Shown here one piece after another: positions 1-38,572 of a DNA stretch of 38,572 nt. The stretch spans positions 1 through 38,572 of the forward strand of contig JAADFW010000091.1 in assembly GCA_013152655.1 (NCBI GenBank). Direction: 5' to 3'. Every line of letters starts with the position of its first letter. Position 1 is the stretch's first letter. The stretch comes from Chlorobiota bacterium. GTDB taxonomy: Bacteria; Bacteroidota; Bacteroidia; Bacteroidales; B39-G9. A program made the position numbers and the translations under genes. The notes under the pieces are model-generated. The model made no database searches and was not told where the DNA came from. It saw nothing but the letters and a program-made list of their open reading frames with translations.

Positions 1-104
1 TTTAGTTTTAGTTTATCAATTAGTATTTGTTGAACTTCATCAATTTTAGACCTAAGAAAAATATTTTTATCAGTTTTATCATCTTTGATTTTAGAAACCT
101 GCAT
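1..104 (-). CDS. Partial ORF, 5' part of an unrecognised protein
   Basis: An open frame enters from the left edge on the minus strand. The best ATG is at 104-102 and gives 34 codons, starting MQVSKIKDDKTDKN, before the window ends. The frame stays open upstream to 170 (stop TAA at 173-171), so the real start could be a non-ATG codon between 104 and 170, or the protein could be cut off by the hairpin at 160-184. The visible part is lysine- and aspartate-rich and ends in a predicted amphipathic helix. I recognise no family. It points away from the efflux operon and is probably unrelated to it. Confidence 0.35.
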   Translation of the reverse strand, partial: MQVSKIKDDKTDKNIFLRSKIDEVQQILIDKLKL

Positions 105-159
105 TTTATCTATTGCTCTTACAATTTTTCTATATTGTAATTGTGTTGTATACAAAAGA

Positions 160-184
160 ATACTATCTTTTTATAAGATAGTAT
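160..184. repeat. Perfect 10-bp hairpin
   Basis: The arms ATACTATCTT (160-169) and AAGATAGTAT (175-184) are exact reverse complements around a 5-base loop. There is no clean T-run on the plus side. On the minus strand the next bases are TCTTTTG, which is only weakly terminator-like. It lies between the leftward partial ORF and the tetR promoter, and could be a weak terminator or the end of a small repeat. Confidence 0.5.
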
Positions 185-250
185 CCTTTGCTTTTTGTGC
201 CCCCCAATGTTCCTTTTCTTAATCAATATTTTAAGACAAAACACTAATTA

Positions 251-284
251 CAGGGAAACATTTTGAGTTTAATTTGTTTCCTTG
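251..284. promoter_or_regulatory. Candidate TetR operator (inverted repeat)
   Basis: CAGGGAAACA (251-260) and TGTTTCCTTG (275-284) form an inverted repeat matching at 9 of 10 positions with a 14-base spacer. The right arm covers the -33 box (273-276) of the promoter of the adjacent tetR gene, a typical arrangement for an autorepressor. That the TetR at 323 binds here is inferred from position and symmetry. Confidence 0.55.
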
Positions 285-304
285 TTTCTTTTTATTTAAG
301 TTTG
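273..304 (+). promoter_or_regulatory. Bacteroidota-type promoter of the tetR/efflux operon
   Basis: TTTG at 273-276 and TAAGTTTG at 297-304 are separated by 20 bases, a full match to the TTTG-N(17-23)-TAnnTTTG consensus. Transcription should begin near 309-311, which leaves a leader of about 12 bases before the ATG at 323. The same promoter argues against the upstream in-frame start at 263. Confidence 0.7.
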
Positions 305-322
305 TCCTCAATTTTAATTGGA

Positions 323-955
323 ATGGAAGAAAAATTAGTTAAAATATTAAGAAAAGCTTCTGAAATGTTTCAGGAATTTGGAATAAGAAGTGTTTCTATG
401 GATGATATTTGCCATGAGATGGGAATGTCGAAAAAAACCTTATATCAACATGTATCAAATAAACCGGACTTAATTCAAAAAATTCTTGATTATAATTCCC
501 AAAAGAATTTTGAAAACATTAAAAATCGCATAAACAAGGATATGAATGCTATTGATATATTAATAACAGTCAGCCTCTATATAAGCGATGTATTCAAAGA
601 ATTAAAACCCACAATGAATTTTGACTTGCAGAAATATTATCCTGACATTCATAAAAACTTTATTAATAAAAAGAGGCAAATTGTTTTAGATGAAGTAAAA
701 ACTAACGTTTCAATGGGAATAAAACAGGGACTATACAGAGATGATCTTGACATAGAACTGATTGCTTCATTGTATGTTCAAAAAATTAAAGATTTACATG
801 ACCCCGATTTTTATCAAACCGGGAAATTCCCTTTTGAAAAAGTTTTTGAAGTAATGTTTGAAAACCATATTAGGGGCATTGCCAACGATACAGGAATTAA
901 ATACTATGAAGAAAAGAAAAAGAATATAAATTTTAAACATAACAGGAATGAATAA
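323..955 (+). CDS. TetR/AcrR family transcriptional regulator
   Basis: A 210-residue protein with an N-terminal TetR helix-turn-helix: helix 1 is followed by FGIRSVSMDDICHEMGMS and then KKTLYQHVSNK, the usual recognition helix and 'YxxF/V' segment (residues about 8-52). The C-terminal part is a helical ligand domain without a recognisable subfamily signature. The frame stays open to 263, but those extra 20 codons lie over the operator and promoter and are hydrophobic, so the start at 323 is preferred. The last codons overlap the next gene by 8 bases, so the regulator is the first gene of the efflux operon it presumably represses. The inducer is unknown. Confidence 0.88.
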   Translation: MEEKLVKILRKASEMFQEFGIRSVSMDDICHEMGMSKKTLYQHVSNKPDLIQKILDYNSQKNFENIKNRINKDMNAIDILITVSLYISDVFKELKPTMNFDLQKYYPDIHKNFINKKRQIVLDEVKTNVSMGIKQGLYRDDLDIELIASLYVQKIKDLHDPDFYQTGKFPFEKVFEVMFENHIRGIANDTGIKYYEEKKKNINFKHNRNE

Positions 956-2276
956 ATATAATTTTATAAAAAACTTGTTTTTAATTACTTTTTGCCTGTT
1001 GTTTTTTTCAATACAGGTAAAATCGCAGCAAATTGATTCAAGTAGTGTTTATTCTTTTAATTTAGAAAAAGCAACACAATTTGCTCTTGAAAATAACTTA
1101 ACACTTAAAAACGCTAAAATTGATAAATTGTCGGCAAGAAAAAAGGTATGGGAAACCACGGCAATTGGGCTGCCTCAAATTTCGGCAGATTATAATTTTC
1201 AGCATCTTCCCGGGGAACTGCCAACGTTTCAGTTTGGGCCAAATTCAGCACCAATTGCATTCGAAAAGAAAAACTCTGCCAACTATGATGTAATTGTTTC
1301 TCAACTGGTATTTAGTGGCGAATATATAGTTGGTTTACAGGCTTCAAGAACATTTTTACAACTTTCAGAAAATAATTTAGTTAAAAATACGCAAGATGTA
1401 AAAGAAAATGTGGCTACTAATTATTTTATGATTTTGGCACTTGAAAAAAACAAAGAAGTACTGGATACTACTATTCAAAATCTTGAAAACACCTACAATG
1501 AAATGAAGGAAATGGCTAAAGTGGGATTTGTTGAACAAACCGATGCCGACCAGCTTTTATTAACTTTAAACAGCACTAAAAACTCGCTTAAGTCAGTTGA
1601 AAGACAAATTGAGATTGCATACAAACTTTTTAAATTAACCATTGGACTCGACTATAAGGAAACCTTGGTTTTAACCGATAAACTGGAGGATTTATTAAAC
1701 AATATTGATACCGGCCAGTTACTTTCTATACAATTTAACTTAAACGACAATATTGATTATTCTATTATTAACACACAAGAAAAAATCACTAAACTTTCTT
1801 TAAAACGGGAACAATCAAAATATTTGCCTACTGTATCAACATTTTATCGCTATTATGATAAAACAAAAAAAGCAACTTTAGACTTTACCATAAACCACAC
1901 TATTGGCTTAAAAGTTACTATGCCAATATTCTCAAGCGGGCAACGTATTTCAAAAGTTGGACAGGCCAAATTAGACTTAGAGAAAATTGTTAACACAAAA
2001 AATCAGGTTGCTGACAATTTATTGATGCAAGCTGACCAGACAAAATTTGACTTCTTAAATGCTCAGGAAAAATTAATTACGCAAACACAAAATAGTAAAT
2101 TATCAAAAGAAGTTTACCAAAACACATTAACTAAGTTTAAAGAGGGCATGGCTTCAAGTCTTGATTTAACACAAGCACACAATCAATATTTAAATAACCA
2201 GGCAAATTACTTTAATGCTGTTTTGAGCTTTTTAAACGCAAAAATTAAATTAGAAAAAATATTAAATCATTTTTAA
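948..2276 (+). CDS. TolC-family outer membrane efflux protein
   Basis: A 442-residue protein with a signal peptide (hydrophobic core at about residues 11-23, ending near VKSQ) followed by two outer-membrane-efflux-protein repeats. The start of the first repeat reads ATQFALENNLTLKNAKID, typical of this family. The C-terminal repeat ends in a long helix (FKEGMASSLDLTQAHNQYLN), the standard TolC/OprM pattern. It should trimerise into the outer membrane channel of the tripartite pump encoded by the next two genes. It overlaps tetR by 8 bases and is 11 bases from the adaptor gene, which supports one transcript. Length is normal for the family. Confidence 0.93.
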   Translation: MNKYNFIKNLFLITFCLLFFSIQVKSQQIDSSSVYSFNLEKATQFALENNLTLKNAKIDKLSARKKVWETTAIGLPQISADYNFQHLPGELPTFQFGPNSAPIAFEKKNSANYDVIVSQLVFSGEYIVGLQASRTFLQLSENNLVKNTQDVKENVATNYFMILALEKNKEVLDTTIQNLENTYNEMKEMAKVGFVEQTDADQLLLTLNSTKNSLKSVERQIEIAYKLFKLTIGLDYKETLVLTDKLEDLLNNIDTGQLLSIQFNLNDNIDYSIINTQEKITKLSLKREQSKYLPTVSTFYRYYDKTKKATLDFTINHTIGLKVTMPIFSSGQRISKVGQAKLDLEKIVNTKNQVADNLLMQADQTKFDFLNAQEKLITQTQNSKLSKEVYQNTLTKFKEGMASSLDLTQAHNQYLNNQANYFNAVLSFLNAKIKLEKILNHF

Positions 2277-2287
2277 AAATAAATACC

Positions 2288-3427
2288 ATGATCAAACATA
2301 TAAAATTAACAGGAATAAGTGTGTTTATAATTACTCTTTTTGCCTGTAACTCGCAGCAAGGAACGGATGTAATTAAAAAAAACATAGAAAAATATAAAAC
2401 TGAAAGAAGCGAGTTAACACACTTAATTGACAGCCTGGAATTAGTTTTAAGAAATGATACAACCTTAAGCAAACAAAAATTTAAAGTGCCGGTTTCTTTA
2501 AAAACTTTAAAAAGAAGCTTTTTTGCACATTATTTTGAAGCCAATGGTTCTGTAGAAGCTATTGAGTCGGCATTTATTAGTCCTGAAATAAATGGACAAA
2601 TTAAATCGGTACTGGTTGAGGAAGGACAAAAAGTAAAAAAAGGACAAATTTTAATCAGATTAAAATCGGATATAACCCAAAAAGGAATTGAAGAAGTTAA
2701 AACCGGACTGGAATTAGCAACTAAAATTTACGAAAAGCAAAAAGAACTTTGGGACAAAAAAATTGGTTCTGAATTGCAATATTTACAAGCAAAAAATAAC
2801 AAACAAACGTTAGAAGGTAAACTTGAAACATTACAAGCACAATTAGATATGGCTGTAATTAGAGCTCCTTTTGACGGAATTGTTGATAAAATAGTGAAAA
2901 AAGAAGGAGAATTGGCTAGTCCGGGCTTACAGTTAATACAGTTAGTAAACCTGTCGCAACTTAATATAAATGCAGATGTTTCGGAAAATTACATTTCCAA
3001 AATTCATAAAGGCGATAAGGTTAAAATAAGTTTTCCGAGTTACCCCGGCCTTGTAATGGAAGCAAATGTCCACAGAATAGGAAATATAATAAATCCCTCA
3101 AACCGGACTTTTGAGATACAAGTAAGGATTAATAATGAAGATAATATGTTAAAGCCAAATATGATTGCTATTATACAGGTGAATGACTTTAAAAAAGACA
3201 GTGCTTTGGTTGTACCATCAATTATTATTAAAACAGACATAACCGGAAATTTTTTGTTTAAAGCCATAAAGGATAACGGTAGGCTAATATCAAAAAAAGT
3301 ATATGTTGAAACAGGCATGACATACAAAGAGCAAACCATGATTACTAAAGGCTTGCAGGAAGGTGATAAAATAATTACAAGTGGATACAATATGGTAACT
3401 AACGGGATTGGCATTGCAGTAAAATAA
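2288..3427 (+). CDS. RND efflux periplasmic adaptor, lipoprotein (MFP/HlyD-like)
   Basis: A 379-residue membrane fusion protein. The N-terminus is a lipoprotein signal (ISVFIITLFAC, lipidated Cys20). After a short coiled coil come the two halves of the lipoyl-like domain (PEINGQIKSVLVEEGQKVKKGQIL and, after a helical hairpin, VIRAPFDGIVDKI), then beta-barrel and membrane-proximal domains ending in EGDKIITSGYNMV. It bridges the inner-membrane pump and the TolC-like protein. The gene sits 11 bases after the TolC gene and 118 bases before the permease. The adaptor subclass suggests an AcrA/MexE-like pump, but the substrate cannot be read from sequence. Confidence 0.93.
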   Translation: MIKHIKLTGISVFIITLFACNSQQGTDVIKKNIEKYKTERSELTHLIDSLELVLRNDTTLSKQKFKVPVSLKTLKRSFFAHYFEANGSVEAIESAFISPEINGQIKSVLVEEGQKVKKGQILIRLKSDITQKGIEEVKTGLELATKIYEKQKELWDKKIGSELQYLQAKNNKQTLEGKLETLQAQLDMAVIRAPFDGIVDKIVKKEGELASPGLQLIQLVNLSQLNINADVSENYISKIHKGDKVKISFPSYPGLVMEANVHRIGNIINPSNRTFEIQVRINNEDNMLKPNMIAIIQVNDFKKDSALVVPSIIIKTDITGNFLFKAIKDNGRLISKKVYVETGMTYKEQTMITKGLQEGDKIITSGYNMVTNGIGIAVK

Positions 3428-3545
3428 TAAACTTAACTGATAATGTTTTTAGAAAAATTATAAACCCGCTTTAATAGGTTAAAAAGCACAAATGAGGCTA
3501 AAAAATTTATCTGAATAATATCTTATATAAAATAAAAGAAGACTT

Positions 3546-6500
3546 ATGAATATTGATATAAAACCGGAAGAAAGAGTAAAAAGAGAATTTAAACTTACTA
3601 CTTTATCTCTTAAAAACAGAACTTCTATATTTTTACTTACACTTCTTTTAATACTGTTTGGCTATTTTTCGTACCAAACCATGCCAAAAGAACTGTTTCC
3701 TGAAGTTTCATTTCCATATGTGATGGTTCAAACCATATATCCGGGAAATTCCCCGTTAGATATGGAAAATCTGGTTACAAGGCCTTTAGAGAAAGAAATA
3801 AATACAATAAAGGGAATTAAAGTTATAAAATCAACTTCGTCGCAAGATGCTTCTTTAATATTTATTGAATTTAACCCGAATATAGAACTAAAAACAGCAC
3901 TGCAAGATGTAAAAGATGCTGTAGATAAAACTAAAAGTGATTTACCAAGCGACTTACCAAGTGACCCATCTGTAAATGAAATTGATTTTTCAGAATTTCC
4001 TATTATGAATATCAACCTTACCGGTGATTACAGTGTAGATGAATTGAATGATTTTGCCGAGGTAATAAAAGATAAGGTGGAAGGCATTTATGAAATTTCA
4101 AAAGTAAACATACAGGGAATTAACGAAAAAGAAATAAAAGTTAATATTGACCAGCATAAACTGGAAGCAATGGAATTAAACTTTACCGATGTTGAAAATG
4201 CCATTGCTTTTGAAAATGTGGCTATCTCAAGCGGTGAAGTAAATATTGCCGGAACACGTCGCTCTTTGCGCATTGATGGCGAATTTAAAAGTATTGATGA
4301 ACTAAAAAACGTAATTGTAAAACATGAAAAAGGAAACATTGTTTATTTAAAAGATGTTGCCGAAGTTGTTGAAGGCTATGAAGAAGCTTCTTCTTATGCG
4401 CGCCTCGGAGACAATCCGGTTGTATCGGTACAAGTTGTAAAAAAAGGAGGTGAAAACCTTTTAAATGCGGTTGACCAGATAAATAAAATATTAGCTAATA
4501 TCAAGACAAATCATGTTTTGCCCGACGGGCTGCATATTACAATAACCAACGATCAGTCAGAAATTGTTAACAAACAAATAGCAAGCCTGGAAAATAGTAT
4601 GATCATGAGTATCATTTTTGTTGTTCTTGTGTTGTTCTATTTTTTGGGAACACGAAACGCCTTGTTTGTTGGACTTGCAATTCCGCTTTCTATGTTTTTG
4701 TCATTCTTAATCTTAAAAGCTATTGGGTACCGGATTAACATGATTGTTTTGTTCGGGCTTATTTTAGCATTAGGAATGCTGGTAGATAATGCCATTGTGG
4801 TGGTAGAAAACATATATCGTTTTGTTGAAAATGGCTATTCGCGTTTTGAAGCGGCAAAGCAAGCGGTTGGAGAAATTGCTGTAGCCATAATAGCATCTAC
4901 TGCTACTACACTTGCTGCTTTTGTTCCGTTAATGTTTTGGGATTCAGTAGTGGGTGAATTTATGAAGTATTTGCCGGTTACTTTGCTTATTGTACTTTCT
5001 TCGTCGTTGTTTGTTGCATTGGTAATTATACCTGTATTTACAGCTGCTTTTATTAAGAAATCTGCCGACATTAAGCCCCCACGTAAAAAAACAGCCTACT
5101 TACTTACACTTATTTTTACTGTTTTAGGAGCATTGTCAATGTTAGCAGATTACAGAACCATGGGAAGTTTGTTGCTAATTGCAGCAGTTATAACCCTGTT
5201 AAACTATTTTATCTTCTATAAAATTGGTAATTGGTTTCAAAATATTTTTTTGGTAAAACTGGAAAACTGGTATATGCGTTTTTTACGATTTGCTTTAAGG
5301 CGTTTAAATCCGGTTTGGTTCATGTTAGGCACAATTTTTTTATTAATATTTACCATTGTACTGCTTGGAATACGTAAGCCGAATGTGTTGTTTTTCCCTG
5401 ATACTAATCCAAAGTACATTAATATTTTAGCAGAGTTACCCGTAGGAACTGATATTGCCGTTACAGATGATTTTGTTTTTAAATTGCAACATAAGGTAAA
5501 TAAATTGCTGGTTCCTTATCAGAGAATAGTAGAAACTGTACTTACAAATGTTGGCGATGGTGCCAGGCTTAGAAACGACAGAAATAATGCAACTACGCTT
5601 AACCGGGGATTAATTACAGTAACTTTTATCGATTTCGAAAAAAGAAATGGAATAAGTACTTCTAAAGTAATGAAAATGCTAAGCGACAGTTTAAGCTATG
5701 CATATCCGGGAGTTCAGTTTACTTTTGAGAAAAACAGCATGGGACCGCCAACCGGAAAGCCTATTAATATTGAAATTACAGGAGAAGATTTTGATAAGTT
5801 AATTGCAACTACTGATACAATTCAACAAATAATTGATAAAGCGGATATTGGTGGCATTGAAGGACTAAAACTTGATTTAAATATTGGAAAACCCGAATTG
5901 CTAATTTCTATTGACAGGGAAAAAGCAAGAAGATTTGGAATGTCAACCGGGCAAATCGGACAAGCTATTCGTACAGCTTTATTTGGGAAAGAAGTGTCAA
6001 AATATAAAATCGGCGAAGATGAATATCCCATTCAATTGCGAATGATGAATAAATATCGTTATAACATTCCTTCGCTAATGAATATTAAAATAAAGTTTAG
6101 GAATAATAAGGGCAAATTAATGCAAATACCTGTTTCTGCTGTAGCTGGTATAAAATACAGCTCCACTTACAGTTCTGTAAAAAGAAAAGATTTAGAACGG
6201 GTTATTACTTTATATTCCAATGTTGTGGAAGGGTACAATGCCAATAATATTATTAAACAAATAAAAACCGCATTGAAAGAATACAATATTCCCGAAGGAT
6301 ACGAATATAAATTTACAGGAGAGCAACAAGACCAGGCAGAATCAACTGCATTTCTTGAAAAAGCATTATTAATTGCAATTTCACTAATACTTATCATTTT
6401 GGTTTCGCAATTCAATTCAATTGTTAAGCCGTTTATAATTATGGCAAGCGTGCTGTTTAGTACCATTGGTGTTTTTGGCGGTATTGCCACGTTTAAAATG

Positions 6501-7004
6501 GATATTATTGTTATTATGACCGGAATAGGTATTGTTTCACTGGCAGGAGTAGTGGTAAATAATGCAATTGTTTTAATTGATTATATTGAACTTTTAAAGC
6601 AACGTAAACGGAAAGAACTGGCACTTGCCGACGGGGTTTTTCTTCCGCTTGCAGAAGCAACCGACTGTGTTGTCCTGGCCGGAAAAACAAGATTGCGCCC
6701 GGTATTACTAACTGCAATTACAACTATACTTGGATTGGTGCCAATGGCCATAGGGTTAAATATTGATTTTGCTTCTTTGCTAAGTAACTTCGACCCTAAA
6801 ATTAGTATCGGGGGTGACATGACAGCTATGTGGTCACCAATATCATGGACTGTAATTTTTGGATTATCGTTTGCAACATTTTTAACACTTATTATTGTGC
6901 CGGTAATGTACCGGATAACTATTATTATTCAAAAGAAACTAAATGATATTTGGAAATTAATTTCGAATAATAACAATAAGGAGGTAAAAACCGAGACAGT
7001 GTAA
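3546..7004 (+). CDS. RND efflux permease (AcrB/HAE family)
   Basis: A 1152-residue inner-membrane pump with the duplicated RND layout: TM1 near residues 28-48, a large periplasmic loop, TM2-6 around residues 350-500, TM7 near 590-610, a second large loop, and TM8-12 from about 940 on. The TM4 motif GLILALGMLVDNAIVVVENIYR carries the proton-relay aspartates. The second-half counterpart is GIGIVSLAGVVVNNAIVLIDYIE. It is about 100 residues longer than AcrB, partly from an insert near residues 510-560 rich in hydrophobic residues and partly from a C-terminal region with an extra loop before the last helix. It uses proton motive force to export amphiphilic compounds with the two preceding gene products. 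Substrate unknown. Confidence 0.94.
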   Translation: MNIDIKPEERVKREFKLTTLSLKNRTSIFLLTLLLILFGYFSYQTMPKELFPEVSFPYVMVQTIYPGNSPLDMENLVTRPLEKEINTIKGIKVIKSTSSQDASLIFIEFNPNIELKTALQDVKDAVDKTKSDLPSDLPSDPSVNEIDFSEFPIMNINLTGDYSVDELNDFAEVIKDKVEGIYEISKVNIQGINEKEIKVNIDQHKLEAMELNFTDVENAIAFENVAISSGEVNIAGTRRSLRIDGEFKSIDELKNVIVKHEKGNIVYLKDVAEVVEGYEEASSYARLGDNPVVSVQVVKKGGENLLNAVDQINKILANIKTNHVLPDGLHITITNDQSEIVNKQIASLENSMIMSIIFVVLVLFYFLGTRNALFVGLAIPLSMFLSFLILKAIGYRINMIVLFGLILALGMLVDNAIVVVENIYRFVENGYSRFEAAKQAVGEIAVAIIASTATTLAAFVPLMFWDSVVGEFMKYLPVTLLIVLSSSLFVALVIIPVFTAAFIKKSADIKPPRKKTAYLLTLIFTVLGALSMLADYRTMGSLLLIAAVITLLNYFIFYKIGNWFQNIFLVKLENWYMRFLRFALRRLNPVWFMLGTIFLLIFTIVLLGIRKPNVLFFPDTNPKYINILAELPVGTDIAVTDDFVFKLQHKVNKLLVPYQRIVETVLTNVGDGARLRNDRNNATTLNRGLITVTFIDFEKRNGISTSKVMKMLSDSLSYAYPGVQFTFEKNSMGPPTGKPINIEITGEDFDKLIATTDTIQQIIDKADIGGIEGLKLDLNIGKPELLISIDREKARRFGMSTGQIGQAIRTALFGKEVSKYKIGEDEYPIQLRMMNKYRYNIPSLMNIKIKFRNNKGKLMQIPVSAVAGIKYSSTYSSVKRKDLERVITLYSNVVEGYNANNIIKQIKTALKEYNIPEGYEYKFTGEQQDQAESTAFLEKALLIAISLILIILVSQFNSIVKPFIIMASVLFSTIGVFGGIATFKMDIIVIMTGIGIVSLAGVVVNNAIVLIDYIELLKQRKRKELALADGVFLPLAEATDCVVLAGKTRLRPVLLTAITTILGLVPMAIGLNIDFASLLSNFDPKISIGGDMTAMWSPISWTVIFGLSFATFLTLIIVPVMYRITIIIQKKLNDIWKLISNNNNKEVKTETV

Positions 7005-7030
7005 AGTATATTACTTCCAATACTCTTATG

Positions 7031-7062
7031 GTGCGAGTGAAAAACACTCGCACTAATTTTTC
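7031..7062 (+). terminator. Rho-independent terminator of the efflux operon
   Basis: A perfect 9-bp stem, GTGCGAGTG (7031-7039) with CACTCGCAC (7045-7053), loop AAAAA, followed by TAATTTTTCT. It starts 27 bases after the permease stop codon, as expected for the end of the operon. Confidence 0.85.
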
Positions 7063-7281
7063 TATTCTTTTTATTATTATTTCTTCGAATTCTGCTTTAA
7101 TCCGCTTTTTATATTTTTACAAATTCTCTGAAATTTTCCCTGTCAATAACTTTACTTTTTGTGAAAATATTCACTATTGGTTATGGTTTTTCGTGAATAT
7201 GTTCTCTCGGGGTAATGTGTATCTGTGATTCTCCCCAACATCTCAGCTTGTATCCAACTATAGAAAATCCTTAGTTTCTTG

Positions 7282-7356
7282 TGGAACATGGCAGATTCGA
7301 ACTGCCGGCCTCATGCCTGTCAAGCATGCGCTCTAAACCAACTGAGCTAATGTTCC
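7282..7356 (-). tRNA. tRNA-Val (GAC)
   Basis: The reverse strand folds into a full cloverleaf: acceptor GGAACAT/ATGTTCC, D stem GCTC/GAGC, anticodon stem CATGC/GCATG with loop TTGACAG (anticodon GAC, reading GTC valine codons), a 5-base variable loop AGGCC, and T arm GGCAG-TTCGAAT-CTGCC. The discriminator base is A. CCA is not encoded. Length is 75 nt. It stands alone between the convergent ends of the efflux operon and the barrel protein gene. Confidence 0.93.
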
Positions 7357-7598
7357 TTTTATTTATAAAGTATAGTATGAGACTCAAAACATTCTAATAA
7401 CATAGATTCCCTATATCAAACTCATGTTAATAAATTATCTCCTTTCTATTTTTAAGAAGAAAAACTTTACAGAATTACTTTTGAATAAGTTTACATTTAT
7501 ACAGAAATTGGCATTAATGTGCAGCACACAAGCTCATTACTTTTGTTTAAGAATAAATAAACAATAATACTCATTTAGTCATGAAATTATTTTACAAA

Positions 7599-8912
7599 TT
7601 AAAATAGCCAGTTTAAACCAATATATAAACCACTGCTTCCATCTCTTTTATCAGCTGCCATACCGTAATCAACCGCAACAATAAAATTATCATTTAAGGC
7701 AAAACGTATGCCTCCTCCGTAACTTAAATGAAGTTTTTCATTGTCTTGAACAACGTTTACGCCAACCGGTATATTGTCAGTATTATATTCATAATTCTTA
7801 AGCACCATTCCTCCGTCACTAAATCCGCTTAGGGCAATATAAAAGTTTTGATTACCAATTAAGGTTCTTAAAAATATCCACCTCAATTCAACCGTTCCAA
7901 AAGTCATTGATTCACCAACAATTCTATCTCGCAATATACCTCTCATTGTTTTTGCTCCACCCATTCCATCTCTGGTGAGTTTTGAATCGTAAACAAACGG
8001 GAGCATATAAAATGGCATTGTGCCGGCTATTTTCCCTTGATAACTTAGACGGTAAGCTAATGATAATTTCTTTTCAACTAAAGTAAAATATTGCCTGTGT
8101 GTTAATATTAATTTAGTAAAATTTAAATTTCCGTTTCCCAAAAAGCTATTTCCGTTAATAAGCATTAACTCTTCCCATAATCCGGTTTGCGGATTAGGTT
8201 CGTTATCCCGGGTGTCCCACACTAAGCCAAGTTTAACCAATAGCGTGTTTCCTCCATCTTTTTGATCAAAGGGGATTACGCCCCAGTCAACATATTTTTT
8301 ATATAATAAATCAACATCAGGAAGCATATCTACTGAATCTTTTCCTTCATTTAATTTATTAATATCAACATTTCCTATTTTGTTGCCATAATAAGCAACT
8401 CCGCCAAGCCATTGCAGTTTTTTCCCTATTATTGAACCTAATACTTCGCCTTTTACACGAGTTAACTTTCTGTCTAACCGGTAATACATTCTTGAAATAT
8501 AATTTGCCGTATCGGTGTCATCGGTAAAACCAGGGTTGTAATTAGCTTCATAACCGTTAAAACCATAAAAATCAAGTGCTTTTTCGGTTAACAAACTTAC
8601 CTCGCCGTTTAGTCGTATTTTACTAAATAAATCACCGGAATCATAAGTTATTTGATTAATGCCACTACCCTTAGTGGTTCTCGACCATTCCATATAAATA
8701 GAATGTTTGTACATTGGATATGTAGCTCCATCACCATAATCATATAAATTAACCAATCCGCCATATTTAAAACCAATGTCAGAATCATATGCAACAACAG
8801 GCACACCACCAAAACTCCATCCTGTTTTTGCTTTTGGTGCTTTTTTTTCTTGCGAAAATAAGCTGCCAATAAAGAAAATAAACACAGTAAATGTTAAACT
8901 AAATTTTTTCAT
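7599..8912 (-). CDS. BamA/TamA-like outer membrane barrel protein (Bac_surface_Ag)
   Basis: A 437-residue protein with a cleavable signal peptide (about residues 1-20, ending SLFSQ). The rest is alternating beta strands, with the C-terminal strand ending in a phenylalanine (GLYIGLNWLF), the recognition signature for outer membrane assembly. Segments such as LVWDTRDNEPNPQTGLWEE and GGIRFALNDNFIVAVDYG match the 16-stranded barrel of the Omp85 superfamily. No POTRA domains are present, so this is a barrel-only member and not BamA itself. Its role is unknown; surface-antigen-like, phospholipase-like or transport functions are all possible. It is monocistronic. A perfect -7 box lies 55 bases upstream. 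Confidence 0.82.
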   Translation of the reverse strand: MKKFSLTFTVFIFFIGSLFSQEKKAPKAKTGWSFGGVPVVAYDSDIGFKYGGLVNLYDYGDGATYPMYKHSIYMEWSRTTKGSGINQITYDSGDLFSKIRLNGEVSLLTEKALDFYGFNGYEANYNPGFTDDTDTANYISRMYYRLDRKLTRVKGEVLGSIIGKKLQWLGGVAYYGNKIGNVDINKLNEGKDSVDMLPDVDLLYKKYVDWGVIPFDQKDGGNTLLVKLGLVWDTRDNEPNPQTGLWEELMLINGNSFLGNGNLNFTKLILTHRQYFTLVEKKLSLAYRLSYQGKIAGTMPFYMLPFVYDSKLTRDGMGGAKTMRGILRDRIVGESMTFGTVELRWIFLRTLIGNQNFYIALSGFSDGGMVLKNYEYNTDNIPVGVNVVQDNEKLHLSYGGGIRFALNDNFIVAVDYGMAADKRDGSSGLYIGLNWLF

Positions 8913-8966
8913 TAGAGTAATTTTAAATGATCAATTATATTTAATTGGTTGTTAGATTTTTCATTA

Positions 8967-8974
8967 CAAAACTA
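8967..8974 (-). promoter_or_regulatory. Candidate -7 box for the barrel protein gene
   Basis: On the minus strand the sequence reads TAGTTTTG, an exact TAnnTTTG. No TTTG is seen at the expected -33 distance, so this is only a half match. It implies a leader of roughly 50 bases. Confidence 0.35.
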
Positions 8975-9142
8975 ATATTATTTAGCAATTTAACTAATTT
9001 ATGCTTTTGTTTTCCATTTTTATGATTAGTATTCAAAACAATATTTTTATAAAAACATTATGCGAAACATTGCAAACTATTTAATAATATTTAATTTAGA
9101 CAATACAAATATGTTTAACAATTGTAAAGTTTTATAGATAAA

Positions 9143-9811
9143 ATGAAAGACAAAAAAATTGTTAGTTTATACTTTTTTATTGGTAGTGTTTATATCGTTT
9201 TTCATTATTTCAATTTATTTATACCAATGGTTATAAGCAAATCGTTAATTATGCCATTGCTTATGCTTTACTATTTATATAAAAATAGTTTTTCAGTTAC
9301 TCAATTTAGAAAATTTATATTATTGGCGCTTTTTTTTTCATGGATGGGCGATGTATTGCTAATGTTTACTTCAATGCATGAGGTTTTTTTTATGACCGGA
9401 TTAGTGAGCTTCTTAATAGCTCATGTTTTTTATATTATTGCATTTATTGATCCGTATCAAAAAAGAACTATTATACGCTCAAAACCATATTATATTTTAC
9501 CCTTTATTATTTATGGAATAATACTTATATGCCTGTTATATTCAAATTTAGGAAACATGGCTTTTCCTGTTACAATTTACGCTTCTGTTATTTTATTTCT
9601 TGGTATAATTGCACTTAACAGATATAAAAAAGTTGAAACAAAAAGTTTTTGGTTGATATTTTCAGGAGTTATTCTTTTTATCTTTTCAGATAGTTTAATT
9701 GCAATTGATAAATTTACGTTCCCGTTTAGGCTTTCTACTTTTTTTATAATGTCATTATATGTGCTGGCTCAATTTTTAATTGTCGAAGGTAGTATAAGGC
9801 AAGAATATTAA
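9143..9811 (+). CDS. YhhN family protein (lysoplasmalogenase-like)
   Basis: A 222-residue polytopic membrane protein of about eight hydrophobic segments. It carries the YhhN/TMEM86 hallmarks: SWMGDVLLMF in the middle, with a conserved Asp in a membrane segment, then SFLIAHVFYIIAF, and near the C-terminus FSDSLIAIDKF followed by STFFIMSLYVLAQFLIVEG. Family members hydrolyse the vinyl-ether bond of lysoplasmalogens, and the two intramembrane aspartates are thought to be catalytic. It is transcribed divergently from the barrel protein gene and has no operon partner. The enzymatic activity is a family inference, since plasmalogens may not occur in every host. Confidence 0.85.
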   Translation: MKDKKIVSLYFFIGSVYIVFHYFNLFIPMVISKSLIMPLLMLYYLYKNSFSVTQFRKFILLALFFSWMGDVLLMFTSMHEVFFMTGLVSFLIAHVFYIIAFIDPYQKRTIIRSKPYYILPFIIYGIILICLLYSNLGNMAFPVTIYASVILFLGIIALNRYKKVETKSFWLIFSGVILFIFSDSLIAIDKFTFPFRLSTFFIMSLYVLAQFLIVEGSIRQEY

Positions 9812-9819
9812 CCCGCTTA

Positions 9820-9976
9820 ATTGGCTTCGCCGAGCACTTCGTGGTTCATACAAGAACGGAGTGAATTGAATGAATTCCGAGAAGTCGGAACAGGCCGTGC
9901 GATGGATAGTGGGAAGCAAAGCCTGCCTGTTGTGGCAAACAGGCGAGAACCGGCCAACGGGAGCTCACGCAAATAA
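9820..9976. repeat. GC-rich non-coding segment with hairpins, possible interspersed repeat or RNA
   Basis: This stretch has visibly higher GC than its surroundings and no usable ORF. It contains hairpins TTCCGA-GAAG-TCGGAA (9875-9890) and GCCTGTT-GTGGCA-AACAGGC (9925-9944), plus short inverted words such as CCGGCCAACGG. It lies between convergent genes. The composition and local stems suggest a transferred repeat element or a structured RNA, but I recognise no known family. Confidence 0.4.
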
Positions 9977-10026
9977 ATCCCGATTTAATACGATAACTAT
10001 TCCCACATAAAGAGTAATTGTACGGG

Positions 10027-10323
10027 TTAGATATCTTTCACTAATTCAAGAAAATTCTTATACGGTATTGCTGTCCAGCTTTGTGCCTGAAATGCACCAT
10101 TTACCTGGCTTATAATAGATACTTTAGCAGCCGTTTCATCATCAGGAGCTTCATAAATATCCATAAAATCATATTCTCCTAACAACGCATAATGTGCCTG
10201 AAATTTTACCTCAGGGCATTTAGTTTTAACTTGCTCTAACCAATTTCTTCCCAATTGTGCCCTGTCTTTTATTTTGCTAGTAAATTCAGTTGACATTTTT
10301 GTCATTAAAATATAGGTTTTCAT
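10027..10323 (-). CDS. GYD domain-containing protein
   Basis: A 98-residue single-domain protein. It has the ferredoxin-like alpha/beta fold pattern of the GYD family: strand MKTYILMTKM, helix, then HYALLGEYDFMDIYEAPDDETAAKVS, where LGEYDF occupies the family's GxYD position, and a final strand with AIPYKNFLEL. No signal peptide, so it is cytoplasmic. The biochemical function of the family is unknown. It is monocistronic, and its 3' end faces the GC-rich segment that follows the YhhN gene. Confidence 0.85.
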   Translation of the reverse strand: MKTYILMTKMSTEFTSKIKDRAQLGRNWLEQVKTKCPEVKFQAHYALLGEYDFMDIYEAPDDETAAKVSIISQVNGAFQAQSWTAIPYKNFLELVKDI

Positions 10324-10535
10324 AACTTAAATAGTATTAATTAAGAGTTTTTAATTCGCTAATTTGAAAGTTACAAAAATTTAATCCTGAAGTCAATTTT
10401 TTATATAATAAACTTATTAAGAAACAGTATTAGAATACAGCAGAGAAATTTATTTATTAACAATTTGCATTTGAATTATTCCATTCAATGAATTAAACAG
10501 GCGGTAATTTAACATTGTGATATGAAAGCAAATTG

Positions 10536-10566
10536 TTGATAAAAAGCAATATTTTTACTATTTTTG
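10536..10566 (+). promoter_or_regulatory. Promoter of the GT5-like/DUF4270/glmS cluster
   Basis: TTG at 10536-10538 and TATTTTTG at 10559-10566 are 20 bases apart, matching the Bacteroidota -33/-7 pattern. The predicted start near 10572 leaves a leader of about 20 bases before the ATG at 10593. Confidence 0.6.
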
Positions 10567-10592
10567 CAAAATATTTTAAATATTGATTTGTG

Positions 10593-11414
10593 ATGGAAAA
10601 GACTAAGGTTTTGTTTATTTCGCAGGAAATTACCCCCTACCTGCCCGAAAGTGAAATGTCAATAATTGGTAGATATTTACCGCAAGGTATTCAGGAAAAA
10701 GGAAATGAAATTAGAACGTTTATGCCCAGGTTTGGAGTTATTAACGAAAGAAGAAACCAATTACACGAGGTTATACGGTTGTCTGGTATGAATTTAATCA
10801 TAAACGATACTGATCATCCATTAATAATAAAAGTTGCTTCTATTCAGGCTGCCAGAATGCAAGTTTATTTTATCGATAATGAAGATTATTTTCATAGAAA
10901 ATTCACTTTTAATGATGAAAACAATAAGTTTTTTGACGACAATGACGAGCGTGCTGTTTTTTTTGCAAGGGGAGTAATTGAAACTGTAAAAAAATTACGT
11001 TGGGCTCCTGATATTATTCATTGTCACGGATGGCTTTCCAGCTTGGTCCCTTTATATATAAAAAAAGCATTTAACGATGATCCATTATTTGCAGAATCAA
11101 AAATTATTTATTCTGTTTATAATGATGAATTTGAAAGCACATTAAATAAATCGTTTACAGACAAAGTTATTATTGAAGGCATTAAAAACGAAGATATTGA
11201 ATTAATTAAAAAACCTAATTTTGTAAACCTGAGCAAACTGGCTGTTGAAATGGCCGATGCAATAATTTTAGGCAGCAAAGTAATAAACAGCAACTTAAAT
11301 ACGTTTATTGAAAATATGAATAAACCGGTACTTGGTTTTCAGGATGAAGAGAATTATATTGATGCCTATTCTGATTTTTACGATGAAATACTGGAACATA
11401 CTTACGTTAAATAA
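10593..11414 (+). CDS. Stand-alone GT5 N-terminal domain protein (glycogen/starch synthase-like)
   Basis: A 273-residue protein matching only the N-terminal Rossmann domain of GT5 glycogen synthases: KVLFISQEITPYLPESEMSIIGRYLPQGI, FMPRFGVINERRNQLHEV, the Glu/Asp-rich region with FFARGVIETVKKLRWAPDIIHCHGW, and AVEMADAIILGSKV. A complete GlgA is about 480 residues, so the nucleotide-sugar-binding C-terminal domain is absent. The KxGGL motif near the N-terminus is replaced by SEMSIIG. It is therefore unlikely to be a complete glycogen synthase, although such short proteins are conserved in Bacteroidota and often annotated as one. ATG 10593 is preferred to the GTG immediately before it. The gene precedes the DUF4270 gene and glmS. 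Confidence 0.8.
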   Translation: MEKTKVLFISQEITPYLPESEMSIIGRYLPQGIQEKGNEIRTFMPRFGVINERRNQLHEVIRLSGMNLIINDTDHPLIIKVASIQAARMQVYFIDNEDYFHRKFTFNDENNKFFDDNDERAVFFARGVIETVKKLRWAPDIIHCHGWLSSLVPLYIKKAFNDDPLFAESKIIYSVYNDEFESTLNKSFTDKVIIEGIKNEDIELIKKPNFVNLSKLAVEMADAIILGSKVINSNLNTFIENMNKPVLGFQDEENYIDAYSDFYDEILEHTYVK

Positions 11415-11456
11415 TACTAAAAATTAAATACATTGATAAATAAAAATTTCTTAAAC

Positions 11457-12764
11457 ATGAAATCAATTAAATTGGTTTCATTTTTTTTGTTATTAACATT
11501 TATAGCTTGCGAAAAAGACTTTCACGAACTGGGAAATCAGTTACAACCTGATTCCGAAAAATTTATTGTAGCCTATAATGATTCAACACAAGTTCATGCT
11601 TATACTATTTCTGACGATTCAGTTACAGTTAATAACCAATTAATTAATTTGCTGGGCAGTTATCATGATCCTATTTTTGGTACTACTACTGCTAATATAA
11701 TTACACAATTTAATTTAGCCATAGCAAATACAAATTTTGGCAATGCCGATTCATTAACTGCTGATTCAATCATTCTACATTTATACTACGATAGTTATTA
11801 TAAAAACTTTTCCGGTATTCAGAACGATTTTACAACAGATAAATCTTTAAATCAATATGTAAATATTTATGAATTAAATCAAGGAATTAGCTTTGATACA
11901 ACATATACAAATGATTTTGATGTTGAAAATTACTATGATGAAGCTGACTTAATTTGCAGAACTAACTTGATACCCGATAGCTTAAAGTATATAAATATTA
12001 AATTACCCTTGTCGTTTGCAGAACATTTCCTGTTTGCCGACACTTCAAATTTAACAGATAATGAATCGTTTTATAATTTTTTTAAAGGTTTATATATAAA
12101 AGCAGACCCGGTTGTTATTGGTGGTACTATTTATTATATAAACCTGTCTTCTACATCCTCCCGCTTAAGTTTATACTATACCGATATGGCTGATACAACC
12201 TCAAAACAGTATTCGTTTCTTACATCGGTTGAAACACCAAAAATTAATTTGTTTAATCATGAATATGAAAATTCGTCTATTAAGAATATCGATAATAATA
12301 TAGAAGATACGGTTATTTATATTCAGGCAATGTCTGGATTACAATCCAGAATTGAAATACCCGGATTAAATTCCTGGCAAGATTCTTCTGATATAATTAT
12401 AAACAGAACAGAGCTGATTTTTACTGTTCAGGAAGAAAATTCTTATTATAAAGAATATGCTGTTCCAAACAGATTAGTTCTTAAAGGTATTAATGAAGAT
12501 GATACCCGACAATATATTCCAGATTATATTCAAGTAAACGAAAATGGTTCCTTAAGCTATACAGGTGAAAGTTATAATTCTGAAATAAATGGATATTCAT
12601 TCAATATTACCTCGTATTTTCAAAAATTAATTAGAAAAGAGATTACGACTAAAGGTTTTTACTTATATTCATACGGTAGTGCAACTAATGCCCGAAGGGC
12701 CGTTTTGAGGAGTGGAAGAAATTCAAATCCAATTACATTGAAAATAACATATTCTAAAATATAA
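11457..12764 (+). CDS. DUF4270 family lipoprotein
   Basis: A 435-residue protein starting MKSIKLVSFFLLLTFIACEKDF. The lipoprotein signal ends at Cys18, so it is probably anchored in the outer membrane. The body is beta-rich, with the family's early pattern FHELGNQLQPDSEKF, and a C-terminal ISS/ITSYFQKLIRKE segment followed by LRSGRNSNPITLKITYSKI. DUF4270 proteins are restricted to Bacteroidota and have no known function. The upstream TTG start at 11433 adds eight residues before the signal and is less likely. The gene lies 42 bases after the GT5-like gene and 11 bases before glmS, so the three probably share a transcript. The conserved link with glmS hints at an envelope-related role. Confidence 0.85.
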   Translation: MKSIKLVSFFLLLTFIACEKDFHELGNQLQPDSEKFIVAYNDSTQVHAYTISDDSVTVNNQLINLLGSYHDPIFGTTTANIITQFNLAIANTNFGNADSLTADSIILHLYYDSYYKNFSGIQNDFTTDKSLNQYVNIYELNQGISFDTTYTNDFDVENYYDEADLICRTNLIPDSLKYINIKLPLSFAEHFLFADTSNLTDNESFYNFFKGLYIKADPVVIGGTIYYINLSSTSSRLSLYYTDMADTTSKQYSFLTSVETPKINLFNHEYENSSIKNIDNNIEDTVIYIQAMSGLQSRIEIPGLNSWQDSSDIIINRTELIFTVQEENSYYKEYAVPNRLVLKGINEDDTRQYIPDYIQVNENGSLSYTGESYNSEINGYSFNITSYFQKLIRKEITTKGFYLYSYGSATNARRAVLRSGRNSNPITLKITYSKI

Positions 12765-12775
12765 ACTTTACAAAT

Positions 12776-14611
12776 ATGTGCGGAATAGTAGGATATATTG
12801 GCGATAAAAATGCATATCCCATAATAATTAATGGTTTAAAACGGTTAGAATACCGAGGTTATGATTCAGCAGGTATTGCCATATTAGACGATACGGTTAA
12901 AACTTACAAATGTAAAGGAAAAGTTGCTGATTTAGAGAAATTTGTAGCAGACAAAGATATTTCAGGAAATATAGGAATGGGACATACGCGCTGGGCAACA
13001 CACGGCGAGCCAAATGACGAAAATGCACATCCGCAAGTTTCACAAAACGGATATTTTACGGTAATTCACAATGGTATTATCGAAAATTACTCAAGATTAA
13101 AAAAACGACTTAAAGACAGGGGATATAAGTTTGTTAGCGAAACTGACACAGAAGTACTTGCTAATTTAATTGAATATATTTATTTAAAAGGAAAAGTAAC
13201 TGCTGAAATTGCTGTAAGGCTTGCACTTACTAAAGTAATTGGAGCTTATGGCTTGGTTATTAGTTGCAAAGACGAAAAAGATAAATTAATTGCTGCAAGA
13301 AAAGGAAGCCCGTTAGTAATCGGAGTTGGAAAAGGAGAATATTTTCTGGCATCTGATGCTACACCAATTGTTGAATATACAAATAGCGTTATTTATTTAA
13401 ACGACGACGATGTTGCTATTCTAAAAAAGGATGAATTAATCCTGAAAACTGTTCATAACGACAGGCTTACTCCAAAAGTCCAAAAAGTTGACCTTGAAAT
13501 TGGTGAAATTGACAAAAATGGATTTGACCATTTTATGCTGAAAGAAATATTTGAGCAACCAAGAGCTATAAACGACACTTTTAGAGGAAGAATATCTGCA
13601 GATAATACATTAGTTCATTTAGGAGGGCTTTTTAACGTAATTCCTCAATTATTGGCTGCCAAAAGAATAATAATAATTGGCTGTGGTACTTCGTGGCATG
13701 CAGGGCTTGTTGGCGAATATCTTTTCGAAGATTTGGCGAGAATCCCCGTGGAAGTAGAGTATGCGTCAGAATTTAGATATAGAAACCCGATAATTCATAA
13801 AGAAGATGTTATTATTGCCATTAGTCAAAGTGGCGAAACCGCTGATACTTTAGCTGCTATTAAACTGGCCAAAAATGCAGGTGCAACCGTATTGGGAATA
13901 TGTAATGTGGTGGGCTCAAGTATTCCGCGTTATACCGATGCTGGTGTTTACACACATGCCGGGCCTGAAATTGGAGTTGCTTCAACAAAAGCTTTTACCG
14001 CACAGGTTACCGTATTAACAATGATGGCACTTGTATTGGCTGAAAAGAAAAATACAATATCTGATAAAGAACGGAAAAGACTGATAAAAGAATTAGTGAA
14101 TATACCGAAAACTATCGACAAGATTTTGAAGAATAGTGAGGAATATAAGAAAATAGCTGAACTTTATAAAGACTCCGAAAATTTCTTATATCTCGGAAGA
14201 GGTTATTTTTTCCCTGTTGCACTTGAAGGTGCTTTAAAATTAAAAGAAATTTCATATATACATGCAGAAGGATACCCGGCTGCAGAAATGAAACATGGCC
14301 CAATTGCTTTAATTGATAAAAATATGCCCGTTGTAGTTATTGCTACAAAAGACGGCTCATACGAAAAAATTGTTTCTAACATTCAGGAAGTTAAAGCACG
14401 AAATGGAAAAGTAATTGCACTTGTAACAGAAGGAGATACTATAATAAAAAACTTAGCTGACCATGTAATTGAAGTTCCACAAAACGATGCAGCTTTGGCA
14501 CCATTAGCAACGGTAATACCTTTGCAATTATTGTCATATTATATTGCAGTAATGCGTGGCTGCAATGTTGACCAGCCAAGAAATCTGGCAAAATCTGTTA
14601 CGGTAGAGTAG
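12776..14611 (+). CDS. glmS: Glutamine--fructose-6-phosphate aminotransferase (isomerizing)
   Basis: A 611-residue enzyme making glucosamine-6-phosphate from fructose-6-phosphate and glutamine, the first step towards UDP-GlcNAc for peptidoglycan and LPS. The N-terminal class II glutamine amidotransferase domain begins MCGIVGYIGD with nucleophile Cys2, and GHTRWATHGEPNDENAHP carries further glutamine-site residues. Two SIS sugar-isomerase domains follow, with GCGTSWHAGLVGEY and SQSGETADT in the first and GRGYFFPVALEGALKLKEIS in the second. The C-terminus LAKSVTVE is the canonical one. Length is standard. The product feeds the lpxA/lpxC pathway further along the window. No glmS ribozyme is evident: only 11 bases separate it from the upstream gene. 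Confidence 0.98.
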   Translation: MCGIVGYIGDKNAYPIIINGLKRLEYRGYDSAGIAILDDTVKTYKCKGKVADLEKFVADKDISGNIGMGHTRWATHGEPNDENAHPQVSQNGYFTVIHNGIIENYSRLKKRLKDRGYKFVSETDTEVLANLIEYIYLKGKVTAEIAVRLALTKVIGAYGLVISCKDEKDKLIAARKGSPLVIGVGKGEYFLASDATPIVEYTNSVIYLNDDDVAILKKDELILKTVHNDRLTPKVQKVDLEIGEIDKNGFDHFMLKEIFEQPRAINDTFRGRISADNTLVHLGGLFNVIPQLLAAKRIIIIGCGTSWHAGLVGEYLFEDLARIPVEVEYASEFRYRNPIIHKEDVIIAISQSGETADTLAAIKLAKNAGATVLGICNVVGSSIPRYTDAGVYTHAGPEIGVASTKAFTAQVTVLTMMALVLAEKKNTISDKERKRLIKELVNIPKTIDKILKNSEEYKKIAELYKDSENFLYLGRGYFFPVALEGALKLKEISYIHAEGYPAAEMKHGPIALIDKNMPVVVIATKDGSYEKIVSNIQEVKARNGKVIALVTEGDTIIKNLADHVIEVPQNDAALAPLATVIPLQLLSYYIAVMRGCNVDQPRNLAKSVTVE

Positions 14612-14706
14612 GTTGACTTGGGAATTATAAAAATCAGGTTATAGAATACTACACCAGAAGGTTTTGATACCTTATACCTGCACAAAGATTAAAGTTTTAA
14701 TACGGG

Positions 14707-16005
14707 TTAAGATATAGTCATTATTTGTTTTAAATTTCGTTTATTAATCTTTCTAACAAGATATTCTACAATTATAGCTCCGAGAAAAATCAATACGCTT
14801 GTATAAAAAACATTTTTTTGAGTTTCCCACTGATATTTCATTAATGCTACAAAAACAACAAAAATAATTATAAGATTAAATATAATAAGAGGCTTACTAC
14901 CTCCATATTGTTTGCTTAATTTAATATGAGATATTAAAACAAATATGTAAATAACAGTGAAAACGGTACTGGTAATAATGGCTATTTCACTCAAGTCGAA
15001 AAATAAAGCAGCTAAAAGGCCAAGGCCTGCGGTGAAATACAAACCTTCTGTTGATTTAAACCAAACTTTCCTTTCAAAACTTTCTGGTAATTCACCATCT
15101 TTAGCTAAAGAATATGCAATATTAGCCCCACCAAAAATTGTTGCATTTAAAGCTGAAGAAATAGAAAATAAAGCACCTATTGAAATAAGCAGAAAGCCAA
15201 AACTCCCTAAAAAAGGCCTGGCTGCCTCTGCCAAAGCGTTTTCCTGTGCTTTTATAATTTCTGCTAAAGGAAGATTACCCAACGTAACAAGTGAAATTAA
15301 AACGTAAATAATCATTACAATAATAATGCTTGCATATATTGCTAACGGAACATTTTTTTTAGGGTTTTTTATGTTTTCAGAAGCATTGGTAATAAGGCCA
15401 AACCCCATGTACGACAAGAAAAATATTATAGACGCATTGAATAGTCCATTCATATGGCTATTGTCGAAAACAGGTATTATATAATTACCTTTTATTGTCA
15501 AAAATCCGCCAAGAATAAAAATCATCAAAATGGAAAGCTTTGTAAGTACAATATAAAATTCGGCTTTACCAACCGCTTTGCTTCCAAAAAAATTTAGAGC
15601 AGTAAAAAACGAAATAACAACTACCTCAACTATTCCAATGGAAAAAGTAGTAGGTTCAACGTGTACTAATGGAAGAAAATAACCTGCAAAACCCTTAACA
15701 AAAAGAGAAATTGATACAACATATGTCAACCACATAAGAATACTTAGTGCTCCTGTAAAAATATTATCTCCCATGCCTTTTAAAATGAATGCAATAGGCC
15801 CTGCATTAGAAACTATCTTTGAACCCAGAATAGCATAAGAATATGCTACAATTAATGCATATACACCAGAAAGTAAAAATGCTTCAGGTAAGTCCTGGCC
15901 GGCAACTTGTGCCCCAAAACCAAAAATTGAAAAAATACTTGCACCAATCATTGTTCCAACAGCCATTGATATTACCTCAACCAGGCTAAGCTTTTTACTT
16001 TTCAT
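14707..16005 (-). CDS. APC family amino acid/polyamine permease
   Basis: A 432-residue membrane protein with about 12 hydrophobic helices. TM1 carries the APC motif as VGTMIGASIFSIFG, the substrate-binding glycine-rich break of LeuT-fold transporters. TM6 begins SYMGFGLITNASENIKNPKKNVPLAI, also typical of the amino acid-polyamine-organocation superfamily, where a Glu after the helix break is common. It should import or exchange an amino acid or amine across the inner membrane. The substrate is not evident. It follows the coiled-coil gene at 16011-16745 with a 5-base gap, so the two are probably cotranscribed. The gene converges with glmS, and I see no convincing terminator in the 95-base gap. 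Confidence 0.9.
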   Translation of the reverse strand: MKSKKLSLVEVISMAVGTMIGASIFSIFGFGAQVAGQDLPEAFLLSGVYALIVAYSYAILGSKIVSNAGPIAFILKGMGDNIFTGALSILMWLTYVVSISLFVKGFAGYFLPLVHVEPTTFSIGIVEVVVISFFTALNFFGSKAVGKAEFYIVLTKLSILMIFILGGFLTIKGNYIIPVFDNSHMNGLFNASIIFFLSYMGFGLITNASENIKNPKKNVPLAIYASIIIVMIIYVLISLVTLGNLPLAEIIKAQENALAEAARPFLGSFGFLLISIGALFSISSALNATIFGGANIAYSLAKDGELPESFERKVWFKSTEGLYFTAGLGLLAALFFDLSEIAIITSTVFTVIYIFVLISHIKLSKQYGGSKPLIIFNLIIIFVVFVALMKYQWETQKNVFYTSVLIFLGAIIVEYLVRKINKRNLKQIMTIS

Positions 16006-16010
16006 TTTTT

Positions 16011-16745
16011 TTAAGAATTAATTATCCAATTACCCTCTACAGGAATAAAATTATTTGATTCAGAATTATTATTATAATAGGTAACATCAATATTAGACAA
16101 ATCTATTACGTAATCAAGAACTTTACGTTCTATAAGCAAGTCAAGTATTTCTTTTGATTTTATTTTGTTAATTAAAAAAGTATCTTCTATGAATTTAATA
16201 AAATTTTTTCTTCCAACAGAATATAAAGTAAGATCTGTTTTTTTGCCAAATTTTTCAAGTAATTTTTCACCTATAGCAGCTAAATCATAGCCTTTGGTAA
16301 TGCTTTTACATAAATTTTCCTGTAAATCTTGTAATAATATTACTGTTTTGGCAATTATGGCATCAAGGTAGTTTAATTGTTTTTCTAAACGATTAAATTC
16401 TGAAGTTAATTTTACTTTTTCAGCACTAATAAATTCTTTATCAGATTGTTTTAATTCTTCGCTATTCATTAAATAGAGTTTTTCAAATGCAGCTTTTGTT
16501 TCTTTAATCCATTTGCTTATATGATTATGTTCAATTATATCATTAGTTGTTTTTATATCATTTCCAAAAGAATGTTTGTCTATTAAACTTAACATATAAC
16601 TTATTGTATTTAAGTCTTCTTTTACATTATCATGCTCACTTTTTAATTGGTCCAATGAATTTTTTAACGCATTTATATCTTTTTTTTGATGATTAAAGAA
16701 GATACTCTTATTTTTTTCATTTATTAATTTTTCAAATTTTTTCAT
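16011..16745 (-). CDS. Hypothetical coiled-coil protein
   Basis: A 244-residue soluble protein rich in Lys, Glu, Asn and Leu. Residues about 20-75 and 95-150 look like long helices with heptad-type leucine spacing (DINALKNSLDQLKSEHDNVKEDL; KLTSEFNRLEKQLNYLDAIIAKTVILLQDL). The C-terminal third is mixed, ending with ASN-rich NNNSESNNFIPVEGNWIINS. There is no signal peptide or membrane segment. I recognise no family. It is the first gene of a two-gene unit with the APC permease, which could make it a cytoplasmic partner or regulator, but that rests on position only. Codon use and composition match the neighbours. Confidence 0.75.
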   Translation of the reverse strand: MKKFEKLINEKNKSIFFNHQKKDINALKNSLDQLKSEHDNVKEDLNTISYMLSLIDKHSFGNDIKTTNDIIEHNHISKWIKETKAAFEKLYLMNSEELKQSDKEFISAEKVKLTSEFNRLEKQLNYLDAIIAKTVILLQDLQENLCKSITKGYDLAAIGEKLLEKFGKKTDLTLYSVGRKNFIKFIEDTFLINKIKSKEILDLLIERKVLDYVIDLSNIDVTYYNNNSESNNFIPVEGNWIINS

Positions 16746-17271
16746 CCGTTTATTTTTTAATTTTTACAGGCCGGAAGGAACTGCATAAAAAAAACAATCA
16801 TTGTCTTATGTGTTAATAATTATTTTTACCATGCCTGTTTCATCTTATTTTATCATATTATACTAAAAAAGATTATTGGGAAAACCTTATGTTTTCCTGA
16901 ACTAATCTATTACAACTAAATTGTTTTTAATAATTATAAGAAAGAAAATAAACTTTTTTATATGCTTTCAAATAGTTATTATGTCCAACCATTAACAGCA
17001 AGTAAGACAAATTAGTTCAAATATTGGATAAAAGTTCTGTTTTTATGCTAATATATTAAGAGCTTACCTGTCTATCGGCTAAGCCTATCAAAGATATATG
17101 ATTTTACTGATAAACACCAAATAAGAATTCTTATTCTCCTTTATATTCATTTTATCTCTTTATGTTTTTTGCATTTAATGCAACTTGTTGCATATAAATT
17201 TGTCTTAAGTTGTATATAATATTGCTTTTATATTTAACATTTATTTATTATTAATCAAAAATTTAAAAATT
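16746..17271. other. Long intergenic region between divergent genes
   Basis: There are 526 bases with no convincing ORF, tRNA or array. The left part is plain AT-rich sequence without a recognisable promoter for the leftward coiled-coil gene. The right end holds the promoter and palindrome of the small barrel protein gene. Confidence 0.6.
17168..17202 (+). promoter_or_regulatory. Promoter with overlapping palindrome upstream of small barrel protein
   Basis: TTTG at 17168-17171 and TAAATTTG at 17195-17202 are 23 bases apart, at the upper end of the Bacteroidota range. A perfect palindrome, TTGCATT-T-AATGCAA (17169-17183), covers the -33 box, and its half-site word TTGCAT recurs at 17189-17193 as TTGCAT. 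This looks like a protein-binding site controlling the gene at 17272. The leader would be about 60 bases. Confidence 0.5.
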
Positions 17272-17832
17272 ATGAAAAAAACATTAATAATTACTTTGTT
17301 TGCAACGCTTGCAGTTGTAAGTCTTAATGCACAAGTATTTAATCTAAGCGATCGTTTAATAACACCGGGAATTGGGTTTGGTTCAACTCTTTACACAGGA
17401 AGCGGATATAATACAACCATACCTCCAATATCTATATCATACGAACAAGGGTTTAAAGATGAAATAGGCCCTGGAACTATTGGTATTGGCGGTTATTTAG
17501 GAATGACCGGTTCACAATGGGAAACATCTTTTCTGGGGACAACATACGGATATAAATACACAAGTATTATTGTTGGAGCAAGGGGTTATTACCATATGCA
17601 ACTAATTGATAATTTCGATACTTATGGCGGATTAATGATTGGTTACAATATAGTATCGGCTAAACAAACCGGAGACTGGAGCGGGATAACGGGTTTAGGT
17701 GCTACCTCAAGCGGAATTAGTTATTCTCTATTCCTTGGTGCCCGTTACTATTTTAACGATAATTTGGGAGCTATGGCTGAATTAGGTTATGGTATTTCTT
17801 ATTTAACCTTGGGAATAGCGTATAAATTATAA
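17272..17832 (+). CDS. Small outer membrane beta-barrel protein
   Basis: A 186-residue protein with a clear signal peptide (MKKTLIITLFATLAVVSLNAQ, cleaved about residue 21). Glycine- and tyrosine-rich alternating strands follow, typical of an eight-stranded opacity/OmpW-like barrel: SISYEQGFKDEIGPGTIGIGGYLG, TSIIVGARGYYHMQ, YGGLMIGYNI, YSLFLGARYYFNDNLGAMAELGYGISYLTLGIAYKL. The final residues alternate aromatic and hydrophobic but end in Leu, not Phe. Function is unknown; such proteins are often abundant and stress-regulated. It is a single-gene unit with its own promoter, a palindromic candidate operator and a strong terminator. Confidence 0.85.
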   Translation: MKKTLIITLFATLAVVSLNAQVFNLSDRLITPGIGFGSTLYTGSGYNTTIPPISISYEQGFKDEIGPGTIGIGGYLGMTGSQWETSFLGTTYGYKYTSIIVGARGYYHMQLIDNFDTYGGLMIGYNIVSAKQTGDWSGITGLGATSSGISYSLFLGARYYFNDNLGAMAELGYGISYLTLGIAYKL

Positions 17833-17856
17833 TATTTTATAAAATAAATTTTGTTT

Positions 17857-17885
17857 AAAGCCGGGCAATTTTGTCCGGCTTTTTA
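17857..17885 (+). terminator. Rho-independent terminator after the small barrel protein gene
   Basis: AAAGCCGG (17857-17864) pairs with CCGGCTTT (17875-17882) around a 10-base loop and is followed by further T residues. It lies 24 bases after the stop codon. Confidence 0.85.
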
Positions 17886-18028
17886 ATTGAAACCCTAATA
17901 TAAAAATACTTTAAACAACTATATTAATTATCCTTTCTACGCATCCATTTTGCAAGACATTAGTCTTTCCTTATGTATATAATTTATATTACCTTCGCAG
18001 CAATTTTTTAATTTTAAATAAATAAAAT

Positions 18029-18625
18029 ATGTTTTCAGGAATTGTTGAAGAAGCAGCAAAAGTAGTAAAGCTTGAAAAAGATAAAGAGAATCTTCATATA
18101 ACTATGGAATGCTCTTTTGTTAATGAGTTGAAAATTGACCAAAGTATTGCCCATAATGGTGTTTGCTTAACAGTTGTAGATATTAAAGATAATACCTATA
18201 CAGTAACAGCCGTACAAGAAACGTTAATTAAGTCTAATCTTGGCTTGTTAAAATTGGGTGATAAAGTAAATTTGGAAAGAAGTATGCGAATGGAGGCACT
18301 TTTAGACGGGCATTTAGTTCAAGGCCATGTTGACCAAACTGCAATTTGTACAGAAGTTAAGGAAGCAGACGGAAGCTGGTATTTTACTTTTGAATATGAC
18401 CCGACAAAAGGAAATATAACAGTTGAAAAAGGTTCTGTTTCTGTAAATGGTGTTAGTTTAACAGTAGTTAATTCGAAGGATACCTCATTCCAGGTTGCTA
18501 TTATTCCTTTTACTTATGACTTAACAAATTTTCATCAAATAAAAAAAGGAACAGTTGTTAATCTGGAGTTTGATATTATTGGTAAATACATACAGAAAAT
18601 ATTAGCACAACAACTTAATAAATAG
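18029..18625 (+). CDS. ribE: Riboflavin synthase, alpha subunit
   Basis: A 198-residue enzyme that dismutates two 6,7-dimethyl-8-ribityllumazine molecules into riboflavin. It begins with the invariant MFSGIVEE and has the internal duplication of the lumazine-binding fold: NGVCLTVVDI in the first repeat (about residues 1-95) and NGVSLTVVNS in the second (about 96-190), with GHLVQGHVD between them. Length is normal. A possible -7 element TACCTTCGC lies at 17990-17998. No FMN riboswitch is visible in the 196-base upstream gap. It stands alone, with lpxC-fabZ following after 142 bases. Confidence 0.97.
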   Translation: MFSGIVEEAAKVVKLEKDKENLHITMECSFVNELKIDQSIAHNGVCLTVVDIKDNTYTVTAVQETLIKSNLGLLKLGDKVNLERSMRMEALLDGHLVQGHVDQTAICTEVKEADGSWYFTFEYDPTKGNITVEKGSVSVNGVSLTVVNSKDTSFQVAIIPFTYDLTNFHQIKKGTVVNLEFDIIGKYIQKILAQQLNK

Positions 18626-18767
18626 TTAATTATATAAAATATTAAATTACCTCTTAATAGAACTGAATGACAAATAAATTTTTTTTTGCTAACATTTTTT
18701 ACAACTTTTGCGTTAGTTTGTTTAAAGCAGTCGCTTTTAGTAATTTATATTTAATACTTGGTACAAA

Positions 18768-20165
18768 ATGGTAGAAAAGCAAAAAACTCTTAAAAATCCT
18801 ATATCTGTTAATGGAAAAGGATTGCACACCGGAATAGATGTTACATTAACATTTAAGCCTGCTCCTGAAAATCATGGTTATAAATTTCAACGTATTGACC
18901 TAAAAGAAAAGCCAATAATCAGAGCTATTGTTGAAAATGTTGTTGACACTTCAAGAGGGACAACTGTTGAAGAACATGGAGCAAGAATTAGTACGGTAGA
19001 ACATGCTCTTTCTGCACTTTACGGGTTAGGCATTGATAATGCATTACTTGAAATTAACGGCCCTGAAGTTCCTATTATGGACGGTAGTGCAAAATTATTT
19101 GTTGAGGCTATCTTAAAAGCAGGAATTGCTGAACAAAAAGAGAATAAAAAATATTATGTTGTTAAGGAAAAAATGGTTTATACAAATGAAATTGACGGGG
19201 TGGAATTAATAGCATTTCCTGACGACCATTTTAGCCTGAATGTATTAATTGATTATGATTCTCATGAATTAAAAAACCAATTTGCAACCCTAAACACTAT
19301 AAAAAACTTTGAACACGATATTGCTCCCTGCCGTACTTTTGTTTTTTTGCGTGAATTAGAAGCATTATTAAAAAATAATCTTATTAAAGGTGGCGATTTA
19401 AATAATGCAATTGTTATTGTTGACAGAAAAGTATCACAAAAAGAATTAGACCGATTGGCTGACTTGTTTCAAAAACCAAAAGTAAAAGTTAAGCCTGAAG
19501 GAGTATTAAATAACCTTGACCTGTTTTTCAGCAATGAACCGGCACGGCATAAATTGCTTGATATGATTGGCGACCTTTCGCTTATTGGCCGCCCTATTAT
19601 TGGCCGTGTAATTGCAACAAGGCCGGGACACCATGCGAATACAGAATTTGCAAAAAAGCTTAAACTGTCAATAAAAAATAACCATGATAAAAACCTTGTG
19701 CCTGTTTATGATCCATCAAAAGAACCTGCATTAAATATTAAGCAAATTGAAAAAATCTTACCTCATAGAAATCCATTTTTATTAGTTGATAAAATTATTG
19801 AAATAGGCGACGACTATATTATCGGGTTAAAAAATGTGACTATGAACGAAGGTTTTTTTGTTGGGCATTTCCCTAACGACCCTATAATGCCGGGTGTTTT
19901 ACAAGTTGAAGCTATGGCTCAAACAGGTGGGGTTTTGGTGTTAAGTACCGTTCCTGACCCGGAAAATTATTCTACATATTTTTTAAAAATAGACAATGTT
20001 CGTTTTAAACGTAAAGTTGTGCCGGGCGACACTTTATTATTTAGATTAGAATTAATGAGCCCTATACGTAGGGGAATAGCACAGATGAAAGCCCAGGCAT
20101 TTGTGGGAAATAATTTAGTTACCGAAGCAGAATTAATGGCACAAGTAGTAAAAGACAAAATATAG
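18768..20165 (+). CDS. lpxC-fabZ: Bifunctional LpxC-FabZ: UDP-acyl-GlcNAc deacetylase / 3-hydroxyacyl-ACP dehydratase
   Basis: A 465-residue fusion characteristic of Bacteroidota. Residues 1 to about 305 are LpxC, the zinc deacetylase committing lipid A synthesis: zinc ligand His79 in STVEHALSAL, His261 and Asp265 in EPARHKLLDMIGD, and catalytic His288 in PGHHANTEFAKK. Residues about 320-465 are FabZ, with LPHRNPFLLVDK, then catalytic His367 in GHFPNDPIMPG and Glu381 in LQVEAMAQTGG. Both active sites are complete. The fusion ties lipid A and fatty acid synthesis, which compete for 3-hydroxyacyl-ACP. lpxA follows after 29 bases and probably shares the transcript. Confidence 0.98.
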   Translation: MVEKQKTLKNPISVNGKGLHTGIDVTLTFKPAPENHGYKFQRIDLKEKPIIRAIVENVVDTSRGTTVEEHGARISTVEHALSALYGLGIDNALLEINGPEVPIMDGSAKLFVEAILKAGIAEQKENKKYYVVKEKMVYTNEIDGVELIAFPDDHFSLNVLIDYDSHELKNQFATLNTIKNFEHDIAPCRTFVFLRELEALLKNNLIKGGDLNNAIVIVDRKVSQKELDRLADLFQKPKVKVKPEGVLNNLDLFFSNEPARHKLLDMIGDLSLIGRPIIGRVIATRPGHHANTEFAKKLKLSIKNNHDKNLVPVYDPSKEPALNIKQIEKILPHRNPFLLVDKIIEIGDDYIIGLKNVTMNEGFFVGHFPNDPIMPGVLQVEAMAQTGGVLVLSTVPDPENYSTYFLKIDNVRFKRKVVPGDTLLFRLELMSPIRRGIAQMKAQAFVGNNLVTEAELMAQVVKDKI

Positions 20166-20194
20166 AATTAGTATTAAACATAAAATAAACTGAA

Positions 20195-20977
20195 ATGAAA
20201 CAGCCTTTGGCATATGTACATCCTGATGCAAAAATTGCAAATAATGTTGTAATTGAACCATTTGTTACTATTGATAATGATGTGGAAATTGGCGAAGGCA
20301 CATGGATTGGGCCAAACGTTACCATAATGGATGGCGCACGTATCGGTAAAAATTGTAAAGTGTTTCCCGGTGCTGTTATATCTGCAATTCCACAAGATTT
20401 GAAATTTGATGGTGAAAAAACTACTGCTGAAATAGGTGATAATACTACTATTAGAGAATGTGTAACAATAAACAGAGGGACAAAAGCAAAAGGTGCTACA
20501 ATTGTTGGTGAAAACTGCCTGTTAATGGCATACACGCATATTGCCCATGATTGTATAATTGGGAATAATGTTATTTTAGTGAACAGTGTAAATCTGGCCG
20601 GCGAGGTTATAATAGATGAGTTTGCTATTATTAGTGGCTTAACTGCTGTTCATCAATTTGTACATATCGGCGCACATTCTATGATTTCAGGTGGAAGTTT
20701 AGTTAGAAAAGATGTTCCTCCTTATATTAAAGCCGGGCGCGATCCGCTTTCATATGTTGGCCTCAACTCAATTGGTTTAAGACGAAGAGGTTTTGACAAC
20801 GCTAAAATAAACGAAATACAAGAAATATACAGAATATATTTTCTTGCCGGGGTGAATAACACACAAGCCAAAGAATACCTTGAAGCAAATATGCCTGCTA
20901 CTGATGAAAGAGATCAGATTATGCTTTTTATTCACAATTCAAAAAGAGGTATTATCAGGGGTTATTTCCCAGAATAA
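20195..20977 (+). CDS. lpxA: Acyl-ACP--UDP-N-acetylglucosamine O-acyltransferase
   Basis: A 260-residue left-handed beta-helix enzyme catalysing the first step of lipid A synthesis, transfer of a 3-hydroxyacyl chain to UDP-GlcNAc. Imperfect hexapeptide repeats run from about residue 8 to 180 (IANNVVIEPFVTIDNDVEIGEGTWIG and so on). Catalytic His118 lies in THIAHDC, equivalent to E. coli His125. The C-terminal helical domain starts around GLNSIGLRRRGF, a family signature. It directly follows lpxC-fabZ, so acylation and deacetylation are encoded together. It converges with the ABC exporter gene, with only 10 bases between stop codons. Confidence 0.97.
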   Translation: MKQPLAYVHPDAKIANNVVIEPFVTIDNDVEIGEGTWIGPNVTIMDGARIGKNCKVFPGAVISAIPQDLKFDGEKTTAEIGDNTTIRECVTINRGTKAKGATIVGENCLLMAYTHIAHDCIIGNNVILVNSVNLAGEVIIDEFAIISGLTAVHQFVHIGAHSMISGGSLVRKDVPPYIKAGRDPLSYVGLNSIGLRRRGFDNAKINEIQEIYRIYFLAGVNNTQAKEYLEANMPATDERDQIMLFIHNSKRGIIRGYFPE

Positions 20978-20983
20978 AAATTG

Positions 20984-20998
20984 CCATTTACAAAATGG
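20984..20998 (-). terminator. Weak terminator at the end of the ABC exporter gene
   Basis: On the minus strand CCATTT-TGT-AAATGG forms a 6-bp hairpin that covers the exporter's stop codon and is followed by CAATTTTTATT. The stem is short, so efficiency is uncertain. Confidence 0.35.
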
Positions 20999-22784
20999 AA
21001 GACAACTGTAATTGATTAAGGTTTTTATAAATTCCGTTTTTTATTTGCATTAATTCTGTATGAGTGCCGGCTTCTTTAATTTCACCTTTATCAATTACTA
21101 ATATTCTATCGGCATTTCTTATGGTGCTTAGCCGGTGGGCAATAACCAACGACGTTCTGTTTTTCATTAACACAACCAAAGCTTGCTGTACTAATTTTTC
21201 TGATTCTGAATCAAGCGAACTGGTAGCTTCATCAAGAATTAAAATTTTAGGGTTCTTTAAAATTGCTCTTGCAATAGCTATTCGCTGACGCTGTCCACCA
21301 GAAAGCTGAACACCGCGCTCTCCAACTAATGTTTCCATCTTATCGGGAAATTCCTCAATAAATTGCATTGCATTGGCTTTTTTTGCAGCTTCAAGTATTT
21401 CATTATCTGATGCATAAGGGTTTCCATAAGCAATGTTCTCTTTTATGCTTCCTCCAAACAATAACACTTCTTGCGGAACTATTGAAATATTGTTTCTTAA
21501 CTCATGTAAAGAATAACTTGTTGCCGTTTTATCATCAATTTTAATGATTCCTTCAACTGGTTCGTAAAACCTTAATAATAAATTCGTTATAGTAGATTTA
21601 CCCGCCCCTGACGGCCCAACCAATGCAACCTGTTCTCCCTGTTTAATTTCAAAATTTATATTTCTTAAAACATGTAATTTATCTCTTGAAGGATAATAAA
21701 AAGAAACACTATCAAATTTAATTTTCCCAAAAGCTATGTTATTTTCTTTTGTTTGTCCGTTCAACATTTCCTTTTTTTCTTCTAAAATAGTAAGTAAATT
21801 TTCAGTTGCACCTAAAGCTTTTTGAATTTGAGAATACAAATCAGCAATCCCTCCAATTGAAGAACCAACAAAAACAGAGTACAGTATAAATTTGAACAAA
21901 TCGCCCGAAGACATTCCTGCACCCTGATTAACCAGATAAACTCCATACCAAATAACACCTACAATAGAACCAAAGAGTGCAAAAATTATAAAAGAAGCAA
22001 AAGCACCTCTCCAACGAGCACCTTGTAATGCTATATCTACTACTTCATTGGTACTCTTTTTATAGCGAGTCATTTCATAAAACTCGTTTGCAAAAGCTTT
22101 TACATTATTGATTCCGGTTAACGTTTCTTCAACTATAATGTTTGAATCGGCAATTTTATCTTGTGTTTTCCTTGAATATTTTCGAACATATTTCCCAAAA
22201 TACCTTGCCAAAACAAATACGATAGGAACCAGAGCTAACATAAAAATTGTTAAACGCGGAGATATAACAGTTAATAAAATAATTCCTCCTATTATAATTA
22301 TTACCTGCCTGATAAATTGTGCTAAGGTTGATGTAAATGTTTCCTGCAAAAGTGAAATGTCTGATGAAATACGGCTGTTTAATTCACCAACTCTTCTGCC
22401 GGTAAAAAAACTCATAGGTAATTGAATGAGATGATTATATGTTGTTTGTCGTAAAAGAGCTAAAGTTTTCTGGGTAACTTTTGCAAATAAATAAATTCTG
22501 AAATAAGAAAATATTGCATTTGCGAAAAATATAAGCAGAAGAAAAATAGCTATTCGGTTAATTTCGCTAACTACTTTATTTTGAGCCGAATCTAACAATT
22601 CTCCCATTAAGGCCGGGAAAATAAGATTTGTTAAACTTGAAAGAAGTAAAAAAAACAATCCTATAATAAAAGGCCTGAACTGTGGTTTGACAAAACGAAA
22701 TAACTTTAAAAGTTTTTTTAAATTTTGTGTGGTTACTTTTTTCTTTTCCGGTTCAATAATATTATTGTTATGAAAATGCGGCAT
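20988..22784 (-). CDS. ABC exporter, MsbA-like (fused permease-ATPase)
   Basis: A 598-residue half-transporter that should work as a homodimer. Residues about 30-330 are a six-helix type IV exporter domain (FIIGLFFLLLSSLTNLIFPALMG; GRRVGELNSRISSDI is a coupling region). Residues about 355-590 are the nucleotide-binding domain: Walker A GPSGAGKST near 390, signature LSGGQRQRIAIARA near 492, Walker B ILILDEATSSLDSES and H-loop VIAHRLSTIRNADR. All ATPase motifs are intact. It resembles MsbA-type lipid or multidrug exporters. A lipid A flippase role is plausible beside lpxA but not proven, since the two genes converge. A perfect -7 box sits just upstream. Confidence 0.93.
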   Translation of the reverse strand: MPHFHNNNIIEPEKKKVTTQNLKKLLKLFRFVKPQFRPFIIGLFFLLLSSLTNLIFPALMGELLDSAQNKVVSEINRIAIFLLLIFFANAIFSYFRIYLFAKVTQKTLALLRQTTYNHLIQLPMSFFTGRRVGELNSRISSDISLLQETFTSTLAQFIRQVIIIIGGIILLTVISPRLTIFMLALVPIVFVLARYFGKYVRKYSRKTQDKIADSNIIVEETLTGINNVKAFANEFYEMTRYKKSTNEVVDIALQGARWRGAFASFIIFALFGSIVGVIWYGVYLVNQGAGMSSGDLFKFILYSVFVGSSIGGIADLYSQIQKALGATENLLTILEEKKEMLNGQTKENNIAFGKIKFDSVSFYYPSRDKLHVLRNINFEIKQGEQVALVGPSGAGKSTITNLLLRFYEPVEGIIKIDDKTATSYSLHELRNNISIVPQEVLLFGGSIKENIAYGNPYASDNEILEAAKKANAMQFIEEFPDKMETLVGERGVQLSGGQRQRIAIARAILKNPKILILDEATSSLDSESEKLVQQALVVLMKNRTSLVIAHRLSTIRNADRILVIDKGEIKEAGTHTELMQIKNGIYKNLNQLQLSSIL

Positions 22785-22800
22785 TTGATTTGATTTGATA

Positions 22801-22808
22801 CAAAGTTA
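22801..22808 (-). promoter_or_regulatory. Candidate -7 box of the ABC exporter gene
   Basis: On the minus strand this reads TAACTTTG, a full TAnnTTTG match, 16 bases before the ATG. No clear TTTG is found at the -33 distance. Confidence 0.4.
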
Positions 22809-23053
22809 GCCAAATGGTTATAAAAACTATAATAAACTATTTAAACTCGTATTTGAAATCAATTAATTGTTTGTTAAAATTGAACTTTAAATAAGTTTAT
22901 TTTTAATTCCTCTTGGTGAGATTTGATTTTTTTTATGCAAATGAATATGTGTAACATCAACACTACGGGTTATTTTACATTAAGATAGTGAATAATTCAA
23001 TTTTTCCAGATTAAGCAAATCTAATTTAAAATTGTTTAATCCAATAGAGAATA

Positions 23054-24031
23054 TTATTGATATTTATCAACACTTTGTTTTACAGCATTCCATTTGTCAG
23101 AAGATATTTTTGCTCCTATTTCTTCAATAACTTTACCGGATAAAAGAGCACCTAATTTACCACACTTTTCAAGAGAACAACCTTTAATATGTCCATATAA
23201 AAATCCGGAAGCATATAAATCACCAGCACCAGTGGTGTCTATGGGCTCTGCACCAATAATGCCAATTTTAGTTATTTCATTTCCCCGCTTAATTAAAGAA
23301 CCTTTTTTACCTACTTTAACAACTGCAATATCGCACAAGCTTGAAATTTCATCAAGGGCTGCATCCGGTTCTTTTCCTGTAAATGCTTTAGCTTCTTCTT
23401 CGTTAGCAAATACAATATTTACATAATTTTTAATCATGTTTCTTAAAAAGTCCTGATTTTCTTCTACAACATTAAAACTTGCTAAGTCAAGAGAAATTAT
23501 TAAATTTTCCTTTTTTGCAAGATGCAATGCTTTTTCTAAAAGGCTATGATTCTGTACCAAATAACCTTCAATATGGAAGTAATTATAATTTTTAAAAAGT
23601 TTGTCACTTAAATCAGTTGCATCTAATTCAACTGCTGCACCCAAAAAAGTAGCAAAAGTACGTTCAGAATCAGGACTTACCAATGCTATTGCTCTGCCAG
23701 ATTCATTCTCACTTATAAAAAGGTTTGGCTCAATATGGTTTGCTTTAAGGTCTTTTTCAAAAAATTCGCCTAACATATCTTTTCCAATTTTACCGATAAA
23801 CCCTGTTTTTATACCTAAACTGGATAAGCCGTGTATTGTATTTGCTGCCGAGCCCCCGGCAGCTTGTACTTGTTTTAAATGTGAAGTAGCTTTCAGTATT
23901 TTATTTGAAGATTCTTTGTTTACCAATTGCATACTTCCTTTTGGAAATGATAATTTTGCAAGAATGTTATCATCATCTAAACTTGTCATTATATCTACCA
24001 GGGCATTGCCCATACCTAATACCTTAATCAT
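23054..24031 (-). CDS. PfkB family carbohydrate kinase, adenosine kinase-like
   Basis: A 325-residue sugar or nucleoside kinase. The N-terminus MIKVLGMGNALVDIMTSL and the early glycine pair AAGGSAANTIHGLSSLG are typical of the adenosine kinase branch. The C-terminal PfkB signature reads PIDTTGAGDLYASGFLYG (from about residue 262), with the GAGD catalytic-base Asp at about 270 and the anion hole formed by its glycines. It probably phosphorylates adenosine or a related sugar with ATP in the cytoplasm. Substrate is inferred from overall similarity; ribokinase-like or fructokinase activity cannot be excluded. It is monocistronic and divergent from tRNA-Asn. Confidence 0.9.
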   Translation of the reverse strand: MIKVLGMGNALVDIMTSLDDDNILAKLSFPKGSMQLVNKESSNKILKATSHLKQVQAAGGSAANTIHGLSSLGIKTGFIGKIGKDMLGEFFEKDLKANHIEPNLFISENESGRAIALVSPDSERTFATFLGAAVELDATDLSDKLFKNYNYFHIEGYLVQNHSLLEKALHLAKKENLIISLDLASFNVVEENQDFLRNMIKNYVNIVFANEEEAKAFTGKEPDAALDEISSLCDIAVVKVGKKGSLIKRGNEITKIGIIGAEPIDTTGAGDLYASGFLYGHIKGCSLEKCGKLGALLSGKVIEEIGAKISSDKWNAVKQSVDKYQ

Positions 24032-24088
24032 TTATTACAGATGTTTTTTAATAGGAATTAATTAATAAATTATTTTTAAAATAATCCA

Positions 24089-24096
24089 CAAATATA
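24089..24096 (-). promoter_or_regulatory. Candidate -7 box of the PfkB kinase gene
   Basis: TATATTTG on the minus strand, a full TAnnTTTG match, with an implied leader of about 50 bases. The -33 region is not a clear match. It is back to back with the tRNA-Asn promoter. Confidence 0.4.
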
Positions 24097-24119
24097 TTTT
24101 TTATTTAACGAAAACCTAC

Positions 24120-24127
24120 TATTTTTG
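24120..24127 (+). promoter_or_regulatory. -7 box of the tRNA-Asn gene
   Basis: TATTTTTG, an exact TAnnTTTG, 11 bases before the first base of the tRNA. The -33 position holds a T-run and not a TTTG. Confidence 0.55.
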
Positions 24128-24138
24128 CACCTCAAAAT

Positions 24139-24212
24139 TCCTCTTTAGCTCAGTTGGTTAGAGCACCTGACTGTTAATCAGGGGGTCCTAGGTTCAAGTC
24201 CTAGAAGGGGAG
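24139..24212 (+). tRNA. tRNA-Asn (GTT)
   Basis: A complete cloverleaf: acceptor TCCTCTT/AAGGGGA with one G-T pair, D stem GCTC/GAGC, anticodon stem CCTGA/TCAGG with loop CTGTTAA (anticodon GTT, asparagine), variable loop GGGTC, T arm CTAGG-TTCAAGT-CCTAG, discriminator G. CCA is encoded at 24213-24215, unlike the tRNA-Val in this window. Everything from U33 onwards is repeated 382 bases downstream, so the 3' half may have been supplied by an inserted unit. Confidence 0.97.
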
Positions 24213-24217
24213 CCAAG

Positions 24218-24251
24218 AAAAAGCCGGAGTCGAATGATTCTGGCTTTTTTT
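24218..24251 (+). terminator. Terminator of tRNA-Asn (first copy)
   Basis: The A-run and AAAGCC (24220-24225) pair with GGCTTT (24242-24247) and the stem continues inward with wobble pairs to about 12 bp, followed by seven Ts. It lies only 8 bases upstream of the nuclease start codon, so the nuclease gene would need read-through or its own start signal. Confidence 0.85.
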
Positions 24252-24259
24252 ATAATAAA

Positions 24260-24559
24260 ATGAAAGCATTTTGTTACATATTAAAGAGCCAAAAACTAAA
24301 TAAATTTTATATAGGTGCAACGACAGCGAAACCAAATATTAGATTAGAAAGGCATATAAAAAAATACTATGGATACAAAAAATTTACCTCACATGCAGAT
24401 GATTGGGAGCTTTTTCTATCAATAGAATGTGAAAGCATGCATCAAGCTGTTCTAATCGAAAAGCATATAAAACAAATGAAAAGTAAAAAGTACATTGAAA
24501 ATCTGGTAATATATTCAGAAATTACTCAAAAGCTTCTATTTAAATATAAGGCTTGTTAA
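24260..24559 (+). CDS. GIY-YIG nuclease family protein (single domain)
   Basis: A 99-residue stand-alone GIY-YIG nuclease. The first motif reads CYILKS (Tyr6) followed by FYIGAT (Tyr17-Ile18-Gly19). RLERH supplies the catalytic Arg28 and His32, and AVLIEKHIK supplies the metal-binding Glu67. KSKKYIENL closes the domain. The catalytic set looks complete, so the enzyme may be active, making metal-dependent DNA strand breaks. No DNA-binding extra domain is present. The gene starts 8 bases after the tRNA terminator, and its last codon and stop (TGT TAA) are formed by U33-G34-U35 and U36-A37-A38 of the second tRNA-Asn 3' half. Small proteins of this type are usually annotated UvrC-like endonucleases; a homing-type role is suggested here by context. 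Confidence 0.9.
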   Translation: MKAFCYILKSQKLNKFYIGATTAKPNIRLERHIKKYYGYKKFTSHADDWELFLSIECESMHQAVLIEKHIKQMKSKKYIENLVIYSEITQKLLFKYKAC

Positions 24560-24610
24560 TCAGGGTGCCGAAAGCTTTCGGCATAGGTTCAAGTCCTAGA
24601 AGGGGAGCCA
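24554..24610 (+). pseudogene. tRNA-Asn 3'-half remnant
   Basis: A second copy of tRNA-Asn from U33 to the CCA end. The anticodon loop end, the 3' strand of the anticodon stem, the T loop, the acceptor 3' strand and CCA are identical to the intact gene. The D arm and 5' acceptor strand are missing. The variable loop and first T-stem base (GGTCC) are replaced by an 18-base palindrome, which turns the first T-stem pair into a mismatch. It cannot give a normal tRNA. Confidence 0.9.
24566..24583. repeat. Perfect 18-base palindrome inside the tRNA remnant
   Basis: TGCCGAAAGCTTTCGGCA equals its own reverse complement. It sits exactly where the intact tRNA has the variable-loop bases GGTCC, flanked on both sides by sequence identical to the tRNA. 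It could be a nuclease or repair scar, a protein-binding site, or a small palindromic repeat. Confidence 0.9.
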
Positions 24611-24612
24611 AG

Positions 24613-24646
24613 AAAAAGCCGGAGTCGAATGATTCTGGCTTTTTTT
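24613..24646. terminator. Terminator, second copy
   Basis: Identical to the terminator of the intact tRNA. Because it has an A-run before and a T-run after the stem it can also act on the minus strand. The stop codon of the aldo/keto reductase (24647-24645) lies within its T-run. Confidence 0.75.
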
Positions 24647-25607
24647 ATTCCTTTAAATCAAAAGCTTCAAAAGGTATAAAGTCAAGGTCTGAAGCTATTA
24701 CATTTTTTTCCTGTACTTGCTGAATAGTTTTCCCGCCGGGAATTACCACATGGCATGCCGGATGTGAAACGCAAAACCGAAGGCTAAGTTGTGCCGGGCT
24801 GTAATCCGGATAAGCATTAAACAAAGGTTGATATTTTACAAAATTATCAAGATATGCAGTTAGCTTTTCAGGTGAAAGATTAAACCTCCGGTGGTCGTTC
24901 TTCCCAAAAGTATCATTCCGTTTGAATTTTCCTGATAATAATCCAAATAACAAGGGAATGCGTACAATAACACCCGTTCCATATTTAATAGCCAAAGGGA
25001 ATAAAACATTTTCAGCTTCTCTCTCCAGAAGGTTATATCTTACCTGAATAATATCAATCAGTTCATGATGCTTTTCAAGAATATGTGCCTGGCTTGTTTC
25101 CTTAAACGACTGTACACTCCAGCCGGCATGTTTAATTTTCCCTGCCTTTTTCAATTTTTCCAGTGCCAGCCAGGGCTCGTCTTGCTCTAAAATTTCAAGT
25201 CCGGGGCTATGCAGTTGAAGTATGTCTAATGCCTCAATATTAAGGCGTTTTAAGCTTTGTTCCACCGCAAATTCAAGGTGTTTAACAGAATAATCTTCGT
25301 TAGCAGGTGTGATTTCATGGTTTTGTCCTATGAAAGGATAAAAATTATTCCCTGCTTTTGAGGCTATCACAATTTTGTCTTTATCAGTTCTTTCGTCTAA
25401 CACTTGGCGAATTAATTCCTCAGAATGCCCAAATCCATAAACATCAGCTGTATCTATAAAATTTACTCCTGCATCGAGAGCTGCATGAATTGCTTTACGT
25501 GAATTTTCATCATTTGTGTTTCCCCAATCGCGTCCGCTGATTCCCCAAGCTCCAAAACCAACTGTTGATATTTCAGGGCCGTTTAAACCAAGTTTTCTGT
25601 ATTTCAT
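24645..25607 (-). CDS. Aldo/keto reductase
   Basis: A 320-residue NAD(P)H-dependent oxidoreductase with the AKR (beta/alpha)8 barrel. The catalytic tetrad is complete: Asp52 and Tyr57 in IDTADVYGFGHSEE, Lys84 in IVIASKAGN and His133 in DILQLHSPG. The NADP-binding end includes VVIPGGKTIQQVQEK, close to the family's IPG motif. It resembles the AKR11/YajO-like group of general aldehyde reductases; the physiological substrate is unknown. It is monocistronic. Its last codons read DLKE, and its stop codon is inside the tRNA-repeat T-run. Confidence 0.93.
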   Translation of the reverse strand: MKYRKLGLNGPEISTVGFGAWGISGRDWGNTNDENSRKAIHAALDAGVNFIDTADVYGFGHSEELIRQVLDERTDKDKIVIASKAGNNFYPFIGQNHEITPANEDYSVKHLEFAVEQSLKRLNIEALDILQLHSPGLEILEQDEPWLALEKLKKAGKIKHAGWSVQSFKETSQAHILEKHHELIDIIQVRYNLLEREAENVLFPLAIKYGTGVIVRIPLLFGLLSGKFKRNDTFGKNDHRRFNLSPEKLTAYLDNFVKYQPLFNAYPDYSPAQLSLRFCVSHPACHVVIPGGKTIQQVQEKNVIASDLDFIPFEAFDLKE

Positions 25608-25955
25608 AGTAGTAAAATAAAAATTAGTTATTCTGAAATTGAATAGTTTAGTATTAAAAAGTAAAGTTAATTAAATGATGCTTTTGCAATAGTCTTTTTA
25701 TTTGAATTTTTTATCCTAAATAAATATTATAAAAAAACAAATTAATTCCTGTTTACTATTGACTTTATTCTGTAGAGAATTACTTAGTTTTGTTGGTGTC
25801 ATTTTATAGTAATACCTTTTGGATATTTGTATTAGTCCGGTGTTTGGCCAATAACAGTTATCATATCGGTATTATACAATTTAGTATGGATTAAAATACG
25901 CTTCATTTGAGTATAACACATAATATTAATTTAATTTCTTATAATAAAAAAACTA
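25608..25955. other. Intergenic region between divergent reductase and glycosylase genes
   Basis: There are 348 AT-rich bases with no ORF worth reporting. A few near-matches to the -7 box occur (for example ATACCTTTTGG near 25812) but none with a well-placed -33, so I do not call a promoter. Confidence 0.5.
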
Positions 25956-26621
25956 ATGTCCATTGCTGAAAAAATTATTGCTTTTAATCAATCGCTTAAA
26001 ATTGAAGCGGACATACCTTCCGGTATAAATGTTTTGTTTCCATTTTCAGATGAAAAAGTAATTGAAGCAACTAAAGCTTTTTATTTTAAATATTATAACG
26101 ATAATAACCGGCGAACAATCATTCTGGGAATAAACCCGGGCAGACACGGTGCCGGAATAACCGGAATTCCTTTTACTGACCCTATAAGGCTTTTAAAAGA
26201 ATGTGGCATAGGAAATAGCTTTAAAAAAAATCCTGAGCTTTCTTCAGATTTTGTATATCGATTAATAAATACAATTAGCAATGTGAAAGATTTTTATTCA
26301 AAATTTTTAATTAGCTCTCTTTGTCCACTGGGATTTACTAAGGATGGTAAAAATCTTAATTATTATGATAATAAAACACTTGAAAACAGTGTAACACCAT
26401 TTATTGTTGAAACACTAAGAAAACAAATTGATTTTGAAATAAATACAGAACGCTGTTTTTGTCTTGGCGAAGGAAAAAACTTTAAATACTTCAGTAGAAT
26501 AAACCGACAATATAATTTTTTTAAAGAAATAATACCACTGTCCCACCCTCGCTATATTATGCAATACAAAAGAAAAATGCTAAATCAATATATTGATAGA
26601 TATAAAAATGCTTTATCCTGA
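25956..26621 (+). CDS. SMUG2-like uracil-DNA glycosylase family protein (DUF4918)
   Basis: A 221-residue soluble protein of the uracil-DNA glycosylase superfamily. The active-site motif reads LGINPGRHGAGITGIPFTDP (residues about 57-76), the SMUG/DUF4918 form of GINPG with an aromatic or His after the glycines. The second motif near the C-terminus is LSHPRYIMQYK (about 195-205), the HP(S/R) DNA-intercalation loop. A single small protein of this kind removes uracil or oxidised pyrimidines from DNA in base excision repair. The specificity is inferred from family resemblance. It converges with infB, with 24 bases between stop codons. Confidence 0.85.
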   Translation: MSIAEKIIAFNQSLKIEADIPSGINVLFPFSDEKVIEATKAFYFKYYNDNNRRTIILGINPGRHGAGITGIPFTDPIRLLKECGIGNSFKKNPELSSDFVYRLINTISNVKDFYSKFLISSLCPLGFTKDGKNLNYYDNKTLENSVTPFIVETLRKQIDFEINTERCFCLGEGKNFKYFSRINRQYNFFKEIIPLSHPRYIMQYKRKMLNQYIDRYKNALS

Positions 26622-26645
26622 AAAAACGTTTGTCTCTATATGAAT

Positions 26646-29531
26646 TTACAGTTTTCTTTTTATTTCAACTTCTTTATATCCTTCAATAATATCTCCTACT
26701 TTAATATCATTAAAATTCATTATGTTCAAACCACATTCATAACCGGAGGATACTTCTTTCACATCATCTTTAAATCGTTTTAGCGATCCAAGTTCGCCGG
26801 TATAAATAACAATACCATCTCTAATAATCCGCACTTTTGTATTTCGGTTTATTTTTCCTTCTTTCACCATACATCCGGCAATTGTTCCAACTTTTGTAAT
26901 TTTGAATGTTTCTCTAATTTCAAGAGTGCTAACAATTTCTTCTTTAATTTCCGGCGACAACATACCTTCCATTGCATCTTTCAATTCATTTATAGCATCA
27001 TAAATAATTGAGTATAGGCGTATGTCAATTTCTTCTCTTTCGGCTAACTTTCTAGCTCCTAAAGTTGGCCTTACCTGAAAGCCTATAATTATTGCATTGG
27101 ATGCTACTGCTAATAAAACATCAGACTCTGAAATAGCACCAACTCCTTTATGAATTACATTTACCTGAATTTCATTGGTCGATAATTTAATTAATGAATC
27201 AGAAAGTGCTTCTATTGAACCATCAACGTCACCTTTTATAACAATATCAAGATTTTGGAAATTCCCAATTGCAATTCGCCTTCCTATTTCATCAAGTGTA
27301 ATATGCTTTTGTGTTCTAAGTCCTTGTTCCCTGTGAAGCTGTTTCCTTTTATTTGCTATTGCTTTTGCTTCCCGTTCGTTTTCCATAACAGTAAACTTAT
27401 CTCCAGCTTGTGGAGCTCCATTCAAACCCAGAATTAAAGCAGGTGTTGCAGGCCCGGCATTTTCAATATGCTTATCTCTTTCGTTATACAATGCTTTAAC
27501 CTTTCCGGTATAGCTTCCCGCTAAAACAATATCTCCTAATTTCAAAGTTCCTCCTTCAACTAAAACCGTTGTAATATATCCCCTACCTTTATCAAGGGAC
27601 GATTCAAGAACAACACCAACAGCATTTTTATTAGGATTAGCTTTTAATTCAAGCATTTCTGCTTCTAATAAAACTTTTTCAAGTAATTCTTCTATATTTT
27701 CACCTTTTTTTGCTGAAATATCTTGTGATTGATGTTTTCCTCCCCACTCTTCAACTAATAAATTCATGTTTGCCAATTCTTCCTTAATTTTTTCAGGATT
27801 AGCTCCTGGTTTATCAATTTTATTTATGGCAAATACAATTGGAACATTTGCAGCTTGTGCATGGTTTATGGCTTCAACCGTTTGTGGCATTACATTATCG
27901 TCAGCAGCAACAACAATTATGGCAACATCGGTAACCTGAGCTCCGCGTGCTCGCATAGCAGTAAAAGCTTCGTGTCCGGGTGTATCTAAAAATGTTATTT
28001 TTTTCTTATTTTTTAATGTAACATTATATGCACCAATATGTTGTGTTATTCCTCCGGCTTCACCGGCAATAACATTTGTTTTACGAATAAAATCCAATAG
28101 TGAGGTTTTTCCATGGTCAACATGGCCCATAACCGTTACAATTGGAGGCCTGGCTATAAGGCTTTTTTCATCATCCTCTTCAACTTCAATAGAATCTAAT
28201 ACCTCAGCATCAACAAATTCCACTTTGTGATTAAATTCCTCAGCAACTAATACCATCGTTTCAGCATCCAGCCTTTGATTAATTGAAACAACCATTCCCA
28301 AGCTCATAAAAGCAGAAATAACTTCTGTAACAGAAACATTCATCATGGTTGCCAGTTCATTGGCAGTAACAAATTCAGTTACTTTCAAAATGTTCTTTTC
28401 CTGTTCTTGTTTTTCGGCTTCCTCTGTATGTCGTTGTGAAATGGCATCTCGTTTTGACCGTCTGTATTTTGAACTTTTTGATTTTCCTTTAGAAGTTAAC
28501 CTTGCAAGCGTATCTTTTATTTGTTTTTGAACTTCTTCTTCGCTTACTTCTGCTTTCTGATGCCACGGCTTGCCTGCATGCTCTTTATGATTTTTCTTTT
28601 TCTTATGTGTTCTGTCTTGTGTAGCATCCGGTTTCTTGCCCGATACCTCAACTTTATCTTTTTTAATCCGTTTTCTCTTCTTCTTCCTATCACTAGAATC
28701 AGCATTTCCCGGAGCCTTCGGTGCTGTTTTTTTAATCTCTATTTTACCAACAATGGTTGGCCCAGAAAGGTTTTCAACTTTTGTTTTAAGAAAATTATCT
28801 TCTTTGGTTGTGTTTTCTTGTGAAGCTATTTGTGTTTGTTTTTCCTTTTGTTCCGGCTCTTTGCCTCTTTTAACAACTTTTTTAGGTTTGTGTTTTAGTT
28901 TTCGTTCTTCCTCTTTTTCCTGTTTTGTTTTTTTAGGGGGCCTTGTTTTTTGATTAATAGACGATAAATCTATTTTCCCAACTACTTTAATACTATCCTT
29001 GTCTGCTTTTTTCGGTTTTTCTTCTACTTCTGCCTCTACTGCTGTTGGTTGTTCTTCAACTTCTATTTCTTGTTGTTCTTTATCTTCTATTGCCGTTGGA
29101 GTATCAATAGTTTCCTCCTCTGTTATTTGCTCTGGTTCTTCTTCAACTATTTCAACCGATTCCTTAACAGGTGGTTCCAAATCAATTTTGCCAACTACCT
29201 TAATATTAACTTTTTCATCAACTTCCGGTTCTATAAATGTAGATTCTTCTTCCTCCGCTTTTTCTTCTTCCTTTTCTTTCTCTTCAACATCAATTATTTC
29301 ATTCTTGGCTCTGTTAATTCCCAGCTCTAATTTTTCAGATTCCTCGCGTGTTTTTCTGTCAGGGTCATATTCTGAAACTAATAGTTCATAACATTCAGCT
29401 GATACTTTTGTGTTAGGATTAGTATCAATATCGATACCACTACCTTTTAGGAATTCAACAATCGTTAAAATTCCAACATTAAATTCCCGAGCTAATTTAC
29501 TAAGCCTTTTTGCTTTTTTATTAATTGTCAT
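26646..29531 (-). CDS. infB: Translation initiation factor IF-2
   Basis: A 961-residue GTPase that places initiator fMet-tRNA on the 30S subunit. Residues 1-55 form the IF2 N-terminal helical domain ([19 protein letters not shown]). A long low-complexity linker of Glu, Lys and Thr (about 60-360) follows. A second IF2_N domain lies near 380-440 ([14 protein letters not shown]). The G domain has GHVDHGKT (about 468-475), DTPGHEAF (about 514) and NKID (about 568). Domains II-IV follow. It ends the rimP-nusA-infB transcript. The many small ORFs on the opposite strand here are products of the repetitive linker. Confidence 0.98.
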
Positions 29532-29603
29532 AATTCGACTTAAGGTATTATTTTAAAACACGCACAAAACAAAGAATAGTGCGAAATTAATTTATCTATT
29601 GTA

Positions 29604-30839
29604 TTATTCAAATTCCGCTTTAAATATTTTAAGTATCTCTTTTATTGTTTCTTCTTCAAGATCGGTTCTTTTTATCAAGTCAGCTTCTGAAAGATCAAGA
29701 ACACTTTTTGCAGTATCACAACCAATTGCTTTTAATTCATCAATTATCCAGCTTTCTATTTCATCGGCAAATTCCTCTAAATCAACATCTTCGTCTTCTT
29801 CTTCAATTTCCCGGTAAACATCTATTTCATATTCAGTCAACTGGCTTGCTAATTTAATATTTGATCCGCCTTTACCTATTGCTAAAGATACCTGGTCGGG
29901 CTTTAAAAAAACTTCAGCAGTTTTCTTTTCATGGTTAATTTTAATAGAACTAATTTTTGCCGGGCTTAAAGCACGCTGAATAAATAGTTCAATATTATTT
30001 GTAAAGTTAATTACATCTATATTTTCATTTTTCAGTTCTCGAACTATGCCATGTATTCTCGAACCTTTCATTCCAACACAAGCACCAACCGGGTCAACTC
30101 TTTCGTCGTACGATTCAACTGCAACTTTTGCTCTTTCGCCCGGTATTCTGATTATTTTTTTAATCGTAATAAGTCCATCAAAAATTTCAGGAACTTCAAG
30201 TTCAAACAAACGCTCAAGGAAAACAGGCGAAACTCTGGAAATTAAAATTAATGGATTATTATTACGCATTTCTACCTTAAGAACAACGGCTCTTAATGTG
30301 TCTCCTTTTCTGAAAAAATCGGTGGGTATTTGCTCCGACCGTGGAAGTATTAATTCATTCCCTTCATCATCAATTACCATAATTTCTTTTTTCCAAATTT
30401 GATACACTTCACCGGTAATTATTTCACCAATCCTGTCTTTATATTTACCAAAAATATTGTCTTTTTCAAGTTCCAATATTCGAGATGATAAATTTTGGCG
30501 TAGAGCAAGAATAGATCGACGCTCAAAATCAGCTAACTTAACTTCATCAGTAACCTCTTCGCCCACTTCATAATCTTCGTCAATCTTTTTTGCTTCTGTC
30601 AAAGAAATTTGAGTACTGGGGTCTTCTATTTCATCATCTTCAACAACTTCCCTGTTTCTCCAAATTTCAAAATCACCTTTATCAATATTAATAATAATAT
30701 CAAAATTTTCATCAGAACCGTATTGTTTTAATAGTGTGTTTCTAAAAACATCTTCCAATACCCTCATCATTGTAGTACGATCAATGTTTTTTAATTCTTT
30801 AAACTCTGAAAAAGTGTCAATAAGATTTAAGTTTTCCAT
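29604..30839 (-). CDS. nusA: Transcription termination/antitermination factor NusA
   Basis: A 411-residue RNA polymerase-binding factor. The order is the NusA N-terminal domain (about 1-125, with RTTMMRVLEDVF), an S1 domain (about 130-200, GEIITGEVYQIW), and two KH domains including GACVGMKGSRIHGIVRELKNENIDVI and VSLAIGKGGSNIKLASQLT. A short acidic linker (EEEDEDVDLEE) follows, then one helix-hairpin-helix-type tail. It lacks the second acidic repeat of E. coli NusA, as is usual in this phylum. It lies 18 bases after rimP and 72 before infB, so it is in the same operon. Confidence 0.97.
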   Translation of the reverse strand: MENLNLIDTFSEFKELKNIDRTTMMRVLEDVFRNTLLKQYGSDENFDIIINIDKGDFEIWRNREVVEDDEIEDPSTQISLTEAKKIDEDYEVGEEVTDEVKLADFERRSILALRQNLSSRILELEKDNIFGKYKDRIGEIITGEVYQIWKKEIMVIDDEGNELILPRSEQIPTDFFRKGDTLRAVVLKVEMRNNNPLILISRVSPVFLERLFELEVPEIFDGLITIKKIIRIPGERAKVAVESYDERVDPVGACVGMKGSRIHGIVRELKNENIDVINFTNNIELFIQRALSPAKISSIKINHEKKTAEVFLKPDQVSLAIGKGGSNIKLASQLTEYEIDVYREIEEEDEDVDLEEFADEIESWIIDELKAIGCDTAKSVLDLSEADLIKRTDLEEETIKEILKIFKAEFE

Positions 30840-30857
30840 TTTTTAATTCAATTTATC

Positions 30858-31325
30858 TTACTTAAAAGAAATAACAACTTTTGTTGTTTTTATCTCTTTA
30901 AAATTAATTTTTACTTTATTTATAACAATTTGTTTCTTTTTTTTCTCTGCAACTTTTATCTTTTCCGAATATTCAAGTTCAATATATTCTTTGTTTACAT
31001 TAACTAATTCACCAATTATTTTTTGTCCATCTGCTTTTACTACTTCTACTTTTCGGCCAATGTTTTTTAAAAATTGCTCATGTACTTTTAGTGGCTGGTC
31101 AAGTCCTGGTGAAGAAACCTTTAATTCAAAATCTTCTTTTTCTCTATCAAGCGTATTTTCAATTAACCGACTAATTTGTTTACAGTTTTCAATTGTAATC
31201 CCTTCTTTTCTGTCAACACTTACCAATATCACGTTTCCTTGTTTTACTAATATTTCAACAATAAATAAGCCATCTACTAATTCCTGATTTAGTAAAATGT
31301 TTTTTATTTGTTGAACACTAATCAT
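30858..31325 (-). CDS. rimP: Ribosome maturation factor RimP
   Basis: A 155-residue protein needed for 30S subunit maturation. The N-terminal alpha/beta domain contains ILVKQGNVILVSVDRKEGITIENCKQISRLIENTL and the family signature VSSPGLDQPLK, and the C-terminal part is a small beta barrel with an Lys-rich stretch. It is the first gene of the rimP-nusA-infB operon, a gene order conserved across bacteria. It has a strong promoter and a leader hairpin upstream. Confidence 0.95.
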   Translation of the reverse strand: MISVQQIKNILLNQELVDGLFIVEILVKQGNVILVSVDRKEGITIENCKQISRLIENTLDREKEDFELKVSSPGLDQPLKVHEQFLKNIGRKVEVVKADGQKIIGELVNVNKEYIELEYSEKIKVAEKKKKQIVINKVKINFKEIKTTKVVISFK

Positions 31326-31342
31326 AATATTTATTTAATAGA

Positions 31343-31365
31343 ACAGGGGACTTTTGGTCCCCTGT
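31343..31365 (-). promoter_or_regulatory. Leader hairpin of the rimP-nusA-infB transcript
   Basis: ACAGGGGAC (31343-31351) and GTCCCCTGT (31357-31365) form a perfect 9-bp stem with a 5-base loop. It lies about 17 bases before the rimP ATG and downstream of the promoter, so it is in the mRNA leader. There is no T-run on the minus strand, so it is not a standard terminator. It may affect rimP translation, transcript stability or pausing. Confidence 0.6.
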
Positions 31366-31393
31366 ATCAATAATTCTTTCCCGATTTTCGGCG

Positions 31394-31425
31394 CAAATAT
31401 ACGATTTCTTGTTCAATTTACCAAA
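31394..31425 (-). promoter_or_regulatory. Promoter of rimP-nusA-infB
   Basis: On the minus strand TTTG (31425-31422) and TATATTTG (31401-31394) are separated by exactly 20 bases, a full consensus match. The start site should be near 31388, giving a leader of about 60 bases that includes the hairpin. Confidence 0.75.
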
Positions 31426-31472
31426 TACTTACACTTAAATACTGGGCAAAATTTGTGTGCTAAATTCTGTTT

Positions 31473-31910
31473 TTATAATTCTGTTTTAGTCCAAACAGTG
31501 CTTCTTCCAATAAAAGAAAATCCGATATACCCTTTTACGTGTAATTCTTCTCCTTCAAACCACATATAGCACGAATAGGTATTCCCTGTTTTAGGATCAT
31601 AAATTTCGCCATCGTTCCATTCGCTATCATCCTCGTCGTACTTAAAGTCTTTTAAGATTTGCAAATTCATTATTGGCCGGGTTTGTAGCTCTTCGTTGGG
31701 GTTTTCATCATCTATTTTTGGCGTTCCATCTTCCTCGTTGGGTTCGTCAAGCCAAACAATATTTCCATAATATTTTCCATTGGTTGCTTTAAAGATTTTA
31801 ACTTTTGAATCACCATCTTCGGTAAGCCAATATCCAACAACTTTATTTGCTTGAGCAAATATTAAATTAACTGAAAATAATAATGTTAAAGCAAGAATTA
31901 GTTTTTTCAT
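31473..31910 (-). CDS. DUF2147 domain-containing secreted protein
   Basis: A 145-residue protein with a signal peptide (about residues 1-20, ending LIFAQ). The mature part matches DUF2147: VVGYWLTEDGDSKVKIFKATNGKYYGNIVWLDEP, then PIMNLQILKDFKYDEDDSEWNDGEIYDPKTGNTYSCYM and a final GYIGFSFIGRSTVWTK. The family is a lipocalin-like small barrel of unknown function and is often induced in Bacteroidota growing on polymers. Expected location is the periplasm or outer surface. It stands alone between the second RND cassette and rimP. Confidence 0.9.
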   Translation of the reverse strand: MKKLILALTLLFSVNLIFAQANKVVGYWLTEDGDSKVKIFKATNGKYYGNIVWLDEPNEEDGTPKIDDENPNEELQTRPIMNLQILKDFKYDEDDSEWNDGEIYDPKTGNTYSCYMWFEGEELHVKGYIGFSFIGRSTVWTKTEL

Positions 31911-32051
31911 AATGAATAATTTTAAATTTGGTTTTATGTAAAAATAGTTTTTTTCTGAAAAACTGCAAATTTAGGTTTCATTCATTTTTAATAAGTAATC
32001 TTTATATAAGCATGTTTTATATTGTTATCTTTCTGGTTTATAGCGAATTGT

Positions 32052-33440
32052 TTAAAAATTAAACAGCACTTTAAAAATTAATTCATCTTTGTCTTTTAAT
32101 AAAGCAAACAGGTTGTTTCCTTTCCCATTAAGTAATCTGTATGAAACAGTTAATGCAATATCGTCATTTGGCTTATATGTAATTTCCGGGGCATAAATTA
32201 ATGCATAATTGTTTTTAACATTCTTCCAGTCCGATATAATTAAGCCACCACTTACCGGAACAATTTTCAGCTTATCGTTGTAGAATGATTTTTCAAGTTG
32301 TCCCATAAAATAGTCATTTAAAGCATCTTTGCCTCGTTCGTTAATAAACCCGTGTAAATATTGCAGATTAAAATAAAAACCATTTCCAAATTGAATATCA
32401 CTTCCTAAAACAAATTTAATAAACGGTTTTTTATCAAGAATTACAGAATCCTGAATAACCGGCACAGGGCTAAACGGATAAAGCAAGGATAAATCTGTTG
32501 TTAATATTGATTTTTCCGTAGGTTGAAAAACTGCTGCTTCACCCCAAACACCGAATGGCCCAACCGACCCGGCAAAATCTGCTCCAATAATATGATAGCG
32601 TGGAAAAAACAAAGAAGCATAAATATCAGTATTTATTGCAACCGGAATAAAATTTACAAATTGTGTGTCAACAGGAATCAAGCTTGTTGATGCGGGTAAA
32701 CCCAGTCCGTCTCTTCCGTATAAATAACTTAATGAAAAATCGAAACCGGATAGAAGTCCGTTTATTTTAAAGCCATATTGTGAATTTTCTTTTAAATTTA
32801 GTTTTGGCTGAATAACACTTGTATAAATATTGTTTACTTCTAACCCTGCCGGTAGAGCAATTTGTGTGCTTAATGATGTTGACCAGTCGCCTATCGGAAG
32901 GTTGTCTGGCCTAAAATATGGAATGAAAATTCCTTCTACCGAAAAATCATTAATGTAATAGATTGCACGAAGTGCTTCAGAACCATTATGCCTGCCAAAA
33001 TCCCAAATATCTTCAAGGTCATAAGGGTTTAAATTGTCTGTAGGGTTTAACTTATCAGCTTTCCCCCATGCAATACGTTGTTTCCCAAACGTTACATCCA
33101 GGTTTTTAAACAAAAAGTCATAAATTTCTACATATGCTTCTCTTAACTGTAAATTATATGGATAAAGTGCATCTTTACTGTATAAATGATAAATGGTACG
33201 GTAATCCGGATAAGTAATATTACGCAACCAAACATTTGAATAGAATTTGAATTTATCCTTTAATTTTTTTTGTATTTGTAAATCTAACCGATTTTCATTC
33301 CACGACCAATTATAGTTGTTTTGAGGCCTTATACGCTGTTCGTTATAAAGATTTCCGCTCAGCTTGATGGTTTCTTGCGAAAACAACAATTGATTAGTTA
33401 AAACAATTGTTATGCTAAATAATAAGAGTTTTAGTTTCAT
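32052..33440 (-). CDS. Outer membrane beta-barrel protein, DUF1302-like
   Basis: A 462-residue protein with a signal peptide (ending LLFSQ) followed by repeated amphipathic strands with aromatic girdles. The segment FGKQRIAWGKADKLNPTDNLNPYDLED closely resembles the DUF1302/alginate-export-like porins that travel with MMPL-type RND permeases. It ends in VLFNF, with a C-terminal Phe. It probably forms the outer membrane pore of the cassette with the LolA-like protein and permease. It follows the LolA-like gene by 6 bases, so they are cotranscribed. Substrate unknown; hydrophobic compounds or lipids are the likely class. Confidence 0.75.
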   Translation of the reverse strand: MKLKLLLFSITIVLTNQLLFSQETIKLSGNLYNEQRIRPQNNYNWSWNENRLDLQIQKKLKDKFKFYSNVWLRNITYPDYRTIYHLYSKDALYPYNLQLREAYVEIYDFLFKNLDVTFGKQRIAWGKADKLNPTDNLNPYDLEDIWDFGRHNGSEALRAIYYINDFSVEGIFIPYFRPDNLPIGDWSTSLSTQIALPAGLEVNNIYTSVIQPKLNLKENSQYGFKINGLLSGFDFSLSYLYGRDGLGLPASTSLIPVDTQFVNFIPVAINTDIYASLFFPRYHIIGADFAGSVGPFGVWGEAAVFQPTEKSILTTDLSLLYPFSPVPVIQDSVILDKKPFIKFVLGSDIQFGNGFYFNLQYLHGFINERGKDALNDYFMGQLEKSFYNDKLKIVPVSGGLIISDWKNVKNNYALIYAPEITYKPNDDIALTVSYRLLNGKGNNLFALLKDKDELIFKVLFNF

Positions 33441-33446
33441 GGTATT

Positions 33447-34187
33447 TTATTTTTTAAGTTCTCTTAAAGAAAATTCATCATTTGCAAAACCATTGTTAAA
33501 TTTGATAGATTCTATTTCCATTTTTGTTTTGTGGTTTGATTTTAGGTCAACCATTTCCATTTCAGTAGCAACCCAATGTCCATCAATTTTTTCAATTTTA
33601 GTGTTTGATAGTTTTTTTGATTTTAACCCTGTTTTTTTATGAAAAAACTCTATACTTTGAGGATAGTAATTACTTTTATTAACTATAATATTAAGCTTTG
33701 AGTAAATTGTTTTCTCTTCTGGCTTTGGGTTCATTTCAAGCGTCCATGTTTCTGCATTTTCCGAAAGTATTTTTGCATCATATTTATCGCCAATAGTAGA
33801 TACTTCCATGTCCTCATAACAAAAATCGGTTCCGGCAAATTTTTGTCCTTTTGAACTTGCATTTATTCTCCTTTCTTTAGCATAAGCCGGCAAATATAGA
33901 TACATTACTCCATTAGGAAGCGACAGAATTGAAATGCCGGCTTGCGATTCAGGAGAGGTAAACCGAAACAACATTCTATCATCTCCTTTGCTTTTTAACG
34001 TAGCAGTACGAGTACTTTCTTTTCCGTTCTTGTCAATTAAAATGATTTTAAGTTCTGTTTTTTGGTCGGTAGCTTCATTTGCTACTTCATCCATTTTATC
34101 AACAATTTGTTGTGCAGTTTGTGCATTTAATTGTCCTTGCCAAAATATAGCTACTACAAATGGCAAAATAAATTTTCTAATTTTCAT
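33447..34187 (-). CDS. Outer membrane lipoprotein-sorting protein, LolA-like
   Basis: A 246-residue periplasmic protein with a signal peptide (ending QLNAQ). It carries the signature of the LolA-like family PF17131: RMLFRFTSPESQAGISILSLPNGVMYLYLPAY followed by KGQKFAGTDFCYEDME. The fold is an open barrel that shields a hydrophobic ligand. It is not LolA itself, since LolA proteins lack the GTDFxYEDM motif. In this cassette it likely carries a lipid or hydrophobic molecule between the permease and the outer membrane protein. Confidence 0.88.
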   Translation of the reverse strand: MKIRKFILPFVVAIFWQGQLNAQTAQQIVDKMDEVANEATDQKTELKIILIDKNGKESTRTATLKSKGDDRMLFRFTSPESQAGISILSLPNGVMYLYLPAYAKERRINASSKGQKFAGTDFCYEDMEVSTIGDKYDAKILSENAETWTLEMNPKPEEKTIYSKLNIIVNKSNYYPQSIEFFHKKTGLKSKKLSNTKIEKIDGHWVATEMEMVDLKSNHKTKMEIESIKFNNGFANDEFSLRELKK

Positions 34188-34230
34188 TGTTTTATCTTTA
34201 TAATTTCTATTAATAAAATACTTACATCTC

Positions 34231-36549
34231 TCAGTGTAATTTTTCTTTTGTTGTATTAATTCCTTTTTTCACAAAGGTGTTTAGTGAATTTATAGTGAAC
34301 AGTTTTGGTAAATACCTGTTTGACAATATGATAATTGCCGGCAATAGTGTTAAAGTTGCCAACCCTGAAGTTATCATAGTAACTCCTACTAAAGCCCCAA
34401 ATCGCTGTAACGGAACCAATCTTGAAAAAAGTAATACAATAAACCCAAAAGTTACTGAAACTACATTTATTGTTATTGATTTACCGCTAATTTTAATGCT
34501 CTGTTCCAGTGCTTCTTTTATTTTCCCGTATTTTTTGAATTCATAATTATAATGCGTTATCATGTGAATTGCATAATCTACTCCAATTCCAATTGATATG
34601 CTTCCAACCAATACAGTAGCCACGTCAAGAGGAATACCGGTGAATCCCATAAAACCAAATAAAACAATTAAGGTTACAATAATTGGAATACTTGCAAAAA
34701 ACCCTTTTGTAACAGATTTAAGCAAACCCGCAACAGCTAAAAAAACAAGCATAATTGCTATTATTAAACTTTGAAACTGGCTCTTAATAAGGCTTTTATC
34801 CAATTTTTTATAAATTGAAGGAAAACCTGTTTGTTCTATTTCAAAATCATTGCTTTTATTGTTATTTATAAACAATTGAATTTTATCAACTACTCTATTC
34901 ATCAACTTACTATCCGAAGTATTTAATGTTCCCTGTATTAAACCCTCATCTAAGTCAGATGAAACTAACTGTTCCATAATATCCTGCCCTTCAAGCAAAA
35001 ACCAGAGATTAAATATTTTCCCTTCATCATTTGGTATTATTTTCCCCTCTCCCATTATGTTATTCATTTCTTCTATTAAATCAGCTACTGACTGAGCATG
35101 AGAAATTTCAGGAAGACTTTCCAAATAATCTTCGGTTTTGCGCATCATTTTCAGTACTTCTGGACTTTGAATATTGCCTTTAATAGTTATATAAACCGGC
35201 AATGTTCCCCCAAATTTTTCACGTAGCATTTCTTCTGCTAACCTGCCTGAATCATCTTTTTTAAAATAATCCAGCATGTCAACTTTACGCTGAATTTTAA
35301 ATGTTCCAAGAATAAAAACTATTACAATAATAGCCCATACAGATATAATATACTTTGGATGATTAAATACCAGGTTGTTTATCCTCTTTAAAAAAGCCAA
35401 TATCATTTTTGATTCTTTTCTGTTAGGTTTTACTTTTACAAAATTTGCCTTTTCTTTATTCTTAAAAGAGGTTAACAGTGCAGGAACAAATGAAACTGAA
35501 AGTAACAATGAAAAAAGAACCCCAAGCGCAGTAAATAAACCAAATGAACTAATCATAGTTAAATATGAACCAAACACAAATGAAACAAACCCTACCATTG
35601 TGGTAAGAGATGCAAAAAATACCGGAACTATAATGTAAGACAAAGCAACTTGTACTTTTTTATGATAATCTGATTCGGTAGTTTCATTTATCCTATTTAA
35701 AACATGTATTGTATATGCACTACCAACGGCTAACAATATTATTGGCGAAACATTAGACACAAGTGTTATTTCATATTTGAAAAGAGCCATTAAGCCTAAT
35801 GTCCAGATAATTGCTATTCCAACTGATAAAAGAGGGAGAACGACACCTGAAAAAGACTTAAAGCCAAAAAATAAAGTAATAGCAATAACTAAGAATGCCA
35901 GAGGGCCAAGAAAAATAATATCGTTCAAAATAATATCGCCAACATTTTTTAGCATATATGGCAGCCCTCCGTAGTAAAGTTTACCTGAAGTATGTATTTT
36001 ATTAATCTTTTTTTGCAAAAGAACTGCTGATTTTGTTTTATCTACTCCTTCTGAAAATTTAATCGCTATCATTGTCATTGTAGCATCTTCAGAAACAAGC
36101 GTACCTTTGTACATATCCTTTGAAAGCACATACTTTTTTAAATCTTTCAGCTCGTTATCACTTAGTGGAAATTGTTCTTCATTAATTAGTTTTCCTATTT
36201 CCAAAACGCTGTCAACTTCTTTAATATCAATAACATTTGTTAAAGAAATAACTGTTGAAACTCCATCAAATGCTTCTGCAGAATCTGTTATTTGTTCAAT
36301 TGTTTTAAATGCATTTGTGGTAAAAATATCATCTGTTTTAAATCCAATAACAGCTGTTTGGTTTCCCCCATATTTTTCTCCTATCTGATCAAATAAAACT
36401 GAAACCGAATCATCTTTAGGAAGATAACTTAATATATCAGGATTAATTTGTAAATTTTTAATAAAAGAACCCAATACTAAAGTAATGACCAAAGTTAGGG
36501 CTATAATCCAATAACGCGACTTAATAATAAATTTTGCTAATTTTTCCAT
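34231..36549 (-). CDS. MMPL-type RND permease
   Basis: A 772-residue inner-membrane transporter with the duplicated layout of the MMPL/HpnN branch: TM1 at about 12-32, a periplasmic domain, a five-helix block from about 205 to 360, then the same pattern again (TM7 near 400, second domain, and a last block from about 620 to 755). The two conserved TM4-type motifs read PIILLAVGSAYTIHVLNRINE and GSISIGIGVDYAIHMITHYN, the latter with the Asp expected for proton coupling. It is about 300 residues shorter than AcrB-type pumps. Known relatives export lipids or hopanoids. It is followed by the LolA-like and barrel genes and controlled by the neighbouring TetR. Confidence 0.9.
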   Translation of the reverse strand: MEKLAKFIIKSRYWIIALTLVITLVLGSFIKNLQINPDILSYLPKDDSVSVLFDQIGEKYGGNQTAVIGFKTDDIFTTNAFKTIEQITDSAEAFDGVSTVISLTNVIDIKEVDSVLEIGKLINEEQFPLSDNELKDLKKYVLSKDMYKGTLVSEDATMTMIAIKFSEGVDKTKSAVLLQKKINKIHTSGKLYYGGLPYMLKNVGDIILNDIIFLGPLAFLVIAITLFFGFKSFSGVVLPLLSVGIAIIWTLGLMALFKYEITLVSNVSPIILLAVGSAYTIHVLNRINETTESDYHKKVQVALSYIIVPVFFASLTTMVGFVSFVFGSYLTMISSFGLFTALGVLFSLLLSVSFVPALLTSFKNKEKANFVKVKPNRKESKMILAFLKRINNLVFNHPKYIISVWAIIVIVFILGTFKIQRKVDMLDYFKKDDSGRLAEEMLREKFGGTLPVYITIKGNIQSPEVLKMMRKTEDYLESLPEISHAQSVADLIEEMNNIMGEGKIIPNDEGKIFNLWFLLEGQDIMEQLVSSDLDEGLIQGTLNTSDSKLMNRVVDKIQLFINNNKSNDFEIEQTGFPSIYKKLDKSLIKSQFQSLIIAIMLVFLAVAGLLKSVTKGFFASIPIIVTLIVLFGFMGFTGIPLDVATVLVGSISIGIGVDYAIHMITHYNYEFKKYGKIKEALEQSIKISGKSITINVVSVTFGFIVLLFSRLVPLQRFGALVGVTMITSGLATLTLLPAIIILSNRYLPKLFTINSLNTFVKKGINTTKEKLH

Positions 36550-36578
36550 TTTTTTAATGTTACACCGTTTGACCTTAA

Positions 36579-36596
36579 TCGTATTTTAGTCGAAAC
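36579..36596 (-). promoter_or_regulatory. Candidate TetR operator 1 (permease side)
   Basis: On the minus strand this reads GTTTCGACTAAAATACGA, matching 17 of 18 bases of the site at 37208-37225. It lies 30 bases upstream of the permease ATG. A second GTTTGAC word at 36567-36573 on the plus strand forms an imperfect inverted repeat with it. Confidence 0.65.
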
Positions 36597-36610
36597 AGAA
36601 ATAAAAATTT

Positions 36611-37198
36611 TTATCTAACTACAATTCCATAAAATAAAATATCCAACAAACTATTTATCCGGCTTTCCATTTCCGAATTTTCTGTGTTTATAAACAAAGG
36701 TGCTTCAAGTCCTTTCATTGCAGTAACAATTGCAATAGAAGTCAGGTTTACATCCTGCATATAAAACTTACCTGTATCAACTCCCTCTTTTAAAATTCTA
36801 CCAATTAAACCTATCTCCTCCTCGTCATATTTCACTCTAATTTTTTCAATAAAAGGCAGGTGGTCAAGATATTGATTTTTATAGGCATCATTAAAGTTTA
36901 CAAGTTCAGTTAACGCTTTCATCCTGACAAGCATATACTGTTTTATCTTGTCGATTGAATCTATGTTGCTTTCCAAAATTTTAATTACATCAACACGTAT
37001 TAAACTTGCTTCTTTTTCAATAACTGCTTCAAATATTTCTTCTTTACTTTTAAAGTAATAATAAATTGAACTCTTCGCTTTTCTGGCAGCCGCAGCAATT
37101 TCATCCACTGTTGTTTTCTTAAAACCAAATTTTCCAAATATGGTTTGGGCAACATCTAAAATTTTTTCTTTTACATCATCTTTATATGCAAGTGCCAT
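36611..37198 (-). CDS. TetR/AcrR family transcriptional regulator
   Basis: A 195-residue repressor. The N-terminal HTH reads ILDVAQTIFGKFGFKKTTVDEIAAAARKAKSSIYYYFKSKEEIF (residues about 12-55), a standard TetR DNA-binding domain. The C-terminal helical domain is of the PF17932/TetR_C_24-like type by general appearance, but I cannot be sure of the subtype. It lies 61 bases upstream of the permease and in the same direction. Matching operator-like sites occur before both genes, so it probably represses itself and the export cassette until a ligand binds. Confidence 0.92.
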   Translation of the reverse strand: MALAYKDDVKEKILDVAQTIFGKFGFKKTTVDEIAAAARKAKSSIYYYFKSKEEIFEAVIEKEASLIRVDVIKILESNIDSIDKIKQYMLVRMKALTELVNFNDAYKNQYLDHLPFIEKIRVKYDEEEIGLIGRILKEGVDTGKFYMQDVNLTSIAIVTAMKGLEAPLFINTENSEMESRINSLLDILFYGIVVR

Positions 37199-37207
37199 TC
37201 TCTAAAG

Positions 37208-37225
37208 GTTTCGACCAAAATACGA
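37208..37225 (+). promoter_or_regulatory. Candidate TetR operator 2 (tetR side)
   Basis: GTTTCGACCAAAATACGA, differing by one base from the site at 36579-36596. Within it TTTCG and CGAAA (with the following bases) form a short inverted repeat. It starts 9 bases before the tetR ATG and overlaps a -7-like TATTTTGG on the minus strand. Confidence 0.65.
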
Positions 37226-37319
37226 AATTGTTTTAAAATTCTATTGTAATTTTAATTTTTTTTGATGAATTTTTTTCATTTAACAACCCTTATTGCCAAA
37301 TCTCACAATCATCCCCCAC

Positions 37320-37364
37320 CGTCATTGTGAGGATTCCGCCGGCTATCGGAAAACGAAGCAATCC
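37320..37364. repeat. Intergenic palindromic repeat (CATTGTGAGG...CGAAGCAATCC type)
   Basis: The segment begins GTCATTGTGAGGATTCCG and ends CGAAGCAATCC. The outer words GGATT and AATCC and the inner words TTCCG and CGGAA are inverted repeats. The wording resembles a well-known, widely spread class of intergenic repeats with GTCATTGCGAGG and CGAAGCAATC ends. A similar fragment, GCAATCTATGACG, lies near 38530-38542. Apart from this, 37199-37629 holds no gene I can support. Confidence 0.55.
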
Positions 37365-37629
37365 TTTCCAAACAAACAGATTAATAAAGCTAAAACTCAA
37401 TCCCAATAATCAAAATATCGTCGGTTTGTTTGTTATAAAAAATAAATTCGGATTATTTTTACCTCATTGTAACTTTTCTTCATTAATCAAAAAGTAAGGT
37501 AATTATAATGGATTGCGCAAAATTTTAGTTGTCGTATTTATTGCTTATCCTTTTCTTGTTACTAATTTACTAAAACAAGGTTAATTAACATCAAAAAACC
37601 GCAAAACCAGTAATTAAATTTAGCGTATA

Positions 37630-37794
37630 TTATGCACCGGGCTTTGTTGTTAACTCTACTTTTCTCTTGCGGAAGTATTCAATAATTTCTGCCTTAGTCA
37701 TTGTGGCTAATTTTTTGCTTAATCTGTCTCGCTGTTGTCTCATATATTTCACAGCGTCAAATTGTTTCTCAATATTTTTTTTAGTCGTTTTCAT
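37630..37794 (-). CDS. Small protein, probable antitoxin of the PIN toxin
   Basis: A 54-residue ORF on the minus strand that begins inside the last 14 bases of the PIN gene, in another frame. The sequence starts MKTTKKNIEKQFDAVKYM and continues RQQRDRLSKKLATMTKAE, then IIEYFRKRK. The FDAVKxMRxxRDxLS pattern followed by a short helix with EYF is like small proteins that accompany PIN toxins in Bacteroidota, so an antitoxin role is likely but inferred. Translational coupling to the toxin is suggested by the overlap. Highly basic and predicted helical; no recognisable HTH or AbrB domain. Confidence 0.7.
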   Translation of the reverse strand: MKTTKKNIEKQFDAVKYMRQQRDRLSKKLATMTKAEIIEYFRKRKVELTTKPGA

Positions 37795-38245
37795 ATTTTC
37801 TAAATTCTCTAGGTGATCGAATATCTAACTGTTTATATCCATTTTTTATATTAATCGAGTTGTAACCTCTGATTCTTTGTACATTTACGATATGTTTAAA
37901 GTTCCAACTTATCAAAAAGTCAGCACGATTTATTGTTGCTAAAGCTATATGTAAACAATCGGCAAAACTTGTCTGACCTACAACCTTTTCCGCAATGTAT
38001 TCTGTTGCTAATTCAACTGTTTCATCTGTAGTGTCAAGATACTCTATATTTTCCGCATTAAGTCCATTAACTAGCTCTTTTACTTTTTGGGGTGCGTTTT
38101 CAAGTTCATCTTGAGTAATAATAGAAAAAAGGATAACAAATTCATTATTTTGAATTCTATCGAATAAAGGGATAGTATGTTCAGCAAATTCTTTATCATA
38201 GTAACCACCAAATACAGATGTATCAATATAAATTCTTTGTTTCAT
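37781..38245 (-). CDS. PIN domain toxin (VapC-like)
   Basis: A 154-residue PIN-domain ribonuclease. The metal-binding acidic residues are in place: Asp8 in IYIDTSVFGG, Glu47 in TQDELEN and Asp96 in SFADCLHIALA. SWNFKHIVN, with Asn115, occupies the fourth site. The C-terminus RIRGYNSINIKNGYKQLDIRSPRE is a recognisable signature of a Bacteroidota/Chlorobi subgroup. It would cleave RNA when free of its antitoxin. It lies upstream of the small partner, so the order is toxin first. A perfect promoter suggests a leaderless mRNA. Confidence 0.85.
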   Translation of the reverse strand: MKQRIYIDTSVFGGYYDKEFAEHTIPLFDRIQNNEFVILFSIITQDELENAPQKVKELVNGLNAENIEYLDTTDETVELATEYIAEKVVGQTSFADCLHIALATINRADFLISWNFKHIVNVQRIRGYNSINIKNGYKQLDIRSPREFRKYEND

Positions 38246-38249
38246 GATA

Positions 38250-38281
38250 CAAAATTACAAAGAAATAAATTTGATGTCAAA
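38250..38281 (-). promoter_or_regulatory. Promoter of the PIN toxin operon
   Basis: On the minus strand TTTG (38281-38278) and TAATTTTG (38257-38250) are 20 bases apart, a full consensus match. The expected start site (about 38242-38247) coincides with the ATG at 38245, so the transcript should have almost no leader. Confidence 0.65.
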
Positions 38282-38299
38282 TGTTCTTAGCTTTCAGTT

Positions 38300-38449
38300 T
38301 TAACTTCTCTTGCTTTTTAGAATGGTACCGCCTTGTGTATAACTTTTTTTAGTTGCAATTTGCTTTACAAAAGTTGTTTTTTCAGTTTGTCTTGCACCAT
38401 TAACATAAACAATCCTAAAACTATTTAAAACCCTGAATTTTTGATTTTT
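38300..38449 (-). pseudogene. Remnant of an AAA ATPase (AAA_14-like)
   Basis: A 49-codon open stretch without a usable start codon, bounded by stops. Its middle reads FRIVYVNGARQTEKTTFVKQ, matching the N-terminal part of AAA_14/DUF4143-type ATPases, whose usual Walker A is GARQTGKTT. The second Gly of Walker A is Glu here, and the frame ends after about 28 further codons. Both ends are lost, so this is a decayed fragment. Such ATPase genes are common in accessory regions of Bacteroidota. Confidence 0.55.
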
Positions 38450-38572
38450 TTATTAATCATGATTATGTTGTAAAAGCAGTTAATATTCAATACATTACAA
38501 ATATAAATTAGCAAAAGTGAAATACATCCGCAATCTATGACGTTCGGCATGACAACTTTATTTAGCAAACTG

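Follow-up and report, generated by a model that had tools for sequence, protein, structure and literature searches.

Does a single small nuclease gene, lying between an intact tRNA and a second piece of the same tRNA, amount to a mobile element of its own? The question is raised by a tRNA-Asn gene on a 38,572-nucleotide contig of a Chlorobiota bacterium, the whole of which is referred to here as the window. A preliminary description of the locus had proposed a very small unit that sits at the tRNA and keeps it whole by means of a duplicated part. This proposal has held up, and the same architecture was found at many other tRNAs.

The tRNA-Asn locus and its nuclease

The layout given in the preliminary description, with an intact tRNA-Asn, a terminator, a 99-codon GIY-YIG gene, a partial tRNA and a second terminator, is correct (Table 1), except that the second tRNA copy is not a clean half from U33 to the CCA end, since the palindrome TGCCGAAAGCTTTCGGCA, which had gone unnoticed, replaces bases 46-50. 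The 65-base block at 24189-24253, which includes the strong hairpin terminator, is repeated at 24584-24648, and the two copies agree base for base, as had been reported. This is the sole exact direct repeat of at least 20 bases in the 38.6-kb window and is therefore not due to chance. The break had been placed at U33 in the anticodon loop; the exact match starts in the T-arm instead. In related units the position at which the partial copy begins on its left varies widely, from a point upstream of the tRNA to the T-arm, so that the anticodon loop has no special standing.

Table 1. Features of the tRNA-Asn locus, with positions in the window
Feature	Position	Strand	Evidence
Intact tRNA-Asn(GTT), encoded CCA included	24139..24215	+	ARAGORN; Rfam RF00005, 70.7 bits
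tRNA terminator: hairpin, then T run	24216..24253	+	Fold -20.7 kcal/mol, z -7.0
99-codon GIY-YIG nuclease gene, domain-only, SLX1/UPF0213-like	24260..24559	+	ORF of 99 aa; Pfam, profile and fold comparison
Pseudo-tRNA copy, left part (tRNA bases 34-45), TGTTAATCAGGG	24554..24565	+	Sequence comparison
18-base perfect palindrome TGCCGAAAGCTTTCGGCA, in place of tRNA bases 46-50	24566..24583	+	Sequence comparison
Pseudo-tRNA copy, right part (tRNA bases 51-77)	24584..24610	+	Sequence comparison
Terminator, second copy	24611..24648	+	Exact repeat

The insertion measures 395 bases and comprises the nuclease gene, the palindrome-interrupted partial tRNA and the terminator. The tRNA fragment contains, and so supplies, the TAA stop codon of the gene (24557-24559). 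The only full-length match to the tRNA-Asn sequence found in the genome was the copy at 24139-24215. As the GIY-YIG open reading frame is the only protein gene between the repeats, a tRNA-integrating element with integrase or transposase cargo was rejected, and so was a group I intron with a GIY-YIG homing endonuclease, given that the tRNA is uninterrupted and that, apart from the tRNA itself, Rfam gave no match to an intron or any other RNA at the gathering score. The earlier statement that integrase, transposase and intron are all lacking is thereby confirmed.

The encoded protein of 99 residues matched the Pfam domain GIY-YIG (PF01541, E = 3.7e-10), and residues Y17, G19, R28, H32 and E67 are invariant in the family, with Y6 conserved in at least 90%. 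In comparisons of its profile with solved structures, the best score was obtained for the UPF0213 protein 1zg2 (E 1.3e-14), followed by SLX1 (E 3e-7) and I-TevI (E 1e-3). A Foldseek search with the predicted structure (pLDDT 82.8) returned only UPF0213 and SLX1 structures at ranks 1-7, with UPF0213 best and SLX1 next. Profile and predicted fold thus agree in placing the protein in the SLX1/UPF0213 lineage of GIY-YIG domains, further from I-TevI. SLX1 is a structure-specific nuclease of branched DNA. NCBIfam provided no name for the protein, and tblastn searches with it gave neither phage nor plasmid homologues, on which ground a phage or plasmid origin was rejected. Among 15 family members, 2-3 had weak matches to PHROG homing-endonuclease profiles and 10 had weak matches to the PADLOC candidate-defence profile PDC-S14 (best E 6e-6).

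Units at tRNA genes and their descent

We built a family profile from 15 members, mostly tRNA-linked, and searched 119 genomes of the class, 87 of which contained the family. From this search 108 loci were drawn. An intact tRNA was located within 200 bp of the nuclease gene in 76 of them (63 upstream, 13 downstream), and this linkage of 70% is an upper-biased figure, because the profile was itself built mostly from tRNA-linked members. The tRNA was on the strand of the nuclease gene in all 76 cases and on the opposite strand in none. The preliminary description had suggested a survey of small GIY-YIG genes flanked by tRNA parts. At 63 of 73 testable loci, part of the same tRNA was found again beyond the nuclease gene; in 10 of the 73, a detectable partial copy was absent. 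Of the 63 partial copies, 45 were interrupted.

Five of seven small GIY-YIG matches in the window's own genome were tRNA-linked, at Asn, Gln (two contig ends), Arg and Leu. At the tRNA-Gln unit, seen at two contig ends, the partial copy is split by a long hairpin, and the tRNA-Leu unit is cut off at a contig end. The tRNA-Arg unit is a mirror image: the duplicate lies upstream, derives from the 5' part of the tRNA and is divided by the perfect palindrome CCTGCCTGCCGGCAGGCAGG; such mirror-image units, with the 5' tRNA part duplicated, also occur elsewhere in the family. The window protein has homologues in relatives, most of them encoded immediately 3' of an intact tRNA, whose palindrome-split copy then follows the gene; the tRNAs concerned are Met, Phe, His, Val, Leu, Asn, Pro and Thr. 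Overall, units were present at nearly all tRNA types, including in cultured strains and single-contig genomes.

We also searched 84,980 named genomes independently of the nuclease, for tRNA D-stem sequence joined to the pattern TCCCGA..TCGGGA. This yielded 116 loci, of which 76 were near tRNAs and 45 near a GIY-YIG gene, and many of those with neither came from other phyla and appeared chance-like. Among the hosts were cultured strains of Chryseobacterium, Algoriphagus, Aquimarina, Pedobacter, Fulvivirga and Echinicola. Two tandem units are present behind tRNA-Arg in Chryseobacterium jejuense, and tandem arrays ranged from two to ten copies.

The longest array, L190 (G546:C9:904800-911600), contains ten near-identical 457-bp GIY-YIG units in tandem behind tRNA-Met; a second array in the same genome (L174/L189) has five units behind tRNA-Asn, 379 bp apart, the last of them truncated. 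Five loci (L162, L172, L178, L188, L263) have a 5' partial tRNA copy immediately before the intact tRNA, with the GIY-YIG gene coming after the latter. The D-loop of these copies is replaced by a palindrome, mostly TCCCGATAGCTATCGGGA, and they indicate that scars are left on the 5' side too. Similar units were observed outside Bacteroidota in metagenome-assembled genomes of Kiritimatiellae (L129), Ignavibacteria (L094, L121) and Marinimicrobia (L101), which could be explained by transfer or by binning errors.

A small GIY-YIG clade (L245-L249, L252, L253, L255-L259) has no nearby tRNA and mostly no flanking repeats, and is perhaps a vertically inherited housekeeping branch. The preliminary description had named a GIY-YIG gene at the same place without a tRNA repeat as a finding that would speak against mobility; this minority clade, however, forms a separate branch of the tree. 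No other structured RNA was found as host of the non-tRNA members in 20 loci.

At the orthologous tRNA-Asn, recognised by the adjoining pfkB gene (63% identical), two same-family genomes (G397, G398) have just the single tRNA followed by its terminator. The empty site anticipated in the preliminary description thus exists, and in four further genomes of the order no GIY-YIG gene was found beside the pfkB-adjoining tRNA-Asn. In another genome of the family (G396), this tRNA-Asn is occupied by another nuclease (36% identical), which is present in two copies and has a different palindrome and break point, so that the same arrangement at the same place by vertical descent only, which had been offered as the counter-case, is not what is seen. 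One orthologous tRNA-Asn site hence shows absence, presence and independent occupancy, that is, the presence/absence polymorphism expected of a homing gene.

To compare the nuclease tree with targets and hosts, we counted character changes on a thinned set. The tRNA isotype required 52 changes, against 84 in shuffled data (minimum 76), and the host family 75 against 73, a comparison of limited power (84 rows, 39 families). The tree follows tRNA identity and not host family, and nuclease lineages keep one tRNA type across host families. Tracking of the target rather than the hosts, as in homing genes, is therefore seen here, within the limited power for hosts.

Within one genus, a homologue was present in 52 of 101 species. 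All homologues of at least 62% identity with a called tRNA were at tRNA-Val, and more distant ones at Arg, Pro or Ala. The close homologues differed by dS values of about 0.5-2, and dN/dS in one lineage within the genus was 0.04-0.17, indicative of purifying selection. Together with the persistence at tRNA-Val, these ratios imply that the nuclease is kept functional and that the target changes rarely. Cassette movement may be rare, since the synonymous divergence of the nuclease in this genus is such as ordinary genes might show, and since its close homologues stay at tRNA-Val. The exact repeat had been taken as a sign of recent insertion or of gene conversion. The divergence of these homologues lends no support to recency, and gene conversion explains exact repeats equally well, so that the repeats do not decide the age of the insertion.

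The interrupting palindrome

The exact sequence TGCCGAAAGCTTTCGGCA has a single occurrence in its own genome, and 394 other genomes of the phylum lack even its 16-base core. A genome-wide repeat of this sequence was therefore rejected; only the type of palindrome recurs, not its sequence. A hairpin stem of at least 5 was present in 40 of the 45 interrupting inserts, compared to a mean of 4.9 and a maximum of 12 for shuffled inserts, and a strict test requiring a stem of at least 6 at the insert ends gave 24 against a shuffled mean of 0.11. GC hairpins after nuclease genes were about 28 times denser than in control flanks (3.26 versus 0.114 per kb). The replaced tRNA segment is recurrent for each type: positions 29-45 in Val, which is exactly the 17-base anticodon arm, 26-35 in Asn and 38-47 in Met. 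It is the D-loop in the 5' copies and the T-loop or variable loop in others.

In the set of tRNA-Asn palindromes the outer TCCCG/CGGGA is constant and two inner pairs co-vary, with 100% pairing and a covariation of 0.425 compared to 0.081 for shuffled data. When mapped on the protein tree, palindrome classes required 16 changes versus a mean of 24 (minimum 20) for within-isotype shuffles; the classes were defined after the sequences had been seen, and a class-free similarity correlation served as a check. For elements at the same tRNA, palindrome similarity correlated with protein distance (r = -0.44, matched in 0 of 2000 permutations), and across different tRNAs the correlation was weak and not significant (p about 0.18). 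The palindrome type thus tracks the nuclease lineage within a tRNA type, from which it follows that the palindrome belongs to the cassette: it is inherited with the nuclease lineage and travels with the cassette.

Palindromes of the TCCCGA..TCGGGA type were counted 1-90 times per genome, as against 0-9 for a reversed control pattern, mostly away from tRNAs, and they occur elsewhere in these genomes with neither tRNA nor nuclease. With a spacer of 2-12 bases, TCCCGA(N2-12)TCGGGA, they are found tens of times per genome (e.g. G396, G450, G504), many outside tRNAs, and some lie inside another dispersed repeat (TGTCATTTCGACGA..GAGAAATCTC). An origin from REP elements mobilised by RAYT transposases was rejected, since no TCCCGA-type palindrome was close to the gene at 30 Y1 transposase loci in 8 genomes, a small sample.

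Tandem arrays of palindrome and pseudo-tRNA also exist without the nuclease, including at a tRNA-Pro in the window's own genome. This array (L283, G000:C26:7000-10000, reverse strand 1093-1880) lies behind tRNA-Pro(TGG). Its tandem units, of which there are at least five, measure about 140 bp and have a partial tRNA-Pro and a terminator each, the anticodon arm being replaced by TCCCGATTAGCATCGGGA.

Candidate mechanism, alternatives and known systems

Each cassette consists of an SLX1/UPF0213-type GIY-YIG domain of about 80-100 residues and an intact host tRNA, mostly accompanied by a hairpin-interrupted partial copy of the same tRNA, and the cassettes multiply in tandem. We consider it probable that the locus belongs to a widespread Bacteroidota family of minimal, tRNA-specific, homing-like selfish cassettes that are spread and amplified by break repair, where cutting and mobility are inferred from the comparative data. 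The nuclease would break the DNA at its own tRNA locus, and homologous repair against tRNA sequences would copy the cassette into alleles that lack it. The same repair would amplify the cassette in tandem, much as SegB does for tRNA-Tyr in phage T6. By bringing along or duplicating the 3' (or 5') part of the tRNA, the cassette would leave one intact tRNA each time, so that the host does not lose an essential tRNA and stays alive.

With less confidence, the palindrome may be the cis-acting partner or structural target of a structure-specific nuclease. A cut there would leave ends with tRNA homology on both sides, and repair from the intact tRNA could amplify or move the cassette. This role is favoured because the pairing is kept while the sequence changes and because the type follows the nuclease lineage; changing sequence with kept pairing is compatible with an enzyme that recognises a cruciform or hairpin. 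In classical homing, the occupied allele is protected because its target site is split. The intact tRNA beside the unit is unsplit, which means that the tRNA either is not the target or is protected in some other way, and argues against simple resistance by interruption.

The interruption could also serve to destroy. If, like SegB, the nuclease recognises the sequence of tRNA genes, a palindrome that abolishes the recognition site, or the homology for recombination, would make the pseudo-copy uncuttable and keep the repeats from recombining the cassette out. This would account for the location of the palindromes within the tRNA-derived part and not beside it, at recurrent positions for each tRNA type (as for Val, Asn and Met above), and by our reading the SegB motif RAWTSGAAC (PMC13096335) matches, on the other strand, the T-loop of tRNAs, where several units are interrupted. 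The intact tRNA next door, however, remains uncut and unprotected, 27-70 bases of homology are still present on the terminator side, and any random insert would do, leaving the kept pairing with changing sequence unexplained; we regard this account as rather unlikely. The abundance of TCCCGA-type palindromes away from tRNAs and nucleases means that the palindrome could be a repeat in its own right that ends up in pseudo-tRNAs. Taken further, a tRNA-associated GIY-YIG gene would merely coincide with an unrelated, REP-like, genome-wide repeat, which accumulates in non-essential tRNA copies because it is lethal in the intact tRNA. The genome-wide excess over the reversed control and the nuclease-free arrays, such as that at tRNA-Pro, are in line with such a coincidence, but the 28-fold hairpin density in pseudo-tRNAs relative to control flanks, the match between palindrome type and nuclease lineage within one tRNA type, and the distance from Y1/RAYT transposase genes at the 30 loci make it unlikely.

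That the partial copies are functional RNAs, acting as decoys or regulators with a hairpin in place of the anticodon arm and with the nuclease as a partner in RNA processing or defence, seems improbable. The exact replacement of the tRNA-Val anticodon arm, the covariation in the tRNA-Asn set, the duplication of terminators along with the copies and the weak PDC-S14 matches could all be read in this way. Yet the replaced segments vary with tRNA type and often cut across arms (Asn 26-35, Met 38-47, 46-50 in the window), most copies have no 5' half and hence no possible tRNA fold, and the nuclease domain resembles the DNA-acting SLX1/UPF0213 proteins. Very improbable is an ordinary local tandem duplication, or an assembly artefact, of a vertically inherited housekeeping gene of UPF0213 type that happens to adjoin a tRNA: despite the closeness of the family to housekeeping-like UPF0213 proteins and the minority clade without tRNA, the units are found at nearly all tRNA types, in cultured strains and single-contig genomes and always on the tRNA strand, empty sites exist, and host family does not explain the tree.

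A bolder reading can be put forward tentatively, as a possibility that we would not yet bet on: a categorically new minimal mobile element, whose single structure-specific GIY-YIG domain acts on a hairpin-forming palindrome in a copy of the host tRNA. Palindrome cutting, with host recombination, would then make the units grow in tandem and spread towards tRNAs, and neither integrase, transposase and intron nor classical split-site homing would be involved. The nuclease-free arrays would be non-autonomous derivatives mobilised in trans.

The nearest known system is SegB of phage T6, a free-standing GIY-YIG nuclease beside tRNAs that cuts inside tRNA genes, prefers the motif RAWTSGAAC and, together with phage recombination proteins, causes tandem amplification of the tRNA plus nuclease (PMC13096335). 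SegB and other free-standing GIY-YIG homing endonucleases of T-even phages resemble the cassettes in that the gene lies beside tRNAs of many isotypes and in the tandem amplification (PMC13096335), and both tRNA adjacency and tandem amplification of the segment were observed here. The cassettes differ in being chromosomal and domain-only (about 80-100 aa), in their proximity to SLX1/UPF0213, in the palindrome-interrupted partial tRNA copy and in the ties of lineages to one tRNA type. Tyrosine-integrase elements at tRNA 3' ends (e.g. PYG1, PMC9897764) are likewise flanked by one intact and one partial tRNA, so that the tRNA stays functional, whereas the cassettes have no integrase, measure about 0.4 kb, duplicate either the 3' or the 5' part and have the partial copy interrupted by a palindrome. 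Short, GC-rich, dispersed palindromes are also characteristic of REP elements with TnpA-REP (RAYT) transposases (PMC6006769, PMC3733652), but the palindromes here do not flank Y1 transposase genes and are located in pseudo-tRNAs beside GIY-YIG genes. UPF0213/SLX1 GIY-YIG proteins (PDB 1ZG2, 1YWL, 7CQ2) are alike in sequence profile and fold. An SLX4-binding C-terminal domain is missing from the nuclease described here. To our knowledge, UPF0213/SLX1 GIY-YIG proteins have not been described as tied to tRNAs or as mobile.

GIY-YIG homing genes near phage tRNAs, integrases that duplicate tRNA ends and dispersed palindromes are thus all known. In the open-access papers searched, we found no description of a 0.4-kb GIY-YIG cassette that is chromosomal, specific to one tRNA type, accompanied by a palindrome-split tRNA copy and distributed over a large part of a phylum. 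The family is widespread in Bacteroidota and apparently undescribed, and there is a real chance that its mechanism is of a new kind.

If the homing-like reading is true, the cassettes would be among the smallest autonomous-looking selfish units known, with about 0.4 kb and one protein of roughly 90 residues, and they would apparently exploit essential tRNA genes in bacteria whose phylum is dominant in guts, soils and seas. The finding from phage SegB that a GIY-YIG nuclease can amplify tRNAs would extend to bacterial chromosomes, and odd tRNA fragments, false tRNA calls and contig breaks in Bacteroidota genomes would in part be explained. The family would also be a ready system for studying how a nuclease parasitises a tRNA without killing its host, and it offers a first handle on the substrates of the uncharacterised SLX1-like GIY-YIG proteins of bacteria.
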